Part shown: in pieces, positions 1-63,387 of the stretch
Layout: every line of letters starts with the position of its first letter
Position numbering within the stretch: position 1 is the stretch's first letter
DNA from: a virus
Reading direction: 5' to 3' (one strand)
DNA length: 63,387 nucleotides
IMG/VR virus record: IMGVR_UViG_3300037558_002241
Coordinates: 1 to 63,387 of that record
Notes under the pieces: model-generated
Database searches by the model: none
What the model saw: only the letters and a program-made list of their open reading frames with translations
Told to the model about the DNA's origin: nothing
Translations under genes and position numbers: made by a program

Positions 1-182
1 AAGGTGGTTGCAGTAATATTGTTGCCACTTACAGCATACGTAGACCCAATTCTGGTAGCTTGAGATGCCGCAGCATCAACACTCAATTGGGTGGAAGTAG
101 TCATGCGATGAATCAAGTCTGCCTTTGCTGGCAGTGCGATTGTGGAACCCACTATCGCTACTGCAAAAAGCACTCTTTTCAT
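1..182 (-). CDS. Secreted small protein, N-terminal part (cut by window edge)
   Basis: An open frame runs leftward from an ATG at 182-180 and leaves the window, so only about 60 residues are visible. It starts MKRVLFAVAIVGSTIALPAKA, a typical signal peptide: two basic residues, a hydrophobic core and an ALPAKA cleavage site. The following residues (DLIHRMTTSTQLSVDAAASQ) are Ser/Thr/Ala-rich. The product is therefore probably exported or membrane-anchored. It is divergent from talC. I do not recognise the family, so function is unknown. Confidence 0.6.
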   Translation of the reverse strand, partial: MKRVLFAVAIVGSTIALPAKADLIHRMTTSTQLSVDAAASQATRIGSTYAVSGNNITATT

Positions 183-206
183 TTTTGATACTCATACATT
201 CTAAGG

Positions 207-214
207 TTATTTAG
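207..214 (-). promoter_or_regulatory. Late-type promoter box (CTAAATAA) for the leftward secreted-protein gene
   Basis: The minus strand reads CTAAATAA about 25 bases upstream of the leftward ATG. The TAAATA core matches the T4-type late promoter element used by cyanomyoviruses, and similar boxes lie 22-33 bases before other late genes here. The assignment is inferred from the motif and spacing only. Confidence 0.4.
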
Positions 215-224
215 TTAGATGCTA

Positions 225-230
225 TATACT
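225..230 (+). promoter_or_regulatory. Possible -10 box upstream of talC
   Basis: TATACT lies 20 bases upstream of the talC ATG and GGAAGG (233-238) could be its ribosome binding site. No -35 hexamer is seen at the right distance, so this is a weak call. Confidence 0.3.
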
Positions 231-249
231 GTGGAAGGTTATTATTACA

Positions 250-906
250 ATGCAAATTTTTCTTGACACCGCCGACACTGAAATTATCAATCAACATTTA
301 CCAACAGGTATGATTGATGGAGTGACAACTAACCCTACATTGATGGTGAAGAGTGGAAAATGTCCTGATGATGTTTATGAAGAACTTGTATCAATGGGGT
401 TACAAGATATTAGTATGGAAGTTGGTGGTAATGCTCTAGAAATGCTTGAGGAAGGTAGACGACTTGCTAATAAATTTGGTAGGGCAGCAACAATCAAAGT
501 TCCTTGCACACCAGATGGTCTTTGGGTATGTAAGGAACTTGCTAAGGATTTGATTAGGGTCAACGTTACGTTGATATTCTCCGCAGCACAGGCAATCTTG
601 GCTGCCAAATCTAATGCTACATATGTCTCTCCTTTCATTGGCAGACTCGATGACAACTCGGTTGCTGGATTAGAAGTAGTTCGTTCTATTGCAGAAGTTT
701 ATCGAGTGAAAAATGTAAGGACTAAGATCCTTGCTGCATCTCTTAGGGATGTTTATAAAGTAACCCGTGCTTTCTACAACGGTGCTGATATTGTTACTAT
801 GCCACCTGCGGTATTTGAAAAGATGTACAAGCATGTATTGACTGATGCTGGTCTAGAAATCTTCAATAAAAACTTGGAAGAGATCGCTAATGCAACTCAT
901 TCATGA
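250..906 (+). CDS. talC: Transaldolase, TalC / fructose-6-phosphate aldolase-like family
   Basis: This 218-residue protein has the short TalC length, not the roughly 330 residues of classical transaldolase. MQIFLDTADTEII opens the TIM barrel, DGVTTNPTL lies at about 23-31, and the Schiff-base lysine is K83 in ATIKVPCTPDGL. NVTLIFSAAQA and SPFIGRLDD are further family blocks. In cyanophages TalC is an auxiliary metabolic gene acting in the pentose phosphate pathway, and is thought to push host carbon toward ribose and NADPH for phage nucleotide synthesis. Its end overlaps the next gene by 17 bases, implying co-transcription. The ATG is preceded by GGAAGG. The family assignment is firm; the effect on host flux is prior knowledge. 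Confidence 0.95.
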   Translation: MQIFLDTADTEIINQHLPTGMIDGVTTNPTLMVKSGKCPDDVYEELVSMGLQDISMEVGGNALEMLEEGRRLANKFGRAATIKVPCTPDGLWVCKELAKDLIRVNVTLIFSAAQAILAAKSNATYVSPFIGRLDDNSVAGLEVVRSIAEVYRVKNVRTKILAASLRDVYKVTRAFYNGADIVTMPPAVFEKMYKHVLTDAGLEIFNKNLEEIANATHS

Positions 907-1396
907 TGCAGTATCTTCTGACTTGGTGGCGAAATGTATTAGAGAAATTTACGCTCGTCAGAAATTGGATGTATGGGGTTTTAGTAAATGGAAATGGGGG
1001 CAGTCCCTTACTAAGGGAATGCGTAATTATTGTTTATCCACAAGACCATCGGCAGAAGTCATCAATCAGATCAAGGTATCTCTAAACCAATACTTCTGTA
1101 GTCCAATTACAAATGTAAATTATCATGTGTGGTTACCTGGTTCAGGTATCAACTGGCATGATGATGGTGGTAATGATGCAGGAGGAACTTTGTATTTGAA
1201 TACATGGATACCTGAGTTGGGTGGAGTCTTCATGTGGAAAGACAAAGACACTGACGAACTAAAAAGTATTTCTCCTGTAGAGAACATGATGATAGTAAAT
1301 AATAATCACGAAAGACATGCTGTGTCACCCATAATCGGTGGTGAACAAGCACAAGTAAGAATGTCCGTACAAATTTTCTGTAAGAGCAATGACTAA
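890..1396 (+). CDS. 2OG-Fe(II) oxygenase
   Basis: This 168-residue protein carries the iron facial triad of 2-oxoglutarate dioxygenases: H90-x-D92 in NWHDDGG, a distal histidine at about H143 (NNHERHAV), and R157 in QVRMSVQIF, which would bind 2-oxoglutarate. The segment GTLYLNTWIPELGGVFMW is the usual strand after the HxD motif. It should hydroxylate an unknown substrate. It overlaps talC by 17 bases and the next small gene by 8, so it is in the same operon. It is one of seven such enzymes in the window. Confidence 0.75.
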   Translation: MQLIHDAVSSDLVAKCIREIYARQKLDVWGFSKWKWGQSLTKGMRNYCLSTRPSAEVINQIKVSLNQYFCSPITNVNYHVWLPGSGINWHDDGGNDAGGTLYLNTWIPELGGVFMWKDKDTDELKSISPVENMMIVNNNHERHAVSPIIGGEQAQVRMSVQIFCKSND

Positions 1397-1634
1397 CATT
1401 AGTATTCAATGCCTACAATGTGGTGCTGAACTAAATTACGATGGCAAACCTGTATTCTGTGGTTGTCCTAACGCCGCTTCAATCCGTAGAGATGTAATCA
1501 CTGCTATGGATCTTGATTTGGTTAGGTATATTTCTAAGAAGGAACAAGGTCTGGGGTTTACCCGGCAAGATCTTGAGTTTCAAGAAGAACGCAGACATCG
1601 AAAGGTGAGGAAACTAAAATTTGAAGAGCGTTGA
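1389..1634 (+). CDS. Small zinc-ribbon-like protein
   Basis: The 81-residue product has a cysteine cluster near its N-terminus (CLQCGAEL, then FCGCPN at about 23-28), which could form a zinc ribbon. The rest is charged and helical, ending ERRHRKVRKLKFEER. No enzyme motif is seen. It overlaps oxygenase genes on both sides (8 bases before, 14 after), so it is translated with them. A role as partner of the oxygenases is only a positional guess. Confidence 0.6.
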   Translation: MTNISIQCLQCGAELNYDGKPVFCGCPNAASIRRDVITAMDLDLVRYISKKEQGLGFTRQDLEFQEERRHRKVRKLKFEER

Positions 1635-2175
1635 TTTCTCAGACTCAATACACTACACCAACATCGGCACTGACTGGATCGATACTGGTCTATACCGTAA
1701 ACTAATACTGCAACACAAGTGGAGTAAGAGAAACTATTCCCAAGGACAATACGTATTTGATATAGCACCTAATAATATAAGATACTTTCAACCTTTGTTT
1801 GACATCGTATTCTCTGAGGTTAGGAAGTTATATCCTGCTGCAATAATACCTGACAAGTTTGCATCAAGTTGTTGGGCATATGTATCTAATGAGGAGAGAA
1901 GTGTGAGTGTCTTACACAACCACATCTCAGAAAAAATATCGCGGGACTTATCTACGGTATTCTATATGAAGAAACCTAAAGACTCAGGGGATATTCTTTT
2001 CCTGATCGATGGTAAAAAACACATACATAGTCCGGTAGAGGGCGAACTTTTAGTTTTCCCCGCTACTTATTATCACTCTCCGTTGCCTTCAAATACTAAG
2101 GACTATCGGATCGCGATCAACATCAACGTTATCACTCATAACAAATACAATTGTTTCTTGACAAGTGATGTGTGA
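1621..2175 (+). CDS. 2OG-Fe(II) oxygenase (TIGR02466-like)
   Basis: The frame of 184 codons begins with TTG at 1621, overlapping the previous gene by 14 bases; no better start is seen upstream of the conserved part. The second half looks like the putative 2OG-Fe(II) oxygenase family typified by TIGR02466: H99-N-H101, then STVFYMKKPKDSGDILF, ELLVFPATYYHSP with H152, and DYRIAININV with R163. The substrate is unknown. It resembles the oxygenase at 36625 more than the one at 890. The GTG of the next gene overlaps its stop. Confidence 0.65.
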   Translation: MKSVDFSDSIHYTNIGTDWIDTGLYRKLILQHKWSKRNYSQGQYVFDIAPNNIRYFQPLFDIVFSEVRKLYPAAIIPDKFASSCWAYVSNEERSVSVLHNHISEKISRDLSTVFYMKKPKDSGDILFLIDGKKHIHSPVEGELLVFPATYYHSPLPSNTKDYRIAININVITHNKYNCFLTSDV

Positions 2176-2438
2176 TCGCATATAATGAACTCGTTACCAT
2201 ACCAACAATGTCTAGAGGCCAGTTTCTCGCCAAGTTCAAAAACGTCACCCACCACCTGGTAGATGCCGTTGAGTCTAAGGTAGATCTAGAGTACGATCAC
2301 CCTTCACTTTACGATCAACTCATCAGTCACTACAAACAAGAATCAGAGTTTGATTTTTACGGAGACAAAGAGAAGGATTATGATGTGGTTATAGATAAAC
2401 TTGAATATGATTTGATGAACACTGGAGTTATGCAGTGA
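2172..2438 (+). CDS. Hypothetical protein, 88 aa
   Basis: The GTG at 2172 overlaps the TGA of the upstream oxygenase, which suggests translational coupling; an internal ATG at 2208 is a possible alternative start. The product is acidic and rich in Asp, Tyr and Lys, with no membrane segment, no cysteines and no motif I can name. Its end overlaps the cupin gene by 4 bases. It sits at the entry to the sugar-nucleotide genes, but nothing in the sequence ties it to that pathway. Confidence 0.5.
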   Translation: MIAYNELVTIPTMSRGQFLAKFKNVTHHLVDAVESKVDLEYDHPSLYDQLISHYKQESEFDFYGDKEKDYDVVIDKLEYDLMNTGVMQ

Positions 2439-2794
2439 AAGAAGAACGCCCTTGGGGTTGGTATGAAACTATTGAAAGTGGTGAAGGATACAAAGTAAAA
2501 AAAATTCACGTACATTCAGGGCAACGTTTCTCACTACAGTTCCATAGAAAACGAGAAGAACACTGGGTTATTATTGATGGTACGGGTGTAGTAACACTCG
2601 GAGAACATGAATATCAGGCTAACCCTGGTAGTTTTTTTACCGTAAGTATTGAGCAACGGCATCGTGTCGCAGCGGGTAAGGATGGTCTTACTTTTATTGA
2701 AGTTCAGAGAGGGCAATGTAGTGAGAGAGATATTGTTAGACTAGAGGACGATTACGGTCGTCACGTACCATCTTTCTTGGAAATGTTGACATGA
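2435..2794 (+). CDS. Cupin, type II mannose-6-phosphate isomerase-like
   Basis: The 119-residue protein is a single cupin domain closely resembling the C-terminal isomerase domain of bifunctional mannose-1-phosphate guanylyltransferase/mannose-6-phosphate isomerase. RPWGWYETI is the usual opening and FSLQFHRKREEHWVI carries the metal-binding H-x-H/E pattern. GTGVVTLGEH, NPGSFFTVSIEQRHRV and FIEVQRG follow. It would interconvert fructose-6-phosphate and mannose-6-phosphate, feeding GDP-mannose to the epimerase encoded at 5851. It starts with GTG inside the previous stop and ends in an ATGA overlap with rmlB. No guanylyltransferase domain is encoded here, so the host would have to supply that step. 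Confidence 0.75.
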   Translation: MKEERPWGWYETIESGEGYKVKKIHVHSGQRFSLQFHRKREEHWVIIDGTGVVTLGEHEYQANPGSFFTVSIEQRHRVAAGKDGLTFIEVQRGQCSERDIVRLEDDYGRHVPSFLEMLT

Positions 2795-3735
2795 CATATA
2801 TGGTAACCGGCGGTGCCGGGTTCATCGGGAGTAATTTTTTACACTTTCTTCGTAGGAAAACTGATGAAGAGATTGTTGTTCTTGATAACTTGACATATGC
2901 TGCTGACCTAAGGTTTATTCCTAGGGGGCAGCAGTTTCAGTTTGAGTGGTGTGACATTACGAATGAAGAGCATGTTCATTTCTTGTTTGAGAAGTATGCT
3001 CCAAGAAAGGTATGGCACTTCGCTGCTGAGAGTCATGTAGATAATAGTATTACCAACTACAGACCATTTTTAGAATCAAACGTTGTTGGTACTATCAATT
3101 TACTCAATGCATCCTTGAACATGGGGATTGAAAAGTTCCATCACATCTCTACTGATGAGGTGTATGGATCCCTTGAGTATGATGATGTAGAACTATTCAA
3201 AGAAGACACTCCATATAATCCTAGCAATCCATACTCTGCAAGTAAAGCAGCGTCAGATCATTATGTAAAGACTTGGCATAACACATATGATTTACCGTAT
3301 TTGATTACTAACTGTAGTAATAACTATGGAAGGCATCAGCATGAAGAGAAACTGATCCCTAAAATTATCAAACGTGCTATGAAGGATCAGAACATTTTCA
3401 TGTATGGTGGTGGTCAACAGATTCGTGACTGGTTGTCTGTGGTAGATCACTGCAAAGCAATCTGGTCTCTAGAAGAATGTGGTATCATCAATGATCAATT
3501 CAATATTGGTGGTGGATGTGAGATGAGAAATATTGATGTCACCAAGATGGTGCTTGATGCTATCGATAAACCCTACGGTCTTATTGGCATTTCAGATCAA
3601 AGACCCGGACAAGACAAACGATATGCCATAGATTATGGTAAAATAACAAAGACTACTGGGTGGGAACCCGCTATTGAATTTGAACTTGGATTGCGAGCAA
3701 CTGTATCATGGTACTTAGAAAGATGGGGAATGTGA
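2791..3735 (+). CDS. rmlB: dTDP-glucose 4,6-dehydratase, RmlB-like
   Basis: This 314-residue extended SDR has the NAD-binding GGAGFIGSN motif at residues 7-15. Typical RmlB landmarks follow: HFAAESHVDNSI, HISTDEVYG, the catalytic YSASK block, TNCSNNYG, EKLIPKII and IRDWLSVVDH. It converts a nucleotide glucose to the 4-keto-6-deoxy sugar, the entry to deoxysugars. The motif set favours dTDP-glucose, but RfbH enzymes downstream normally use CDP-linked substrates, so the real nucleotide is uncertain. It overlaps its neighbours at both ends. Confidence 0.85.
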   Translation: MTYMVTGGAGFIGSNFLHFLRRKTDEEIVVLDNLTYAADLRFIPRGQQFQFEWCDITNEEHVHFLFEKYAPRKVWHFAAESHVDNSITNYRPFLESNVVGTINLLNASLNMGIEKFHHISTDEVYGSLEYDDVELFKEDTPYNPSNPYSASKAASDHYVKTWHNTYDLPYLITNCSNNYGRHQHEEKLIPKIIKRAMKDQNIFMYGGGQQIRDWLSVVDHCKAIWSLEECGIINDQFNIGGGCEMRNIDVTKMVLDAIDKPYGLIGISDQRPGQDKRYAIDYGKITKTTGWEPAIEFELGLRATVSWYLERWGM

Positions 3736-4559
3736 AATCGTTCAACAGTCCAGTCACTCTTTACGGTCCTGGTTTTGTAGGTGGTAGGTATGCTGAGATG
3801 TTTCCTGATACGATAGTACAGGAACGCGATGAATACAAACCACAATCTAAGAAGATCCTTTACATGATCTCTACAGTGGACAATTATAATGTCCATAAAG
3901 ATGTTGGTTTAGATGTTGACACTAACCTTCGTGTGTTATGTGATGTCCTAGAGAACTGTCGCAAAGAAGACATTGAGTTCAACTTTATCTCTTCTTGGTT
4001 TGTCTATGGTAAAGGTGGACCTATCCCTGCGTTTGAGGATTCTTTATGTAATCCTACTGGGTTCTATAGTATCACCAAGAGGTGTGCAGAAGACTTGATC
4101 AAGTCTTTCTGTGAGGTGTATAAGATGAAGTATCGTATCCTTCGTTTGTGTAATGTTTTGGGTGATGATCCTAAAGCATCGAAGCAGAAGAATGCAATCA
4201 TGTGGATGATCAATCAACTCAAAGAGGATAAACCAATCAACCTTTATGATGGTGGTAGTCATCGTCGAGATGTCATGCACGTTGATGATGTGTGTCGTGC
4301 TATCAAAACTGTGATTGATGACGGTGACTTGAATGCCACATATAATATTGGGTCAGGTAGACCTACAACAATCGGTGAGATCGTTGAGATCGCTGCTAAT
4401 TGTACGGGTACTAGATCCCATATAGATAGTATTGAACCACCAAAGTTTCATAAGGATGTCCAGACTCAAGACTTTTATCTAGACACCAGTAAACTACAAT
4501 CGTTAGGTTTCAAACCTACTATGGACACCCTTGAGATGGTTGAATCGTTATGTCTGTGA
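3708..4559 (+). CDS. NAD-dependent epimerase/dehydratase (extended SDR)
   Basis: The 283-residue protein keeps an SDR core but with an altered nucleotide loop, LYGPGFVGGR, in place of GxxGxxG. SSWFVYGKGG and the catalytic FYSITK (YxxxK) follow, then a C-terminal part typical of sugar epimerases/reductases (RRDVMHVDDVCRAI, NIGSGRPTTIGEI). It overlaps rmlB by 28 bases; an internal ATG at 3723 would cut this to 13 and is a credible alternative start. Between RmlB and RfbH it is a candidate 4-keto reductase or epimerase completing a deoxyhexose. That role is inferred from position. Confidence 0.7.
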   Translation: MVLRKMGNVKSFNSPVTLYGPGFVGGRYAEMFPDTIVQERDEYKPQSKKILYMISTVDNYNVHKDVGLDVDTNLRVLCDVLENCRKEDIEFNFISSWFVYGKGGPIPAFEDSLCNPTGFYSITKRCAEDLIKSFCEVYKMKYRILRLCNVLGDDPKASKQKNAIMWMINQLKEDKPINLYDGGSHRRDVMHVDDVCRAIKTVIDDGDLNATYNIGSGRPTTIGEIVEIAANCTGTRSHIDSIEPPKFHKDVQTQDFYLDTSKLQSLGFKPTMDTLEMVESLCL

Positions 4560-5854
4560 AGAGTAAGGTTGAAGATTTTGTTGCTTCGCTAGAGGCAGAT
4601 GGAGAAGAACTATTCCCCTTCATGGCAAACAAGGGGTGGAAACCTGGTGACAATGTGTATTACTCTGGTCCCTATTGGGATGAGAAGGAACCTGTTGCTG
4701 CTATCACCACCATGCTACAGGGTAAGTGGTTGCCTGCTGGTGAGGAAGTCAATAAATTTGAACGTGCATTCTCCAAACAGTTTGGGTTTGACCACTCTGT
4801 GATGGTGAACAGTGGATCATCTGCCAACCTGGTGATGATTGCTGCACTCAAAAAGTATTTTGATTGGCATGATGGAGATGAGATTATCGTCTGCACTTGT
4901 GGTTTCCCCACCACTATCAATCCCATCATCCAGAACGGACTCAAACCAGTCTTTGTTGATATCAACTACGATGATCTCAACTGGGATCTTGATCAACTAG
5001 AGAGTAAGATTACTCCTAGAACAGTGGCGCTTTTTTCGTCTCCTGTTCTGGGAAACCCCTATGACTTCGATAAGTTCATTGAGATTGTCAATAGGAATAA
5101 CTTGCGGTACGTCGCTGACAACTGTGACTCGCTCGGTTCCAAGTGGCGTGGTGAGTTGCTTACCAAACATGCCGTCGCAGCGTCTTGTTCGTTCTATCCA
5201 GCGCACCATATCAGCACGATTGAAGGCGGGATGGTTTCCTCCAACATTGAGCAGATCGTTCAGATCGCCAGGTCCTTTGCCTGGTGGGGGAGAGGTTGTT
5301 ATTGTGTAGGATCCCAGAATAAATTGCCCAACGGTGTCTGTGGTGCTCGGTTCGATAGATGGTTGGAAGGGTACGATCAAGATGTCGATCATAAGTACGT
5401 CTTTGGCGTTCAGGGATACAACCTCAAGCCTGCCGACCTGCAAGGGTCTATTGGGTTGGTACAGTTGACTAAGCAAGACGATATACATCGCATCCGTCGT
5501 AGCAACAAAGCTAGACTTCATGAGATCTTCAGTCAAATTCCTGGTGCTCGGGTTATTGAAGAGAAAGAGCATGCAGAGACCAGTTGGTTTGGTGTTCCTA
5601 TTGTATGTGGAGAATATAAACACCGCCTTGTAAAATATTTAGAAGACAATAAAGTCCAAACAAGAAACTATTTTGCTGGTAATATTCTAATGCATCCTGC
5701 ATATAGACATATTGAACCTGCAAGTAACTATCCAAATGCATGTAAGGTGTTGGATAATGTATTTTTTGTAGGATGTAGTCCCGTTATTACTGAACCCATG
5801 CTAGAATATATAGATGAAGTTGTATGCAATTACTGTAGTAAGTACTATCAATGA
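4550..5854 (+). CDS. rfbH: NDP-4-keto-6-deoxyhexose 3-dehydrase, RfbH/E1 type
   Basis: This 434-residue protein belongs to the DegT/DnrJ/EryC1/StrS PLP family, but the usual PLP lysine is replaced by histidine: SFYPAHHISTIEGG puts H219 where aminotransferases have K. It also has the iron-sulfur pattern of the E1 dehydrase: C192, then 57 residues to C250, one to C252, and C264. These are hallmarks of CDP-6-deoxy-4-hexulose 3-dehydrase (E1/RfbH), a PMP and [2Fe-2S] enzyme that removes the 3-hydroxyl to make 3,6-dideoxyhexoses. No obvious E3-type flavin reductase is nearby; the phage ferredoxin or a host reductase could supply electrons (inference). Confidence 0.85.
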   Translation: MSVKSKVEDFVASLEADGEELFPFMANKGWKPGDNVYYSGPYWDEKEPVAAITTMLQGKWLPAGEEVNKFERAFSKQFGFDHSVMVNSGSSANLVMIAALKKYFDWHDGDEIIVCTCGFPTTINPIIQNGLKPVFVDINYDDLNWDLDQLESKITPRTVALFSSPVLGNPYDFDKFIEIVNRNNLRYVADNCDSLGSKWRGELLTKHAVAASCSFYPAHHISTIEGGMVSSNIEQIVQIARSFAWWGRGCYCVGSQNKLPNGVCGARFDRWLEGYDQDVDHKYVFGVQGYNLKPADLQGSIGLVQLTKQDDIHRIRRSNKARLHEIFSQIPGARVIEEKEHAETSWFGVPIVCGEYKHRLVKYLEDNKVQTRNYFAGNILMHPAYRHIEPASNYPNACKVLDNVFFVGCSPVITEPMLEYIDEVVCNYCSKYYQ

Positions 5855-6942
5855 AAACAGCATTAGTATTGGGTGCCGGTGGTTTCATCGGCAGTCACAT
5901 GGTCAAACGTCTCAAGTCTGAAGGATATTGGGTTCGTGGTGTAGACCTCAAGGTTCCTGACTTCTCAGATTCAGCAGCGGATGAATTCATCCAAGGTGAT
6001 CTGCGAAGATATTCTATTGTCGAACGTGTGATTCAGTACAAAGGTAAACAGGGTAACTTTTATAACTCTGTTCCTTACCAGCACATTGGCACCTTTGATG
6101 AGATCTATCAGTTTGCTGCCGACATGGGTGGTGCTGGTTACATCTTCACGGGTGAGCATGATGCAGACATCATGCATAACTCTGCAAGCATCAACTTGAA
6201 CTTGCTACAGGCAGTCCACAAATTCAATGAGACCTTTGATGGTCGTAATAAAGAGTGGACAGAAGCAAATCGTCCTAAGAAAGATCAACCCACAAAGATC
6301 TTTTACAGTTCTTCTGCCTGCATGTATCCAGAACATAACCAACTTGATCCTGATAACCCTGACTGCCGTGAAGAATCCGCATACCCAGCAGCACCAGACT
6401 CCGAATACGGATGGGAAAAACTCTTCAGTGAGCGGCTCTATCTTAGTTTCGCAAGGAATCATGGCATCCCTGTTTGTATTGCTAGGTATCACAATATCTT
6501 TGGTCCCGAAGGTACCTGGTACGGTGGAAAAGAGAAAGCTCCCGCTGCCATCTGTCGAAAGGTTGCCTATGCTAATCCCGGAGCAAGAATCGAAGTCTGG
6601 GGGGATGGATTACAAACTAGGTCTTTCCTATACATCGATGAATGCATCGAAGCAACTCGACGTTTGATGCAGTCAGACTTCCAGGGACCTGTCAACATTG
6701 GTTCTGAAGAGATGGTAACTATCAACCAACTGGTAGATACTGCTGCCAAGGTTGCCAACAAAGAAATTGGTAAGAAGCACGTAGACGTTCCTCATACTGG
6801 TGTACGTGGTCGCAACTCTAACAATGATCTCATCCGAGAAAAACTTGGATGGGATTATAATCAAACTCTAGAGGAAGGTATGAGGAAAACATATAACTGG
6901 ATCATGCTTCAAATTGCCACGGATTTTACTAACGACAAATGA
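5851..6942 (+). CDS. GDP-mannose 3,5-epimerase-like SDR
   Basis: This 363-residue extended SDR starts LVLGAGGFIGSHMVKRL. It resembles plant-type GDP-mannose 3,5-epimerase in QFAADMGGAGYIF, FYSSSACMYPEHNQ, CREESAYPAAPDSEYGWEK (the YxxxK lysine is in YGWEK), RYHNIFGPEGTWYGGKEKAP and TRSFLYIDECIE. That enzyme makes GDP-L-galactose or L-gulose from GDP-mannose. With the PMI-like cupin upstream it suggests a GDP-linked branch next to the deoxyhexose branch. ATGA overlap with rfbH and 4-base overlap with the FkbM gene. Confidence 0.8.
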   Translation: MKTALVLGAGGFIGSHMVKRLKSEGYWVRGVDLKVPDFSDSAADEFIQGDLRRYSIVERVIQYKGKQGNFYNSVPYQHIGTFDEIYQFAADMGGAGYIFTGEHDADIMHNSASINLNLLQAVHKFNETFDGRNKEWTEANRPKKDQPTKIFYSSSACMYPEHNQLDPDNPDCREESAYPAAPDSEYGWEKLFSERLYLSFARNHGIPVCIARYHNIFGPEGTWYGGKEKAPAAICRKVAYANPGARIEVWGDGLQTRSFLYIDECIEATRRLMQSDFQGPVNIGSEEMVTINQLVDTAAKVANKEIGKKHVDVPHTGVRGRNSNNDLIREKLGWDYNQTLEEGMRKTYNWIMLQIATDFTNDK

Positions 6943-7595
6943 ACACAACTTATAACTATGAACGGGATGCTCTGAAGAATCCTTTCACTGGGCATACTAA
7001 AGTTTTTGAAAATTTCTCTCAGGCATACCAGGATTTATTTGTCCTGACTATGCTGAAAGGAAAGAAGAATGGTAAGTATGTGGAGGTGGGTGCTAACCAT
7101 CCCCAATCTTTGAGCAATACTTTTCTACTTGAGACAGTATTTGGTTGGCGTGGTTTCTCTGTAGAAATTGAGCGTTCAATGTGTGAGGTTTTCAACGGAG
7201 ACCTGGCACGGCAGAACCATTGTTATGAAGCAGATGCAACTACGTTTGATTACTCCGAGGCAATTGCTAAAGAGAAGTGGCAGGGTCGTGTTGATTACTT
7301 CTCTGTTGACTGTGAACCTCCTGAGGTGACGTTCAAGGCACTCAAAGCATTCCCCCATGATAAATTCCGTGCCAGCGTCATCACCTTTGAACATGACTCT
7401 TACAAGGACGGTGACACCATTCGTGATCATTCACGTCAGTTCTTAGAGGATCTTGGTTACCAACTGGTATGTGCCAGTGTTTGTAATGGTGACAATGCTT
7501 ATGAAGATTGGTGGGTTGATCCTACTGTTGTAAAGGAGTCAGTTTGGAAACCTTTTGAGTGTGTTGATAAAGAAGCACGAACTATTTTGTTATGA
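6939..7595 (+). CDS. FkbM-family methyltransferase
   Basis: The 218-residue protein matches the FkbM class of SAM-dependent methyltransferases: FSQAYQDLFVLTML near the N-terminus, the SAM-loop region GKYVEVGANHPQSLSNTFLLE, GWRGFSVEIE, then VDYFSVDCEPPE and VITFEHDSY. These enzymes often O-methylate sugars in polysaccharides and antibiotics. Placed between sugar-nucleotide and glycosyltransferase genes with 4-base overlaps on both sides, it probably caps or decorates the glycan. The acceptor is unknown. Confidence 0.8.
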   Translation: MNTTYNYERDALKNPFTGHTKVFENFSQAYQDLFVLTMLKGKKNGKYVEVGANHPQSLSNTFLLETVFGWRGFSVEIERSMCEVFNGDLARQNHCYEADATTFDYSEAIAKEKWQGRVDYFSVDCEPPEVTFKALKAFPHDKFRASVITFEHDSYKDGDTIRDHSRQFLEDLGYQLVCASVCNGDNAYEDWWVDPTVVKESVWKPFECVDKEARTILL

Positions 7596-8365
7596 AACTA
7601 TCTCATTGGTATGGTCGTTTAGGTAACAACATTCAGCAAGTTGCTAATGGGTTGATGAGTGCTCAGGCATACAAAACGACTTTTGAAAATACCCTTGATC
7701 ATAGTATTATTGAAAAATTTTCCTGTAGTTTTGGAGATAACATAGTCGATGCCGAAGGAAAGTTTTTCTATTGGGATGGTCCGTTCAAAGAAGTTCCGGT
7801 TGATAAGAATGTCTGCTATACGCAGATGCGTTCGTTTTGTAAGGAGTTTGTTCGCCCCAAACTACGACTACCCAGAGTGGATGTTGATTCTGATACTCTT
7901 GTTATTCATATTAGGAGTGGAGATGTTTTTGACCAAAGGGTTACTAACCCTAATCAATATGTTCCTAATCCTTTTTGTTTTTATTCTGCATTGTTGGAGC
8001 AGTTTGACAAGTGTATCGTAGTTACTGAAGATATAAAATATAATCCTATCCTCAAAGAGTTGGCATGGTACCCTAAGGTTACTATCCAATCTACAAGTGT
8101 AGAAGAAGACTTTGCTACGTTGTTGAATGCAAAACATCTTGCTACCTCTGGTGTAGGAACGTTTGGAATGGCAGCAGCGTTATGCAGTGACACTGTAGAG
8201 AACATATATTGTACTAATCTACATATAATGGAGCATCTAAACTATCAGATGCTGTATAATACTGACATTACCATCCACATGATGGTTCTGGATAACTACA
8301 TCAAAACTGGAGAATGGACTAACAGTGATCAGCAAAGAGAATTCCTCTTTTCTTACAAGGCATAG
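7592..8365 (+). CDS. Fucosyltransferase-like glycosyltransferase (GT11-like)
   Basis: The 257-residue protein starts MKLSHWYGRLGNNIQQVANGL, resembling the N-terminal donor-site block of alpha-1,2-fucosyltransferases (GRLGN). It contains LVIHIRSGDVF, the H-x-R-x-G-D motif of fucosyltransferases acting on GDP-fucose-like donors. A later segment, LNAKHLATSGVGTFGMAAALC, fits the C-terminal half of the fold. It is more diverged than the GT11 gene at 13134. A GDP-linked donor agrees with the GDP-mannose epimerase gene upstream. Confidence 0.65.
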   Translation: MKLSHWYGRLGNNIQQVANGLMSAQAYKTTFENTLDHSIIEKFSCSFGDNIVDAEGKFFYWDGPFKEVPVDKNVCYTQMRSFCKEFVRPKLRLPRVDVDSDTLVIHIRSGDVFDQRVTNPNQYVPNPFCFYSALLEQFDKCIVVTEDIKYNPILKELAWYPKVTIQSTSVEEDFATLLNAKHLATSGVGTFGMAAALCSDTVENIYCTNLHIMEHLNYQMLYNTDITIHMMVLDNYIKTGEWTNSDQQREFLFSYKA

Positions 8366-8867
8366 ACTTAGTGATGGGATAGTGACGCAGATTGAAAGTC
8401 TGTGTAAAAAACTTCCTTATTATTATTTTGAAGACTGTGCCTACGGAAATGATCATCACCCTCTAAGGACGGTGATGAACCCTTATTTTAGTTCTACTTT
8501 GTTGGGTGTAGATGGAAGCATTTCACCATTCTTTCGCGAGTTCCCTTGGAACGCTATCGGTCGAGAGATTGGTATGCCTAACAACCCAATGATGAGGTCT
8601 CATATGACCTTACAATATCCACGATCAGAGTCGTTTGGTATTCCCCACAACTCACATATAGATGATGACCGTCCACACATTGTAGGGTTGTATTATCCTA
8701 ATGATGCTGACGGAGATACTTTCTTTTTTGATGGAGACCAAAATGTCATACATAGAGAACCTCCGGAGCGGGGTAAGATGGTTACTTTTGACGGAAAGCA
8801 ATATCATTCCAGTTCTTCTCCAATTACTGGTGTTAGATTTACTTTGAATATCAATTATTGTCCATGA
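8325..8867 (+). CDS. 2OG-Fe(II) oxygenase
   Basis: The start is GTG at 8325, overlapping the upstream glycosyltransferase by 41 bases, longer than usual here. The 180-residue protein has H111-x-D113 (NSHIDDDRPHIVGLYYPND), the downstream strand GDTFFFDGD, H161 in QYHSSSSPI and R171 in GVRFTLNINY, a complete iron and 2-oxoglutarate site. Lying between two glycosyltransferases, it may hydroxylate a sugar or a protein acceptor, but no substrate can be read from the sequence. Confidence 0.75.
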   Translation: MISKENSSFLTRHRLSDGIVTQIESLCKKLPYYYFEDCAYGNDHHPLRTVMNPYFSSTLLGVDGSISPFFREFPWNAIGREIGMPNNPMMRSHMTLQYPRSESFGIPHNSHIDDDRPHIVGLYYPNDADGDTFFFDGDQNVIHREPPERGKMVTFDGKQYHSSSSPITGVRFTLNINYCP

Positions 8868-9712
8868 AAATCTTCGACGTATTCACTTTTTACAATGAAT
8901 TAGATCTACTAGAACTGAGGATGAACATCCTCGGAGACTCAGTAGATTATTTTGTTATCAATGAGGCAAACATTACCTTTACAGGTAAACCCAAACCACT
9001 TTACTTTCAAGAGAACCGTAAGCGGTTCAAGAAGTGGGAGGATAAAATTATCCACCAGGTTACAATTGATGACAACAAAACTTTTGAGGCATACTATTCT
9101 GACATTCCCTACCACAGGAGCATGTTGGAAGAGAACATCTATCAACTGCCACTACCATATCAACGTGCATGCTTCCATAAGGACAGTGCAATCTATGGTC
9201 TGTTAGGTAAGGCAGAGGACGACGACCTCATCCTTACGAGTGATGCTGATGAGATCGCGAACCCTGAAGCATTGAAGTGTCTAGATGAGTGGTTTGATCC
9301 TAACCATCACTATGTTTTGACAGGTCCTCTGTTCTATTACTACCTCAATGTAAAGTGTGAAGAGCAGTGGATGGGCACACGAGTGTGTGACTTCAAGACA
9401 CTGAAGAGTATGAGTGTTGACAAACTCCGTCAGTCACATCAGGATGCATACAAACTTGCCGATGCATCATGGCATTGGAGTTTCTTTGGTGATGCTGACA
9501 CTGTGCGTCAGAAGATGGATGCCTATGAGCATCAAGAAAACAATTTGGAAGAGTATCGTTCCAGTATGGAGGATAGGATCGAGCAGAACCTAGACCCATA
9601 TGGTAGAACATATCTTTATCAACCAACTGTTGTAGAAATTGATGATACTTTCCCTAAGTACGTCCGGTCTCAGAAGAATCGTAAACTCAAAAAGTTTGTA
9701 AAAACATTATGA
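8864..9712 (+). CDS. Glycosyltransferase family 17-like
   Basis: The start chosen is ATG at 8864, overlapping the previous stop (ATGA); the frame also opens two codons earlier at a TTG. The product starts MKIFDVFTFYNELDLLELRM, the classic opening of GT17 (beta-1,4-N-acetylglucosaminyltransferase-like) proteins, and continues with FVINEANITFTGKPKP and DDLILTSDADEIANP, which holds the DxD metal site. It would transfer a sugar, in eukaryotic homologues GlcNAc, from a nucleotide donor. GT17 genes also occur in bacteria and giant viruses; the acceptor here is unknown. Confidence 0.8.
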   Translation: MKIFDVFTFYNELDLLELRMNILGDSVDYFVINEANITFTGKPKPLYFQENRKRFKKWEDKIIHQVTIDDNKTFEAYYSDIPYHRSMLEENIYQLPLPYQRACFHKDSAIYGLLGKAEDDDLILTSDADEIANPEALKCLDEWFDPNHHYVLTGPLFYYYLNVKCEEQWMGTRVCDFKTLKSMSVDKLRQSHQDAYKLADASWHWSFFGDADTVRQKMDAYEHQENNLEEYRSSMEDRIEQNLDPYGRTYLYQPTVVEIDDTFPKYVRSQKNRKLKKFVKTL

Positions 9713-10626
9713 AATTACTCCATGGACCTGGGGTATCAAATCATTGTGACTATACCTTTGGAGACCAGGCAGGGGTTATAGGTCAGGTGTATGATTCTTT
9801 TATGAAAGTTGCTAGTAGAAAGAACAAAGAGTTTCTTGACCTAGTATCTAAGACGGATAAAGAAGTCATGACTCTCTTCATTGATAACATTAGATTATAT
9901 AATAGGAAGATTGTATGTAATAATACTAATGATCAGAAATGGGTTGATGATCTACAGAAAAATAATAACCTGATAAAATTATGTGCTTCTCTTGATAAGA
10001 AGTTTATAATTTTTTGTAATAATGAAGACACTCCTGTAGAAAATGATATAGATATTCCAGACAATGTGTTAGGTATCTTTGCAGCAAACGCAGTAGGATT
10101 CAAAGACAAACTTTATTCTTTTCCTTATGGTGTCGGTAGGAAACTACATCAGCAAGACAATAGGCACAGTATTCTGTTGGAAGCAATGGAAGAAGATCCT
10201 AAACCCAGAAAACTTCTGTACATCAATCACTCAGAGCACACTAACCTCAGTGTTCGTGGTAACATCCGCGAAATGTTTAGTGGAATCTCCTATGCTACCA
10301 TCGGACAAAGACTTGGATACCGAGAGTACTTGAAGGAACTGCAACATCATAAGTTTATGATCTGTCCTCAGGGTAATGGAGTAGATTGCCATAGAAACTG
10401 GGAGGTGCTCTACCTGAAGCGTGTTCCTATCATGCTAAAGAATGAATACCTTCAAGAGTTATATAAAGACTATCCGGTTCTGTGGGTTGATGACTTTGGT
10501 AAGATCAATAAGACATTGTTATCAGATGCTGAAGAGTTATATGACAGGGCTAGAAATATTGACATCAATCTGTTAGACTTATACTCAGTATTCAATAGAG
10601 CAGTGAAACGTGCTAAAAATTCCTGA
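9709..10626 (+). CDS. Exostosin-like glycosyltransferase
   Basis: The 305-residue protein has a C-terminal block characteristic of exostosin/GT47-like transferases: HHKFMICPQGNGVDCHRNWEVLYLKRVPIML, followed by LWVDDFGKI. The N-terminal half is poorly conserved and AT-rich, with many Asn and Lys. Catalysis would use a nucleotide sugar bound in the C-terminal domain. It begins in an ATGA overlap with GT17 and overlaps the DUF5672 gene by 17 bases. The family call is moderate because only the second half is diagnostic. Confidence 0.6.
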   Translation: MKLLHGPGVSNHCDYTFGDQAGVIGQVYDSFMKVASRKNKEFLDLVSKTDKEVMTLFIDNIRLYNRKIVCNNTNDQKWVDDLQKNNNLIKLCASLDKKFIIFCNNEDTPVENDIDIPDNVLGIFAANAVGFKDKLYSFPYGVGRKLHQQDNRHSILLEAMEEDPKPRKLLYINHSEHTNLSVRGNIREMFSGISYATIGQRLGYREYLKELQHHKFMICPQGNGVDCHRNWEVLYLKRVPIMLKNEYLQELYKDYPVLWVDDFGKINKTLLSDAEELYDRARNIDINLLDLYSVFNRAVKRAKNS

Positions 10627-11281
10627 AGTCACACTGCTTATGCTAGCAGATGTTGATATACCTGAAGCAGTCTATGCGGTAAATAAGTCATGTGAATCTA
10701 TTGAATGGGGTGCTGTCAAATTCCTTGGCAGTAAAGGAAGACCAGAGGGTCTGTGTGATCAAGCACAGTATGAGAAAACTTATCCAATCCAAAGCATCAA
10801 TGATTTCAATTTTTATTGCATATATAATTTTGTCAATCATATTCAATCCTCGCATTGCCTCCTTATTCATCCTGACGGTTTTGTTATTCGACCTTGGTTA
10901 TGGGATAATTCGTGGTTACAATACGACTACATCGGTGCCCCGTGGAGAGACGATCCAACCGCCTATCTCGACCCCTGGGGTAAAAGTCAGCGGGTTGGGA
11001 ATGGGGGATTTTCCTTACGTTCCAGAAAGTTATTACAAGTACCCTCGCGTGTGACTGTGCCCTGGGAAGTCAACGAAGGAGACTTCTACAAGCATATGGA
11101 TGCCGGACTATATAACGAGGACGGAAACATATGTATCCACAATCGGCACATTTTTGAGGAACAAGGATGCGTCTTTGCTCCAGTGGAAGTTGCCGCTAGG
11201 TTCTCTAAAGAAGTAGAGTGCCCGGAACACAAAGGAATTGACACCTTTGGTTTTCATTATCATTTTCAAGACATACGATGA
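10610..11281 (+). CDS. DUF5672-like putative glycosyltransferase
   Basis: The GTG start at 10610 gives 223 residues. The protein opens PEVTLLMLADVD and contains CLLIHPDGFVIRP, YDYIGAPW and RVGNGGFSLRSRKLL, the set of motifs seen in DUF5672 proteins, which are commonly found in glycan loci and adopt a GT-A-like pattern. Near the end HMDAGLYNEDGNICIHNR and FGFHYHF could hold the catalytic and metal residues. The stretch at about 10.9-11.0 kb is richer in GC than its surroundings. No donor or acceptor is known. Confidence 0.6.
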   Translation: MLKIPEVTLLMLADVDIPEAVYAVNKSCESIEWGAVKFLGSKGRPEGLCDQAQYEKTYPIQSINDFNFYCIYNFVNHIQSSHCLLIHPDGFVIRPWLWDNSWLQYDYIGAPWRDDPTAYLDPWGKSQRVGNGGFSLRSRKLLQVPSRVTVPWEVNEGDFYKHMDAGLYNEDGNICIHNRHIFEEQGCVFAPVEVAARFSKEVECPEHKGIDTFGFHYHFQDIR

Positions 11282-12066
11282 CAGTAAAATATTATCCTCT
11301 TTGGTGGAATCCCTGGCAAGATAAGCATCTTGATCTTGGTGGTAAGTCTGTCAGTATTTCTATTGATAATCTTGATCATGATCCGCGAGCAGATGTAAAA
11401 ATTTTGTTCTTAGCGGAACCATATTCAATTCTTCCTACAGTAACTGAGGGAGCAGTTCGTAGTGCTTATCACTTTGATAAGATCTATACGTTCACTCAGA
11501 AAATCATCGACCAATATCCTCAAGCAGAATTGTTTGAGTGGGGGTCTAGTTGGTTAGACTTCAAGGATTTGATTATTGATAAGAGTAACAACGTTACCTT
11601 TGTGACTAGTGAAAAGAGTCAGACGATTGGTCATCGAATGCGTCTTGATATTTTTGAGATGCTAAAGAAGGTAGATGTATCTAATGGGTTGCAATACTAT
11701 GCACATAAATCACCTCCTTTCCATCAACGAAGGAATGATTTCTTTGAGAATGCTAAGTTCCATATTGCAGTAGAGAACTCTCGTCAACAGAACTACTTTA
11801 CTGAAAAAATTATTGATTGCTTTGCGTCAAAAACTGTACCCATTTATTATGGTTGTCCTAACCTTAGTGATTGGTTCAATATGGATGGTGTGATTGTATT
11901 TCATGATATGGAAGAGCTTGAACTTATCCTAAGACATTTGGACACTGAAATGTATGATTGGAGAAAGCCTGCAATCGAGCAGAACTATGAAATTGCAAAA
12001 CGGTTTCATAGTGACAATGATGTTGTTCCACGCCTCACTAGAAAAATTATGAGCGATTTCCGCTGA
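11278..12066 (+). CDS. Alpha-1,3-fucosyltransferase-like, GT10
   Basis: This 262-residue protein carries the GT10 signature: KFHIAVENSRQQNYFTEKII, then DCFASKTVPIYYGCPNLSDWFN and GVIVFHDMEEL, the conserved region binding GDP-fucose. The N-terminal acceptor region is short, as in bacterial GT10 enzymes. It would add fucose or a related GDP-linked 6-deoxysugar to a surface glycan. ATGA-type overlaps on both sides show it is part of the same translated unit. Confidence 0.85.
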   Translation: MTVKYYPLWWNPWQDKHLDLGGKSVSISIDNLDHDPRADVKILFLAEPYSILPTVTEGAVRSAYHFDKIYTFTQKIIDQYPQAELFEWGSSWLDFKDLIIDKSNNVTFVTSEKSQTIGHRMRLDIFEMLKKVDVSNGLQYYAHKSPPFHQRRNDFFENAKFHIAVENSRQQNYFTEKIIDCFASKTVPIYYGCPNLSDWFNMDGVIVFHDMEELELILRHLDTEMYDWRKPAIEQNYEIAKRFHSDNDVVPRLTRKIMSDFR

Positions 12067-12758
12067 TGACTGTAAGTTATTGCATCCCGACGCACGATAA
12101 GAACCCTAAGTGCCAGCAGTATTTGTTTGATATTTTTCATGCGTTGTCTCTACAGACAGACATGGATTTCAATGTGTGGGTGTCAGATCATGGTTCCTCT
12201 AACAAAGTCTTGCAGGCATGTGAAGAGTATGAAGATCTCTTTGAGATCAACTACATTCGTAATGAAAATAACCGAGGAAATATTTCTGCTAACTCTAACT
12301 CTGCTATGCGGTTGGCAGACGGAGAAATTCTAAAGATTCTTTTCTCTGATGATATGATTCTTACTAAGAATCTCAACGCAGAACTAATCAATGCTTTCCT
12401 AGATCCTAAAGTAGAATGGGCAGTCACTGGGTTTGCCCATACCCTAGATGATGGCAAGACTCATTATAATCCTAAGACTCCTGTGTGGAACAGTAGACTG
12501 CTGGAAGGTGTCAACACCCTGAGTTCCCCGTCCATTCTTGCAGTCCGTAACAACCTGGGCATCTACTTTGATGAGAAGTTGACTATGCTCATGGATTGTG
12601 ATATGTTCTATAGGTTGTACAAGGACCATGGGAAACCGGCAGTGCTAACCCACTACCACATCTCTAACAGAGAACACGCTAATCAGACCCAAAGACTGCA
12701 TGAGCACCTCCTTCCCAAGGAAATTGACTATCTAAAGGAAAAGCACAATGTTTCTTGA
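12066..12758 (+). CDS. Glycosyltransferase family 2
   Basis: The 230-residue protein is a GT-A fold transferase: TVSYCIPTHDKNP at the start, VWVSDHGSSNKVLQ, RNENNRGNISANSNSAM, and the metal-binding ILFSDDMIL at about 96-104. The C-terminal AVTGFAHTLDDG and CDMFYRLYKDHGKP fit GT2. No membrane segments are present, so it works in the cytoplasm. Its ATG sits in the stop of the GT10 gene and its end overlaps the wall hydrolase gene by 11 bases. Confidence 0.8.
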   Translation: MTVSYCIPTHDKNPKCQQYLFDIFHALSLQTDMDFNVWVSDHGSSNKVLQACEEYEDLFEINYIRNENNRGNISANSNSAMRLADGEILKILFSDDMILTKNLNAELINAFLDPKVEWAVTGFAHTLDDGKTHYNPKTPVWNSRLLEGVNTLSSPSILAVRNNLGIYFDEKLTMLMDCDMFYRLYKDHGKPAVLTHYHISNREHANQTQRLHEHLLPKEIDYLKEKHNVS

Positions 12759-13137
12759 AGCACTTCTTGCACTGACTCCTCTTGACTTTGATCATCTTGC
12801 ACGAGCAGTGCAGGTTGAATCAGCACGTAACACTCAAGATGAGTTGTGTGTTGCTGTTTCAATCTTGAACCGTGTCAGGTCACCACGCTTCCCCAATACA
12901 GTTTCTAGTGTGGTGTATCAACCTGGACAGTACGAAGGATTCTTGAGACAAAGACCTTCTGCTGATCCTCGGGTGGTTCAGAGACTGCAAAACGTTACAG
13001 AAATGCAGAAAGCATATAATATTATTGGGGATCGAACTGACTTCAAGGGGCAGAGAATGCTCCGATATCGAGTCTCTTCTCAAGATCCTATGTGTCATCA
13101 CAGAGGTAACTTCTTTCACTATCACTGGCAATCATGA
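12748..13137 (+). CDS. Cell wall hydrolase, SleB/Hydrolase_2-like
   Basis: The 129-residue protein matches the catalytic domain of SleB-type peptidoglycan hydrolases: DHLARAVQVESARN with the likely catalytic E24, ELCVAVSILNRVRSPRFPNTVSSVVYQPGQY, and later FFHYHW. Members are lytic transglycosylases or amidase-like wall enzymes. It has no clear signal peptide, so it would need a holin, virion packaging or another exit route. It is wedged between GT2 and GT11 genes with short overlaps, an odd place for a lysin. It may be the phage lysin or a wall-remodelling enzyme. Confidence 0.8.
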   Translation: MFLEALLALTPLDFDHLARAVQVESARNTQDELCVAVSILNRVRSPRFPNTVSSVVYQPGQYEGFLRQRPSADPRVVQRLQNVTEMQKAYNIIGDRTDFKGQRMLRYRVSSQDPMCHHRGNFFHYHWQS

Positions 13138-13922
13138 TTGGATTCAACCACCTCGGCAGACATGGGCGTCTGGGAAACCAGATGTTCCAGTATGCTGGAC
13201 TGCGTGGAATAGCAGCACATAAAGGATATGATTTCTGTATCCCTCCTAGTAAGTTTGAGGATGAGTGGCATGACCACCAACTGTTTGAGTGTTTCAAACT
13301 AACAGGGTTGACAAATATTGCTGTGTGTCCTGGACCTTATGTTCAAGAGTCACACTTTCACTTTGACCAGAATCTGTTTGATAATATGCCTGATGGACAC
13401 AATGTCTATGGGTATTTGCAGAGTGAGAAATGGTTCAAGCATATCGAATCTGAGATCCGTCAGGACTTTGAGTTCAAAAATGACATCCATGATCCCTGTG
13501 TTGAATTGATTGGTTCGGTTGACCGTCCTATTGCTTTACATGTGCGTCGGGGTGATTACCTAACTAACTCTGACAACCATCCTCCTTGCACCAAAGAGTA
13601 TTACGATGCTTGTCTTTCGCGCTTTGATAGTGACCGCAATTGTATTATTTTTAGTGACGATCCTAAGTGGTGTCACGAGCAATTTACAGACGATAGGTTT
13701 CTAGTTTCAGAAGGTGGAGACAATGTGGCAGACCTTTGTATGATGAGTCTATGTGATGATTTTATTATTGCAAACTCTTCATTTTCTTGGTGGGGATCTT
13801 GGTTGAGTAAGAATCCAAATAAAAAAATCCTGGCACCTGAAAGGTGGTTTGGTTCAGGATACACAAAGAATCACAACACATCAGATTTATACTGCGACAA
13901 CTGGGAGGTTGTAAGTGTCTAA
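13134..13922 (+). CDS. Alpha-1,2-fucosyltransferase-like, GT11
   Basis: A clear 262-residue GT11 protein: HGRLGNQMFQYAGLRGIA at the N-terminus, PIALHVRRGDYLTN with the H-x-R-R-G-D donor motif, CIIFSDDPKWC, and IIANSSFSWWGSWLSKNPNKKI, all family hallmarks. It should transfer L-fucose or a similar GDP-sugar in alpha-1,2 linkage. Together with the GT11-like gene at 7592 and GT10 at 11278 it suggests a fucose-rich product. ATGA overlap with the hydrolase gene. Confidence 0.9.
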   Translation: MIGFNHLGRHGRLGNQMFQYAGLRGIAAHKGYDFCIPPSKFEDEWHDHQLFECFKLTGLTNIAVCPGPYVQESHFHFDQNLFDNMPDGHNVYGYLQSEKWFKHIESEIRQDFEFKNDIHDPCVELIGSVDRPIALHVRRGDYLTNSDNHPPCTKEYYDACLSRFDSDRNCIIFSDDPKWCHEQFTDDRFLVSEGGDNVADLCMMSLCDDFIIANSSFSWWGSWLSKNPNKKILAPERWFGSGYTKNHNTSDLYCDNWEVVSV

Positions 13923-14880
13923 AATTATTGAACAAGAAGGAATTGAAATTGAAAACCTTGGAATGTATGAGGATCTTCAAATCCAACCAGTAAATTCTTG
14001 GGATCTAAGTAAAACTACATTCATCATTCCGTTGAGGATTGAGAGTGCTGATAGGATGCGTAATGTTACAACGTGTCTGATCTATCTCCTCCGCAATTTT
14101 GATACTCAAATCATCATCAAAGAGCATGATTTAGAATCAATATTTTTGAGTAAGGTAGTACCCATGCTAGACATGGCACTACCAGTAGATAAGATTAGTA
14201 AGATCCATCATATTTTTGAGAAAGCAGATCCCGATAACACAGCATTTCATAGGACACGTCTCCTCAATGACATGTTGATGTTGGTAAAGACTCCGGTAGT
14301 TGTCAACTATGATTGTGACATTCTGCTACCAGTCAACTCTTACATCCTGGCACAGAATACTATCATCAATGGGCATTCTCCAGATGGTATTGTAGAACCA
14401 GAACCTGTCAAGTGTATCTATCCTTATGGGTATGGTGATTATCAACGTCAGTTGACAATCGATGACAACGATGTGACTCGGTTTATCAATTCAAACTTCA
14501 ACTTCAATGCCTTCAATGGCAAGGCAAAAGTTTATGATGCTAAGTTTGGGTTCTGTCAATTTTTTGACACGGAAGAATATATCAGACTCGGTGGAGAGAA
14601 CGAAGGGTTTATTGCCTATGGTTATGAAGATGATGAAAGGTATGTGAGATTCAATCAGTGTTCTAATGTCATGCGTATGAATGAATTAGTATTTCATATG
14701 GAACATACTAGATCAGAGAACTCTTGGTTCCATAACCCATACATTGAACAGAATCGTGCACTGTGGGAAAAACTGAAGGTCAAAACAAGGAAGCAACAAA
14801 TACAATACTATACTAATATTGATTACATGACCGCTCGCGGTGTCGTTGATGGAGTAAGACCTAATGACGGACAAGAATAA
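13915..14880 (+). CDS. GT-A fold glycosyltransferase (galactosyltransferase-like)
   Basis: The GTG at 13915 gives 321 residues. TTFIIPLRIESADRMRN opens a GT-A domain, PVVVNYDCDILLP holds the D-x-D motif, and GGENEGFIAYGYEDDERYVRF resembles the C-terminal catalytic block of GT7/GT27-type galactosyl- and GalNAc-transferases. The first 30 residues are an acidic extension. It is most likely a cytoplasmic transferase using a UDP-hexose, but donor and acceptor are not determinable. It overlaps the GT25 gene by 17 bases. Confidence 0.7.
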   Translation: MSKIIEQEGIEIENLGMYEDLQIQPVNSWDLSKTTFIIPLRIESADRMRNVTTCLIYLLRNFDTQIIIKEHDLESIFLSKVVPMLDMALPVDKISKIHHIFEKADPDNTAFHRTRLLNDMLMLVKTPVVVNYDCDILLPVNSYILAQNTIINGHSPDGIVEPEPVKCIYPYGYGDYQRQLTIDDNDVTRFINSNFNFNAFNGKAKVYDAKFGFCQFFDTEEYIRLGGENEGFIAYGYEDDERYVRFNQCSNVMRMNELVFHMEHTRSENSWFHNPYIEQNRALWEKLKVKTRKQQIQYYTNIDYMTARGVVDGVRPNDGQE

Positions 14881-15670
14881 AGCAATCAAAAAACTGGAAG
14901 GTTTTCCTTTTGTTCTGTGGGTAAACCTGGATCGTTATCCAGATCGCCGTGAGTACATGGAAGACCAGTTTGATTATTGGGGGATAGAAAACCATCATCG
15001 CATCGTTGGTATTGATGGTAAGGAAGATGACCCTGCATCATATTTGAAGGGAACAATTCCTCACAATATGAATTCTGGTGAGGTTGGTTGTGTTTTGAGT
15101 CATCTAAATGCAATCAAATACTTTGTTGAACACACTGACCTTGATGAAGTATTCATCATGGAAGATGATGTTGATCTGAGTACTGCTAAATGCTGGACGT
15201 TTACTTGGAAAGATGTACGTCGCCGTGTACCAATCAACTTTGATTGTTTACAACTGACTATTATCAATCCAAATGGCATTACTCTAAAACTACATCACAG
15301 ATTCATCAATGATTTTTCTGCTGCTTGTTATCTAATTACCAGGCACCATGCAACTAAGATTCTAAAGATGCATCAACGCGGTGATCTGTGGAAGATTGAT
15401 CAGAAAATCAAACCCCGTTCAGTATCAGAGGATCTAATCCTAGACAGTGGTAAGTCATACTCAACTCCACTGTTCAACTACCGAATTGATATGGGTTCTG
15501 CTATCCATGAAGAACACATTGACATCTTCCATAAAGGTAGTAAGAATGCATTAGCAGAATTTTGGGAACGTGATGCAGTCGAACATAGTGTTGATGACAT
15601 CATGGAACTTGACGAGTATTGTGGTAGAATACCACCATCTGTATATCTAAACCAAGCAAAAGAACAATGA
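14864..15670 (+). CDS. Glycosyltransferase family 25 (LPS-type)
   Basis: The 268-residue protein has the GT25 pattern: VLWVNLDRYPDRREYMEDQF, HHRIVGIDGKEDDP, SGEVGCVLSHLNAIKYF, and the metal site VFIMEDDVDLS. GT25 enzymes add galactose to lipooligosaccharide in bacteria, or modify collagen in animals. In this cluster it points to lipopolysaccharide or virion glycan assembly. Its end overlaps the following oxygenase by 4 bases. Confidence 0.85.
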   Translation: MTDKNKAIKKLEGFPFVLWVNLDRYPDRREYMEDQFDYWGIENHHRIVGIDGKEDDPASYLKGTIPHNMNSGEVGCVLSHLNAIKYFVEHTDLDEVFIMEDDVDLSTAKCWTFTWKDVRRRVPINFDCLQLTIINPNGITLKLHHRFINDFSAACYLITRHHATKILKMHQRGDLWKIDQKIKPRSVSEDLILDSGKSYSTPLFNYRIDMGSAIHEEHIDIFHKGSKNALAEFWERDAVEHSVDDIMELDEYCGRIPPSVYLNQAKEQ

Positions 15671-16404
15671 CAGAGCAACCTCAATTTACAGAAATGCAGG
15701 ACTATGGACACATTGGTGTCTTTGAGAACTTTGTCAAGTGGGATTTTTGTGACAGTGTTGTTGACGTATTTGAATACTGGTACAACAAAAAGTATTATGT
15801 TGGTGAAAAATCTGACCATCCTGTAACTACATTGGATGGTAATGAGTTTACCCTAGATCATTTCAATCAAGGCAAGACTCAGTTCCCCAAGGGTGGCATG
15901 GGTCGTAAGGATCACCAGTTGTATCTAGAAATTTGTGATCAAAGTATTACTGCACAGGTCAATCAGTGTATTGGTCAAGCGTTTGAAATTTACGTGCAGA
16001 AATATAAAGGTCTTGTTGATTCTGCTGATCCTATTTCTTCATGGACATGTAAAATCCAACGCACAGATCCTGGTGGTGGATATCATGTATGGCATTGTGA
16101 GAACGGTAACTTCTTGTACCGTGACCGTGTGCTGACGTGGATGATCTATCTGAATGACATCCCCCCTGAGAATGGTGGAGGTACTGACTTCTATCACCAG
16201 GAGAAAACGTTCCATCCTAAGAAAGGAACAATTGTTCTATGGCCTGCTACATATACCCATATGCATCGGGGTGCTTTCTTGACTGGCGAACAGTCTAAGT
16301 ACATTGCTACTGGTTGGTTTATCAGGGAACCTGGTAATGTAACTGAGCGTACTATCAGTCAAGCATTAGGTAATGTTCCCCCTCCACAGGAGAATCTAAA
16401 TTGA
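15667..16404 (+). CDS. 2OG-Fe(II) oxygenase (prolyl-hydroxylase-like)
   Basis: The 245-residue protein contains GGYHVWHCENG, where H143-x-E145 takes the place of the usual HxD, then LTWMIYLNDIPPENGGGTDFYHQE and GTIVLWPATYTHMHRG, with H198 or H200 as distal ligand, and a basic residue at about 211 (QSKYIATGWF). This layout resembles prolyl 4-hydroxylase-like phage proteins. The HxE variant could be active or could change metal chemistry. It is co-translated with GT25 and DUF616 genes. Confidence 0.7.
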   Translation: MTEQPQFTEMQDYGHIGVFENFVKWDFCDSVVDVFEYWYNKKYYVGEKSDHPVTTLDGNEFTLDHFNQGKTQFPKGGMGRKDHQLYLEICDQSITAQVNQCIGQAFEIYVQKYKGLVDSADPISSWTCKIQRTDPGGGYHVWHCENGNFLYRDRVLTWMIYLNDIPPENGGGTDFYHQEKTFHPKKGTIVLWPATYTHMHRGAFLTGEQSKYIATGWFIREPGNVTERTISQALGNVPPPQENLN

Positions 16405-17987
16405 TATTCTATACATGTATCACAAACGACTATGACTGGGTTCCTGATGCATATTATGATTCCAGTTGTAGGTATGTTTGTTTTCATGATGGATCAATTG
16501 AAACTCAGAAAGCACCTTGGGAGTATGTTCTTCTAGAAGAAACTGAAGAGTGCTTCGTAAGAAAATCCTATCACCCTAAACACTTGCCCCATCATTACTT
16601 TGATGAGGGTGAGTTTACGGTATGGATAGACGCTTCCTATCCTATTACAAAAGAGTTTGTAGAGTTCTCTAGAGAGATGGAGGAGTTTGACTTTACGATT
16701 CAGATTCATCCTGATGAAAGAACTTTGTTCGCAGAGTTCAATAAGTTATGCACCTATGGTTTCTCTGAGCATTCTGAGATCCTAGAGATGGCAAAACTCA
16801 TGCACTCTAGAGGATACTGTGGTGAATATTATAAGCAGACTATCAACTGTGTTCTGTGGAGGAGACTGACTCCTGAGGTAATCAAGTGGTGTAATACCTG
16901 GCGTGACTGGTACATGGGTGGTGTGAATAGAGATCAGATCTCTAGTTCTATGGCAGAGTACCTGGTACCTGAGTGTAAGATCAATAGGATTCCCGTACAG
17001 ATAGATTTGAGCAACAGTGGTAGGAAGAAAGAATACATTCAATCATATCCTATTACCAAACCAAAGAACAAAGACATTGTTGATTTGCAGAACAATCTGT
17101 ACCAGATCTTTGGGTTCAAAGATCTCGTAAAGAATATCATCGATAAGACTGTTGATAATATTCCGTACGAGTATGGTGATTCTGTAAAAGATCTGGTTGT
17201 TTTTACTTGCGTCACTAATAACTACGACGAGTTCCCTGAAGACAGTTACTATGATCCTGAAGTTAGGTACGTGTGTTTCCATGATGGAAAGATGGATACC
17301 ACTGTAGGAGCATGGGAATATGTGGAATTGGATTTAGATATAGAAGATCCTAGGGACTTTGCTTTTTATGTAAAGGCAAACCCACATGAGTTCTTTCCTA
17401 AAGGAACCCATACAGTATGGATTGATGGGTGCTTCAAACTTACTGAAGATTTTATCGGAAATAGTAGAATGTCATTTCCATTCTCAGTGTTGAGGCATGG
17501 TAGTAAGTTCTCTTTCCTTGACGAACTCCTAGAAGGATACACCTGTGCTTTCTATTCTAGGAAATGTGTCATGAAGTTTATAGAAAAATTGGGGGAGACT
17601 GATTACAACTTCAAACAATATGCTAGTCCTCAATGCACAATCATTTGGAGAACACTGACTGACGAGCAACGTGAGTTTGATGAGGCATGGTATAAGTGGG
17701 GTAGTGGTAAGTTCAATAGGGATACAATTCCTTTTGACGTTGCTAGACAACTGACTGGTATTGAACCAGAGTTCTATGACAACAGAGAAGATTGTGGTAT
17801 TGAACTTGGGTTCTTCAATAAAGTAGGACGCAGAGGTAAGCATACTCAGAGGGGTAAGTTTGATCAATACCTGACAGCAAATAATTTGCTGAGGAAGTTG
17901 CAACCAATTACTAAACTAAATCCTAGACTGTATGCCAAGTATGATAAGCACGATTTCTATATGAGACACTATGGAATCATCGTTTGA
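16401..17987 (+). CDS. Tandem DUF616 (TOD1/MUCI70-like) glycosyltransferase, two domains
   Basis: The start is TTG overlapping the previous stop. The 528-residue protein holds two DUF616-like domains: residues 1 to about 200 (FYTCITNDYDWVPD, RYVCFHDG, FTVWIDASYPIT, VLWRRLT, WYMGGVNRDQIS) and about 265 to 528 (VFTCVTNNYDEFPED, RYVCFHDG, HTVWIDGCFKLT, TIIWRTLT, GSGKFNRDTIP). The second copy is closer to the genes that follow. DUF616 proteins are putative glycosyltransferases best known from plants (TOD1, MUCI70). Two copies fused in one chain, with two more in the next genes, indicate local tandem duplication. Confidence 0.75.
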   Translation: MIFYTCITNDYDWVPDAYYDSSCRYVCFHDGSIETQKAPWEYVLLEETEECFVRKSYHPKHLPHHYFDEGEFTVWIDASYPITKEFVEFSREMEEFDFTIQIHPDERTLFAEFNKLCTYGFSEHSEILEMAKLMHSRGYCGEYYKQTINCVLWRRLTPEVIKWCNTWRDWYMGGVNRDQISSSMAEYLVPECKINRIPVQIDLSNSGRKKEYIQSYPITKPKNKDIVDLQNNLYQIFGFKDLVKNIIDKTVDNIPYEYGDSVKDLVVFTCVTNNYDEFPEDSYYDPEVRYVCFHDGKMDTTVGAWEYVELDLDIEDPRDFAFYVKANPHEFFPKGTHTVWIDGCFKLTEDFIGNSRMSFPFSVLRHGSKFSFLDELLEGYTCAFYSRKCVMKFIEKLGETDYNFKQYASPQCTIIWRTLTDEQREFDEAWYKWGSGKFNRDTIPFDVARQLTGIEPEFYDNREDCGIELGFFNKVGRRGKHTQRGKFDQYLTANNLLRKLQPITKLNPRLYAKYDKHDFYMRHYGIIV

Positions 17988-18804
17988 GATCTATACGAGT
18001 ATCACTGACGGATATTATCAACTACCTCCTACAAAGCACAGGTCTATCTGCTACCATGATGGCACGGTAGACCCACAAGATGGGTGGGAACTAAGACTGA
18101 TAGATTATTATCACGAGGACCCAGTAAGACTATCCAGATACTCAAAGATACTATGCCCTATCTCTGGACCTAGTGCTTACATAGACGCATCTAAATTACA
18201 CACTGTCAATGATAAGTTTATAGAGGTGAGTGAGAAAGTCTTGAGTAATCATGACTTCTTTTTGATGCAGCACCCACACAAATACTTCTACTTGGAAGAG
18301 TGTGCAGAGCATATACACAGAGGACTGGTTGATTCTGAGACAATCATTGACTTCACCAGCAAAGTTTCTAACTCAGACTATAACTTTGCTAACTTCTTCT
18401 CGCCTCTAGGAACTGTCATCTGGCGTAACGGACCTAGTAGTATTGATAGTCTCTGGTGGGAGTGGTACATGCAAGGTGGTAAGAGAGACCAGTTGTCTCT
18501 TGCAGTGGCATTACAACTTGCTGACGTACCATATGGATGGGCAGAGTCTCGTGAGTTCATCAACAGGTGGTCTGATTCCAACCCTATCGATGGTGCCTGG
18601 TGGAAGAACAAGGGTGGTAGGTATGCAAGAGAAAAGGTAGACCCCACTCCATACATAGATCAACTATGTGCTATAACTGGTCTAAGTAAGCGGGTGCGTT
18701 ACCGAGCATCCATTCTTCGAGAGACTGGTGAGTGGTTGTTCGGAGACATCTCCAAGTATTTCAAACGAAACGATCCTGCCCTGATCAAACTAAGCGGACT
18801 ATGA
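17971..18804 (+). CDS. DUF616-like glycosyltransferase, third copy
   Basis: The 277-residue protein has the same order of blocks as the flanking copies, in degenerate form: IYTSITDGYYQLPP, RSICYHDGTVD, PSAYIDASKLHTVN, GTVIWRNG, WWEWYMQGGKRDQLSLAVALQLA. The VWIDG block has become AYIDASK, so this copy may have changed substrate or lost activity. It overlaps the previous gene by 17 bases and the fourth copy by 4. Confidence 0.7.
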   Translation: MESSFEIYTSITDGYYQLPPTKHRSICYHDGTVDPQDGWELRLIDYYHEDPVRLSRYSKILCPISGPSAYIDASKLHTVNDKFIEVSEKVLSNHDFFLMQHPHKYFYLEECAEHIHRGLVDSETIIDFTSKVSNSDYNFANFFSPLGTVIWRNGPSSIDSLWWEWYMQGGKRDQLSLAVALQLADVPYGWAESREFINRWSDSNPIDGAWWKNKGGRYAREKVDPTPYIDQLCAITGLSKRVRYRASILRETGEWLFGDISKYFKRNDPALIKLSGL

Positions 18805-19682
18805 TTATCTACTCTTGTATTACTAATGGGTATGATGAGATTCCTGATGAGCATTACTACGATCCTGACATCCAGTATGTAATGTTCACTGACGGGACCA
18901 TCGAGAAGAAGGGACCATGGGAGTTCAGAGAGATACCATGTGACCACCCATGTCATCGTAGACGGTCAGCGTTTGTCAAGATCAATCCTCACAAGGTTTT
19001 TCCTAAAGGAGAGCAAACTGTGTGGTTGGATGGATGTTATGTCATGACAGAGAAGTATGCTGAGCAGTGTAAGAAGTATTTTGAGGAGGCACCATTCACT
19101 ATTATGAGGCACTCTGAGAAGTTCTGCTACCTTGAAGAGGTATTGGAGGGGTTCATGGCATCTATGAACACCTGGGACGATCAGATACTCATTACAAAGA
19201 CCATCAAAGAACTGGGATACAACTTCAAACAGTATTGTAGTCCGGTGTTGGCATCCATCTGGAGGACTATGAATGATGAGTATGAGGAGTTTGGTGACCT
19301 GTGGTGGAAGTATTCTTTGATAGGACCTAACCGAGATCAAATTTCCTTTGACACTGCTAGGCAGTTGACTAAGATGGAATTGAATATTATAGAGGACGGG
19401 TGGATTTCTAAGGAGAGGCAACCAAACGGTGCGAATAAGCATGTGCCTGGTAGTTGTGGTATACTTTTCGGATCTCGCGGCAAACAGTATCGACGTAAGC
19501 GTCATCCTCAAGCGGGACACCCCTTGCAACATAAGCAAAGATCTGCTATACTCAAGGAGTTGCGAAATATTACAGGCATGCATCAAATTTATGCCCGGTA
19601 TGATTTCTCAGAGTTTGTGCTGCGTAACGTAGTACAACCCACAATGCCGTTACAAGAGTCTAATTTTTGTAACGATAAATAA
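18801..19682 (+). CDS. DUF616-like glycosyltransferase, fourth copy
   Basis: The ATG at 18801 (ATGA overlap with the third copy) is preferred to an earlier in-frame start because the domain begins exactly there: IIYSCITNGYDEIPDEHYYDP. The 293 residues include QYVMFTDGTIE, KINPHKVFPKGEQTVWLDGCYVMT, LASIWRTMNDE and GPNRDQISFDTARQLT. It is closest to the second domain of the gene at 16401 and looks intact. Its stop codon overlaps a GATAAATA box, so the glycan operon ends here and psbA transcription begins. Confidence 0.75.
   Translation: MIIYSCITNGYDEIPDEHYYDPDIQYVMFTDGTIEKKGPWEFREIPCDHPCHRRRSAFVKINPHKVFPKGEQTVWLDGCYVMTEKYAEQCKKYFEEAPFTIMRHSEKFCYLEEVLEGFMASMNTWDDQILITKTIKELGYNFKQYCSPVLASIWRTMNDEYEEFGDLWWKYSLIGPNRDQISFDTARQLTKMELNIIEDGWISKERQPNGANKHVPGSCGILFGSRGKQYRRKRHPQAGHPLQHKQRSAILKELRNITGMHQIYARYDFSEFVLRNVVQPTMPLQESNFCNDK
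19674..19681 (+). promoter_or_regulatory. Late-type promoter box GATAAATA upstream of psbA
   Basis: GATAAATA overlaps the stop of the last DUF616 gene and lies about 150 bases before the psbA ATG. It matches the T4-like late consensus (NATAAATA). Initiation just downstream would give psbA a leader of about 145 bases containing the three hairpins annotated separately. Confidence 0.5.
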
Positions 19683-19690
19683 CTTTGTAT

Positions 19691-19787
19691 GTGAGGTTTT
19701 CCTCACCACATTGTTCGTCGCCTCACCGAGACTAAACAGCGACAATAAAAAACAGTCTCTAATACCTGTTACTGAGGGTGTAACAGG
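19691..19787 (+). ncRNA. Structured 5' leader of psbA (candidate PhotoRC-II-like RNA)
   Basis: Three inverted repeats lie in the psbA leader. GTGAGG-TTTT-CCTCAC spans 19691-19706. GAGACT (19728-19733) pairs with AGTCTC (19754-19759). CCTGTTAC (19765-19772) pairs perfectly with GTAACAGG (19780-19787) around the loop TGAGGGT. The last hairpin ends 45 bases before the psbA ATG. A conserved RNA called PhotoRC-II is known upstream of psbA in marine cyanophages; whether this is that RNA needs a covariance-model search. It probably tunes psbA translation or mRNA stability. Confidence 0.5.
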
Positions 19788-19832
19788 AATATCTTACCAG
19801 TGTTCCCCGCACTTATATCTAACCCTTTTCAA

Positions 19833-20912
19833 ATGTCCGCTACTCTTTCAAATCAAAGATCTCAATCCGCATGGAATGAGTTCTGTGACTGGGTAACAAG
19901 CACCAACAATCGTCTTTATGTCGGTTGGTTCGGAGTCCTCATGATTCCAACCCTGCTTGCCGCTACAGTCTGTTTCATCGTTGCTTTCGTAGCAGCACCT
20001 CCCGTCGATATCGACGGCATCCGCGAACCAGTTGCTGGTTCACTCATGTATGGAAACAACATCATCTCTGGTGCTGTTGTCCCCAGTTCAAACGCAATCG
20101 GTCTCCACTTCTATCCCATCTGGGAAGCAGCATCACTCGACGAGTGGCTGTATAACGGTGGTCCTTTCCAATTGGTAGTCTTCCACTTCCTGATCGGCAT
20201 CTATGCCTATATGGGACGTGAGTGGGAACTTTCTTACCGCTTAGGTATGCGTCCATGGATCTGTGTTGCCTACTCGGCACCAGTCGCTGCTGCGAGTGCA
20301 GTATTCCTCGTATATCCTTTCGGTCAAGGTTCTTTCTCTGACGCGATGCCCTTGGGTATCAGTGGTACATTCAACTACATGCTTGTCTTCCAAGCAGAGC
20401 ACAACATCTTGATGCACCCCTTCCACATGCTCGGCGTAGCAGGTGTCTTCGGTGGTTCATTGTTCAGTGCAATGCACGGTTCTTTGGTTACATCTTCACT
20501 CGTCCGTGAGACGACTGAGCAAGAGTCACAGAACTATGGTTACAAGTTTGGTCAAGAAGAAGAGACCTATAACATCGTTGCAGCCCATGGCTACTTCGGT
20601 CGTTTGATCTTCCAATACGCTTCATTCAACAACTCCCGTTCCTTGCACTTCTTCCTTGCTGCATGGCCTGTTGTCGGCATCTGGTTCACCGCCCTTGGCG
20701 TGTCCACGATGGCGTTCAACCTGAACGGTTTCAACTTCAACCAGTCCATCCTTGATGGTCAGGGTCGTGTGTTGAACACCTGGGCAGACGTTCTGAACCG
20801 TGCAGGTTTGGGTATGGAAGTAATGCACGAGCGTAATGCTCACAACTTCCCACTCGACCTTGCTGCTGCTGAGTCAACTCCTGTTGCTCTTACCGCACCT
20901 ACCGTTGGTTGA
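19833..20912 (+). CDS. psbA: Photosystem II D1 protein
   Basis: The start is placed at ATG 19833 ([17 protein letters not shown]), giving the normal D1 length of 359 residues. The protein has the five transmembrane helices and the Mn-cluster, QB and chlorophyll-binding blocks ([44 protein letters not shown]). Cleavage after the LDLA alanine would remove the usual C-terminal tail. Residue 130 is Glu ([10 protein letters not shown]), the high-light D1 type. In infected cells phage D1 replaces photodamaged host D1 and keeps photosystem II running. No intron is present. Confidence 0.99.
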
Positions 20913-20920
20913 TACTAACT

Positions 20921-20977
20921 CCTAATTTGGAATAAATTAGGACATAAGTGGGGGTCATTACGACCCCTTTTCTTTTC
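20921..20977 (+). terminator. Double-hairpin intrinsic terminator after psbA
   Basis: CCTAATTT (20921-20928) pairs with AAATTAGG (20934-20941). A second stem, GGGGTC (20951-20956) with GACCCC (20962-20967), is followed by TTTTCTTTTC. The second hairpin plus U-tract is a good Rho-independent terminator; the first may protect the psbA 3' end. Confidence 0.8.
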
Positions 20978-20986
20978 TAAAAAATT

Positions 20987-21199
20987 ATGTTCTCAAGATC
21001 TATCATTACTACTGCTCTTGTTGCTGATGCAATGGGCAAAATTGCCAAGGCAAAAGCAAACGTAGAAGTATACCTACACAACCCTGTCGGTATTGGAGAG
21101 CACCCTGATGTGCTTGCTGCTATTCAAGAACAAGTAGATATTATCGCTCATGAAGAAGAACGTATTTCCGTTCTTACTAAACATTTCAACGCAAACTAA
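20987..21199 (+). CDS. Small conserved-looking protein between psbA and psbD, 70 aa
   Basis: The 70-residue protein (MFSRSIITTALVADAMGKIA...) has a mildly hydrophobic N-terminus, then an amphipathic Glu/His/Ala-rich region likely to be helical. There are no cysteines or known motifs. It follows the psbA terminator directly and precedes psbD by 18 bases, so it is probably co-transcribed with psbD. Its position suggests a photosynthesis-related role, but this is not shown by the sequence. Confidence 0.6.
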   Translation: MFSRSIITTALVADAMGKIAKAKANVEVYLHNPVGIGEHPDVLAAIQEQVDIIAHEEERISVLTKHFNAN

Positions 21200-21217
21200 T
21201 TTTTATCGTATCAAATC

Positions 21218-22273
21218 ATGGTAGCATCAACACTAACTAAACCCACAAGGGGTTGGTTTGATGTCCTAGATGACTGGTTGAAGCGAGACAGATTTGTCTT
21301 CATCGGTTGGTCTGGACTACTTCTCCTTCCCACTGCCTACATGGCAATTGGTGGTTGGCTTACAGGAACCACCTTCGCTACCTCCTGGTATACTCACGGC
21401 ATTGCCTCATCTTACCTGGAAGGTTGCAACTTCCTCACCGCTGCTGTTTCGACCCCCGCTGACGCGATGGGTCATAGTCTTCTTCTCCTATGGGGACCAG
21501 AAGCACAGGGTGATTTTGTCCGCTGGGTACAACTCGGTGGTCTCTGGGCATTCGTTGCCCTGCATGGTGCATTCGCACTCATCGGATTCATGCTCCGACA
21601 ATTTGAAATCGCACGTCTAGTCGGGATCAGACCCTACAATGCTATTGCGTTCTCTGGTCCTATTGCTGTTTTTGTCAGCGTATTCCTTATCTATCCACTG
21701 GGTCAGTCTTCATGGTTCTTTGCACCTAGTTTCGGGGTAGCAGCAATCTTTAGATTCCTGTTGTTCCTTCAGGGTTTCCACAACTGGACCCTCAACCCAT
21801 TCCACATGATGGGTGTTGCAGGTATCCTTGGCGGTGCTTTGCTCTGTGCAATTCATGGTGCTACAGTGGAGAACACACTGTTTGAAGATGGTGAACAGGC
21901 AAACACCTTCAAAGCATTTGAACCTACACAGGAAGAGGAAACTTACTCAATGGTTACGGCGAACCGTTTCTGGTCTCAGATTTTCGGTATTGCCTTTAGT
22001 AACAAGCGGTGGCTTCATTTCTTTATGCTTTTTGTTCCTGTCATGGGTCTCTGGACATCTAGCATTGGGATTATTGGTCTTGCTCTCAATCTTCGTGCTT
22101 ATGATTTCGTAAGTCAAGAGATCAGAGCAGCAGAAGACCCTGAGTTCGAGACGTTCTACACTAAGAACATCCTTCTCAACGAAGGACTCCGTGCGTGGAT
22201 GGCACCAGTCGATCAACCACATGAGTCATTCGTATTCCCAGAAGAAGTTCTACCTAGAGGCAACGCATTGTGA
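21218..22273 (+). CDS. psbD: Photosystem II D2 protein
   Basis: The 351-residue protein is full-length D2: [84 protein letters not shown], and the C-terminal [16 protein letters not shown]. The histidine ligands of P680 and the non-heme iron lie in the [11 protein letters not shown] and RWLHFFM helices. It pairs with D1 in the reaction centre, so the phage supplies both turnover-prone subunits. The next gene starts in its stop codon (GTGA). Confidence 0.99.
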
Positions 22274-22662
22274 TTCAGTCTCTAGGATTCTTACTACTTC
22301 GTATAGCGATAGGTACTATGCTTATCCATCATGGATATGAGAAACTAGAGAACATTGAAAACTTTGCGGATGCATTTGTACGACCACTGCATCTTCCATT
22401 CCCAATCGTCTCCTCATACTTCGCAGCATTCTCTGAGATTGTGGGGAGTTGGTTGGTTATATTTGGACTCGGCACTCGTCTGGGTGCCTTGGCAATCCTA
22501 GGTACAATATCATTTGCAATTTATCATGCTCTAGTTACATCTGGATTCAATATCTATCTTCTAGAATTGCTTATATTATATTGGGGAGGTGCAGCATGTA
22601 TCGTTCTCAATGGTGGGGGTAATTTCTCACTAGATCACCTCATAAAACGACAACTCACATGA
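22270..22662 (+). CDS. DoxX-family membrane protein
   Basis: The GTG start overlaps the psbD stop. The 130-residue protein has about four transmembrane segments and the DoxX pattern: [25 protein letters not shown], a middle [32 protein letters not shown], and a hydrophobic C-terminal part. DoxX proteins are small inner-membrane proteins linked to quinone or redox functions. In the psbD operon it could act in thylakoid electron transfer or membrane redox balance; the exact reaction is unknown. Confidence 0.75.
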
Positions 22663-22910
22663 ATATCTTCAAAGGACTATTCACTTTTATGTTCGCTGCT
22701 CTGATGTGGGTACAAGTCCCACAGTGGAGTGATGATTGGTCTAAGTGTGCCGTAGATGTACCAGACACAGCATGTCATTGGTATATCGTTGCACCCGATA
22801 GCACCATGGGTGAAGGATTTAGTTGGGCAAATGCCCCCTGGTTCAGTGTCGAAGGTCTCCGAGACATTGGGGAACTTCATAACACACTTCAATCTCTTCA
22901 GGAAGCATGA
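22659..22910 (+). CDS. Small exported or membrane protein, 83 aa
   Basis: The N-terminus [23 protein letters not shown] is a hydrophobic segment that could be a signal peptide or anchor. The remaining 60 residues are Trp- and Asp-rich with two cysteines (CAVDVPDTAC) that could form a disulfide on the lumen or periplasm side. The family is unknown to me. It overlaps the DoxX gene and the next gene by 4 bases each, so the three are translated together. Confidence 0.6.
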   Translation: MNIFKGLFTFMFAALMWVQVPQWSDDWSKCAVDVPDTACHWYIVAPDSTMGEGFSWANAPWFSVEGLRDIGELHNTLQSLQEA

Positions 22911-23122
22911 ATAACTTTGAAGTCTTTCTTTATTTTGTATGCTTTGCTGCTATTGGTGGTGCTGCCTTTGCTATGATGTGGAGTAACATTCAATCTATCA
23001 ATATAGAGATGAGGAATCCTCCTAAACGAAAGCATCCTGAAGCACCTGAAGCAGGTGAAGAGGTGATGTATGTAGATCTCTCTAGACAAAAACTAGAAGA
23101 TCTTTACAATAAGAATGAATAG
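22907..23122 (+). CDS. Single-pass membrane protein, 71 aa
   Basis: Residues 6-25 (VFLYFVCFAAIGGAAFAMMW) form one transmembrane helix, followed by a charged, Pro- and Glu-rich tail (NPPKRKHPEAPEAGEE) that would lie in the cytoplasm. No motif is known. It is the last gene of the psbD-DoxX unit and is followed by an intrinsic terminator. Confidence 0.6.
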   Translation: MNNFEVFLYFVCFAAIGGAAFAMMWSNIQSINIEMRNPPKRKHPEAPEAGEEVMYVDLSRQKLEDLYNKNE

Positions 23123-23133
23123 TGCTATACTAA

Positions 23134-23156
23134 GGGGGTCTCGAACCCTCTTTTTT
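23134..23156 (+). terminator. Intrinsic terminator after the psbD operon
   Basis: GGGGGT pairs with ACCCTC (one G-U pair) around the loop CTCGA, and TTTTTT follows at once. It lies 12 bases after the stop of the 71-residue membrane protein gene. Confidence 0.75.
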
Positions 23157-23160
23157 ATGA

Positions 23161-23367
23161 ATGCAAACACTAGTAATACATCTGGTAGCGTTCTTCAATG
23201 TAGTTGTAATGAACTGCATTCATCCTGCTAATTGGCAATACTGTTACCGGGTTGATGAATGGTTAGTTCCTGAGGTTATAGAAGGTTATAAACTCTGGAC
23301 AGGTGAGACACACCCCTATCAAAATGAAAAGAACTTCCTAAATAATGACATATCGTCGCCGCGTTAG
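23161..23367 (+). CDS. Small exported hypothetical protein, 68 aa
   Basis: The frame starts right after a terminator and has no clear ribosome binding site, which lowers confidence in the start. The N-terminal 20 residues (MQTLVIHLVAFFNVVVMNCI) are hydrophobic and could be a signal peptide. The rest contains Trp and Tyr (HPANWQYCYRVDEWLVPE). It is closed by a second terminator. No family recognised. Confidence 0.4.
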   Translation: MQTLVIHLVAFFNVVVMNCIHPANWQYCYRVDEWLVPEVIEGYKLWTGETHPYQNEKNFLNNDISSPR

Positions 23368-23405
23368 GGGATCCTGGCAAAATCCAGGACACCCCTACTT
23401 TTTTT
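23368..23405 (+). terminator. Intrinsic terminator before petE
   Basis: CCTGG pairs with CCAGG inside a larger stem flanked by GGGG and CCCC, around the loop CAAAAT. TACTTTTTTT follows. It isolates petE from the upstream gene. Confidence 0.75.
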
Positions 23406-23410
23406 GTCTA

Positions 23411-23416
23411 TATAAT
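23411..23416 (+). promoter_or_regulatory. -10 box TATAAT upstream of petE
   Basis: A consensus TATAAT lies 24 bases before the petE ATG, directly after a terminator. No good -35 hexamer is visible, as in many phage promoters that depend on helper factors. Confidence 0.5.
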
Positions 23417-23439
23417 GGGATTGCGAATCACTTCACTCA

Positions 23440-23763
23440 ATGAAGCCTTTATTTGTCCTAATCGCTTCACTGTTCCTTGCTTTACCTGCATGGGCAGTGG
23501 ATGTAACGATGGGTGCCGGTGGCAACCTAGTATTTGAACCTAATGAGATCTCAATCTCAGCAGGTGACACAGTTCATTTTATCAATCAAGCATTACCTCC
23601 TCACAATATTATTGTAGAAGGTCGTGTAGATCTTTCCAGAGAAGCATTGTTGTTTGCTCCTGGAGAAACCCAAGACGTTGTATTTGCTGACGCAGGAGAC
23701 TACACTTTCTTCTGTGGTCCTCATCAAGGAGCAGGTATGACTGGCACTATTCACGTTCAATAA
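23440..23763 (+). CDS. petE: Plastocyanin
   Basis: The 107-residue precursor has a signal peptide ending ALPAWA (residues 14-19), so it is exported to the thylakoid lumen or periplasm. The mature cupredoxin keeps all type I copper ligands: H55 in LPPHNII, and C92, H95 and M100 in FFCGPHQGAGMTG. It carries electrons from cytochrome b6f to photosystem I or an oxidase. It has its own TATAAT box and lies 6 bases before ferredoxin, so the two electron carriers form one unit. Confidence 0.95.
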   Translation: MKPLFVLIASLFLALPAWAVDVTMGAGGNLVFEPNEISISAGDTVHFINQALPPHNIIVEGRVDLSREALLFAPGETQDVVFADAGDYTFFCGPHQGAGMTGTIHVQ

Positions 23764-23769
23764 ATCTCC

Positions 23770-24060
23770 ATGTTCACAGTTACAATCCGCACTCCCGAAG
23801 GCGTAGAAACTTCCTTCGAGTCTCCTGAAGATCAGTACATCCTAGATGGTGCTGATGAAGCAGGCATTGATCTAAACTATTCTTGTCGTGCAGGTGCCTG
23901 TTCATCTTGTGCCGGTAAGATTGTAGAAGGTACGGTAAATCAAGAGGATCAATCATTTTTAGATGATGATCAAATTGAAGCGGGATTTGTTCTCACTTGT
24001 GTGGCTTATCCCACCTCTGACTGTACTATTCTTTGTGATCAAGAAGAGTCTCTATACTAA
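23770..24060 (+). CDS. petF: [2Fe-2S] ferredoxin, plant type
   Basis: The 96-residue protein has the plant-type ferredoxin fold with cysteines C39, C44, C47 and C77 (CRAGACSSC and [11 protein letters not shown]). It accepts electrons from photosystem I and can feed reductases. In this phage it could also support the RfbH dehydrase or radical SAM enzymes, which need low-potential electrons; that link is inference. Confidence 0.95.
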
Positions 24061-24090
24061 ATATAAATGATGTAGTATAGTGTATGTGTA

Positions 24091-24363
24091 ATGTCTCTTT
24101 CAAGGAAATTATCACTTTCTGATACTTCAACCGCACTGAAAGAAACCGAACAACAATTAGACAGCGAAGGGACTACCGACCTCGTTGCTCCGGAGAATCC
24201 TTCTCCTGTTTGGCGTTTTCGTGAGCGTTGTTGGAAACGTTTATCCTCAAGTGAGCATGCAACGGCAGTCAATTACTGGCGTAATCAAGAACTTGCAAAG
24301 AAGGTAGTGTTGATGGAAGTTGCAGAACTAGAAAAGAAAAAAGCAAAGACTGGATCTTATTGA
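24091..24363 (+). CDS. Hypothetical protein, 90 aa
   Basis: The 90-residue protein is hydrophilic. The first half is Ser/Thr- and Glu-rich, then a Trp-containing segment (PVWRFRERCWKRLSSS) is followed by a Lys/Glu-rich helix (ELAKKVVLMEVAELEKKKAK). No family is recognised. Upstream, ATATAAAT (24061) resembles a late box and TATAGT (24076) a weak -10. It ends where the next promoter begins. Confidence 0.5.
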   Translation: MSLSRKLSLSDTSTALKETEQQLDSEGTTDLVAPENPSPVWRFRERCWKRLSSSEHATAVNYWRNQELAKKVVLMEVAELEKKKAKTGSY

Positions 24364-24388
24364 CTACGTATCAATAAGATGATATAAT
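24360..24388 (+). promoter_or_regulatory. Sigma70-like promoter TTGACT-N17-TATAAT
   Basis: TTGACT at 24360-24365 and TATAAT at 24383-24388 are spaced by 17 bases, an almost ideal host-type promoter. The start of the downstream gene lies 20 bases after the -10 box. It would drive the gene at 24409, glutaredoxin and following genes early in infection. Confidence 0.75.
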
Positions 24389-24408
24389 ACCTGAGTAACC
24401 TCTTCATT

Positions 24409-24606
24409 ATGAAAAAGTCTGCTCGCCACCAAGTAAAATCTAAATGGTATTATATTTTCTGGGGTATTGCAACAGTATCGGTGGTGACAGGACAAATCTA
24501 TGTTGGAACTGGTTTTCGACAGATGGCATCTTCCGTACAGGAAGGTGCTAATTTATTTTCTGATTACATAAAGACCTATGAAGGCAGTAGTTTACTCACG
24601 CGATAA
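24409..24606 (+). CDS. Single-pass membrane protein, 65 aa
   Basis: MKKSARHQVKSKWYYIFWGIATVSVVTGQIYVGTGF shows a basic N-terminus followed by one transmembrane helix at about 13-32. The tail (SVQEGANLFSDYIKTY) is polar. It resembles the TM protein at 35326 in its sequence around the helix (GQIYVGTGFRQMASS versus GQFYLGSAINSMSRS), so the two may be related. Its end overlaps glutaredoxin by 29 bases. The function is unknown. Confidence 0.6.
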   Translation: MKKSARHQVKSKWYYIFWGIATVSVVTGQIYVGTGFRQMASSVQEGANLFSDYIKTYEGSSLLTR

Positions 24607-24814
24607 TTGTCAATGGTGTGATAGAGTTAGACAACTCTTTGCATCTGTTGACCTCGATTATATCGAGTATAAACTAGGTAAAGATTTTACTCAAGAACAA
24701 TTCCTTATGGAGTTTGAGGAGGCAGCAACGTTTCCTCAAGTGTCTATCAACAACAAAGCAATAGGTGGATGCAAAGAAACTCTAAAGTTCCTCCAGGAAC
24801 AAAAGATGATTTGA
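24578..24814 (+). CDS. nrdC: Glutaredoxin
   Basis: The 78-residue protein has the active site C11-Q-W-C14, the conserved FPQVSINNKAIGGCKET region (cis-Pro and GG loop) and the normal length of a monothiol/dithiol glutaredoxin. It reduces disulfides and probably serves phage ribonucleotide reductase, as T4 NrdC does. The ATG lies inside the upstream membrane-protein gene. Confidence 0.9.
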   Translation: MKAVVYSRDNCQWCDRVRQLFASVDLDYIEYKLGKDFTQEQFLMEFEEAATFPQVSINNKAIGGCKETLKFLQEQKMI

Positions 24815-24816
24815 CT

Positions 24817-24954
24817 ATGGATAGGGGGTTTGAACTCCTTCTTCGTACCCGCAAACGGAAACCAAACCACGTAAGAATAATTACGTTATTCAAAATGTTT
24901 GGGATGAAATATTCCCTACATATAGAAAGAGAGGGCAACAATTATGTCTCTTGA
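24817..24954 (+). CDS. Small basic protein, 45 aa
   Basis: The ATG at 24817, two bases after the glutaredoxin stop, opens a 45-residue frame (MDRGFELLLRTRKRKPN...) that is strongly basic and could bind nucleic acid. An earlier in-frame start would only lengthen the overlap with glutaredoxin. Its stop overlaps the next gene by 11 bases. It may be real because it fills the gap exactly, but there is no family evidence. Confidence 0.4.
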   Translation: MDRGFELLLRTRKRKPNHVRIITLFKMFGMKYSLHIEREGNNYVS

Positions 24955-25174
24955 TTCTACGACGATTTTTGTAGCGATGGGTGTTATCATCCTACTACAG
25001 ACCGTTGGTTTAGGACTAGTAATTGGTTATCTAGTTCGGGCATACGTCTTTGATGTAACCCCACAATATAGTCACCCAGAAATGTTTGATGAGAACGGTA
25101 ATCCTGTTGCTGAATCACTCATCTCCTTCCGATTTGAAGGTGACATCCCACGTTTAGATGAATTTGACGACTAA
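24944..25174 (+). CDS. Membrane protein, 76 aa
   Basis: Residues 7-31 (TIFVAMGVIILLQTVGLGLVIGYLV) form a transmembrane helix. The acidic C-terminal tail ends DIPRLDEFDD and contains HPEMFDENGNPV. No function is known. It overlaps the small basic gene and is followed two bases later by the gene at 25177. Confidence 0.6.
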   Translation: MSLDSTTIFVAMGVIILLQTVGLGLVIGYLVRAYVFDVTPQYSHPEMFDENGNPVAESLISFRFEGDIPRLDEFDD

Positions 25175-25176
25175 TT

Positions 25177-25632
25177 ATGGCTACAACAAAACTTCCTAAC
25201 AACCCTTTGGTCTCTGAACTGTTCAAAGCAGTGCACGGTGCTAAGACTGTGGATAAGAAGGTTGAGATCTTGGAATCTCATAAGCGGGATGACGTAAAGG
25301 CAATCCTTATTTGGAACTTCGATAAGAAGATTCAAAGTGCTATTCCTGCTGGACCTGTACCTTACAAGGTAAATGATACTCCTGCTAATGCAGTGGGTCA
25401 CACTCGTTTAGTACAAGAGTGGAGGACACTGTATAACTTTATCCGTGGTGGTAACGATAGACTATCTCAGATGAAGCGTGAGATCATGATGGTTCAACTG
25501 CTAGAGACTCTTCATGCTGACGAGGCAGAGATTGTTGTCCTCGCTAAAGATGGTGAACTACAGAACAAGTATCGCATCACTCGTAGCGTCGTAGAGAAAG
25601 CGTACCCTGAGATCGTTTGGCGTGACAAGTGA
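25177..25632 (+). CDS. Conserved phage protein, possibly DUF6433-like
   Basis: The 151-residue soluble protein is mostly helical, with blocks I associate with a phage family of unknown function (DUF6433): KKVEILESHKRDDVKAILIWNFD, GHTRLVQEWRTLYNFIRGG and KYRITRSVVEKAYPEIVW. The assignment is from memory and uncertain. Its TGA overlaps the GTG of the radical SAM gene. It has no catalytic motif that I can name. Confidence 0.5.
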   Translation: MATTKLPNNPLVSELFKAVHGAKTVDKKVEILESHKRDDVKAILIWNFDKKIQSAIPAGPVPYKVNDTPANAVGHTRLVQEWRTLYNFIRGGNDRLSQMKREIMMVQLLETLHADEAEIVVLAKDGELQNKYRITRSVVEKAYPEIVWRDK

Positions 25633-26741
25633 AGTTCCTCATTGATCTAACAGATCATTGTAACTCCAAGTGTCCTTTGTGTGCTAGACATAAGACATCA
25701 TATAATGATGAGGTAGCGGTACTAAAACCGGACCCATCAATGAATCGTTCTTCCATTAGTCTTGAGCAATGGAAGGAGTGGTTCCCACCAGAGACCCTTA
25801 GGAAGACAGAGTTGATGTACTTCCAAGGGTCTTTTGGTGAACCTACATTGTGTGAAGATCTGTTAGAAATATATTCCTACACTCTAAATGTGAATAGGAA
25901 TATCATCTTCCAGATGAGTACTAATGGAGGCACCCGAGACCAAGAGTTCTGGGGTAAACTTGGTGCCCTCATGGGAGCATCGCATAAAGATTCTTTTCTT
26001 ATCTTTTCTATTGATGGTCTAGAAGATACCATACAACAATACAGGGTAGGTGTAGACTACAATAAAGTAATCAGTAGTGCTAAGGCATTCATTGCCGCTG
26101 GTGGACCTGCTGTGTGGAGGATGCTAGTCTTCAAACATAATGAGCATCAAACTAAGCGTTGCAAGACACTCAGTCGGTTGATGAAGTTCAAAGACTTTCA
26201 ACACACGAAGGTCAATGATATGTATGATGCTAGTGGGAAGGGAGATGGTACTTTTACTTACGAATACAAAGGCACAGTCAGAAAACTAGAGGTAGTTTCT
26301 GATTCTGCACATGTATTCAAAAACAATCCTGTCGCTGAGGATAGTCCTGTTGACTGTAGATACAAGCATCAGCGGGGTAAACCAGGTCAACTTAGGATTG
26401 ATAGTCGTGGTGTAGTTCATGCTTGCTGCTTCCACCAGTCACGTCTGAGGTTCTTCTACCCAGAGTTCTATGTTCATGATGACATTGATGCTCCAGCAGA
26501 GTTTAGGGACATCAAGAACCCAAACAAGGGGGTGGGTGCTGAGTATATGCAGAAGGTATTCTGGGACAATGTTATCCCATTGATTGAAGACCAGGGTGGT
26601 ATCAAATCTATATGCTTACAACATCATAGTCTTGAGGAGATATTACAGACTCCATTTTTCCAGCATACTCTTGTGGACTCTTGGGATAAGAGACCACATA
26701 TCTGTGCAGATTACTGTGGCACTAAGCGGTGCAGCAGTTGA
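25629..26741 (+). CDS. Radical SAM protein (first)
   Basis: The GTG at 25629 opens a 370-residue protein. C11-x3-C15-x2-C18 (DHCNSKCPLCARH) is the [4Fe-4S] site that reductively cleaves S-adenosylmethionine. YFQGSFGEPTLC replaces the usual GGE block, and FQMSTNGGTRD and FSIDG follow. Cysteines near the C-terminus (HACCFHQ, CLQHHS, CADYCGTKRC) could hold an auxiliary SPASM-like cluster. The substrate is unknown. It differs from the other two radical SAM proteins here and is the last gene before a new promoter. Confidence 0.8.
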   Translation: MKFLIDLTDHCNSKCPLCARHKTSYNDEVAVLKPDPSMNRSSISLEQWKEWFPPETLRKTELMYFQGSFGEPTLCEDLLEIYSYTLNVNRNIIFQMSTNGGTRDQEFWGKLGALMGASHKDSFLIFSIDGLEDTIQQYRVGVDYNKVISSAKAFIAAGGPAVWRMLVFKHNEHQTKRCKTLSRLMKFKDFQHTKVNDMYDASGKGDGTFTYEYKGTVRKLEVVSDSAHVFKNNPVAEDSPVDCRYKHQRGKPGQLRIDSRGVVHACCFHQSRLRFFYPEFYVHDDIDAPAEFRDIKNPNKGVGAEYMQKVFWDNVIPLIEDQGGIKSICLQHHSLEEILQTPFFQHTLVDSWDKRPHICADYCGTKRCSS

Positions 26742-26767
26742 CTGACCTACATAATATATGGTATAAT
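26738..26767 (+). promoter_or_regulatory. Strong sigma70-like promoter TTGACT-N18-TGGTATAAT
   Basis: TTGACT at 26738-26743, an 18-base spacer and TATAAT at 26762-26767, extended by TGG. This is one of the best host-type promoters in the window. It drives the 53-residue gene at 26833 through a structured leader. Confidence 0.75.
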
Positions 26768-26781
26768 TACCATACGTTCAT

Positions 26782-26827
26782 CTCACAGTGGTGTGAGACG
26801 CAAGTAAGTCGCGGAACGGAGCCGTTC
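26782..26827 (+). promoter_or_regulatory. Two hairpins in the leader of the 53-aa gene
   Basis: CTCACA-GTGG-TGTGAG (26782-26797) forms a perfect six-pair stem. GAACG...CGTTC (26814-26827) forms a second stem just before the ATG at 26833. The second could hide or expose the start of translation. No standard ribosome binding site is seen, so the structure may matter for initiation. Confidence 0.45.
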
Positions 26828-26832
26828 ATCCC

Positions 26833-26994
26833 ATGTTTGAATTTCTTTTATATACATCACTCACTTGTCAACAAGCCGAAGGAATTATCCTGAGGATGCA
26901 AGCATCCGAGTATATCGAAAGTGCTTTCAAAGTTGAACTTGTGGAGACCGTAAAGGAATCTACACCTGAGTGTTATTGGGACGCAAACGACTAA
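26833..26994 (+). CDS. Small conserved-looking protein, 53 aa
   Basis: This short frame starts MFEFLLYTSLTCQQAEGII and ends CYWDAND. The first ten residues are hydrophobic and the rest amphipathic and helical. Its own strong promoter and structured leader argue that it is expressed. Similar tiny proteins occur in other cyanophages as I recall, but I know no function for them. Confidence 0.6.
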   Translation: MFEFLLYTSLTCQQAEGIILRMQASEYIESAFKVELVETVKESTPECYWDAND

Positions 26995-27036
26995 AGGAAC
27001 GGACCTAAAAATCCAACTACTTTAGGAGTAAGACTG

Positions 27037-27180
27037 ATGAGTACCATCACTTATCGCGGCGTCAAGTATGACGCTGAAAGCTACAAGGCAAAGGTTCTTG
27101 AAGAGCGAGACCAACGCCACAACCATGACCTCATGTATAGAGGTATCAAGGTTGAGCGTAAGTTCGCTTCCAAATCCTGA
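27037..27180 (+). CDS. Small DUF4278-like protein, 47 aa
   Basis: A good ribosome binding site (TTAGGAG) precedes the ATG. The protein starts MSTITYRGVKYDAESY and later has LMYRGIKVE: this two-fold YRG(V/I)KY pattern is typical of DUF4278, a small family in cyanobacteria and their phages. The function is unknown. It ends in an intrinsic terminator ten bases on, closing the short transcript begun at 26767. Confidence 0.65.
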   Translation: MSTITYRGVKYDAESYKAKVLEERDQRHNHDLMYRGIKVERKFASKS

Positions 27181-27189
27181 CAACCAATA

Positions 27190-27216
27190 GAGAGGTCTTG
27201 ACACCTCTCTTTTTTT
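27190..27216 (+). terminator. Intrinsic terminator
   Basis: GAGAGGT (27190-27196) pairs with ACCTCTC (27203-27209) around CTTGAC, followed by seven T. A textbook Rho-independent terminator. Confidence 0.85.
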
Positions 27217-27232
27217 ATCTTATGTTATACGT

Positions 27233-27385
27233 ATGGAACGAGACAAACTAAAAATTATTATCTCCGACCTAGAGATGCTACTGAGTGCTTTGAAAGCAGA
27301 AGTGTACTCTGATGTGGAGTCGTATCGCTTTGATGAATGCGACCCTGTTGAACTTGACTACGACGAAACATACGAAGGTCCATGA
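27233..27385 (+). CDS. Small acidic protein, 50 aa
   Basis: A 50-residue acidic protein: MERDKLKIIISDLEMLLSALKAE is a likely helix, followed by SYRFDECDPVELDYDETYEGP. Its TGA overlaps the thyX ATG by 4 bases (ATGA), which supports it being translated. No family recognised. Confidence 0.5.
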   Translation: MERDKLKIIISDLEMLLSALKAEVYSDVESYRFDECDPVELDYDETYEGP

Positions 27386-28035
27386 AACCAACTGTAACCC
27401 TGGTAAGCAACACGCCTGACGCTGAGCAGCTAATGGCGTACGTTGCCCGAGTAAGCAATCCTTCTAACCAAGAGAACGAAAAGTATGCTGGGTTGCTTAG
27501 GTACTGCATCAAACACAATCACTGGTCTGTGTTTGAGCAATCTACTATGACTCTAGAGATCAACACTACACGTGCAATCGCAGCTCAGATTCTAAGGCAT
27601 AGGTCTTTTACATTTCAAGAGTTTTCGCAACGCTATGCAGACTCTAGTCTGTTGAGGGATAGCATTCCTCTTCCAGAATTGCGTCGTCAAGATGATAAGA
27701 ACCGCCAGAATAGTATCGATGACATGGATGAATTTGAGGTTCAGATTCTAGAGAAACAGATGACAACTCTGTTTGATTCTGCCATGTCCCTGTATCAGCA
27801 GATGCTTGAGCGTGGTGTGGCAAAGGAATGTGCAAGAAATGTGCTTCCACTTTGTACTCCCACCAGAATCTACATGACGGGTTCATGTCGCTCCTGGATC
27901 CACTACATCAACTTGAGAACTGCTAACGGTACTCAGAAAGAGCACATGCAGGTCGCAGAGGAGGCAAAGAAGATATTCATAGAACAATATCCTTCGGTGA
28001 GTGAAGCATTAGAATGGCAAGAATCTGCGGAATAA
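27382..28035 (+). CDS. thyX: Flavin-dependent thymidylate synthase
   Basis: The 217-residue protein has the ThyX signature RHR-x7-S at residues 72-82 (RHRSFTFQEFS). CTPTRIYMTGSCRSWIHYINLRT is the C-terminal catalytic block. It makes dTMP from dUMP with methylene-tetrahydrofolate, FAD and NADPH, supplying thymidine for phage DNA. It overlaps the carbamoyltransferase gene by 22 bases. Confidence 0.97.
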   Translation: MKPTVTLVSNTPDAEQLMAYVARVSNPSNQENEKYAGLLRYCIKHNHWSVFEQSTMTLEINTTRAIAAQILRHRSFTFQEFSQRYADSSLLRDSIPLPELRRQDDKNRQNSIDDMDEFEVQILEKQMTTLFDSAMSLYQQMLERGVAKECARNVLPLCTPTRIYMTGSCRSWIHYINLRTANGTQKEHMQVAEEAKKIFIEQYPSVSEALEWQESAE

Positions 28036-29045
28036 ATTTATCACACAACGGATCTGTTGCTATTGTTGAAGACGGTGAAGTTGTTTTTTATTTGGAGGAA
28101 GAAAGACTTAGTAAGATCAAACGTGACCGGTCTGCTATTCAGGTAGTAAAAAAGTATCTGGACTCTAGTATTGACAAGGTTACTATTTGTGACTGCTACA
28201 CCAGATATTATCCAGAGAAGTTTATTCTTCGACTCAAGCAGAAGAGTAACCTGACTAGAATTGTAAAGGATCTAGGCATCCCTATCGTAGATTATCGTAA
28301 CAGGCATCATGAATGTCATGCTGCCAATGCTTTTTATAATTCTGGATTTGATGATGCTGTCTGCGTGGTGATGGATGGGAAAGGATCTGCTGTTGTCAAG
28401 AATGAACTAAACTTCTGTGAAGTTGAAAGTATTTTTGTTCACGATGACGATGGATTCATTCCTATCTTCAAACACTTCTCAACTTTTTGGAGTGAAGAAG
28501 AGTGTGCCAAACTAAAAGAACCATACTGGGATGGAAGTTACTTCTACAGTGACCGCACTAGTGTAGGTCAAGCGTACCGTAGGGTGTCACGTTTCTGTGG
28601 GTTTGATGAACGCGAGGCAGGGAAGACTATGGGTCTAGCACCATACTGCGAGACCAAACAGGAACCTAATCTATTCAACGTTGAATATGATCACAGTGTG
28701 TGTAGCAAGGAATTGTATGCAGAAGGACACACCACCAGGTATTCTGGTCCAGAGTGTACTAAAATAGAACTGGCACATCGGTTACAAATATCTGCTGAAC
28801 AACATGCTATACGCATTATTCGCAAAGCAGTTATGATGACTGGAAAAACAAACGTTGTTGTTAGTGGAGGATTTTTTCTCAACTGTGTCGCTAACTATAA
28901 GATCATGAAAGAACTCGATATAAATCTATATGTCGATCCTCTTTCTTATGATGGAGGTCTCTCCATTGGTTCAGCATTACTAGAACATTATGAAGACACT
29001 TTATTTGGGACCCGTCTATACCCTGAACCATATCAAGGGGGATAA
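28014..29045 (+). CDS. Carbamoyltransferase, N-terminal domain (split gene)
   Basis: The 343-residue protein is the N-terminal, Kae1-like half of a NodU/CmcH/TobZ-type carbamoyltransferase. It has GINLSHNGSVAIVEDGEVVFYLEEERLSK at 6-34, the metal-site HHECHAANAF at 98-107, VVMDGKGS and SGGFFLNCVANYK. The enzyme normally has about 550-600 residues with a C-terminal domain; here the frame stops after 14 unrelated residues, and the C-terminal domain continues in the +1 frame at 28990. Carbamoyl phosphate would be the donor, and sugars are common acceptors. Confidence 0.85.
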   Translation: MARICGINLSHNGSVAIVEDGEVVFYLEEERLSKIKRDRSAIQVVKKYLDSSIDKVTICDCYTRYYPEKFILRLKQKSNLTRIVKDLGIPIVDYRNRHHECHAANAFYNSGFDDAVCVVMDGKGSAVVKNELNFCEVESIFVHDDDGFIPIFKHFSTFWSEEECAKLKEPYWDGSYFYSDRTSVGQAYRRVSRFCGFDEREAGKTMGLAPYCETKQEPNLFNVEYDHSVCSKELYAEGHTTRYSGPECTKIELAHRLQISAEQHAIRIIRKAVMMTGKTNVVVSGGFFLNCVANYKIMKELDINLYVDPLSYDGGLSIGSALLEHYEDTLFGTRLYPEPYQGG

Positions 29046-29586
29046 AGTAAAACTGCAAGATGTTGTAGACTTGCTGTTGAAACAACAACCTGTCGCAATT
29101 TATCAGGGCAGGTCTGAGGCAGGACCACGTGCACTTGGCAACAGATCATTGATCTATGATCCACGTGATCCTAATGCCAAAGCAAAGATCAATAGAATAA
29201 AAAAGCGAGAACAGTTCAGACCTTTCGCTGCTAGTGTGATGCTTGAGTATGCAAATGATTGGTTTGATATGGCAGGACTGAGGGAGTCTCCTCACATGAT
29301 GTATGCCATGGACTGTTGGGATGACAAGCGGAGTCAGATACCAGGTGTGTTGCACGTAGATAATACCTGTCGTATTCAGACGGTAACTTCCAGACAGAAT
29401 AAGAACTACTACGATTTGATCAATGCATTCTACGATCGTACAGGTGTGCCTATGGTATTCAATACCTCATTCAACTTGGCAGGTCAACCATTAGTTGAGT
29501 CTCCAGAGGATGCTATGGAAACCTTTCATGGATCAGAGATACCTCACCTGTATTTCCCTGAAGTTGGACGCCTGATTTCAAAATGA
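28990..29586 (+). CDS. Carbamoyltransferase, C-terminal domain (split gene)
   Basis: The ATG lies inside the last codons of the N-domain gene, in the +1 frame, and the two overlap by 56 bases. The 198 residues begin at the usual LYLGPVY site and contain YQGRSEAGPRALGNRSLIYDPRD and FNTSFNLAGQPLVESPEDA, hallmarks of the C-terminal domain. Reading N-domain codons to GAC at 28997, skipping the A at 28998 and continuing gives the expected YEDLYLGPVY junction. So one extra base, a +1 frameshift or a genuine two-subunit enzyme could explain the split. Confidence 0.85.
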   Translation: MKTLYLGPVYTLNHIKGDKVKLQDVVDLLLKQQPVAIYQGRSEAGPRALGNRSLIYDPRDPNAKAKINRIKKREQFRPFAASVMLEYANDWFDMAGLRESPHMMYAMDCWDDKRSQIPGVLHVDNTCRIQTVTSRQNKNYYDLINAFYDRTGVPMVFNTSFNLAGQPLVESPEDAMETFHGSEIPHLYFPEVGRLISK

Positions 29587-29641
29587 ACTTTTTGTTTACC
29601 GAAAACCGGAAAAAAAACTCCGGCAAAAATTTGGTCATAGG
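29583..29641 (+). repeat. Dispersed degenerate repeat, copy A
   Basis: About 60 bases starting ATGAACTTTTTGTTTACCGAAA, followed by CCGGA-AAAAAAAC-TCCGG (a five-pair inverted repeat), resemble 37187-37246 in order and spacing. Here the repeat forms the start codon and first 16 to 20 codons of the second carbamoyltransferase-like gene. Confidence 0.45.
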
Positions 29642-30398
29642 GGTCAACCTATCTAACAATGGATCTATCTGTGCATTATATGAGGGCAAGGTAATATTTT
29701 ACCTGGAAGCCGAAAGACTTACGCGAAAAAAATGGGATCATCGGGTCAAGACCCTGATCAAATACTTACCACAGGCAAGTCACATTGCATTAGCAGACTC
29801 TCACTGGGTGCGTGGCAATAAGAAGGTGGACAACATCAAAGACCTGATGAAGTTCAAGAAAGAATTCCCTGATGCAAAGATCCATGACTATAGAAAGCAT
29901 CATCACCTGACTCATGCTGCTTGTGGATATTACAGTTCAGGTTTTGATGAAGCATCTTGTATTGTAGTTGATTCTAATGGTTCTAAGACTAGTGATGGAC
30001 TTGAAATAGAATCTATATTTTCTGCACCTGATTTTACTACTACTCACAGGAGGATGTTTGGTCCAGGCAACATAGGTTGTGGTCGTCAGTTTGAGGAGAC
30101 TGCTCTAATGTATGGGTGGGACCGTCGAGATGCTGGTAAAGTTATGGGTATGAGTGCATACAATAATGAACCTGCACTCAGCACTCAATTGCAGTGGGAG
30201 CAGAGATATGAAGAACTTTTAGAGATGCGAACATCTGATAATGTTGTAGTTGCTGGTGGATGTTTTCTAAACTGTGTCGCCAATTATAAAATGAAGAAGA
30301 AGTTCCCTCATATAAATCTATATGTGGAACCCATTGCTCATGATGGAGGCACCGCTATTGGAGCAGCATATCTAGCATACTATGAAACCACAACTTGA
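29583..30398 (+). CDS. Second carbamoyltransferase N-domain paralogue, truncated
   Basis: The 271-residue protein repeats the N-domain only. IGVNLSNNGSICALYEGKVIFYLEAERLTRK, HHHLTHAACGYYSSGF at 106-121, IVVDSNGS, GKVMGMSAYNNEPAL and VVAGGCFLNCVANYKMKKKFP are all shared with the gene at 28014. It is about 70 residues shorter because a segment between the GK(V/T)MG(M/L) and SGGxFLNC blocks is missing. No C-terminal domain follows; the next frame is a radical SAM gene. Its first 16 residues come from the repeat at 29583 and precede the normal start of the fold. Confidence 0.8.
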   Translation: MNFLFTENRKKNSGKNLVIGVNLSNNGSICALYEGKVIFYLEAERLTRKKWDHRVKTLIKYLPQASHIALADSHWVRGNKKVDNIKDLMKFKKEFPDAKIHDYRKHHHLTHAACGYYSSGFDEASCIVVDSNGSKTSDGLEIESIFSAPDFTTTHRRMFGPGNIGCGRQFEETALMYGWDRRDAGKVMGMSAYNNEPALSTQLQWEQRYEELLEMRTSDNVVVAGGCFLNCVANYKMKKKFPHINLYVEPIAHDGGTAIGAAYLAYYETTT

Positions 30399-31173
30399 CA
30401 TCTTAGATGTAAGTGCTTCAATAGGATGTAACTTGCAATGTAAAGGTTGTAATCATTTCAGTAATTATTTTGCACCTAGTAGCAAATTAGATACTGATCA
30501 GTTACTCGAAGACATTGCTACAATACTTCCACGATTAGACGTAAATCGGATCTCTATTATTGGTGGAGAACCGTTGTTGAATCCACGTTGCAAAGAGATT
30601 CTCAATGCATGTACAACATACTCTAGTTCTCCTGTCTATCTCTATAGTAATGGTCTATTGCTCCTACAAAATGAAGCATGGATCAAAAAATGTTTAGAGA
30701 ACCCACAGGTATATCTAAGAATTAGTATCCATGTTGATCTAGTTGAAGAGGTGATCAAAAAATTCAATCACCCTAAGGTGCTTGTTACTGAACACCACAC
30801 GGGCAAGGATCGTTGGTTCAACTCAATCAAGAAGCATGATGGTAAGGTACATCCTTACGACCATGGTAAACCTGATAAGAGTTTCAAAGCATGTTCCTGT
30901 CCCAATGCTCAATTATACAATGGTAAGTTATGGAAGTGCCCTAATACAGCATTTCTAAAAGAACTATTGTATGTGACTGAACAATCTGATGATGAAGACT
31001 GGCAAGAGTATCTTGTCGATGGTCTAAAAGTTGACTGTACTGATGAGGAATTGACAAATTTCTGTAATAATAGTAAAATTGCAGAAAGCGTATGCAATAT
31101 GTGTACTGCTAGACCACTCAAGTTCAGTGCTGCCCTGCAAGAAAAAACTCAAAGAAAGGCAATCAAAACCTAA
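30382..31173 (+). CDS. Radical SAM protein (second)
   Basis: The ATG lies in the last codons of the upstream gene (17-base overlap), embedded in TACTATGAA just as the C-domain gene starts in ATTATGAA. The 263-residue protein has CNLQCKGCNH (C-x3-C-x2-C), IISIIGGEPLLNP and YLYSNG, then a C-terminal cysteine set, KACSCPNAQLYNGKLWKCP and CNMCTARP, likely for an auxiliary cluster. It is a clear paralogue of the protein at 33109. The substrate is unknown. Confidence 0.8.
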   Translation: MKPQLDILDVSASIGCNLQCKGCNHFSNYFAPSSKLDTDQLLEDIATILPRLDVNRISIIGGEPLLNPRCKEILNACTTYSSSPVYLYSNGLLLLQNEAWIKKCLENPQVYLRISIHVDLVEEVIKKFNHPKVLVTEHHTGKDRWFNSIKKHDGKVHPYDHGKPDKSFKACSCPNAQLYNGKLWKCPNTAFLKELLYVTEQSDDEDWQEYLVDGLKVDCTDEELTNFCNNSKIAESVCNMCTARPLKFSAALQEKTQRKAIKT

Positions 31174-31424
31174 TGCCCGTATACCCTGTAAAAAATCTAG
31201 AAACTGGTGAGACTAAGGAGTTGACATTGACCGTTGCTAACTACGATCAATGGCGTAAAGACAATCCTGGTTGGGACAAAGACTGGTCCAAAGGTGTTGC
31301 TTCTGCCGTTAGTGGCACTGGTGATGTCTATAGTAGGACTGATGGCGGATGGAATGAAATTCTATCTAAAGTTGCACAAGTTCCTGGTTCTCAAGTCAAA
31401 CCCCAAAAAATCACACACTCATAA
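31173..31424 (+). CDS. Small phage protein, 83 aa
   Basis: The 83-residue protein starts MPVYPVKNLETGETKELTLTVANYDQW and ends in a lysine-rich tail. It looks like a FmdB/zinc-ribbon-type regulator that lacks cysteines, and contains WSKGVASAVSGTGDVYSRTDGGWNEIL, which I recall from other cyanophages. No function is known. It overlaps the radical SAM and phoH genes by one base each. Confidence 0.6.
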   Translation: MPVYPVKNLETGETKELTLTVANYDQWRKDNPGWDKDWSKGVASAVSGTGDVYSRTDGGWNEILSKVAQVPGSQVKPQKITHS

Positions 31425-32179
31425 TGACTGCACGTCGCAAGAAGATCATGTCATCTGTAGGTGCTGGAATGACAGCGAAACAGATGCGAAGAAAGAAACC
31501 CATCAACTCAGAGGCGATGGTGCCTATTGAAGCAATCACTGACAATCAAAAAATTGTCTTTGATGCATACAATGAGGGTAAACATTTGTTTCTCTATGGG
31601 TGTGCTGGCACTGGCAAAACATTCATTACTCTTTATCTTGCTCTGCGTGAGGTATTAGATCCATTCACACCTTACAATAAGGTGGTGCTGGTTCGCTCAC
31701 TAGTTTCTACACGTGAGATTGGTTTCCTACCAGGAGATCATGAAGATAAGTCTGCTCTTTACCAAATTCCTTATAAGAATATGGTAAAGTATATGTTTGA
31801 ACTACCCACTGACAATGAATTTGAAATGCTTTGGGGAAACCTGAAGACTCAAGAGTCAGTTACTTTCTGGTCCACTAGTTTCATCCGAGGTACTACACTT
31901 GATGATTCTATTATTATTGTGGACGAATCTCAGAACTTGAACTTCCACGAACTTGATAGTATTATTACTAGGGTTGGTGAGAACTGTAAGATTATGTTCT
32001 GTGGTGACGTAGCACAAACTGATTTGGTCAAGACTAACGAGAAGAATGGGATCTTAGATTTCATGAAGATCGTTGAGCGTATGCCTGAATTCGTACTAAC
32101 TGAATTTGGTATCGAAGACATCGTTCGTTCTGGACTGGTCAAGTCTTATCTCACTAATAAAATTGAACTTGGTATGTGA
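31424..32179 (+). CDS. phoH: PhoH-family P-loop ATPase
   Basis: The 251-residue protein has a Walker A motif GCAGTGKT at 59-66 and a Walker B region DSIIIVDESQN at about 161-171, with the usual PhoH layout (VVLVRSLVSTREIGFLPGD, VTFWSTSFIRGTTLDD). PhoH is common in marine phages and is linked to phosphate stress in hosts; its biochemical role is uncertain, likely RNA or nucleotide metabolism. It is part of the DNA-metabolism gene run that follows. Confidence 0.92.
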   Translation: MTARRKKIMSSVGAGMTAKQMRRKKPINSEAMVPIEAITDNQKIVFDAYNEGKHLFLYGCAGTGKTFITLYLALREVLDPFTPYNKVVLVRSLVSTREIGFLPGDHEDKSALYQIPYKNMVKYMFELPTDNEFEMLWGNLKTQESVTFWSTSFIRGTTLDDSIIIVDESQNLNFHELDSIITRVGENCKIMFCGDVAQTDLVKTNEKNGILDFMKIVERMPEFVLTEFGIEDIVRSGLVKSYLTNKIELGM

Positions 32180-32859
32180 TGTTTCAACATATAGAATGTG
32201 ATCTTCCTGCACTTGCCAGGAAAAACATTGAAGGAATTAGATTCTACACAGTCAATGACAGACCGATGGTGTCCATCACCTCGGTCACTTCTCACTACAA
32301 TAAAGAAGTCTTTGTCAAGTGGAGAAAGAGAGTTGGTGCAGCCGAAGCAAACCGCATCACTAAACGTGCTACTAGTCGGGGTACAAAAACTCATTCTTTG
32401 ATCGAGACATTTCTCTTGAACAAAGAGGTTGAGTTCACAGAACCTGGTCCTAAGATGCTGTTTCAGCAGGCAAAACAGACCCTACAAAACATAAATAATA
32501 TATACGCTCTAGAAAAGAGCTTGTATAGTGAAGAACTTGGGGTTGCTGGAACAGTAGACTGTATCGCTGAATACACTGGCGAGAACGGCGAACCTGAGTT
32601 AGCAATCATTGATTTCAAGACAGCAGAGAAACCCAAACCACGGGATTGGATTGAAAACTATTTCGTACAAGCGTCTGCTTATGCCTGTATGTTCTATGAA
32701 CGTACTGGTATCCCTGTAAAAAAACTTGTCATCATTATGACATGTGCGAACGGGGAGGTGCAAGTGTACGAAGAGTATGATAAAATGACTTATATGAAAC
32801 TACTCATCCAATACATTCAAAAATTTGTCGAAGAAAAAATCAATGAGTTCCAAAACTGA
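32179..32859 (+). CDS. PD-(D/E)XK nuclease, RecB-like
   Basis: The start chosen is ATG 32179 (an in-frame GTG precedes it by one codon). The 226-residue protein has RGTKTHSLIE (early helix), GTVDCIAEY with D127, IIDFKTAEK with D145-x-K147, and QASAYACMF with Q164 and Y168, the catalytic set of the RecB/Cas4-type exonuclease fold. It would be a phage DNA processing or repair nuclease. It sits between PhoH and gp33. Confidence 0.8.
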   Translation: MFQHIECDLPALARKNIEGIRFYTVNDRPMVSITSVTSHYNKEVFVKWRKRVGAAEANRITKRATSRGTKTHSLIETFLLNKEVEFTEPGPKMLFQQAKQTLQNINNIYALEKSLYSEELGVAGTVDCIAEYTGENGEPELAIIDFKTAEKPKPRDWIENYFVQASAYACMFYERTGIPVKKLVIIMTCANGEVQVYEEYDKMTYMKLLIQYIQKFVEEKINEFQN

Positions 32860-33109
32860 AATGCGATCTATTTTGAAGCAAAAGTTCCTGTGCCAGGACA
32901 AATTTACTAATGACATAGAAAACCTGGTGAAAAACAATGTTGAGATGAATTACATCGAAGCAATTTGTCATTACTGTGAGACCAATAACATTGAGATCGA
33001 ATCAGTATCAAAACTCATCACCAAACCTTTGAAAGAAAAACTCAAAGGAAATGCAACACACCTAAATTATTTGAAGAGGACATCCAAAGCAAAGTTTTTT
33101 AGTATCTAA
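32843..33109 (+). CDS. 33: Late promoter transcription accessory protein, gp33-like
   Basis: The ATG at 32843 gives 88 residues and matches the short cyanophage gp33-like proteins: MNYIEAICHYCETNNIEIESVSKLITKPLKEKLKGNATHLNYLKRTSKAK. T4 gp33 bridges the sliding clamp, sigma-like gp55 and RNA polymerase at late promoters, which would here be the TAAATA boxes. It overlaps the nuclease gene by 17 bases. Family recognition is from memory of cyanophage gp33. Confidence 0.65.
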   Translation: MSSKTEMRSILKQKFLCQDKFTNDIENLVKNNVEMNYIEAICHYCETNNIEIESVSKLITKPLKEKLKGNATHLNYLKRTSKAKFFSI

Positions 33110-34185
33110 TGCAACTCAAAGAGTGGACACTTGCTAAAATGTGTAAACATCTTTCGGAAGAAAGATTGTTGGAGGTTAGTAAAAGTGTTGACTATGTGAG
33201 AGACCAAAGAGGATTTTGGATTTCTAATTTCAAGCAGGTTACTCCGGAAGAGATAGCATCTCTAGAAGCGGAGAGACCTACCACAAGACTGCTGAGTATT
33301 CATGTTATCAACGGGTGCAATCTTGCCTGTCGTGCATGTAATCACAACAGCAGTCTTCTTGGTGTAAAGAGTGGTGTTGACATTGATGCATTGATAGATG
33401 ACATCAAATCTTTTCTACCAAAAGTATATGTGTGGAGTCATATTAGTATCATTGGTGGCGAACCATTACTAGAACCACGCACCAGAGAGGTCGTAAAGGT
33501 CACCAGAGAGGTCTCAGAGGCAACTGGGCAGACCTGTAACATAAAACTGTTTAGTAACGGTTCACGTCTCTTACAGGAGAAGGAGTGGATCGTTGATGAA
33601 ATGCTGAAAGGTGTGAACTTCCGAGTAACCTTTCATAAACCCTGGTATACGCAGCAAGGATCAGTAAACTGGGAAAACGCAGCGAAATTCATAAGATATT
33701 GTAAAGAACGTGGCGCTGACACAGAAAATCTGTTAGAATTTAGTGAGGCATTCCGTCTGCTTGATGGAAAACCTAGACAGTGGTTTGATATTGTCAAGTA
33801 TGATATCAAAGATGACCAGATCAAATACTATCCCTTTGAGGAGGGAGATCCTGAGGAAAGTTTCACCCATTGTACGTGCCCAAACAGTCAACTGTATAAC
33901 GGTCAACTTTGGAAGTGTCCCATGATCTCCTACCTGAGAGAGTCCCTTGATGCTACCAATCAAATGGATGATCCAGAATGGCAGAAGTATTTGTCTTACA
34001 AACCCACTAGCATACACTCATCCCAAGAAGAGATTCAACAATCTTTTGATGAGGTAACAAAACCACATTGGATATGTTCCATGTGTCCTCGCAATCCTGT
34101 ATGGTTCACCGCAACCAAACAGTTGGATGCGAAATTGAAAAAAAATGTCGCTATGCATGATGAAGCAACCTATGACACCATTTGA
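33109..34185 (+). CDS. Radical SAM protein (third)
   Basis: The 358-residue protein has CNLACRACNHNSSLLG (C-x3-C-x2-C at about residues 69-76), ISIIGGEPLLEP, KLFSNGSRLL and the C-terminal CTCPNSQLYNGQLWKCP and CSMCPRNP cysteines. It is a longer paralogue of the protein at 30382, with an extra N-terminal region of about 50 residues. It lies inside a replication gene run, overlapping gp33 by one base and gp59 by 14. No substrate is known. Confidence 0.8.
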   Translation: MQLKEWTLAKMCKHLSEERLLEVSKSVDYVRDQRGFWISNFKQVTPEEIASLEAERPTTRLLSIHVINGCNLACRACNHNSSLLGVKSGVDIDALIDDIKSFLPKVYVWSHISIIGGEPLLEPRTREVVKVTREVSEATGQTCNIKLFSNGSRLLQEKEWIVDEMLKGVNFRVTFHKPWYTQQGSVNWENAAKFIRYCKERGADTENLLEFSEAFRLLDGKPRQWFDIVKYDIKDDQIKYYPFEEGDPEESFTHCTCPNSQLYNGQLWKCPMISYLRESLDATNQMDDPEWQKYLSYKPTSIHSSQEEIQQSFDEVTKPHWICSMCPRNPVWFTATKQLDAKLKKNVAMHDEATYDTI

Positions 34186-34771
34186 TACTTACAAAGAGTA
34201 TCTGGCGTACAAAAATCATTTCTCAAAAGAGAAGTATGATTACTTTAGGTATGCTGGTAAGTCTAGAGCAAGTCTTGAGTCTTTTTACAAGAGAAAGGAT
34301 AGGTACTTCTTTGAGAAGACCTCAAGAAAGTATAAAGATGAAGACATTAGGAACTTTTTTCTTTCTAACTTCATCAGCACTGACAACCCATCAGGTATGT
34401 GGATCGGTAACATCATCCGTGGTGGTGAAGGTATCTTCAAAGAATGGCAGCGTCGTCAACAAAGTTTGTTCTACAACTTCAAGGGTACGAACAAAACTAT
34501 GATGGAGCAGTATGGTCTACAAGTATTCCTTGAACCATCAGATGGTCACCCACCATTGCTCAAAGAATATCTAGCAGGTAATCTAAGTATTGAAGATGTA
34601 GTTATCTACGAACAACTGTTTGGATACTGCAAAGATTATGATAAGAAATTAGATGATCCTGTGTGGCATATCATTGGTATGAAAATTCGCAAGTACCTTC
34701 CCTTCCTAAATATCGACAAGGAAAAATACAAAGATCAGGTAATCTCTGAACTAAATGAGCAATTTCTTTGA
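34172..34771 (+). CDS. 59: DNA helicase loader, gp59-like
   Basis: The ATG at 34172 is preferred to an earlier start because the family begins MTPFDTYKEYLAYKNHF. The 199 residues (KYDYFRYAGKSRASLESFYKRKDRYFFEKTSRK, FFLSNFIS, WIGNIIRGGEGIFKEWQRRQQSLFYNFK) match cyanophage gp59, which loads the gp41 helicase on gp32-coated DNA. gp32 is encoded 950 bases downstream. Confidence 0.85.
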   Translation: MTPFDTYKEYLAYKNHFSKEKYDYFRYAGKSRASLESFYKRKDRYFFEKTSRKYKDEDIRNFFLSNFISTDNPSGMWIGNIIRGGEGIFKEWQRRQQSLFYNFKGTNKTMMEQYGLQVFLEPSDGHPPLLKEYLAGNLSIEDVVIYEQLFGYCKDYDKKLDDPVWHIIGMKIRKYLPFLNIDKEKYKDQVISELNEQFL

Positions 34772-35084
34772 AAGCGAAAATGTAAGTCGTGAGATGACTG
34801 AAATCTACGAGTTGCAGAAAGAATTGTATGATGTCATACAAAAGTTTCCATACATGAGTCAAGATGCAAAGTGGGAACATATTGAGACATTGAAAGAACT
34901 ATTAGAGAAGCAGCAGATAATGTGGACAAGGATGTCATTGTCTGATGATCCTGAAGCGATTGAAATGAAAGAAAAACTTGTTGAAGCGTCGAAAGAAATG
35001 GGATTTGGTAACGCTGATATGGGTACCATCTTTCGCAACATGCATAATGTCTTAGAGAAGATGCAAACTCAACTAAAAAAATGA
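34755..35084 (+). CDS. DUF1825-like protein
   Basis: The 109-residue helical protein starts MSNFFESENVSREMTEIYELQKEL and contains ETLKELLEKQQIMWTRMSLSDDPEAIEMKEKL and GFGNADMGTIFRNMHNVLEKMQ. This resembles DUF1825, a protein conserved in cyanobacteria (FFESEIV..., ...RYR-FMKRFELS, ...MFDQMxxTLERMK). Its cellular function is unknown. It overlaps gp59 by 17 bases. The match is by eye. Confidence 0.6.
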   Translation: MSNFFESENVSREMTEIYELQKELYDVIQKFPYMSQDAKWEHIETLKELLEKQQIMWTRMSLSDDPEAIEMKEKLVEASKEMGFGNADMGTIFRNMHNVLEKMQTQLKK

Positions 35085-35090
35085 TCCGAT

Positions 35091-35321
35091 ATGGATCTAC
35101 ACTCAGAGTATCACGATGAATTTGACAGTGATTGGTACGCCACTTTTGCGATGCCTATCGAAGAAATTCGATTACTACATGATCATGTCTGTTACGCGAT
35201 AAAGACTTGGCCTGGATCACCTGCTCGTCCACCAGAGGAGCAGGAGTTTTTGCTTTCTCTCAAAATAAGACTGTCTGCAATGCTGATGCAATACAACTTT
35301 GACATGTTGGATCTGGAGTGA
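35091..35321 (+). CDS. Hypothetical protein, 76 aa
   Basis: The 76-residue protein starts MDLHSEYHDEFDSDWYATF and is acidic with a helix at the end (LLSLKIRLSAMLMQYNFDMLDLE). It has no known motif. It lies six bases after the DUF1825 gene in the same orientation and probably shares its transcript. Confidence 0.5.
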   Translation: MDLHSEYHDEFDSDWYATFAMPIEEIRLLHDHVCYAIKTWPGSPARPPEEQEFLLSLKIRLSAMLMQYNFDMLDLE

Positions 35322-35325
35322 TAGA

Positions 35326-35661
35326 ATGCATTTGTATCATGTATTCTCCATCCCAATGCCCAAGAGATTCAACGAACTGAGCAACGTAAAGACACGTCCA
35401 GATCTTGTTCCTCAAACAACTACCGAGACACCTAAACCTAGTGGTCTACTGAACAATAAGCATCTTGCATTTGATGCTAACGGCAAAGTGGTCAACCCAC
35501 GTGAAATGAAAGTGGATCAAGATCGTAAGCGTATGACTGCGATCGCTGCCACTGGATTGATGTTTGTTGTCTTTGGTCAGTTCTACCTGGGATCTGCTAT
35601 CAACAGTATGTCTAGAAGCATTGACCGTCTTGCTGACACCTCCTTGACAACGGATAAATAA
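35326..35661 (+). CDS. Single-pass membrane protein, 111 aa
   Basis: The start is placed at ATG 35326 because the earlier in-frame TTG would lie inside the upstream gene. The N-terminal 60 residues are polar and Pro/Thr-rich, and residues 72-90 (AIAATGLMFVVFGQFYLGS) form one transmembrane helix near the C-terminus. The C-terminal sequence GQFYLGSAINSMSRSIDRL resembles the protein at 24409. It ends inside the gp32 promoter. Confidence 0.6.
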   Translation: MHLYHVFSIPMPKRFNELSNVKTRPDLVPQTTTETPKPSGLLNNKHLAFDANGKVVNPREMKVDQDRKRMTAIAATGLMFVVFGQFYLGSAINSMSRSIDRLADTSLTTDK

Positions 35662-35672
35662 ACTGCTATATT
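35644..35672 (+). promoter_or_regulatory. Sigma70-like promoter for gp32 with an overlapping late box
   Basis: TTGACA at 35644-35649, 17 bases, and TATATT at 35667-35672 extended by TGC, an almost ideal host-type promoter. The spacer contains GATAAATA (35653-35660), matching the late element. The gene could therefore be read both early and late, as would suit gp32. Confidence 0.7.
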
Positions 35673-35719
35673 ATGCAAGCGGTGACAATCCAAACAATCC
35701 ACCGAATATAAAAAATCTT

Positions 35720-36625
35720 ATGTCTTTCGCAGACCTCAAGAAACAATCTAAACTTGGCAGTTTGACTTCCAAACTGACCAAAGAGATTGAAAAAATGAAT
35801 ACTACTGGTTCCAATAATGCTGATGACCGTCTTTGGAAACTGGAAGTTGATAAAGCAGGCAACGGTTATGCTGTAATCCGTTTCCTCCCTGCACCTAATG
35901 GAGAAGAACTTCCTTGGGCAAAGGTGTGGTCCCATGCTTTCCAAGGTCCTGGAGGTTGGTACATTGAGAACTCTCTGACTACCATGGGCAAGAAAGATCC
36001 TGTCTCTGAATACAATCGACTGCTGTGGAACAGTGGCACTGACTCAGACAAGGATCTTGCTCGTAAGCAGAAGCGTAAACTCAGTTACACTTCTAACATC
36101 TACGTTGTAAAGGACCCTGCTAATCCTCACAACGAAGGCAAAGTCTTCCTATACAAGTTCGGTAAGAAGATCTTTGACAAACTTTCTGCTGCTATGCAAC
36201 CTGAGTTTGAGGACGAAGAAGCAATTGATCCCTTTGACTTCTGGGGTGGTGCTCACTTCAAACTGAAAGCAAAGAACGTTGCAGGTTATCGTAACTACGA
36301 TTCCTCTGAGTTTGCTGCACCTTCTCCTCTTCTAGATGACGATGATGCATTGGAAGCACTGTGGAAAAAGCAATATTCTCTGCAAGAGTTTACTAATGCA
36401 GATCAGTTCAAGCCTTATGAAGAACTTGAAACTCGTCTTCACGCAGTTCTGAACAATGCACGTCCTCCACGTGTGAATCCAGAAACTTTTGATGAGGAGC
36501 AGGAGATTACTACAAGTAAGAATCCTGAACCAGAGTTGAAAGCAAAAGTAGCCGATGTACAATCTTCGACTACAGATGATAGTGATGATGCTCTATCATA
36601 TTTCCAACGTCTTGCTGATGCTTGA
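35720..36625 (+). CDS. 32: Single-stranded DNA-binding protein, gp32-like
   Basis: The 301-residue protein follows the gp32 plan: an N-terminal basic region (MSFADLKKQSKLGSLTSKL) for cooperative binding, a DNA-binding core (NGYAVIRFLPAPNGEELPWAKVWSHAFQGPGGWYIENSLTT and KRKLSYTSNIYVVKDP), and an acidic C-terminal tail for protein contacts. T4 gp32 binds zinc with His and three Cys, but this protein has no cysteines, so the zinc module has been lost. It coats single-stranded DNA during replication and recombination. Confidence 0.93.
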   Translation: MSFADLKKQSKLGSLTSKLTKEIEKMNTTGSNNADDRLWKLEVDKAGNGYAVIRFLPAPNGEELPWAKVWSHAFQGPGGWYIENSLTTMGKKDPVSEYNRLLWNSGTDSDKDLARKQKRKLSYTSNIYVVKDPANPHNEGKVFLYKFGKKIFDKLSAAMQPEFEDEEAIDPFDFWGGAHFKLKAKNVAGYRNYDSSEFAAPSPLLDDDDALEALWKKQYSLQEFTNADQFKPYEELETRLHAVLNNARPPRVNPETFDEEQEITTSKNPEPELKAKVADVQSSTTDDSDDALSYFQRLADA

Positions 36626-37185
36626 TGCAAACATTCAGTTTTACTGAATTGATTGGAGTCTGGGAAGGGGATAAACTCCCCATCCTGGACTTTTCTCTTA
36701 GAGAAATCTATCAGATACGGGATGATGATCCTGAAACTGATGGGTTTTCTAATGTGGATGGATGGCAGAAACTGATGAACAATAAAGACACACTCCAGCA
36801 TTTGAAGTTGTTGATTCATCAGAAAGCGTTAGAGTATTGTAATTTGCATGAAAAAGTAAATGATTTGGAGTACACTTCTTTCTTTGCAAATATCAACGGT
36901 CATGGTGCGTCAAACTGCATGCATCATCATAATTATGGAGAAATCAGCGGGGTTTTTTGGTTGAAAGCACCTAGGAAGTCGGGAGATTTGATTATTATGA
37001 ACCCATACCCTCAACAGCATTGGAATACATCACTGAAACCCAAGACTGATAGAAATGCTCTTGTATTGACTCCTAAGGCAAACCACGGGGTATTTTTCAA
37101 CAGTAACCTAGTTCATTACGTGGACGTAAATAGATCTGATAATGACCGGGTATCTGTAGGATTTCATCTTCATATTGTGAACTGA
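36625..37185 (+). CDS. 2OG-Fe(II) oxygenase (TIGR02466-like)
   Basis: The start is ATG 36625, overlapping the gp32 stop; an in-frame TTG precedes it. The 186 residues have HHHN (100-103) with GEISGVFWLKAPRKSGDLIIMNP, then SNLVHYVDVNRS with H164 and R175 near NDRVSVGFHLHIVN, like the family seen at 1621. The substrate is unknown. A hairpin-containing repeat follows directly. Confidence 0.7.
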   Translation: MQTFSFTELIGVWEGDKLPILDFSLREIYQIRDDDPETDGFSNVDGWQKLMNNKDTLQHLKLLIHQKALEYCNLHEKVNDLEYTSFFANINGHGASNCMHHHNYGEISGVFWLKAPRKSGDLIIMNPYPQQHWNTSLKPKTDRNALVLTPKANHGVFFNSNLVHYVDVNRSDNDRVSVGFHLHIVN

Positions 37186-37186
37186 A

Positions 37187-37246
37187 ATCAACTTTTTATT
37201 TACAGAAAGGGGCAAAAAAACCTCCAGTCATTTTTTGCCTCTATAG
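37187..37246 (+). repeat. Dispersed degenerate repeat, copy B
   Basis: About 60 bases starting ATCAACTTTTTATTTACAGAAA resemble 29583-29641, with gaps and substitutions mainly in the A-tract and stem. Here the repeat is intergenic. It holds the hairpin listed at 37209. Confidence 0.45.
37209..37241 (+). terminator. Possible bidirectional hairpin between oxygenase genes
   Basis: GGGGCAAAAAA (37209-37219) pairs with TTTTTTGCCTC (37231-37241) with one G-U pair; the loop is about 11 bases. The T-run is within the stem, so termination is uncertain. It lies in the only sizeable gap (67 bases) between two oxygenase genes. Confidence 0.45.
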
Positions 37247-37252
37247 ATTTTT

Positions 37253-37816
37253 ATGGCATACAAAAACATTATCATTATTGAAAAAAATATTGATGTAAAA
37301 CCGTTTTTGGACGAAATAAATCCAGAACATTGGGATTGGGTTTCAAAGCAAACTACAACAAAAATTGGTGGTGACAAAAACCCATATGGGTTCTTACCTC
37401 TTGTTTGGGCACAAGTTATGAGAGGCGAGGATCCTCATGACGCCATGGGACAAGCAAAAACTCCATTATATGACTTATATCCAAAAGTGCAAGAATTTTG
37501 GGAAAAGCACAATATTACTAAAACAGGCAGAGCAGCATTTTTTCGATTATTGCCTGGAGGCACTGTAAGTGAGCATATTGACAGAGGAGAGTATTATAAG
37601 AAAAAGGATAGATATCATTTATCTTTACAAGGGACTTATTTGTATAGAGTCGGTGATGAGCAAATGTTAGTGCCACCAGGAACTTTCTTCTGGTTTCATA
37701 ATAAATTACCCCACGCTGCAAAGAACGTAGGGCCTGTTGATAGGTATTCTTTAGTTTGGGATGTTCCTCATAGTCCCAACAATCCTCAACACTTAGCGAG
37801 GACTTGCAATACGTAA
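37253..37816 (+). CDS. Aspartyl/asparaginyl beta-hydroxylase-like oxygenase
   Basis: The 187-residue protein has the AspH-type cupin layout: FFRLLPGGTVSEHIDRGEYY with H108 and D110, RYHLSLQGTYLYRVGDE, GTFFWFHNKLPHAAKNVG with H154, and DRYSLVWDVPHSP with R164. It should be a 2OG-Fe(II) hydroxylase of a protein or peptide side chain. It converges with gp53 on the opposite strand and their ends overlap by 24 bases, so no spacer for a terminator is present. Confidence 0.8.
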   Translation: MAYKNIIIIEKNIDVKPFLDEINPEHWDWVSKQTTTKIGGDKNPYGFLPLVWAQVMRGEDPHDAMGQAKTPLYDLYPKVQEFWEKHNITKTGRAAFFRLLPGGTVSEHIDRGEYYKKKDRYHLSLQGTYLYRVGDEQMLVPPGTFFWFHNKLPHAAKNVGPVDRYSLVWDVPHSPNNPQHLARTCNT

Positions 37817-38452
37817 ATTATCGCCTTTTTTGAGTTTACGGTTGATAAATTGACTAGAATCAGTATATGTCAAAATTGCTCGCATGTCATCTTTGATAAT
37901 ATTGATATACTGTGGAAGAAGAGCAAAAATTTCACGTTTTTTGTCATTTCTCTTTTCTTCATACTCTAAGTTTGAAATAGACACACATCCAGTTTCTGTG
38001 TAATTTAGACCATTCTCAGAGTAAGTAAAAGTATGATTTGCATCACAACTTATACCAGCAGTTTGAATTATGATGTTTTCGGAGTTTCTGCGTTCAATAG
38101 TTTCATAGTGGTGAATATTGCTTAGATTTTCTGGACCACCATACTTATTGTCAAGGTATCGTTTGAAATCATACCCATTCATAGGCCACTCATCCCTAAC
38201 ATTGATAATGTTATTGGATAAAAGAACAATCCAATCAAGAGTAGGATCTCCATATAATGTTTTTGCTACGTTATCTGGGCGATCATCTCCTATAACAACA
38301 AATTTTCTAAATGATGTAAGACTTCCATAGATATCATCACGAATTTTACCTCGTTTGAAGATATTTGTTGTTTCAACATAGTCAAAACTAGATGACCTGT
38401 TATCTGAGAATGAAGGTAGTAAAACCTTTGGAAAATTTGTAAAATAAGGCAT
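37793..38452 (-). CDS. 53: Baseplate wedge protein, gp53-like
   Basis: The 219-residue protein starts MPYFTNFPKVLLPSF and contains TTNIFKRGKIRDDIYGSLTSFRKFVVIGDDRPDNVAKTLYGDPTLDWIVLLSNNIINVRDEWPMN, the conserved gp53 core (LYG-P-LDW). gp53 joins wedges around the central hub in the T4 baseplate. It is the last gene of a leftward unit with gp48 and gp4 upstream, overlapping gp48 by one base. Confidence 0.85.
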   Translation of the reverse strand: MPYFTNFPKVLLPSFSDNRSSSFDYVETTNIFKRGKIRDDIYGSLTSFRKFVVIGDDRPDNVAKTLYGDPTLDWIVLLSNNIINVRDEWPMNGYDFKRYLDNKYGGPENLSNIHHYETIERRNSENIIIQTAGISCDANHTFTYSENGLNYTETGCVSISNLEYEEKRNDKKREIFALLPQYINIIKDDMRAILTYTDSSQFINRKLKKGDNLRIASPR

Positions 38453-40128
38453 TAGAATCCGATGTCCTCCTCATTGATTTTATTCTCGCCCATAAGAGGA
38501 CCTTTTATTTCGCCATTATTACCTGCTGAGACAGCAGCATCAACAGCACCAAACAGTTTTTTGCTTCCGTCTGGTCCATCTCCAGTGTAATCTTCGCGGA
38601 ACAGAGGAGTCAATTCAGTAAATGATAAGATCATTTGAGATCTTACCGGTGATGAACCTGCAAGTTGATCATGATATGATTGATAAACACCTTGATCAGT
38701 AAAATTGATTGCACATTGAGTCAATGCACATATTTTATGAATAGGAAGACCTCTAATTCTAGTTGCCCCATTGAAGTAAGAAATCCTAAAAACATCTGGA
38801 GATCCTAAGAAGAGGGTATCCTCAACACCACTCTCACCTGCTGTGGATGCTTGGGGTAACATACCTTCTCTAAAGAATCGTTGAATTTTTCTAGACTCAC
38901 TTGCATCTTGTTCGCTGTTAGGTGCAAAATCAAATCGGAAAGCAAAATTCCTCAATTTAGGACCAGAGAATAGTAGTTCTAAATTAGGGTTCAATGTTTG
39001 ACCAGTTTCTCTAGTAATAAACTGTGCTGGATCAACGTTGATACCTACTTTGGAAAGAGCAAATTTAGCGATAGCAGCAGAGAGTGCTGTTTGGGCATTT
39101 CCGCCTGACGTTGCTGCTTTTGATATAGCACTAAGAGCACCGAAACCTCCTGTTACTGCTTCTATCATCATTTGTAGTCCACTTCCCCCTGCCGCAGCAA
39201 TTTTCTCGTTTGCTTGAAAGAAAGTTGCTGCTTCAAGAGGGTTGGCAGTAGCACCGCCCCAATCAACACCATTACTAACATTCAAATCATTTGGAATTGG
39301 TAGTTTGACAAGACCAATAAATTTTTTCAAATTGGTGCCTCTTTTCATACCTCCATTTATGACAGCGTTTATGTTATTCTTCGTTGTGTCTGCTTGAGGG
39401 GGTTTATATTCAAATCTTTCAATTCTAATATAATCATTACCTGGTGTTATACCATCTTCTGAACTACTGCTGTATAGAGCATCTACTGGGTATGAAAGAT
39501 TTACAATTTTATCAGTTTTGCTTTCGATTACCACAGTATCATCGGCATCTTCCAGTTCTACTGCTAACAGTCCCGATGCTGTCTTCGCATTCGGACTGAC
39601 GGGAGCACCATTTGCCAGTAAGTTGGGGAATTGAGCCAAAAGTGCCGCATTATATTGATGACCGGGGAGATTTCCTGCAAATCTCTTTAGATTGTCTATA
39701 GGTCTCCCTGAGGCATCTAATTGTAGTAAGTTTCCTTTACCAATCCTATCTAACGCTGCTTTTAGTTCAGGTATTCTACGACTCTTATCTGCTTCCTCTG
39801 CCATGCTGTCAATTGCTTTGATATATCCCAGTGATACCTCAGCAGTTTTTAGAAGAGATTTGAATTCTGCTGAATCTTTTCCTAAATTTTGATACCCTGA
39901 TGGTATAAGATTCCCCATAGAGTCTTTTTGAATCCTCTGCATAGACAATATAGATCCAAAATCAGGATGCGCTGAATCTGCATTGACTAGTATTTTGGTT
40001 TCTTTGCCGTTTTGTACTGGCAGTCCTCCTTTATTGTTAGACACCATGCATTGTCTTGGAGAAAAGCACGTAGGTACTTGCTTTGGAGCGTTACTGGAAG
40101 GATTTGTTACTGGGTTAGATGATGGCAT
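38452..40128 (-). CDS. 48: Baseplate tail tube cap, gp48-like
   Basis: The 558-residue protein is longer than T4 gp48 (about 360). The recognisable part is in the C-terminal third: NPNLELLFSGPKLRNFAFRFDFAPNSEQDASESRKIQRFFREGMLP, with the ELLFxGP block of gp48/gp54-type tube initiators. The N-terminal half is Ala/Gly-rich and has no T4 equivalent that I can see. It would cap the baseplate hub and start the tail tube with gp54, encoded divergently upstream. Confidence 0.75.
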   Translation of the reverse strand: MPSSNPVTNPSSNAPKQVPTCFSPRQCMVSNNKGGLPVQNGKETKILVNADSAHPDFGSILSMQRIQKDSMGNLIPSGYQNLGKDSAEFKSLLKTAEVSLGYIKAIDSMAEEADKSRRIPELKAALDRIGKGNLLQLDASGRPIDNLKRFAGNLPGHQYNAALLAQFPNLLANGAPVSPNAKTASGLLAVELEDADDTVVIESKTDKIVNLSYPVDALYSSSSEDGITPGNDYIRIERFEYKPPQADTTKNNINAVINGGMKRGTNLKKFIGLVKLPIPNDLNVSNGVDWGGATANPLEAATFFQANEKIAAAGGSGLQMMIEAVTGGFGALSAISKAATSGGNAQTALSAAIAKFALSKVGINVDPAQFITRETGQTLNPNLELLFSGPKLRNFAFRFDFAPNSEQDASESRKIQRFFREGMLPQASTAGESGVEDTLFLGSPDVFRISYFNGATRIRGLPIHKICALTQCAINFTDQGVYQSYHDQLAGSSPVRSQMILSFTELTPLFREDYTGDGPDGSKKLFGAVDAAVSAGNNGEIKGPLMGENKINEEDIGF

Positions 40129-40131
40129 AGT

Positions 40132-40557
40132 TTAGTCCTTATAAAATCCTTTCCGATATACCTTAGATGGACTAATATCAATTTCAATAGCGCCGAGGTC
40201 TCTGACAAATTGCTCTGAATCAAGTGCTACTGCTTTGTCCCACTCTTCCATTGAAATTTGTAAAAATGGACTATTTACATATGATTTTAGGTATTTATGA
40301 TAACCTCGCAAACGTGTAAAATCACTGCCTGAATCGATATATTGTATCAATGCTCTTCGATTTGCTGGGAGGTGATAATGTAGGTTGATTCCATAGAATA
40401 TGTTTTTACCTTCTCTTGCTACCACATAACATAGGGGATTCCTATCGTAGTATGGTAATTTTAGGGCAGTTTTTGCTGTATAGTGGAATAATGAAATAGA
40501 TCCTGGAGCAGGTTCACCTACCAATGTAGATTTTGGAAATTCATCTCTATATTCCAA
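40132..40557 (-). CDS. Phage structural-region protein of unknown function, 141 aa
   Basis: The 141-residue protein contains LPYYDRNPLCYVVAR and FYGINLHYHLPANRRALIQYI, a YYDxxPL...GxNLHYLP pattern that I associate with proteins in phage structural regions, but I cannot name its role. It lies between gp4 and gp48 and overlaps gp4 by 11 bases, so it is probably a virion or assembly protein. Confidence 0.6.
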   Translation of the reverse strand: MEYRDEFPKSTLVGEPAPGSISLFHYTAKTALKLPYYDRNPLCYVVAREGKNIFYGINLHYHLPANRRALIQYIDSGSDFTRLRGYHKYLKSYVNSPFLQISMEEWDKAVALDSEQFVRDLGAIEIDISPSKVYRKGFYKD

Positions 40558-40978
40558 GTTCTTTCTCCGTCATTACTTGAAATTCCCACTTTCGATCAGA
40601 ACAAAACTCTTCTGCTGCTTTCCATTTTGCTAAATTTTTAGCATATTCTAGAGATTCGTAAATATGTTTTCTAGTCCTCTTTTTTGTAGTTGGAGGAGCA
40701 CACTGTTTGGCAGGTTTTACTTCAATAACCTTCTCTACTACTTGACCATGTACATTCTTGTATTTGATGTAGAAGTCAGGAAAGTATCTACGAACTTTTC
40801 TTGTAGTTGGATCATAATATGGAATATGAAATTCTTCAGATGCCCATTGTAGTATTGATTCTTTCCGGTCACAATATACCATAAACTTACGCTCCCACAA
40901 TGAGCGATAGATTATGTTTCTAGAGTCCCCTTTGTATTTTTTGGGGTTTGATGGTCTATAGCGACCTTGATAGGACAT
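40547..40978 (-). CDS. 4: Head completion protein, gp4-like
   Basis: The start is ATG 40978-40976 (MSYQGRYRPSNPKKYKGD); an upstream in-frame ATG at 41044 would run into the divergent gp54 gene. The 143 residues include SLWERKFMVYCDRKESILQWASEEFHIPYYDP, FPDFYIKYKN and VIEVKPAKQ: the E...D...ExK arrangement of a TnsA/PD-(D/E)XK-like endonuclease fold. T4 gp4 completes filled heads and is thought to trim DNA ends. First gene of the leftward unit. Confidence 0.85.
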   Translation of the reverse strand: MSYQGRYRPSNPKKYKGDSRNIIYRSLWERKFMVYCDRKESILQWASEEFHIPYYDPTTRKVRRYFPDFYIKYKNVHGQVVEKVIEVKPAKQCAPPTTKKRTRKHIYESLEYAKNLAKWKAAEEFCSDRKWEFQVMTEKELGI

Positions 40979-41000
40979 ACATAGTATAGCGACCATAGTG

Positions 41001-41007
41001 TATTTAG
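41001..41007 (-). promoter_or_regulatory. Late-type promoter box (CTAAATA) for the gp4-gp53 unit
   Basis: On the minus strand CTAAATA lies 22 bases before the gp4 ATG, the same distance as the CTAAATA before gp26 on the other strand. The divergent gap to gp54 is only 35 bases. Confidence 0.55.
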
Positions 41008-41013
41008 ATAGGG

Positions 41014-41919
41014 ATGGCCAAACCCAACGCCTTTGAAAGAGCAAACATAAGCACGGACAAACTTTATGATGGCAGTTCTCAAAATGGAGCGTTGAATCCT
41101 GCTTTCAATAACCAATACGATGTTTCTATCAATTTTGGAGATGCTGAAGGTGGAAATTTGTTGAATTACATCAAAAAATATGATAAGAATGGACGAGGTG
41201 AACCTGGTCAATTCCTATCGTTATTTTGTTCTGAGGCACTGCTACCTGGATCTCAAATTCAAACTTCTAAAGTTGATGGACTCCGCCAAGGATTGTCTCA
41301 GGATTATGCAATATATCGTAGATATCCAGATATCAACTTGACTTGGTATTCAACGCAAGATTATTTTACTAATGATATTTTCAATGCTTGGATGGAGTTT
41401 ATCTCTCCTTTAGATATTGGTTCATTTGGAAAACGTAAAGCAGATAGGGAGACTCGAAAAAACTCAAAAAATGCTGGTCGTAGACTGCAATACCCAAATA
41501 GTTATAAGTGTGGTATGCAAATTACTGCATTATCTAGAGATGGTGGTAGTAATTTTATTACTTATCATATTGAAAGAGCATTTCCAACCAGTATTATCGC
41601 TGCTCCTCTTGCATATGGTAAGGCAGAACTAATCAAGACTACAGTATCATTCAAATACGAAAATTACTTTACTGAAAGGAGTGGGGTTGGAACTGTAAAA
41701 GATACTGCTATTATACTGTCAGAGAAAGAAAGACAAGCAGCAACAGAAGCAGCAGCAAAAGCGGAAAGGGAAGCTAATCAAGACTTTGCTGATGATACTG
41801 GCAAAACTCTTGCAGAGGCAGCAATTCTTAGAGGTGGAGGATCTCTTCCAGAAGTAGTTATTGATGGGGGTACTGGCAATAGGAGTGGTAACACACTATC
41901 TAACAGCACCACTGCGTGA
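41014..41919 (+). CDS. 54: Baseplate tail tube initiator, gp54-like
   Basis: The 301-residue protein has a tail-tube-type fold signature: QFLSLFCSEALLPGSQIQTSKVDG, FNAWMEFISPLD, and ITYHIERAFPTSIIAAPLAYGKAELIKTTVSFKYENYFTE, the last block typical of gp54 and gp19 relatives. The C-terminal 60 residues are a charged Ala/Glu tail with no T4 counterpart. gp54 sits on the baseplate with gp48 and starts tube growth. Adjacent divergent gp4 agrees with the virion module. Confidence 0.75.
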   Translation: MAKPNAFERANISTDKLYDGSSQNGALNPAFNNQYDVSINFGDAEGGNLLNYIKKYDKNGRGEPGQFLSLFCSEALLPGSQIQTSKVDGLRQGLSQDYAIYRRYPDINLTWYSTQDYFTNDIFNAWMEFISPLDIGSFGKRKADRETRKNSKNAGRRLQYPNSYKCGMQITALSRDGGSNFITYHIERAFPTSIIAAPLAYGKAELIKTTVSFKYENYFTERSGVGTVKDTAIILSEKERQAATEAAAKAEREANQDFADDTGKTLAEAAILRGGGSLPEVVIDGGTGNRSGNTLSNSTTA

Positions 41920-41925
41920 CCCCTT

Positions 41926-41932
41926 CTAAATA
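41926..41932 (+). promoter_or_regulatory. Late-type promoter box (CTAAATA) before gp26
   Basis: CTAAATA starts seven bases after the gp54 stop and its last base is 22 before the next ATG. Matches the other late-type boxes of the structural genes. Confidence 0.55.
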
Positions 41933-41953
41933 AAGTTACTGAATTGAATAATT

Positions 41954-42676
41954 ATGCCATTACCTAAGGTCGTAGCACCTATTTTTGAAGTTACTTTACT
42001 TTCTACTGGCAAACCTGTAAAATATCGCCCTTTCCTTGTCAAAGAAGAAAAGGCACTTTTGATTGCTTTAGAAAGTGGTAATCAGAAAGACATTATTTCT
42101 ACAGTAAAAGAAGTTTTGAAAGCATGCGTGACTTCACGTATCAAAATTGAAACTTTACCTAGTTTTGATCTCGAATATTTGTTTTTGAATATCCGTGGCA
42201 AATCTGTTGGTGAGACTGTTGATCTATTGATTACTTGTGATGATGACCCTGAAACTCAGGTTCCTTTGAAAATTCATATGTCAGACATTGGTCTTGATGT
42301 TCCAGACAACCATAAAGATAAAATTGATCTTGGTGGTGGGATTGGGATTCAACTAAAGTATCCTTCTATGAATGAGTTTCTGGAACAAAACTTTAGCGTT
42401 GATGTCAAAGAAAAGGTAAAACTTGATGATGCTTTCAAGGCAGTTGCAAAATGTGTAGAAACTATCTACACCGAAGATGAGGCATGGACATCATCTGATT
42501 GTACCCAAACTGAAATTATCAAGTTTATTGAACAACTAAGTTCTCAACAGTTCAAAAAAATTGAAGAGTTCTTTGAAACAATGCCTTGTTTGAAATATGA
42601 GGGTAGTGTCGAAAATCCTAACACAGGAGTAGAAACGGCAGTTGTCATTGAAGGTATGGCAAATTTTTTCGGATAA
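41954..42676 (+). CDS. 26: Baseplate hub assembly protein, gp26-like
   Basis: The 240-residue protein starts with the T4 gp26 type block: PIFEVTLLSTGKPVKYRPFLVKEEKALLIALES. DLEYLFLNIRGKSVGETV and the C-terminal LSSQQFKKIEEFFETMP follow. In T4 this protein helps assemble the central hub and is found near gp27/gp28/gp29 genes. Here it precedes hub and tape-measure-like genes. The last A of its stop starts the small gene. Confidence 0.85.
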   Translation: MPLPKVVAPIFEVTLLSTGKPVKYRPFLVKEEKALLIALESGNQKDIISTVKEVLKACVTSRIKIETLPSFDLEYLFLNIRGKSVGETVDLLITCDDDPETQVPLKIHMSDIGLDVPDNHKDKIDLGGGIGIQLKYPSMNEFLEQNFSVDVKEKVKLDDAFKAVAKCVETIYTEDEAWTSSDCTQTEIIKFIEQLSSQQFKKIEEFFETMPCLKYEGSVENPNTGVETAVVIEGMANFFG

Positions 42677-42855
42677 TGATGTACCATACGACTATTGATG
42701 CCCATATGGAAGTCAACTTCGCATTATTGCAGCATCATCATTGGTCGTTGAGTGATATTGAGAATCTTATACCATGGGAACGAGAGGTATATATAAAATA
42801 CCTATCGAATATGTTGGATAAACAAAAGTTAGAGATGCAAAACGCTAATGGATAG
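42676..42855 (+). CDS. Small baseplate-hub-assembly candidate, 59 aa
   Basis: The ATG overlaps the gp26 stop and a second ATG follows immediately; the stop overlaps the next gene by 8 bases. The 59-residue frame has QHHHWSLSDIENLIPWEREVYIKYL, a short motif (W-L-IExxIPWERxxY) I associate with tail assembly proteins coded after gp26, where T4 has gp51. The length is far below T4 gp51, so the name is not used. Tight packing supports it being real. Confidence 0.5.
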   Translation: MMYHTTIDAHMEVNFALLQHHHWSLSDIENLIPWEREVYIKYLSNMLDKQKLEMQNANG

Positions 42856-44623
42856 CAACACTGTCACAGCAGTAACACCATTACTTGCTCCTGTAAGGAG
42901 TGAGGTAAATCGTGCACAAAATACTGCGGACGAAGTTGCTGAAAACCAGGGTAAGGTAACTAGAAGACTTGGCAGTATTCTCCTTGATATGGAGAGAATG
43001 GATGCCAGCATGAAGGTTATCCGTAAAGAGATCCAGAAAGATATTAGGACAAGACAAAGGGAACTGAATAGAGAATCTAAGATAATTCAAAAAGACCAAA
43101 AAAATTTAGAACTACTGAAAACTAGTTTCTTTGGTATTAGAGAATTTGTTGGAAAAGTAGCATTTGTTTCTGCAATTGGTAACCTTCTCAGAGGTGACTT
43201 TGGCAATGCTACTGTTGATGCTGGCACTGCCGCACTCGCTTACCTACCAGAAATAGCAGGAGGAGTTGCCAGTATACTTGGCATCAAAGCTATTGCTGGA
43301 AGTAGAGGAGGAAGGACACCTCAAGGGGGCGTAAGACCAGCAGGAGGACTTCCTGGTAGAGGTAACATGGGTAGAGGACGTGCTGGTGGTATCATGGCGC
43401 TACTTGCTTTAGGAGCAATGGCGCTTGGTGGAATGAGCGGAGGGCAACAATCAGGCGATCAAAAACGTGGTCAACTTTTGCAACAAGAAGTTGCATCTGG
43501 AAATATCATCAATCGAGATGACGTTGAAAGATTTGGGAGTATATCTAGAAGATTTAGTAGAGCGTTAGATCGTTTTGTTGGATTGACGTTGGGAAAAGAT
43601 AAAGAGGATGAATCTTCCAAAGAATCCGACGGTGATAAAGACGGGGACAAGGATAAAGGAAGAGATCCTTATCAGGATCCGGGAGGAACCAGAGTAACTG
43701 ATGATGCTGATCAAAGCAAAGCGTTCCCGTCTGGAATGGTTACTGGACCTGAGGCAAATATTGGTATGACACCTACTGCTGATGGTAGGAATTCATATCA
43801 TGTGGATACGAAATTCAATAAAGATCTTCCGATGGAAGATGTTGTCAATATGATGGATCAACTTGCTAGAGGTTATGAAGAGCAAGGTAGAACAATGGAG
43901 TTTTCAAATACTGCGGTAGCAGATAGAAGGTATAGTACTGATATGACTTATGCTGAGAAAGTAAAACTCATGGAAGATGCTTTTGCTGCACATTCTCATA
44001 GTTCGTCCGGTCAGTTCAATAGTATTGATTACTATATCAATAAAGAGAACGAGACTCGTAGTGGTCAAAGTGCTGAAAATGCTGAAATATTATTGCCAAC
44101 TTTGGGTGGAAGTAGTATACGATATGGAGAATCTCCTGGATACGGTGCATTTGCTAATACTGTAGATGCTAATGGTAAGATACTTACTAAAACTGGACAT
44201 GGAGATGATAAAAAGTTTGAGATGCCATTGGGCGGTCTTGTTATAGATATTGATCCTACAGAAATACAAGACCCTTTGACACAGGATACGCCGTCCATCA
44301 ATCCTGCGTCTTCAGAAACACCTCGTTCGCAGCAAGTCGATCCTCTGCCGCCAAATTATCAACCTGCTAAAATTGAGACTCCACAAAACATAGAACCACC
44401 TAAAGAAGAATCCGGAGATCAAGCATCATTGCCATTAGATCTTCCAAATATAGGAGGAGGACAGGAATCTACTCCTGCACCACAACCTATTGCGGGTGCT
44501 AGTCCTCCTCCAAGTAATACTGATGTTAGGGTGGAAGCAATTGCTTTCAGTGGTACTGGCAATGCCATTGCTAATTTGAGTTTGTTGTCTAACTACAATT
44601 CTCCATCTTTGATAGCAACATAA
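42848..44623 (+). CDS. Large Gly/Pro-rich tail protein, tape-measure-like (first)
   Basis: The 591-residue protein starts with a long coiled coil (about 15-90: AQNTADEVAENQGKVTRRLG, MERMDASMKVIRKEIQKD, REL-RES). A hydrophobic AALAYLPEIAGGVASILGIKAIAG segment and Gly/Arg repeats (GGRTPQGGVRPAGGLPGRG) follow. The middle is acidic and the C-terminus Pro-rich. In T4 this position holds hub and tape-measure genes, so it is probably an internal tail protein. No clear homology to T4 gp29 is visible. Confidence 0.6.
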   Translation: MDSNTVTAVTPLLAPVRSEVNRAQNTADEVAENQGKVTRRLGSILLDMERMDASMKVIRKEIQKDIRTRQRELNRESKIIQKDQKNLELLKTSFFGIREFVGKVAFVSAIGNLLRGDFGNATVDAGTAALAYLPEIAGGVASILGIKAIAGSRGGRTPQGGVRPAGGLPGRGNMGRGRAGGIMALLALGAMALGGMSGGQQSGDQKRGQLLQQEVASGNIINRDDVERFGSISRRFSRALDRFVGLTLGKDKEDESSKESDGDKDGDKDKGRDPYQDPGGTRVTDDADQSKAFPSGMVTGPEANIGMTPTADGRNSYHVDTKFNKDLPMEDVVNMMDQLARGYEEQGRTMEFSNTAVADRRYSTDMTYAEKVKLMEDAFAAHSHSSSGQFNSIDYYINKENETRSGQSAENAEILLPTLGGSSIRYGESPGYGAFANTVDANGKILTKTGHGDDKKFEMPLGGLVIDIDPTEIQDPLTQDTPSINPASSETPRSQQVDPLPPNYQPAKIETPQNIEPPKEESGDQASLPLDLPNIGGGQESTPAPQPIAGASPPPSNTDVRVEAIAFSGTGNAIANLSLLSNYNSPSLIAT

Positions 44624-44624
44624 T

Positions 44625-46535
44625 ATGAAGAACTTTGCAGCAGTAACTCAGTTAGTAATTAGACGCAATCGTCTTATTACTGAAGGCGAAAATAGAAATC
44701 TTAGAGCAAGAGAAAAACTTTCTAAACAAAGAGAAAGTGCTTACTCAAGTTTCAAAGCAGAGTTAGCAAGAGAAAAAGAAAAAACTAATAATCCTTTTAC
44801 TGGTGGGGGATTATTAGGTGCCCTTGGTACTGGTGCTATAGGTACTGGTCTTCTCAATAAAATTAGGGGTGGTCGTGGTGGTCCTGGTGTTCGTCCCGGT
44901 CGCGGTGGTCGTCCTGGTCCTGGTGGTGGTAGAGTAAAACCTGGGAATAAGATTGTTCCTGGACCTAGAGCTAAAATTCCTGGTGGGGGAGGGTTGCGTG
45001 GTGGTCTGCGAATGGGAAGATTCAACGCTGTTGCCACTACAGCATTGACTGGTGTTGATTATGGAATGAGACTGTCAGAGGGTCAGACACAAACACAGGC
45101 AGTTAGTGGTGCACTTAGCACAACAGCAGGTGGTTTGGCAGGTATGGCTGCTGGTGCCAAAGGTGGTGCTTTACTTGGTGGATCTATTGGTGCATTTTTT
45201 GGTGGAGTGGGTGCTGTTCCTGGTGCTGCTATTGGTGGTGCTCTAGGTGGTTTGATAGGAAGTTTTACTGGTGCAAATTTAGGTGCTGGTATTTCTGATA
45301 AACTTACTGGTGTTGGGCAAAGTGCAGACTTACGTAGACAACTAGAAATTCAGAAAAGTAAATTATCTGAGACCACTAAAATGCGGGGGTCGAATGATGA
45401 TTATGATGAAGCAGTTACTAAGTTAGAAAGTCTGGTTATTGGAGGAGAAGATGGAAGTGGTGGTGGTATCCCAAACTTCCTAAATGCTGATGACGAGGGA
45501 GATCCTCCACCTACTGGTTTAGGTAGAGGAGGAACAAATGGACCAAACGCACCTTCTTTTCAAGAACAATTAGATAAAATAAAAAGAAAAGCAATTCCGG
45601 CAGAAGTTGGTGATTTTGTTCCTGATCTGAGAGCAAAATTTGATGAAAGTGGGGGGCAGCGTCAAGCAGTAGATACTCCTTACGGTCGATTGATTATGTC
45701 TCCACGTACTGGAATATTTGATCCCAATAAGAGTATTCCTAAAATGCGGTTTATCTCTAATGAGGAAACTGCACTTCGTAGGGAGTATACACAAAGAACA
45801 CTTGATAATCCTCTTATAGGAGGGTTTCTTGTTGGACAAGACCTACTCAATAATATACCTATTGCTAAAATTGGTGGAGGACGTGTGCGAGGTCCTGTGC
45901 AAACTAAACAACCTCCGAAACTTACTGCTCCTCCGAGAACTTCCCCGAGAACTGTTCCTCCTGTAACTTCTAGAACACCTGCTGGTCAGAGTATTTACGA
46001 TAGAATTTTTGGACCAGGACGAAGAATACCAAAGGTAATGTCTCCAGAAAAACCTCCGAAGACTGCACCTGCACCTACTGGAGAACAAATCCTTATGGAT
46101 AGACTCCAATCTACGCCACAACAATCTTCCAAATTTAGTAATTTCTTCCAATATTTGAAGGGTAGAAATCAAGCGAAGCAAGATGCTAAGGCAGATATGA
46201 CAAACCAGAGTTTTCTAGATAACATTACAAAACCAACTCAGAAAAACTTTGTACGAGACAGAACCCAAGCTGCTCAACAAAGTGGAAGTGGATTGGCAGA
46301 GTTCTTCTCTAATTTCAAAAACCCGCTTCCTAAAGTTGGTAAGGGTAGTGGTATTGATTTGAATGGGTTAGCACCATTATTCCTGCTGCCACTTTTAGAT
46401 ATTGCAAAACCACAAGAACAAATGAGTCAGGCAACCCCAAAACAACCAAAGGAAGAACCTTCTGGCAGCGTTATGCCTGGGGGTAATAATAAATATGGCA
46501 TAGATGTCTTTTCCTATCTGGATATTATCAAGTAA
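44625..46535 (+). CDS. Large Gly/Pro-rich tail protein, tape-measure-like (second)
   Basis: The 636-residue protein has the same plan as the gene before it: an N-terminal charged helix (RNRLITEGENRNLRAREKLS...), a Gly/Arg/Pro stretch (GGRGGPGVRPGRGG), and hydrophobic Gly-Ala segments (GGLAGMAAGAKGGALLGGSIG, AAIGGALGGLIGSFTGANLG) typical of tape measure and membrane-active tail proteins. The Pro-rich second half contains APPRTSPRT-type repeats. Starts one base after the previous stop. It may help DNA enter through the membrane. Confidence 0.6.
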   Translation: MKNFAAVTQLVIRRNRLITEGENRNLRAREKLSKQRESAYSSFKAELAREKEKTNNPFTGGGLLGALGTGAIGTGLLNKIRGGRGGPGVRPGRGGRPGPGGGRVKPGNKIVPGPRAKIPGGGGLRGGLRMGRFNAVATTALTGVDYGMRLSEGQTQTQAVSGALSTTAGGLAGMAAGAKGGALLGGSIGAFFGGVGAVPGAAIGGALGGLIGSFTGANLGAGISDKLTGVGQSADLRRQLEIQKSKLSETTKMRGSNDDYDEAVTKLESLVIGGEDGSGGGIPNFLNADDEGDPPPTGLGRGGTNGPNAPSFQEQLDKIKRKAIPAEVGDFVPDLRAKFDESGGQRQAVDTPYGRLIMSPRTGIFDPNKSIPKMRFISNEETALRREYTQRTLDNPLIGGFLVGQDLLNNIPIAKIGGGRVRGPVQTKQPPKLTAPPRTSPRTVPPVTSRTPAGQSIYDRIFGPGRRIPKVMSPEKPPKTAPAPTGEQILMDRLQSTPQQSSKFSNFFQYLKGRNQAKQDAKADMTNQSFLDNITKPTQKNFVRDRTQAAQQSGSGLAEFFSNFKNPLPKVGKGSGIDLNGLAPLFLLPLLDIAKPQEQMSQATPKQPKEEPSGSVMPGGNNKYGIDVFSYLDIIK

Positions 46536-47815
46536 TGAAGAATAGGAATAACCGTTGGACTAAAGACTTCACTGTTCAAAAACTCAATGTTGTTACAGAT
46601 GAAGGATCTAGGTCTCTTCAATCTTTAGTAGGACAATCACTATCAATTAGATATGAAGAGAGTGCAGGTAACACACTAACAGTGTCTTTTGTGTTTTCTG
46701 ATGCAGTGGGATTCCGTGCTGCAACACCTCTTCGTAGTGGTCAAGCAGTAGAACTTGTTATTGATCACCCTAGTATTGATGAACCATTTGAGTTTAGTCA
46801 AAGTAAAAATAATGAACTAATAATTAGCAATATAATCTCGGCATTCTCTGATGCAAAGAGAGAAATATTTGGTTTTGAATGTATTACTCAAACTACTATG
46901 AGTAATCAAACAACACGTGTCATCAAGAAATACAAGGGTAAGATCTCTGACAGTGTTGAGAAAATTTTCAAAGAAGTTTTAGAAGTAGAAAGTGATAGAA
47001 TTGATATTGTAGATGATAGTTCAAATACCTATGATTTCATGGGTAATTACATGAGACCTCTTGATTGTATTAGTAGGTTGTCTGCAAAGACCGTTGGAGA
47101 CATTGAAGGTAAAAACTCTCCTGATAAAGGTAGTGCTGGTTATTTCTTGACCGAAACTGAACGTAGTGGGTATCGATTTTTCTCAGTTGACAAAGCACTA
47201 AAGAGAGAAGTAGAAGAAAATTATGTAAAAAAATCTGCCAAGTCTGCTACTGAAGTAAATAATTTTTCTTTGGTTGGGACACCAGAGTTTGTGGCAAGTC
47301 ATGATATCATCAAAAAACTCATGGAGGGACAATACAAATCAGCAAATTGGTACTATAATATCATTGACCGTACTCCACACTTTGTAGAATATAGTTACAA
47401 AGACAGTAAACTACCCAGTGCAAATGAAGATCAGTTTATTCCTAACGGAATTGACGAGAAATTTTCTAGAATATATACAACTGCACTAGACGTGGGGGCA
47501 ATGTCAGACAATACTGACTTGAAAACTATAGCAGAAACTGTTGCTTGGAGACAAGCACATGCATCTGCTAGGTATCAGTCATTGATGTCTGAATTTGTAA
47601 AGGTCACAATTCCTTTGAACCTTAGTATTCAAGTTGGAAGTATGTTGAACTTCAAATTTCCAAACCTAAATACTGAGAAGAATAAGGAAGGTGTAAACCC
47701 GTCCTCCGGTAACTATATGGTTTTCTCACTTGCACATGAGATGGGTAATCCAAAAGGTGCTTTTACTGGACTTTACATTGTTCGAGATTCCTTCACATTC
47801 TATTCTAATGACTAG
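46535..47815 (+). CDS. Baseplate hub protein, gp27-like
   Basis: The 426-residue protein begins with a phage-tail type beta domain (FTVQKLNVVTDEGSRSLQSLVGQSLSIRYEES). It continues with KYKGKISDSVEKIFKEVL and ends with LNLSIQVGSMLNFKFPNLN and NYMVFSLAHEM, a pattern of gpD/gp27-type hub proteins. It is encoded just before the gp5-like hub gene, as in T4-related phages. The assignment rests on position and overall layout, so gp27 is likely but not proven. Confidence 0.6.
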   Translation: MKNRNNRWTKDFTVQKLNVVTDEGSRSLQSLVGQSLSIRYEESAGNTLTVSFVFSDAVGFRAATPLRSGQAVELVIDHPSIDEPFEFSQSKNNELIISNIISAFSDAKREIFGFECITQTTMSNQTTRVIKKYKGKISDSVEKIFKEVLEVESDRIDIVDDSSNTYDFMGNYMRPLDCISRLSAKTVGDIEGKNSPDKGSAGYFLTETERSGYRFFSVDKALKREVEENYVKKSAKSATEVNNFSLVGTPEFVASHDIIKKLMEGQYKSANWYYNIIDRTPHFVEYSYKDSKLPSANEDQFIPNGIDEKFSRIYTTALDVGAMSDNTDLKTIAETVAWRQAHASARYQSLMSEFVKVTIPLNLSIQVGSMLNFKFPNLNTEKNKEGVNPSSGNYMVFSLAHEMGNPKGAFTGLYIVRDSFTFYSND

Positions 47816-47849
47816 CGAAAACGTATTTATTGATAAGGAGTTCTAAACC

Positions 47850-48080
47850 ATGTCACAACCACGACAGAAAGATCCGTCCGATCCACTTTATGATGCAAAT
47901 GATAAGTGGAATGAATACAAGGTAGATCTACATTGTAATGAGACACACTCAGATGATGAGTGGGATCCAAATACAGAAGGTAAGATTGCTGATCCAAGGA
48001 ATCGTCACCAAGATAAAGTTCTAGATGAGTTCTGTGACAATCACCCTGGTTCACCTATGTGTAAAGTATTTGATGACTAA
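47850..48080 (+). CDS. Small acidic protein with a CP12-like C-terminus, 76 aa
   Basis: A strong ribosome binding site (AAGGAG) precedes the ATG. The 76-residue protein is very acidic. Its C-terminus, LDEFCDNHPGSPMCKVFDD, resembles the C-terminal loop of CP12 (YCxDNPxxxECRxYxD), the disulfide-regulated inhibitor of GAPDH and PRK in the Calvin cycle. The N-terminal part lacks CP12's usual AWDAVEELxA helix. So it may be a diverged CP12 or an unrelated structural protein, as its neighbours are baseplate genes. Confidence 0.55.
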   Translation: MSQPRQKDPSDPLYDANDKWNEYKVDLHCNETHSDDEWDPNTEGKIADPRNRHQDKVLDEFCDNHPGSPMCKVFDD

Positions 48081-50266
48081 TGCTTGAGAATAAACTGGTT
48101 GAATCCAAAAGACTTGGACGTGACGGTTTTCATTGGTTCATTGGGCAGGTAACTACAGACCCTGCTTGGCGATCTTTCCCCGGTGATAAACAGTCCAGAA
48201 AATTTGGATACCGCGCTAAAGTAAGGATCCTTGGGAAACATCCTGCCTCAGATGAGGTGAAGGATGAAGAACTTCCATGGGCACATCTTCTTGTTCCTCC
48301 TACTCAAGGTGCGGGTGTAAATTATGCCGGTGTAAGTAACAGTCTTCAAGGTGGAGAAACTGTTTTTGGGTTTTTCCTTGATGGGGAGGATGCTCAGCAA
48401 CCTGTGATTATGGGTGCTTTGTATCAGCATTCTTTCATCAAGAGTTCTCAGGACTGGGATGATGTTCTCAGTAAAGGAACTTCTGGATTCTCACCAATTA
48501 CAGTTGATCCATCACTTAGAACGGGTGGATCCGAATCTGAATTAGGAGCGACAGTTCGAGCTACTGGATCTGGAGAACCAAATCCAAATGGAGGACTTCC
48601 TACTAATGATGAAGACACTCCTATAAAAAACACTGATCCTGATGATACGGAAGCAGAAGAACCAGTAGGTGAAAGTGTTGGTAGATATATTGCTGATAAA
48701 CCGGTTGAAATTCGCAGACCGGTAAAGTGTGACGTTCCAAAGTCTGCCATGGGCGATGTCGCAAAGGCATTGCAGACTTTTGTTACTACCATGGAAGGGT
48801 TGGAGCAAACCGCGAACGGGTGGATTGATAAGAACCTGAACAAACCCTTCAATATAGACAATCTGATTGATGATACATCTCTCAGAATGGCAGGTGATTT
48901 CTCTGGACTTGTCCGTAGAGCACGTGCAGATTTATTCAAAGATATTGATGAGAAAGTAGGTGACGTTCTATCTTTCTTGGAACCTGATAACCTAATCAAG
49001 AAACTAGAACTAAAGAAGCAGAAAGATGTTATCTATTGCTTGATGGAGAATGTCATCAACGGTCTGAAAGACATGATTGGTGAATTCATGAAAGGATTGT
49101 TGGGTAATATTATCAACGTACCATTGTGTGCTGCTGAGCAGTTGATTGGTGCATTGATGACTCAGATTACTGATAAAATTCAAGGTCTTATTGGACCTGC
49201 AATGGCTGCATTATCAGGTCTGATGGGTGGGATTTCTTTCCCTGATTTTGGCGGCATCATGAACAAGGCAACCGGTGCAGCACAAACTGCTCTGAAACTG
49301 CTCTCCTGCGAAGGTTCTAACTGTGAACCTCAACCTTTTGATTTCAATATCAATATTGGACCGGAAGCGAAGAAGATTCTTGACTTTGATAGAACTAAAG
49401 CAATTAGTGGTCTCTTATCAAACATTGGTATTGATGGTATTGGAGATATTGCTTCTGGTCCAACGAATTTACTGAAAGATGCGTTCCCATTCTTAGGAGA
49501 TCTTGGTAAAGCTGCGACTACGTTCAATACATTGAAAGGTACTGCCGAACAACTGGCATCACTTGGTGGTAGCACTGCTGATATTATTGGTGGGGTATCA
49601 AGTGTTGTAGATGGTATTACTGAAGTTACTGGCAATTGTAAAACTAATATCTTAGAATGTGGACCACCGAGTATCGAGTTCTTTGGTGGTGGTGGACTTG
49701 GTGCAATTGCTAAAGCAGTTGTCAGTTCTACTGGTAAGGTGATTGGTGCTTCAATGGAGGACTTCGGTCTTTCTTATGATAAAGCACCTGCTGTTAGTAT
49801 TATTGACAAGTGTAATAATGGTAAAGGAGCAACTGGTGTCGCTATCATGGATGGCAACAAAGTTGTCAATGTTTTGATTACTAATCCTGGTAATGGTTAT
49901 CTTCCTGGCGGAACCTTGGATGTATCTGAAGAGGTTGCTAATGAATCTGAAGGTAACCAAGTAATTGGTGAAGTTGATGGCATTCAAGTCATCAATACTG
50001 GAAATAATTATCAGGAAGGTGATCTTATTGAAACTTCCAATGGTGGTATATTGACACCAATCTTAGAAAATGGTAGAATTGTTGGTGCTACAGGTAGAGT
50101 TGATCTTGGATTGTCTGAACTTCCTTCACTAAAAATCAAATCAAAAACTGGTTTCGGTGCATTTATCAAACCAATCACTAAGTTCACACCTTACAAAGAG
50201 TACAAAGATCCTATCATTCCTACCGCAAAAATTATTACTGTTATTGATTGTCCTAAAGGGTACTAA
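48080..50266 (+). CDS. 5: Baseplate hub protein with gp5-type OB fold (no lysozyme domain)
   Basis: The 728-residue protein begins with the gp5 N-terminal OB block: FHWFIGQVTTDPAWR, KVRILGKHP, ELPWAHLLVPPTQGAGVNYAGVSNSLQGGETVFGFFLDGEDAQQPVIMGALY. No lysozyme motif follows, unlike T4 gp5. The middle has Asp/Glu- and Gly-rich linker regions and helices, then a segment with GNGYLPGGTLDV-like repeats. The trimeric spike is probably completed by the beta-helix protein encoded next. Confidence 0.8.
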   Translation: MLENKLVESKRLGRDGFHWFIGQVTTDPAWRSFPGDKQSRKFGYRAKVRILGKHPASDEVKDEELPWAHLLVPPTQGAGVNYAGVSNSLQGGETVFGFFLDGEDAQQPVIMGALYQHSFIKSSQDWDDVLSKGTSGFSPITVDPSLRTGGSESELGATVRATGSGEPNPNGGLPTNDEDTPIKNTDPDDTEAEEPVGESVGRYIADKPVEIRRPVKCDVPKSAMGDVAKALQTFVTTMEGLEQTANGWIDKNLNKPFNIDNLIDDTSLRMAGDFSGLVRRARADLFKDIDEKVGDVLSFLEPDNLIKKLELKKQKDVIYCLMENVINGLKDMIGEFMKGLLGNIINVPLCAAEQLIGALMTQITDKIQGLIGPAMAALSGLMGGISFPDFGGIMNKATGAAQTALKLLSCEGSNCEPQPFDFNINIGPEAKKILDFDRTKAISGLLSNIGIDGIGDIASGPTNLLKDAFPFLGDLGKAATTFNTLKGTAEQLASLGGSTADIIGGVSSVVDGITEVTGNCKTNILECGPPSIEFFGGGGLGAIAKAVVSSTGKVIGASMEDFGLSYDKAPAVSIIDKCNNGKGATGVAIMDGNKVVNVLITNPGNGYLPGGTLDVSEEVANESEGNQVIGEVDGIQVINTGNNYQEGDLIETSNGGILTPILENGRIVGATGRVDLGLSELPSLKIKSKTGFGAFIKPITKFTPYKEYKDPIIPTAKIITVIDCPKGY

Positions 50267-50796
50267 TGTCAAAAATCCCACCATATATTGTCAATCATCC
50301 TGAAGATGGTTCACTCCGAATCGGTAAGGAAGAGGAGGGTAAAGCAGTTCGCCGATCTCAAGTTGCGCTTGTTTCTGGATCTGCGGCATCTTTACGAATC
50401 TTTGAAGATGGTGGATGGGAACTCCGTGCCACTGAAAATGATAAGGGTTCTAACCTTATCCAAAAAGGTGCAGGTCCGATCAATATCAAGTCTGAAGGGG
50501 ATATCAATATTGATTGTAAGGGAACCTTCAATGTGATGGCAAAAGACATCATTATGAAGGCAACTGACCCTACTGAGGGTGACATCTACTTACATGCAGA
50601 ACATGATGTTCACTTTGAGGCAAAGAATTTTGCTAAGATGATAGGACATAACGTAACTATAAATGCTTCTGATAAGTTATTGTCTAATTCAAAAGGATTC
50701 AATATCATTATCGGTGACATGGTTCGCATTCATGAACCACAATCTAAACTCATTCCGCCCGCCTTGGGCGATTACATCAACTCTCTTGTAGAATAA
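50266..50796 (+). CDS. Beta-helix spike protein (gp5 C-terminal-like)
   Basis: The 176-residue protein is made of short Gly/Asp/Ile repeats (GPINIKSEGDINIDCKGTFNVMAKDIIMKA, GDIYLHAEHDVHFEA) typical of a triple-stranded beta-helix like the gp5 needle or VgrG tip. It starts directly at the gp5-like stop. In T4 this domain is part of gp5, so in this phage the OB domain and the needle are separate proteins. It would pierce the outer membrane. Confidence 0.7.
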   Translation: MSKIPPYIVNHPEDGSLRIGKEEEGKAVRRSQVALVSGSAASLRIFEDGGWELRATENDKGSNLIQKGAGPINIKSEGDINIDCKGTFNVMAKDIIMKATDPTEGDIYLHAEHDVHFEAKNFAKMIGHNVTINASDKLLSNSKGFNIIIGDMVRIHEPQSKLIPPALGDYINSLVE

Positions 50797-51602
50797 TGGC
50801 AGGAATTAGGGACATTGAGACTGGTAAAGTCTACATTGGTAGAGAACAACCAGCAAAACTGGACACCGCTAAAGAGACTGTAGATGGGGACAAACCTTTC
50901 AATGGCACATTAGTTGCTACAGGACCTGTTATTGCAGGAAAGCATAGTGGATTTGCCAAGGCAACTGTCAATATTGGTACAGACATTGATGAATTCAAGT
51001 CTGGTGTCAAAGGCAGGGCATTGCAAGTTGATGGTGATGTTGAAGTCATTGGTGAAGAGGCAGAAAATGCTATCTACATTGATGGTGACGTATATGTTAC
51101 AGGTAAAGTTGACTGCTTGAATAAAGGCAGACTTGCTAGTAGATTTGCTACAGCAGATGCTCTGGGTAAGTCATTCGATATCCAGCACCCTACAAAGGAA
51201 GGACATCGACTGCGCTATGCATGTATTGAGGGACCGGAAGTCGCTGTGTATCACCGTGGCAGACTCACTGGAGAGACTGAAATTGTGCTACCTGAATACT
51301 GGGTAAACCTGGTGTATGAGGACAGCATCACTGTGTCTGTCACTCCTATTGGAGCACACCAGGACATCATTGTCAAGGAGTTTGACAACACTAAGATTGT
51401 ATTAGAGTCTGTAAGTGCAGACATCGATTGCTTCTACCATGTGTATGGTGAAAGAAAGGATATCAACCCCTTGATTATTGATTATGAAGGCAAGACTTGG
51501 GAAGACTATCCTGATCCAAACGTCTTCATGGCACCAGATGATGAAGACCGTAATATTCTAGACGAAAGATATAGGGGTCCTCGCAACACTATTACTAAGT
51601 AA
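50796..51602 (+). CDS. Virion protein with a tail-fibre-type C-terminal domain
   Basis: The first half has short beta repeats (FNGTLVATGPVIAGKHSG, GRALQVDGDVEVIGEEAENAIYIDGDVYVTGK), suggesting a beta-helix or fibre shaft. The second half, SFDIQHPTKEGHRLRYACIEGPEVAVYHRGRL with VLPEYWVNLVYEDSITVSVTPIGAHQDIIVKEFDNT, is a domain found at the ends of phage structural proteins. It probably attaches to the spike or baseplate. 268 residues; exact role unknown. Confidence 0.6.
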   Translation: MAGIRDIETGKVYIGREQPAKLDTAKETVDGDKPFNGTLVATGPVIAGKHSGFAKATVNIGTDIDEFKSGVKGRALQVDGDVEVIGEEAENAIYIDGDVYVTGKVDCLNKGRLASRFATADALGKSFDIQHPTKEGHRLRYACIEGPEVAVYHRGRLTGETEIVLPEYWVNLVYEDSITVSVTPIGAHQDIIVKEFDNTKIVLESVSADIDCFYHVYGERKDINPLIIDYEGKTWEDYPDPNVFMAPDDEDRNILDERYRGPRNTITK

Positions 51603-51608
51603 TTGTGC

Positions 51609-51614
51609 TATAAT
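51609..51614 (+). promoter_or_regulatory. Extended -10 promoter (TGCTATAAT)
   Basis: TGCTATAAT lies just after the stop of the preceding structural gene and 24 bases before the ATG at 51638. There is no good -35 match, but the TG extension compensates in sigma70 promoters. Confidence 0.5.
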
Positions 51615-51637
51615 ACATAGTATATGGAGTTTTTATT

Positions 51638-51880
51638 ATGAATACAGTTGAATTTCGCGGTACCGTAACCGTTGACGGGATTATTGAACTTCCTGAAACC
51701 TGGGCAAACAAGATTGACGTTGATACTATTCACGTTCAACTAACTCCCAAAACCGTTTTCCAGGAACTGTTTGTATACCAAATGCCTTATGGAAAGTCTG
51801 TTGTAATCCGTAACGGTGGGGGCGGTGTCATAAACGCTTTCTTCACTGTCACAGCGGAGTTGTCTTCAGACGCTCAGTAG
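51638..51880 (+). CDS. Small stand-alone domain related to the 50796 protein, 80 aa
   Basis: The 80-residue protein (FRGTVTVDGIIELPETWANKIDVDTIHVQLTPKTVFQELFVYQM) aligns with the C-terminal region of the protein just upstream (ETEIVLPEYWVNLVYEDSITVSVTPIGAHQDIIVKEF). It looks like a single copy of that domain without the fibre part. It has its own promoter, so it may be a regulated or soluble form, such as a chaperone or decoy. Confidence 0.55.
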   Translation: MNTVEFRGTVTVDGIIELPETWANKIDVDTIHVQLTPKTVFQELFVYQMPYGKSVVIRNGGGGVINAFFTVTAELSSDAQ

Positions 51881-51888
51881 GGTATAAT
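51860..51888 (+). promoter_or_regulatory. Sigma70-like promoter TTGTCT-N17-TATAAT
   Basis: TTGTCT at 51860-51865 is followed after 17 bases by TATAAT at 51883-51888. It overlaps the end of the preceding gene and drives the gene at 51910. Confidence 0.6.
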
Positions 51889-51909
51889 AGTTTCAACCGC
51901 AACCTACAC

Positions 51910-52110
51910 ATGACCGTCGCCGCTTGGGAAAACGACCAGTACGTTACCAAAGTTGAGATCAACATCCCTGGACGCTACTTCGCCATCCATGGTTCTGATG
52001 GTGGACTGCAAGAACTTGAATGCAATACTGTAGATGAGTTTATGAGCGTCTGGACGGTCACCAACACTGCACTCCAATTCGATGAGGACATTGAATTAGT
52101 TTATTCCTAA
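51910..52110 (+). CDS. Small hypothetical protein, 66 aa
   Basis: The 66-residue protein starts MTVAAWENDQYVTKVEINIPGRYFAIHG and is acidic and beta-rich with no known motif. It has a strong own promoter, and its stop shares a base with the next small gene. It is one of three small genes between two late blocks; the function is unknown. Confidence 0.5.
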   Translation: MTVAAWENDQYVTKVEINIPGRYFAIHGSDGGLQELECNTVDEFMSVWTVTNTALQFDEDIELVYS

Positions 52111-52214
52111 TGCCAGAAAAAGAAGTAGAAGATCCTAAACCCAAGGAATCACCTGATGAGGACACTGATATTTGGGATCTTCTTTATAGAAAACAAAATA
52201 ATGACGCTCCCTAA
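52110..52214 (+). CDS. Very small acidic protein, 34 aa
   Basis: The ATG at 52110 overlaps the previous stop (TAATG). The 34 residues, MPEKEVEDPKPKESPDEDTD and then IWDLLYRKQNNDAP, are highly acidic. Its stop overlaps a late-type box. It is supported only by tight packing, so expression is uncertain. Confidence 0.35.
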   Translation: MPEKEVEDPKPKESPDEDTDIWDLLYRKQNNDAP

Positions 52215-52217
52215 ATA
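52211..52217 (+). promoter_or_regulatory. Late-type promoter box (CTAAATA) before the large fibre gene
   Basis: CTAAATA overlaps the stop of the small acidic gene and lies 32 bases before the ATG at 52250. It fits the TAAATA-core late motif. Confidence 0.5.
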
Positions 52218-52249
52218 GTCTGAAGGAATGGTGTCAGGACTAATAGGTA

Positions 52250-55200
52250 ATGCCTCTAAGTAGACTTGAAAATTTCCTGAAGAACATTCAGGGTAATGTT
52301 ATCTATGTCAATCCAGAGGAACTGGATGCAACAGATGACGTAAGTAATAAGGGTAACTCAAGAACTCGTCCCTTCAGGACAATTCAAAGAGCATTACTTG
52401 AATCTGCCAGATTCTCCTATCAATTAGGTAAAGATAACGATAAATTTGATAAGACAACTATTGTCGTATCTCCGGGCGTACACTATATTGATAACCGTCC
52501 TGGTTATCAAATTGACACTGCTGGCAATACTACTAATGTAAGTGGTGGTAGTGTTAGTATCAACGAATTTTCTGTTGGTTCTAACTTCAATATTCAGAGT
52601 TCTGATAACCTTCTTTATACATTCAACTCGATTCATGGTGGTGTCATCATGCCTCGGGGCACGTCTATCGTAGGTACAGACCTGCGTAAGACTAAGATTA
52701 GACCGAAATATGTACCAGATCCTGCCAATAATAACATTCCTGCTACTGCCCTGTTCCGAGTAACTGGTGGTTGTTATTTCCGTGAGTTCACTTTATTTGA
52801 TGGTGATCCGGCAGATAGGATTTTCAAAGATTATACTACAAATACATATACTCCAAACTTCTCCCATCATAAACTCACCTGCTTTGAGTATGCTGATGGT
52901 GCGAACATTGTAAGTGGTAAGGGTAATACTGACCTTGACATGTATTATGCTAAGTTGACACTAGCATATGGTAATAATAGTGGTCGGGCAATCCCATCAT
53001 ACCCAGCAAATAACGACTTTGAGACGGTCATTGACGAATCTCGTATTGTTGGTGCTATCTCTCAGGTTGGTGCTATTGAGATTGCTGACATCTATTCTGG
53101 TGGCAATCCTTCTTCTGCGACTGCAACCACTGTAGTTTCTGTGGTTACCAATGACAGTCATGGTCTCTCTGTCGGTACTCCTATTAGTATTGTTGGTGTT
53201 GCTGGCAGTTCTAATGTCAATGGCACCGAGTATGATGGTGTCCATATTGTGTCTCAGGTTCTGAGTGACACGCTGTTCACCTACAGTGTTACTACTGCAC
53301 CTGCTACTACTGCTACTCCTAACCTTACAGGGTTGTCACCCACAGTCACTGTTGAGAGTGACACTGTAACAAGTGCCTCCCCATACATCTTCAACTGCTC
53401 TGTGCGGTCGGTGTTTGGTGTCAACGGTCTCCATGCTGATGGTGCCAAGGCAAGTGGATTCAAGTCCATGGTGATCGCTCAGTTTACTGGGGTCTCCTTG
53501 AACAAGGATGATACAGCATTTGTAAAATACAATCCCACAACTGGCACATATCAGGACCAGTCAGCACTGGGTTCTACTACTCTACTGCATACAGACGGAC
53601 AAGCACGTCATAAACCAACTTACGAAAGTTTCCACATCAAGGCGTCGAACAGCGCACAACTTCAGTTAGTATCCACTTTTGCGGTGGGTTGTGGTATTCA
53701 TTTTGTATGTGACTCTGGTTCTGACGCATCAATTACTAACTCTAACTCTAACTTTGGAGCACAAGCTCTGAAGGCAGATGGGTTCAAGGCAAATGCCTTT
53801 ACTAAAGACGACAAAGGTTACATCACTGGTATTCTTCCTACACAAAGGGACTTTACTCAAGAGACTAGCAGCAACTGGTTGAAACTGGATGTTGATAAGA
53901 CTGCTGCTGCTTCCGATACTAAACTGTATCTAAGAGATTATGCTGAACAGGATAGTGCTCCCCCAGCAACTACTGGTCCATACACTGTTGGTCAAAAGGT
54001 TGGTGAACTGCTAAAGGTCAACATTGATGGCACCATCCGCTCCGCTGAGGTGTTGATGACTGTGGTATCAGGTGCAGGACCTTCTGGTAAGAAAGAGCAC
54101 CGTGTTGGTACTAATGCAGGTATTAGTAGCATTACTAATAATATTATTACTCTACAAGAAAACCATACATTCATTCCTGGAGAAAGTGTAAGATTCTATT
54201 CTGACAGTGGTTCTCTTCCTGATGGTATTGAGTATAATACCAATTACTATGTTATTACTGATTCTCTAGATAACAATCAAATCCAGATTGCTACAAGTCC
54301 TGAGAATGCTGTTGCAAATAATTCAATTGCAGGTCTCAATAACCTGGGTGGAAATCTTAGAGTTGTTTCTGATGTTCGCATCAAGAAACCTGGCGAACCA
54401 GGACATCCTATTCAATATAATAGTACTGGTTGGTATATCAACGTCAAGACTGGTAACAATCTTCATGCTGCTATTGTATCAAACCAGACGGCAATCACAC
54501 CTGAGACTACTAGGTCTTATATTGAAAGAAAGAGTGATGGTCGTAAAGATGTTGAAAAAATCTATCGATTACGTTATGTTCTGCCTGATGGTAGTTCTAT
54601 TTCTGGACCTCCGCAAAACGGATACTCTTTAGAAGATACTAGTAGTGTTATTGATGATGATAAATTCCAGAATGATAATACTAACCTAACCAGTGACATT
54701 GATTTACGTCAAGGTACTAGCATTATTGATGCTTCCTGGTCTTCTAATGTTGGTGTTATCACCTCTAAGTTCTCCCATAACTTGCGTCGTGGTCAGGTTA
54801 TTGAGATCAACCGTCTGCGTTCTGCTAATAATGTTTCTGGAGCAGATAACTCTGGTTTCAATGGTCTGTTTGAAGTTCTTCAGATTGATGGTAAGAAAAC
54901 CTTTAGAGTTGGTTTGAATACTAATCCTGGTGGTATTAGTACGATTACCACTGGCACTCCATATACTCGCCATGATCAGAGTGTTGTTGGATCTGGTCGT
55001 ACCTTCTCACCTTACTTTGTCCGTAAGGATTATGGTAATGCTTATCAAGTATTCAACCATGAGGTTGTTCAAGACTATAAGTCAGGTGTTCAGGATGGTA
55101 TCTATAACCTGACTATGCTTGGGTATGGTAGTATCCCTGAGGTATCTCCATACGACATCGGCAAGAACCGATTTGCACAAAATATCAATGATTTGAGACC

Positions 55201-57706
55201 TAACATTGATATTGACAACTATGTTGATGATCCAGAACCCGCAGTGTCCTATGCTGTGCGTGATGACATTGGATTTGTACAATCTAATGACAATGCTAAT
55301 AGCATCACCCGTGAGTCAACCTTAGCAATCATTGAAGATACTGGAATCGGTATTGGTGTCACTGAGGCAACTGTTTCTGGTACTGACATCAGTGCCAATC
55401 TTATTGTTGATCATGGTTTCAACAGTATCAAAACTGTAGGAAGTCTGACTGGTGGTAGCAACCTGGGTACAGGATCAGGTAACGCTGAATTTTACTTCAG
55501 TGTAAATCTTTCTGGTGGTACTGGTAGTGGAGCGACTGCTGATGTTACTGTTGCTGCTGCTGGTATTATCAGCGGAATTGATATAGTTGATTTTGGTTCT
55601 GGATATAGTGTCAATGATGTTCTGACAGTCAAAGGTGTTCCTTTCTCTGCATCTGGAACTGATGCTACTGTCACAGTCACTGAAATTGATAATAATGTTG
55701 GTGATATTATTCAAGTGGTTGGTGTTACCAGCACTGCCTACAATGGTATACAGAGAATTACCAACGTAACAGATCCTAAGATTCTGGTATATGAAGGAAA
55801 TGTATCTACTGCATCTACTGATGGTTTTGTTTACCATGTAGGTGTTGCTACTGCGGTTTCTAACATTGTACATGATTCTGTTAGTGGAATTGCAACTGTC
55901 ACGATGAACCGTGACATTGGTTTGCGTCGTGGTGATGAGATTGTCATCAGTGGTGCTAATAGTGTTTACAATGGTCAGTTTGCTGTTCTAGATCGCATTG
56001 GTTATGGTTCTTCACTGACCGTTTCTATTCCATCAGCAACTTCTCCTAACTTCAATGGTCCTAGTTGTATTGCCCATGGTGCTGGTATCAGCAATCGTTC
56101 TAAGGGACAAACAATTTCCATCTATGGTGGTCTGACGACTGAGATTAGTTCTGGTCTTACAACTGCTTCTACTAGCATTACTCTGCAAGATAACAATAAG
56201 ATCCGTCGCGGCGATTATCTTCAGATTGAGAATGAGATTGTTCGTATCTCTAATAATACGAAAAATCAAATCATCCGTGGTTGTCTTGGTACCAATCAAA
56301 CATCACACCTTCAGTATTCTGCCGCTGTCAGAATCAAAGTTCTGCCTGTTGAGCAACGTCGTCACAGTGTGATCCGTGCTTCTGGGCACACCTTTGAGTA
56401 TGTTGGTTATGGACCCGGCAACTATAGCACTGCTTTACCTCAGACGCAAGATCGTGTCTTAGATGATAAGCAGCAACTGCTTGCTCAGTCTGTGTCCTCT
56501 CGCGGTGGTAGTGTTGTTTACTCTGGTATGAATGACCGGGGAGAATACTTCATCGGTCGTAAGAAGATTGATGCTCTAACAGGTGAAGAGAAATCTACTA
56601 TCAATGTTTTTGATAGTACTGGGGTTACAGAAATTCCTTCTGCGATTGATTTCAATGACCTGACTGTCAAGCAAAACTTCTACAGTCTTGGTAATAGTTC
56701 TTTGGTTGATATTCAACTAAAGGGTAATCGTAGTGGTGATGTTGGCACCAGCGTATTTGTTGGTATCAATGGTGCTAATCAAAATGCTCCTACAACCAGT
56801 GTTGATCAGATCATTCTGAACACTACATTTGATAAAGCAGGATATATTGGTTGGGTTCGTACTACTGATTCTACTCAACCTTGGAAGAAGTTTGGTCCTA
56901 TCAGTGTTGATCAGACTGATCATTATTCTTTAGATAAACTTGTTCTGGGTGCTGCATCTGCTGGTTCTAACACTCTGGCAGTCACTGGCGACTCTTCACT
57001 AACGGGTGATCTGCAAGTTAGTGGTGCATTTACATCCAGCACTGCTGTTGTTGGTAGTGCAAAGGTCAGCGACCTGACGACATCTCGCATTGTTATTGTT
57101 GGTGCATCTGGAGAACTGGAAGACAATAGTGGTCTTACCTTTACTGGTAACACTCTAACTGCCAATACTCTTTCCGTTACTAATAATGCTACTGTGGGTG
57201 GTACATGTACTGCTGACACATTCTCTGGTAATGGTATTACTCCTATTGGTGGTATCATCATGTGGAGTGGAGGTAGTGTTCCTTCTGGATGGGCAATCTG
57301 TGATGGTAACAATAATACTCCTAATTTGAAAGATCGATTTGTGTTGTCTTCGGGCGACACATACTCTGCTGGTTCATCTGGTGGTAGTGCTGATGCTGTG
57401 CTTGTTCAACACGATCACAACGCAACATCAACATCAACTTCTACTACTCAAACTGAAACTATAACAGGTACATTTGGTAGTGAGCCTTATAGCTACGCCC
57501 CTACTGGTGTGTTTAGCCGAACTGCATCTAATTTTGGTGAAGACCAAGATCAAGGTAGTAATGGTCAGATAATGACTATGGATGCATCACACGACCACAC
57601 AACCACTACTACTACAACCACTGCGATTGCTAACGAAGGTGTTTCTGGTACGGGTAAAAACTTACCTCCATATTATGTCCTTGCATTCATCATGCGTACT
57701 GTTTGA
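52250..57706 (+). CDS. Very large fibre or baseplate-associated protein with tail-collar C-terminus
   Basis: The 1818-residue protein is a structural giant. Its N-terminal 170 residues (NVIYVNPEELDATDDVSNKGNSRTRPFRTIQRALLE) match a pectate-lyase-type start to a beta-helix, followed by long Ser/Thr/Gly-rich repeats. At about residues 1665-1818 it has a phage tail-collar/microcystin-dependent-type domain (IGGIIMWSGGSVPSGWAICDG, LKDRFVL, PPYYVLAFIMRT). Such proteins form tail fibres or wedge extensions that contact the host. Its own late-type box precedes it. Confidence 0.75.
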   Translation: MPLSRLENFLKNIQGNVIYVNPEELDATDDVSNKGNSRTRPFRTIQRALLESARFSYQLGKDNDKFDKTTIVVSPGVHYIDNRPGYQIDTAGNTTNVSGGSVSINEFSVGSNFNIQSSDNLLYTFNSIHGGVIMPRGTSIVGTDLRKTKIRPKYVPDPANNNIPATALFRVTGGCYFREFTLFDGDPADRIFKDYTTNTYTPNFSHHKLTCFEYADGANIVSGKGNTDLDMYYAKLTLAYGNNSGRAIPSYPANNDFETVIDESRIVGAISQVGAIEIADIYSGGNPSSATATTVVSVVTNDSHGLSVGTPISIVGVAGSSNVNGTEYDGVHIVSQVLSDTLFTYSVTTAPATTATPNLTGLSPTVTVESDTVTSASPYIFNCSVRSVFGVNGLHADGAKASGFKSMVIAQFTGVSLNKDDTAFVKYNPTTGTYQDQSALGSTTLLHTDGQARHKPTYESFHIKASNSAQLQLVSTFAVGCGIHFVCDSGSDASITNSNSNFGAQALKADGFKANAFTKDDKGYITGILPTQRDFTQETSSNWLKLDVDKTAAASDTKLYLRDYAEQDSAPPATTGPYTVGQKVGELLKVNIDGTIRSAEVLMTVVSGAGPSGKKEHRVGTNAGISSITNNIITLQENHTFIPGESVRFYSDSGSLPDGIEYNTNYYVITDSLDNNQIQIATSPENAVANNSIAGLNNLGGNLRVVSDVRIKKPGEPGHPIQYNSTGWYINVKTGNNLHAAIVSNQTAITPETTRSYIERKSDGRKDVEKIYRLRYVLPDGSSISGPPQNGYSLEDTSSVIDDDKFQNDNTNLTSDIDLRQGTSIIDASWSSNVGVITSKFSHNLRRGQVIEINRLRSANNVSGADNSGFNGLFEVLQIDGKKTFRVGLNTNPGGISTITTGTPYTRHDQSVVGSGRTFSPYFVRKDYGNAYQVFNHEVVQDYKSGVQDGIYNLTMLGYGSIPEVSPYDIGKNRFAQNINDLRPNIDIDNYVDDPEPAVSYAVRDDIGFVQSNDNANSITRESTLAIIEDTGIGIGVTEATVSGTDISANLIVDHGFNSIKTVGSLTGGSNLGTGSGNAEFYFSVNLSGGTGSGATADVTVAAAGIISGIDIVDFGSGYSVNDVLTVKGVPFSASGTDATVTVTEIDNNVGDIIQVVGVTSTAYNGIQRITNVTDPKILVYEGNVSTASTDGFVYHVGVATAVSNIVHDSVSGIATVTMNRDIGLRRGDEIVISGANSVYNGQFAVLDRIGYGSSLTVSIPSATSPNFNGPSCIAHGAGISNRSKGQTISIYGGLTTEISSGLTTASTSITLQDNNKIRRGDYLQIENEIVRISNNTKNQIIRGCLGTNQTSHLQYSAAVRIKVLPVEQRRHSVIRASGHTFEYVGYGPGNYSTALPQTQDRVLDDKQQLLAQSVSSRGGSVVYSGMNDRGEYFIGRKKIDALTGEEKSTINVFDSTGVTEIPSAIDFNDLTVKQNFYSLGNSSLVDIQLKGNRSGDVGTSVFVGINGANQNAPTTSVDQIILNTTFDKAGYIGWVRTTDSTQPWKKFGPISVDQTDHYSLDKLVLGAASAGSNTLAVTGDSSLTGDLQVSGAFTSSTAVVGSAKVSDLTTSRIVIVGASGELEDNSGLTFTGNTLTANTLSVTNNATVGGTCTADTFSGNGITPIGGIIMWSGGSVPSGWAICDGNNNTPNLKDRFVLSSGDTYSAGSSGGSADAVLVQHDHNATSTSTSTTQTETITGTFGSEPYSYAPTGVFSRTASNFGEDQDQGSNGQIMTMDASHDHTTTTTTTTAIANEGVSGTGKNLPPYYVLAFIMRTV

Positions 57707-57712
57707 TAAATA
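57705..57712 (+). promoter_or_regulatory. Late-type promoter box (GATAAATA)
   Basis: GATAAATA overlaps the stop of the 1818-residue protein and lies 25 bases before the next ATG, with AAAGGAG as ribosome binding site between. One of the best matches to the late motif in the window. Confidence 0.6.
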
Positions 57713-57737
57713 CTCTTACAAAGGAGTCTTGTTGTAA

Positions 57738-60395
57738 ATGGCTGCGGTAAACAAGAAATTTGGCATTGAGAAGGGACTTGAGGTTGGCGACAGCGCATTA
57801 GTTGTTGATGCTGATAATAACCGTACGGGTATTGGTAAAACCAATCCCGCTTACGGTTTAGATGTTCAACCTACAGCAAACTTTGATGGCATTGTTGCCG
57901 CTGGTCAAGTTGGTATCGGGTCAACTCAACCTGGTAAAGATGTTGATTTCAATAAAGATCTAATCGTAAGAAAGAAATTTTATGATGTAAATGAAAGTGC
58001 TGGTACCTCTGGTCAAGCACTGATTAGTGTTGGAACTGCTGTTTCTTGGACTGATCTTGCTGAGATTGAGACTGATGCCGCTGGAAAGACCTACGAAGTA
58101 CAATATAAGAAAGCAAATGGTAAGTTTGGTGGTTCCCCAAAACTCACCTATCGAGAAGATAATACTAGGGTTGGTGTTGGTAGCACACAACCTGAATATG
58201 CATTAGATATTGTTACAGAGACTCGTGCCTCTGGTGTATGGAGGGATTCTAATAGTACTGTTGGATCTGCATCTTCTATTCTTGCAGCAACTTCTTCTGG
58301 TAAACTACAATGGGTTGGTGCTGGTGCTTCCACACTAAACGTATTCTATGTTACTGAAGACGGTGATGATGCTAATGATGGTAGAACTCTAAGTAGTTCC
58401 AAGCGTACTATCAAAGCAACCACTGCGATTGCAGGTGCTGGTGATGTGATTAGGGTTGCTGGTGGTATCTATCGTGAGAACAATCCAATCTTTGTTCCTC
58501 GTAATGTTACAATCGATGGAGATGATCTTCGTAACACCCAGATTATTCCTAACAACGTAAGTCAGGATCTTTTCCAAGTTCACAATGGTGCTCTGATTCA
58601 AAACATGTCCTTTGTTGGTGCTGCCAACACTGGTGCAATGATTACGTTTCCACCTGAAGGTGTAGTAAACCGTCATAAATTCAACCGCGACAATGGCACT
58701 CACATCTATGTTGGTGGCACTGTTTCTAATGCATTTACAGTAGAGTCTAGTAGTGCTCAGAAAACTGTAACTGCCGCTACATACAGTCCTATTTCTGGTT
58801 TATTAGTCATTACCAGTGCTGGTCATGGTGTCGCCGATACTGATCGGATCAAGATCGCTAACGGAGCACTGACCTTCACTTGCGACTCTGACAACCATAA
58901 TAAGCAGGTAGCATATCCTAGATCAGGTGACCCTGCATATAATACTTTTGTAGATATTGATTCGGTCACCACTGACACTATCACATTGAGCGTCGGTGTT
59001 GTCAAGAGTGTCAATAGTATCAAGATTGGACCTAACTGGCACACTGGTTCATCCTTGACACCTACTGGGTTCTTGTATGATCCTATTAGTGGTGTTAGCA
59101 CTGTTACAGTAGCAAGTCATGGTCTCAGCGTCAGTGACAGTGTAGGTATTGTCACGTCTAGTCTGACATTCAAGTGTGAGGCGGACAATTTCGCAACTGA
59201 CCACAAGTATCCCCGTGCTACAGATTATGTTGCGGGTATCATGACTGCAATTAGTGCTGTTACCACTGATACCTTTACAATCAATATAGGTGATGCTGGT
59301 AGTCATGCAAGAATTGCTGGTATCATCACTCAGTCGCCATATGTTAGGAACTGTACCAACTTTGTTCCTGACAGCATTGGCATGAGGATCAATGGTAACC
59401 ATGCTGATGGTACCAAGTCCATGGTGGTTGATTCATATACTCAGTATAATCAGGGTGGTATCGGTGTTACGATCTCCAACGATGGTTATGCACAGTTGGT
59501 GTCTATCTTCACTGTGTGTGATGAGTACGCTATCTCTTGCGTCAGTGGTGGTCAGTGTGACCTGAACAACTCTAACGCATCGTTCGGTACCTTTGGTATT
59601 GTAGCATCCGGTGTGGGTACTGTCACAAACTCTGGCACACTGGCAGAAGATGCGATTGAGGAAGATAATACTATTGTAGTATCTGGTCTTACTGAACGTC
59701 CTTATTCTGGTCAGGTGCTTTACCTAGGAGAATTGTTCAATGAAGTTATCAAGATCAACGTAACCAACGCTGGTAGTGGTTATACTTCTTCTAATCCTCC
59801 TAAGGTTACCATTGGAGGTCCTACTGGACCGAACGGTGCAACTGCTGAGGGTGTGTCAGTTGTCAATGGATTTGGTAAAGTTACTGAAGTCAATATCTTC
59901 GCAACAGGTAATCAGTATCGCAGTGCACCAGCAGTGCAGATTGCATCTCCTAACTCAGGAACGACTGCTGCTGCTGATTCTGAGATTGGACCTGCTTACT
60001 TTACCATAAATACTGCTACGCCGGTAACTGCTGGCGTTTCGACGATTACTATTGACCAAAACCTACCGGCAACAGTTGGTCTTGGATCAGCAGTTCCTTT
60101 CCAGAGACAATCACTGATCCTGGCATCATCGTACACTTTTGAATTTGTTGGTGCTGGTCTTACCATTGCCAACGCACTTCCCAGAAATGGTGGTGTTACG
60201 ATCCCAGAAAATGAGACTGTTTCTGAAGGTGGAGGTAGAGTTGTTTACACGTCCACTGACGAAAGAGGTAACCTAAAAGTTGGAGATGGATTTACTATCA
60301 ATCAACAGACAGGTACCATCACAGGAGACGCTTTCAATAAAAGTATCCAAGCAACACTCACGCCGCTGATTATTTCCTTAGGAGGACAGATGTAA
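57738..60395 (+). CDS. Fibre-like protein with beta-helix domain
   Basis: The 885-residue protein starts with fibre-type repeats (RTGIGKTNPAYGLDVQ, VGIGSTQPGKDVDF, RVGVGSTQPEYALDI). A beta-helix block follows at about 200-420 (VFYVTEDGDDANDGRTLSSSKRTIKATTAIAG, VFVPRNVTIDGDDLRNTQIIPNN). The same block begins the 1818-residue protein, and the HADGTKSMVV region is also shared, so the two are partly paralogous. It may form part of the tail fibre apparatus for host adsorption. Confidence 0.7.
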   Translation: MAAVNKKFGIEKGLEVGDSALVVDADNNRTGIGKTNPAYGLDVQPTANFDGIVAAGQVGIGSTQPGKDVDFNKDLIVRKKFYDVNESAGTSGQALISVGTAVSWTDLAEIETDAAGKTYEVQYKKANGKFGGSPKLTYREDNTRVGVGSTQPEYALDIVTETRASGVWRDSNSTVGSASSILAATSSGKLQWVGAGASTLNVFYVTEDGDDANDGRTLSSSKRTIKATTAIAGAGDVIRVAGGIYRENNPIFVPRNVTIDGDDLRNTQIIPNNVSQDLFQVHNGALIQNMSFVGAANTGAMITFPPEGVVNRHKFNRDNGTHIYVGGTVSNAFTVESSSAQKTVTAATYSPISGLLVITSAGHGVADTDRIKIANGALTFTCDSDNHNKQVAYPRSGDPAYNTFVDIDSVTTDTITLSVGVVKSVNSIKIGPNWHTGSSLTPTGFLYDPISGVSTVTVASHGLSVSDSVGIVTSSLTFKCEADNFATDHKYPRATDYVAGIMTAISAVTTDTFTINIGDAGSHARIAGIITQSPYVRNCTNFVPDSIGMRINGNHADGTKSMVVDSYTQYNQGGIGVTISNDGYAQLVSIFTVCDEYAISCVSGGQCDLNNSNASFGTFGIVASGVGTVTNSGTLAEDAIEEDNTIVVSGLTERPYSGQVLYLGELFNEVIKINVTNAGSGYTSSNPPKVTIGGPTGPNGATAEGVSVVNGFGKVTEVNIFATGNQYRSAPAVQIASPNSGTTAAADSEIGPAYFTINTATPVTAGVSTITIDQNLPATVGLGSAVPFQRQSLILASSYTFEFVGAGLTIANALPRNGGVTIPENETVSEGGGRVVYTSTDERGNLKVGDGFTINQQTGTITGDAFNKSIQATLTPLIISLGGQM

Positions 60396-60396
60396 A

Positions 60397-60735
60397 ATGG
60401 CTGCAATTCCACTCAATAAATTCAGAACGATCACGCATACTATCACTGATGCAGCCGTTGGCATTTATACTTGCCCTCCTGGTGTTGCTGCTCTGGTGAT
60501 TTATGGCAACGTTTCTAACGTTGGTCAAGGATCTTCTGTAACTTCTTTTACTGTAAAGCACAGTAGAGACACCGTTGATACTGAACTAGTACGTTCTGCA
60601 CGTGTTCCCCATCAAGATGCCATGTCATTTATTGACGGTCGTCTTGTCATGGAGACGGGTGACATCCTCAAAATTGAGGGAGATCAAAATAACACTATGA
60701 AGTGTATTATTTCTATTCTAGAAAACGCCAAGTAA
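60397..60735 (+). CDS. Small virion-type protein, 112 aa
   Basis: The 112-residue protein starts MAAIPLNKFRTITHTITDAAVGIYTCPPGVAALVIYGNVSNVG, a beta-rich sequence that could be a fibre-tip or connector domain. It sits one base after a large fibre gene and one base before another, so it is surely in the same late transcript. I know no function for it. Confidence 0.6.
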   Translation: MAAIPLNKFRTITHTITDAAVGIYTCPPGVAALVIYGNVSNVGQGSSVTSFTVKHSRDTVDTELVRSARVPHQDAMSFIDGRLVMETGDILKIEGDQNNTMKCIISILENAK

Positions 60736-60736
60736 G

Positions 60737-62809
60737 ATGCCAAGATTATTGTCTGGTCGAGTAGGTGTTACCTCCTACGCAGGACTTTCTACAGAACGTC
60801 AACAAACTCCTGGGTTTCCATCCTTCCTTGGAGTGGATGAAGCGGAACCTAACCTCGGTTTGCCATCGGACAATAACTATGTCCTCTATGGTACTGTTAC
60901 TGGCGAAAGATATTGGGCAGAACCGAGTGGATCTCCTTCTGGTACTGCCTCAGGATTGACAGTATCTGATGAGAGTATTACTCCAACAGGATATGCTGGA
61001 TCTATTACTAGATTCAACTTTATTGGTAATGGTGTCAATGTTGAACAAACCAAACAAACTTTTGGTGGCATTGAGGTTGGTGTTGCCACCGTATTTGTAG
61101 AGAAAACAACTCTTAGTATTGCAGACGCTGACGAATTTGTACGTGCAACTGGTATTACCACTATCAAGGTGGGTGCTGGTTTATCATTCTTCCCTGAACC
61201 TGGTAGAGCCGGTGTTGTAACTATATTCTCAGCGGCAGATGCTACATCTACCATGCAGAATGCTGATGGTACTGAAGCATTTGGAAATGTTTCTACCTTC
61301 CGCATTGGTGCTGGTCTTACTGTAAGTCAGGTAACGGTTGGTATTGCTTCTATTGGTGTAACAGGAGAGTTTGATAATGTAAATGCTGCTGGTATTGTTA
61401 CTGCTGGTGTACAGTTCAAGGGTAACTTAGCAGGTACGGCAGTAACTGCCACTAACTTATATGGTAATCTTACTGGTAATGTAGTTGGTGATGTAACTGG
61501 TAACGTAACTGGTGATGTGAATGCTGGTTTTGTTACTGCCACAAAATCTATTGATGGTAACCTCAATTCTAGTGGTGTCTCTACGATTTCCCAGTTGATG
61601 GGAACAACCCTGATGATCACTGGTATTGTTACCACAAACTCAGGTTTCGTAGCACCTGCTGGATCATTTGGATTTGATGGTAACCTGAATGCACCTGGTG
61701 TTTCTACAGCAACATCTCTGAATAGTACTAACTTGGTTGTTAGTGGTGTCACTACACATAATGGGAATGTTGAAATTAGTGGTAGTAATAAACTAATCTT
61801 TGGTAGTAATGATTTAGATATCTATTTTGATGGATCTGATAGCCTTATTGATGCTGGTACTAATGAGGATCTCTACATAAAAGGCAAGAGTGTTTTTATA
61901 CATGCAAATGGCACTGAAACTGCTGCTAGTTTCTTACAGAATGCAGGTGTAGACCTTTATTATAATGCCGTTTCTAGACTCAGAACAACCAATACTGGTG
62001 CTCAAGTCACTGGTGATATAGAGGCATCCGAGTTCAAAGGTCCTCTAACTGGTAATGTTACTGGAACAATCAATGCTGCTGGTGTCTCTACAGTAACCAA
62101 TCTGCTTGAGATTCGTAGTAGTGATGGCACTCCCGCTCGTATTGATTACTACTGTGAGGTAAACAACGCTCATTATACTAGAGTACAGGCAGCACCACAC
62201 TCTGAGTATAGTGGTAACGTAACTGCTGTCCTCCCCACCAAGAATGGTGACATTATTGTTGGTGATACCCAAGGTGCTATTAGTCAGAATGTCAATACCG
62301 TTGGTATTGTTACTGCATCTTTTTTCCATGGTGATGGTTCTAATCTAACCAATATTGCTGGTAACACAGTTACCATAACAGAAACAAATACCACAAATGC
62401 TCAGCATTTTATGTGTTTTGTTGACTCAAATACTGGGTTAGAAACTATTAGAACCGATACCAGTCTTCAATACAATCCAGGCACAAATCTTCTAACATCA
62501 GTAAACTTTAGCGGTACTTTGACCGGTACCTCCACTGGTTTGGCTGGCACCCCCAGTATTAGCGTTTCTGATATTACCTTGAATGGTAATATGCTGCCAG
62601 ATGCTAATAATACACGTGATCTAGGTGCAATTGGTTCCCGATGGGCAAATGTCTATACCTCTGACATGCACTTTAGCAATGTTGGTTCAGGTGGTAATGA
62701 TGTAGATGGTACAGAGGGTAACTGGACGTTACAAGAAGGTGCTGATAACATCTATATGATCAATAATATCACAGGTAAGAAATATAAGATTGCTCTAACT
62801 GAGGTATGA
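60737..62809 (+). CDS. Fibre-like repeat protein
   Basis: The 690-residue protein is rich in Gly, Thr, Ser and Val, with short repeats such as GNLTGNVVGDVTGNVTGDV (around residue 245) and recurring GVST, VTAT and GNL units. These suggest a beta-structured fibre shaft. The C-terminus LPDANNTRDLGAIGSRWANVYTSDMHFSN is a block common in phage structural proteins before a chaperone or capping domain, which is absent here. It likely belongs to the tail fibre set. Confidence 0.65.
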   Translation: MPRLLSGRVGVTSYAGLSTERQQTPGFPSFLGVDEAEPNLGLPSDNNYVLYGTVTGERYWAEPSGSPSGTASGLTVSDESITPTGYAGSITRFNFIGNGVNVEQTKQTFGGIEVGVATVFVEKTTLSIADADEFVRATGITTIKVGAGLSFFPEPGRAGVVTIFSAADATSTMQNADGTEAFGNVSTFRIGAGLTVSQVTVGIASIGVTGEFDNVNAAGIVTAGVQFKGNLAGTAVTATNLYGNLTGNVVGDVTGNVTGDVNAGFVTATKSIDGNLNSSGVSTISQLMGTTLMITGIVTTNSGFVAPAGSFGFDGNLNAPGVSTATSLNSTNLVVSGVTTHNGNVEISGSNKLIFGSNDLDIYFDGSDSLIDAGTNEDLYIKGKSVFIHANGTETAASFLQNAGVDLYYNAVSRLRTTNTGAQVTGDIEASEFKGPLTGNVTGTINAAGVSTVTNLLEIRSSDGTPARIDYYCEVNNAHYTRVQAAPHSEYSGNVTAVLPTKNGDIIVGDTQGAISQNVNTVGIVTASFFHGDGSNLTNIAGNTVTITETNTTNAQHFMCFVDSNTGLETIRTDTSLQYNPGTNLLTSVNFSGTLTGTSTGLAGTPSISVSDITLNGNMLPDANNTRDLGAIGSRWANVYTSDMHFSNVGSGGNDVDGTEGNWTLQEGADNIYMINNITGKKYKIALTEV

Positions 62810-62814
62810 ATTGA

Positions 62815-63387
62815 ATGACTGTAAAGTATTATGATGGTATAATTCCTAACACTCTGGCAGATAATATCTACGAATATTGTCAGAATATATCTTGGTATCA
62901 AGAGTGGATTGGATATAATAAAATGCATTTGTCTGAGTATATACCAGCGCAAGATGGTAAAACATCCAGTCGTCACTTTTTGGACAAAGATTTAGGACCA
63001 ATGGGTATATTGAACCTGCTAAGGTTTTCAATGTACAGACATCCATTTGCATGGGGGGAAGAATCCTTACAGGCAAGGCATTCTATGATCTATGATTTAT
63101 GGACTATAATCAACGATAAAGTATTTGATGGTGGTGCTGAAGTAGAAGGATTGTCTGAAAGTATTGCTGGTTTAGCTGGTTACCATAAGTTCTTCAAGGA
63201 TGGCACACAATTCCGTGATAAGTACAATATTCCTCTCGAACAGAAGCAGATTGGGTGGAAGGCATATTTCAATGCACGATGTGCTGAGTCAATTACAGGA
63301 TCTCCTATTGGTAACCGCGTTGGGCAAATACATAAAGATTCCAGTGCAGATGTTGATCCCAAGTCTGATAGATACTACACAGTATTA
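62815..63387 (+). CDS. Probable 2OG-Fe(II) oxygenase, N-terminal part (cut by window edge)
   Basis: An open frame from ATG 62815 has no stop before the window end, giving 191 visible residues. WKAYFNARCAESITG and RVGQIHKDSSADVDPKSDRYYTVL contain H173-x-D175, as expected for an iron-binding HxD followed by a strand (RYYTVL). The second histidine and arginine would lie outside the window. It follows the fibre gene by five bases, an unusual place for an oxygenase; it could modify a virion protein. Confidence 0.5.
   Translation, partial: MTVKYYDGIIPNTLADNIYEYCQNISWYQEWIGYNKMHLSEYIPAQDGKTSSRHFLDKDLGPMGILNLLRFSMYRHPFAWGEESLQARHSMIYDLWTIINDKVFDGGAEVEGLSESIAGLAGYHKFFKDGTQFRDKYNIPLEQKQIGWKAYFNARCAESITGSPIGNRVGQIHKDSSADVDPKSDRYYTVL

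Follow-up and report, generated by a model that had tools for sequence, protein, structure and literature searches.

The psbA leader of the cyanophage studied here carries PhotoRC-II, a conserved, psbA-linked and phage-specific RNA structure that has a pseudoknotted core and immediately precedes the region expected to be covered by ribosomes at a start codon without an SD sequence. To the Rfam consensus of this family (RF01717), which as printed consists of two hairpins only, our analysis adds a pseudoknot, a third hairpin (P3) and a 5'-terminal hairpin (P0), all present in this leader, as well as a minimal form of the element without P2 and P3. We assign a probability of about 0.45 to the reading that PhotoRC-II is a phage-specific, cis-acting leader that sets the stability and translation of late psbA mRNA, a function predicted from comparative sequence analysis; cis-regulation of psbA, or of D1 synthesis, is a putative role of the family.

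Layout of the psbA leader

The window, that is, the whole 63,387-base virus record analyzed here, is a fragment of a T4-like cyanophage genome whose nearest named relatives are Synechococcus phages. Its psbA gene (19833-20912; psbA and all leader features below are on the plus strand) is free of introns and encodes a D1 protein of 359 aa (Pfam PF00124, Photo_RC; E = 3.9e-89). A preliminary description of the locus had placed the hairpins between a late box and the psbA ATG, and a T4-like late promoter box, GATAAATA, is indeed found at 19674-19681, where it and the stop codon of the preceding gene overlap. Assuming the spacing of T4 late promoters, the psbA transcript presumably starts at about 19687, which gives a leader of ~145 nt; the impression that this leader is much longer than others is borne out by the 150-nt gap between 19682 and 19833, the longest between neighboring genes of the region.

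The leader begins with P0, a hairpin of the form GTGAGG-TTTT-CCTCAC (19691-19706), followed by the P1 stem, in which GUCGC (19717-19721) pairs with GCGAC (19739-19743), as in the Rfam structure line and as recovered in relatives. The P1 loop contains an invariant ACC and the 5' strand of the pseudoknot, GAGACU (19728-19733), the 3' strand of which, AGUCUC, lies at 19754-19759; both strands were assigned from their covariation. Farther downstream are P2, a perfect 8-bp hairpin with RAGGG conserved in the loop (CCTGTTAC-TGAGGGT-GTAACAGG; 19765-19787), and P3, AGUG(U)-UCCCC-(G)CACU (19799-19813), which ends 19 nt before the AUG. P2 corresponds to the second stem of the Rfam model, and P0 and P3 are beyond it. 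The preliminary description listed P0, P2 and P3, and all three are present, but it omitted P1 (GUCGC/GCGAC) and the pseudoknot formed with its loop.

Folding of the single sequence yielded -32 kcal/mol (z = -1.43), with 18 of 200 shuffled sequences being equally stable, which is not significant. The case for structure beyond chance is made by the Rfam match and by covariation among relatives rather than by single-sequence folding.

Upstream of the leader, 16401-19682 is taken up by three consecutive genes, for a double-domain protein of 528 aa and two proteins of ~280-300 aa. They seem to be tandem paralogues sharing a glycosyltransferase-like domain, with a match to Pfam TOD1_MUCI70 in the first and to PHROG 26101, a glycosyltransferase, in the last. 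Downstream of psbA lies a photosynthesis and redox cassette (20987-24814) encoding a 70-aa protein (phrog_1811), psbD, DoxX, plastocyanin, ferredoxin and glutaredoxin.

The leader belongs to the PhotoRC-II family

Running the PhotoRC-II covariance model, as the earlier guess at a PhotoRC-II RNA invited, produced a match at 19704-19800 (cmscan, 58 bits, gathering cutoff 39, E = 2.9e-07 over the window) that covers the model over its whole length (positions 1-96) and ends 33 nt upstream of the psbA ATG. Alignment to the consensus and to relatives located both stems with their conserved loop motifs, ACCGAGAC and GAGGGU. Weinberg et al. (2010; PMC2864571), working from marine samples and one cyanophage, considered PhotoRC-II probably associated with psbA; it has since been annotated in several phages without a functional test (PMC9602691). 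Like the published family, the window leader is located upstream of a cyanophage psbA, and it is a member of this known, cyanophage-specific family, the structure of which is refined here. The model of PhotoRC-I (RF01716), which also occurs in a psbA leader, at psbA of host Synechococcus WH7803, but is host-encoded, 44 nt long and different in sequence, had no match in the window, and other Rfam families gave only sub-threshold chance matches on the leader.

Relatives were collected by extracting psbA loci from viral contigs with protein and DNA patterns, resulting in 289 distinct leaders. From 57 leaders we built a covariance model (R1) in which P2 was the sole annotated helix; a run over all loci identified ~170 leaders with the element. 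Compensating changes in these other cyanophage psbA leaders, the absence of which would have spoken against a conserved RNA, turned out to be abundant. In P2, 89.9% of the cells are paired, with 154 double-change cells compared with 49.7 after shuffling.

A predicted pseudoknot in the core of PhotoRC-II

In the window leader, GAGAC in the P1 loop (19728-19732) is complementary to the downstream GUCUC (19755-19759); a sixth pair (U-A) is possible, and freeing both strands for this interaction costs just 0.5 kcal/mol of nested structure. Our first count of this pairing used leaders pre-filtered for it and thus suffered from selection bias (31 double-change cells versus 6.1 shuffled in this pre-filtered set). 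The recount was performed on hits of R1, in which both strands are unpaired, albeit with a seed alignment drawn from the filtered set. Of the 173 hits without gaps at the ten positions, 169 form all five pairs, whereas shuffling the 3' strands left 112 fully paired on average and 125 at most; two of the remaining four are weak false hits, and the other two are leaders that form four of the five pairs. The fully paired hits use about ten pair combinations, the commonest being GAGAC/GUCUC (99), AAGAC/GUCUU (35), GAGAU/AUCUC (15) and AGGAC/GUCCU (8), followed by GAGGC/GCCUC (3) and by GGGAC/GUCCC, GGGGC/GCCCC and GGGAC/GUCUC (2 each); GGGAU/AUCCC, GAGAC/GUCUU and GAGAU/GUCUC, the last in a decayed second copy, occur once.

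In an unguided alignment of the pre-filtered leaders, 98.9% of the pseudoknot cells are paired, as opposed to at most 71% when the strands are slid by one to three columns. Mapped onto a psbA tree, the 5' strand shows ~40 changes and the 3' strand ~38, with each pair position changing in step, these counts being inexact because psbA and its leader may recombine. The topology is that of an H-type pseudoknot, with a P1 mostly of 5-8 bp, a loop 1 ending in ACC, a loop 2 of 2-6 nt and an A-rich loop 3 mostly of 5-10 nt. The lengths of P1 and loop 3, expected to track each other if loop 3 spans P1, are uncorrelated (rho = 0.03). Covariation thus shows, at the level of comparative prediction, an H-type pseudoknot fold for the PhotoRC-II core, in which bases of the P1 loop pair with a strand 3' of the stem and both sides change compensatorily.

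This helix is absent from the consensus structure printed by Rfam. RF01717 is among the families reported to have covarying pairs missing from the database structure, the pairs being unnamed in the main text of that study (PMC7657543). Since the pseudoknot may already be among these extra pairs in its supplement, we claim no priority for it. At one locus (L039, 1415-1452), P2 and P3 are normal and the match is confined to model positions 41-78, the P1/pseudoknot part having diverged; the pseudoknot has possibly been replaced or lost there.

Hairpins beyond the Rfam model and minimal leaders

P3 is present in all 151 distinct leaders that were parsed with P2, typically 10-14 nt 3' of it and nearly always with a C-rich loop. 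Its stem is paired in 79% of the cells, with 122 double-change cells versus 49 shuffled (unguided MAFFT columns), and its distance to the AUG is narrowly distributed, with a median of 21 nt and a 5-95% range of 19-25. At the 5' end, the late box ATAAATA precedes the pseudoknot in 114 of 166 PhotoRC-II leaders, compared with 5% in shuffled sequence, and perfect stems of at least 6 bp between the late box and P1, resembling P0 in position but differing in sequence, occur in 25% of leaders versus 5% after shuffling. A set of minimal leaders (among them L265, L267, L297, L303 and that of the cultured phage S-SSM7) keeps P1 and the pseudoknot and lacks both P2 and P3, so that these leaders consist of the pseudoknot and a short unstructured run to the AUG; 2 of 13 minimal leaders tested reach the Rfam cutoff.

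Distribution of PhotoRC-II

PhotoRC-II is present in one copy per genome in all 12 complete named phage genomes, including Syn9, and in a single copy in nearly all of 40 metagenomic records with a match, and in all cases in which the flank was read the copy lies at psbA. The 400 genomes of the host family that were searched contain no genuine copy, and a host origin was rejected, as PhotoRC-II is missing from host psbA loci and host genomes. Both strong host-side hits carry a phage-type psbA with PhotoRC-II, one (L414, NHGE01000071.1) in a MAG labelled Euryarchaeota TMED129 and the other (L495) in a picocyanobacterial genome, and are most likely misbinned phage contigs; three weak hits of ~30 bits lie away from psbA.

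PhotoRC-II is absent from the podovirus P-SSP7, in which psbA directly follows an hli gene, and from S-PM2. The psbA 5' UTR of the latter, likewise a T4-like cyanophage, resembles the window leader in that its late box is followed by a hairpin at the 5' end, a counterpart of P0 that was reported to be a 36-bp inverted repeat (PMC5931967); unlike the window leader, it possesses just this long P0-like hairpin, is devoid of P1/pseudoknot, P2 and P3, and is accompanied by a psbA intron and the antisense RNA CfrI.

Two loci have a second, partly decayed copy (L222, 4322-4399; L365, 18-91) upstream of a gene for a 388-aa fibre-like protein. This gene is served by a late box of its own, located after the second copy, in which P2 and P3 are decayed, and the arrangement looks like the scar of an insertion into the psbA leader. 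We also considered PhotoRC-II as a general leader of late genes and rejected this possibility, given the fibre-like gene's own late box, the decay of P2 and P3, and the single copy in complete genomes.

Some annotations at these loci deserve mention. In S-SM2 (L492, GU071095), psbA is annotated from 179871, whereas protein similarity begins at 179703, and part of the leader is overlain by SSM2_251, a hypothetical gene annotated on the opposite strand. In S-SSM7 (L503, GU071098), the annotated psbA start (215141) precedes the PhotoRC-II leader (215161-215222) and the reading frame runs through it; hence, the annotated D1 appears to be too long at its N terminus. At two further loci (L162 and L166), the alignment of psbA to D1 is broken into separate pieces, as would be expected of genes with introns.

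Loop complementarity and the translation start

The P2 loop is nearly always RAGGG-like, and P3 loops carry CCCU, CCCC or CCUC, such that at least four Watson-Crick pairs are possible between the two loops in 111 of 141 leaders. The remaining leaders have an ACCC-type motif beside the AUG, except for one that has neither; thus, 140 of the 141 keep a partner for the P2 loop, either in the P3 loop or near the AUG (Fisher p = 8e-14, uncorrected for relatedness). The window leader is of the kind with a motif beside the AUG: ACCCUU (19822-19827) could form 6 bp with the P2 loop at a predicted -8.7 kcal/mol, whereas pairing of the P2 and P3 loops of this leader is predicted at -4.9. In a permutation test, however, matched P2 and P3 loops paired no better than permuted ones, so covariation between the loops was rejected; what is left is conserved complementarity, which makes the pairing only suggestive.

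None of 155 element-bearing leaders has an SD-like 4-mer (AGGA, GGAG, GAGG or AAGG) at -20 to -5, the corresponding numbers being 15 of 205 for psbA leaders in which no element was parsed and 9 of 58 for the longer ORFs of the window. Such a 4-mer does occur inside the P2 loop in 144 of the 155. The P2 loop might accordingly be imagined as a displaced SD, ~55 nt upstream, that is held by the anti-SD-like, C-rich segment of the P3 loop or the AUG side, with the pseudoknot or infection conditions gating its use by ribosomes, a scheme that we regard as improbable.

Proposed function and alternative explanations

In the reading we prefer, P0 and the compact pseudoknot would protect the late psbA transcript against nucleases, and ribosome access would be tuned by the P2 loop through pairing with either the C-rich loop of P3 or ACCCUU on the AUG side, the latter probably being favored in the window phage. 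The leader would thereby set the amount of phage D1 made late in infection, independently of the control of host psbA. A single translational outcome shared by all leaders is not obvious, because pairing with CCCU in the P3 loop would leave the AUG open and pairing with ACCCUU would cover it. S-PM2 is the one cyanophage for which we found a psbA light response to have been measured, and its psbA mRNA rises in high light (PMC5931967); as S-PM2 lacks PhotoRC-II, the element is not needed for that response in this phage.

The alternatives rank in the order of a protein operator, pure stabilization and a riboswitch. The leader of T4 gene 32 contains an H-type pseudoknot, and gp32 acts on this leader of its own message. 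By analogy, an RNA-binding protein of phage or host origin could be nucleated on the PhotoRC-II pseudoknot, then cover the A/U-rich bases that precede the AUG, and thereby repress or stabilize the message. The placement of an H-type pseudoknot 5' of an unstructured, SD-less stretch, the reduction of minimal leaders to little else, and the invariant ACC beside the pseudoknot are all consistent with such an operator, and the T4-like parentage of both leaders adds to the likeness. The gene and the sequence are different, however, and binding of gp32 here is purely an analogy. Moreover, no candidate protein was found, and the 12 complete phages have no additional copy at gene 32 or any other gene, which argues against a shared operator and means that the same pseudoknot does not recur at a regulator's own gene as gp32-type autoregulation would entail. 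Overall, we consider a protein operator rather unlikely.

The same elements could act on mRNA decay only, with P0 and the pseudoknot blocking 5'-end-dependent decay or entry of RNase E and with no role in translation. The position of P0 at the likely 5' end is in line with this explanation, as are the destruction of host psbA2 mRNA in the dark via AU-box RNase E sites and the rise of host RNase E during P-SSP7 infection (PMC10989914); stability control by a 5' hairpin was also proposed for S-PM2 by the authors of that work (PMC5931967). Pure stabilization leaves unexplained why P2 and P3 are gained and lost jointly, with their complementary loops, why the spacing from P3 to the AUG is fixed, and why SD motifs are depleted, and it appears unlikely as the whole explanation.

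An H-type pseudoknot in which loop bases are conserved, as in PhotoRC-II, is a frequent design among riboswitches. Other families of riboswitch occur in cyanophages, the glutamine riboswitch among them (PMC9964418). A small-molecule or ion riboswitch built on the pseudoknot is nevertheless improbable, given that the element is tied to a single gene type, that no terminator or expression-platform switch was seen in the leader, and that PhotoRC-II is marked "n" in the last yes/no column of the table of Weinberg et al., which we read as referring to riboswitches (PMC2864571). Finally, conservation as DNA, be it promoter-proximal repeats or homology for swapping psbA cassettes by recombination, might be suggested by the mosaic leaders and by the second copies flanking the inserted fibre-like gene, but is contradicted by the covariation of the loop with its downstream strand, because recombination would keep sequence and not pairing, and has a very slim chance of being correct.

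Implications for phage psbA expression

Phage psbA is among the best known genes that ocean viruses carry from their hosts. Results on the light response of S-PM2 should not be extended uncritically to the many phages with PhotoRC-II. The pseudoknot specifies the exact bases to mutate (GAGAC/GUCUC swaps), S-SSM7 offers a minimal natural version and S-PM2 a natural null, so that the role of PhotoRC-II becomes testable in culture.
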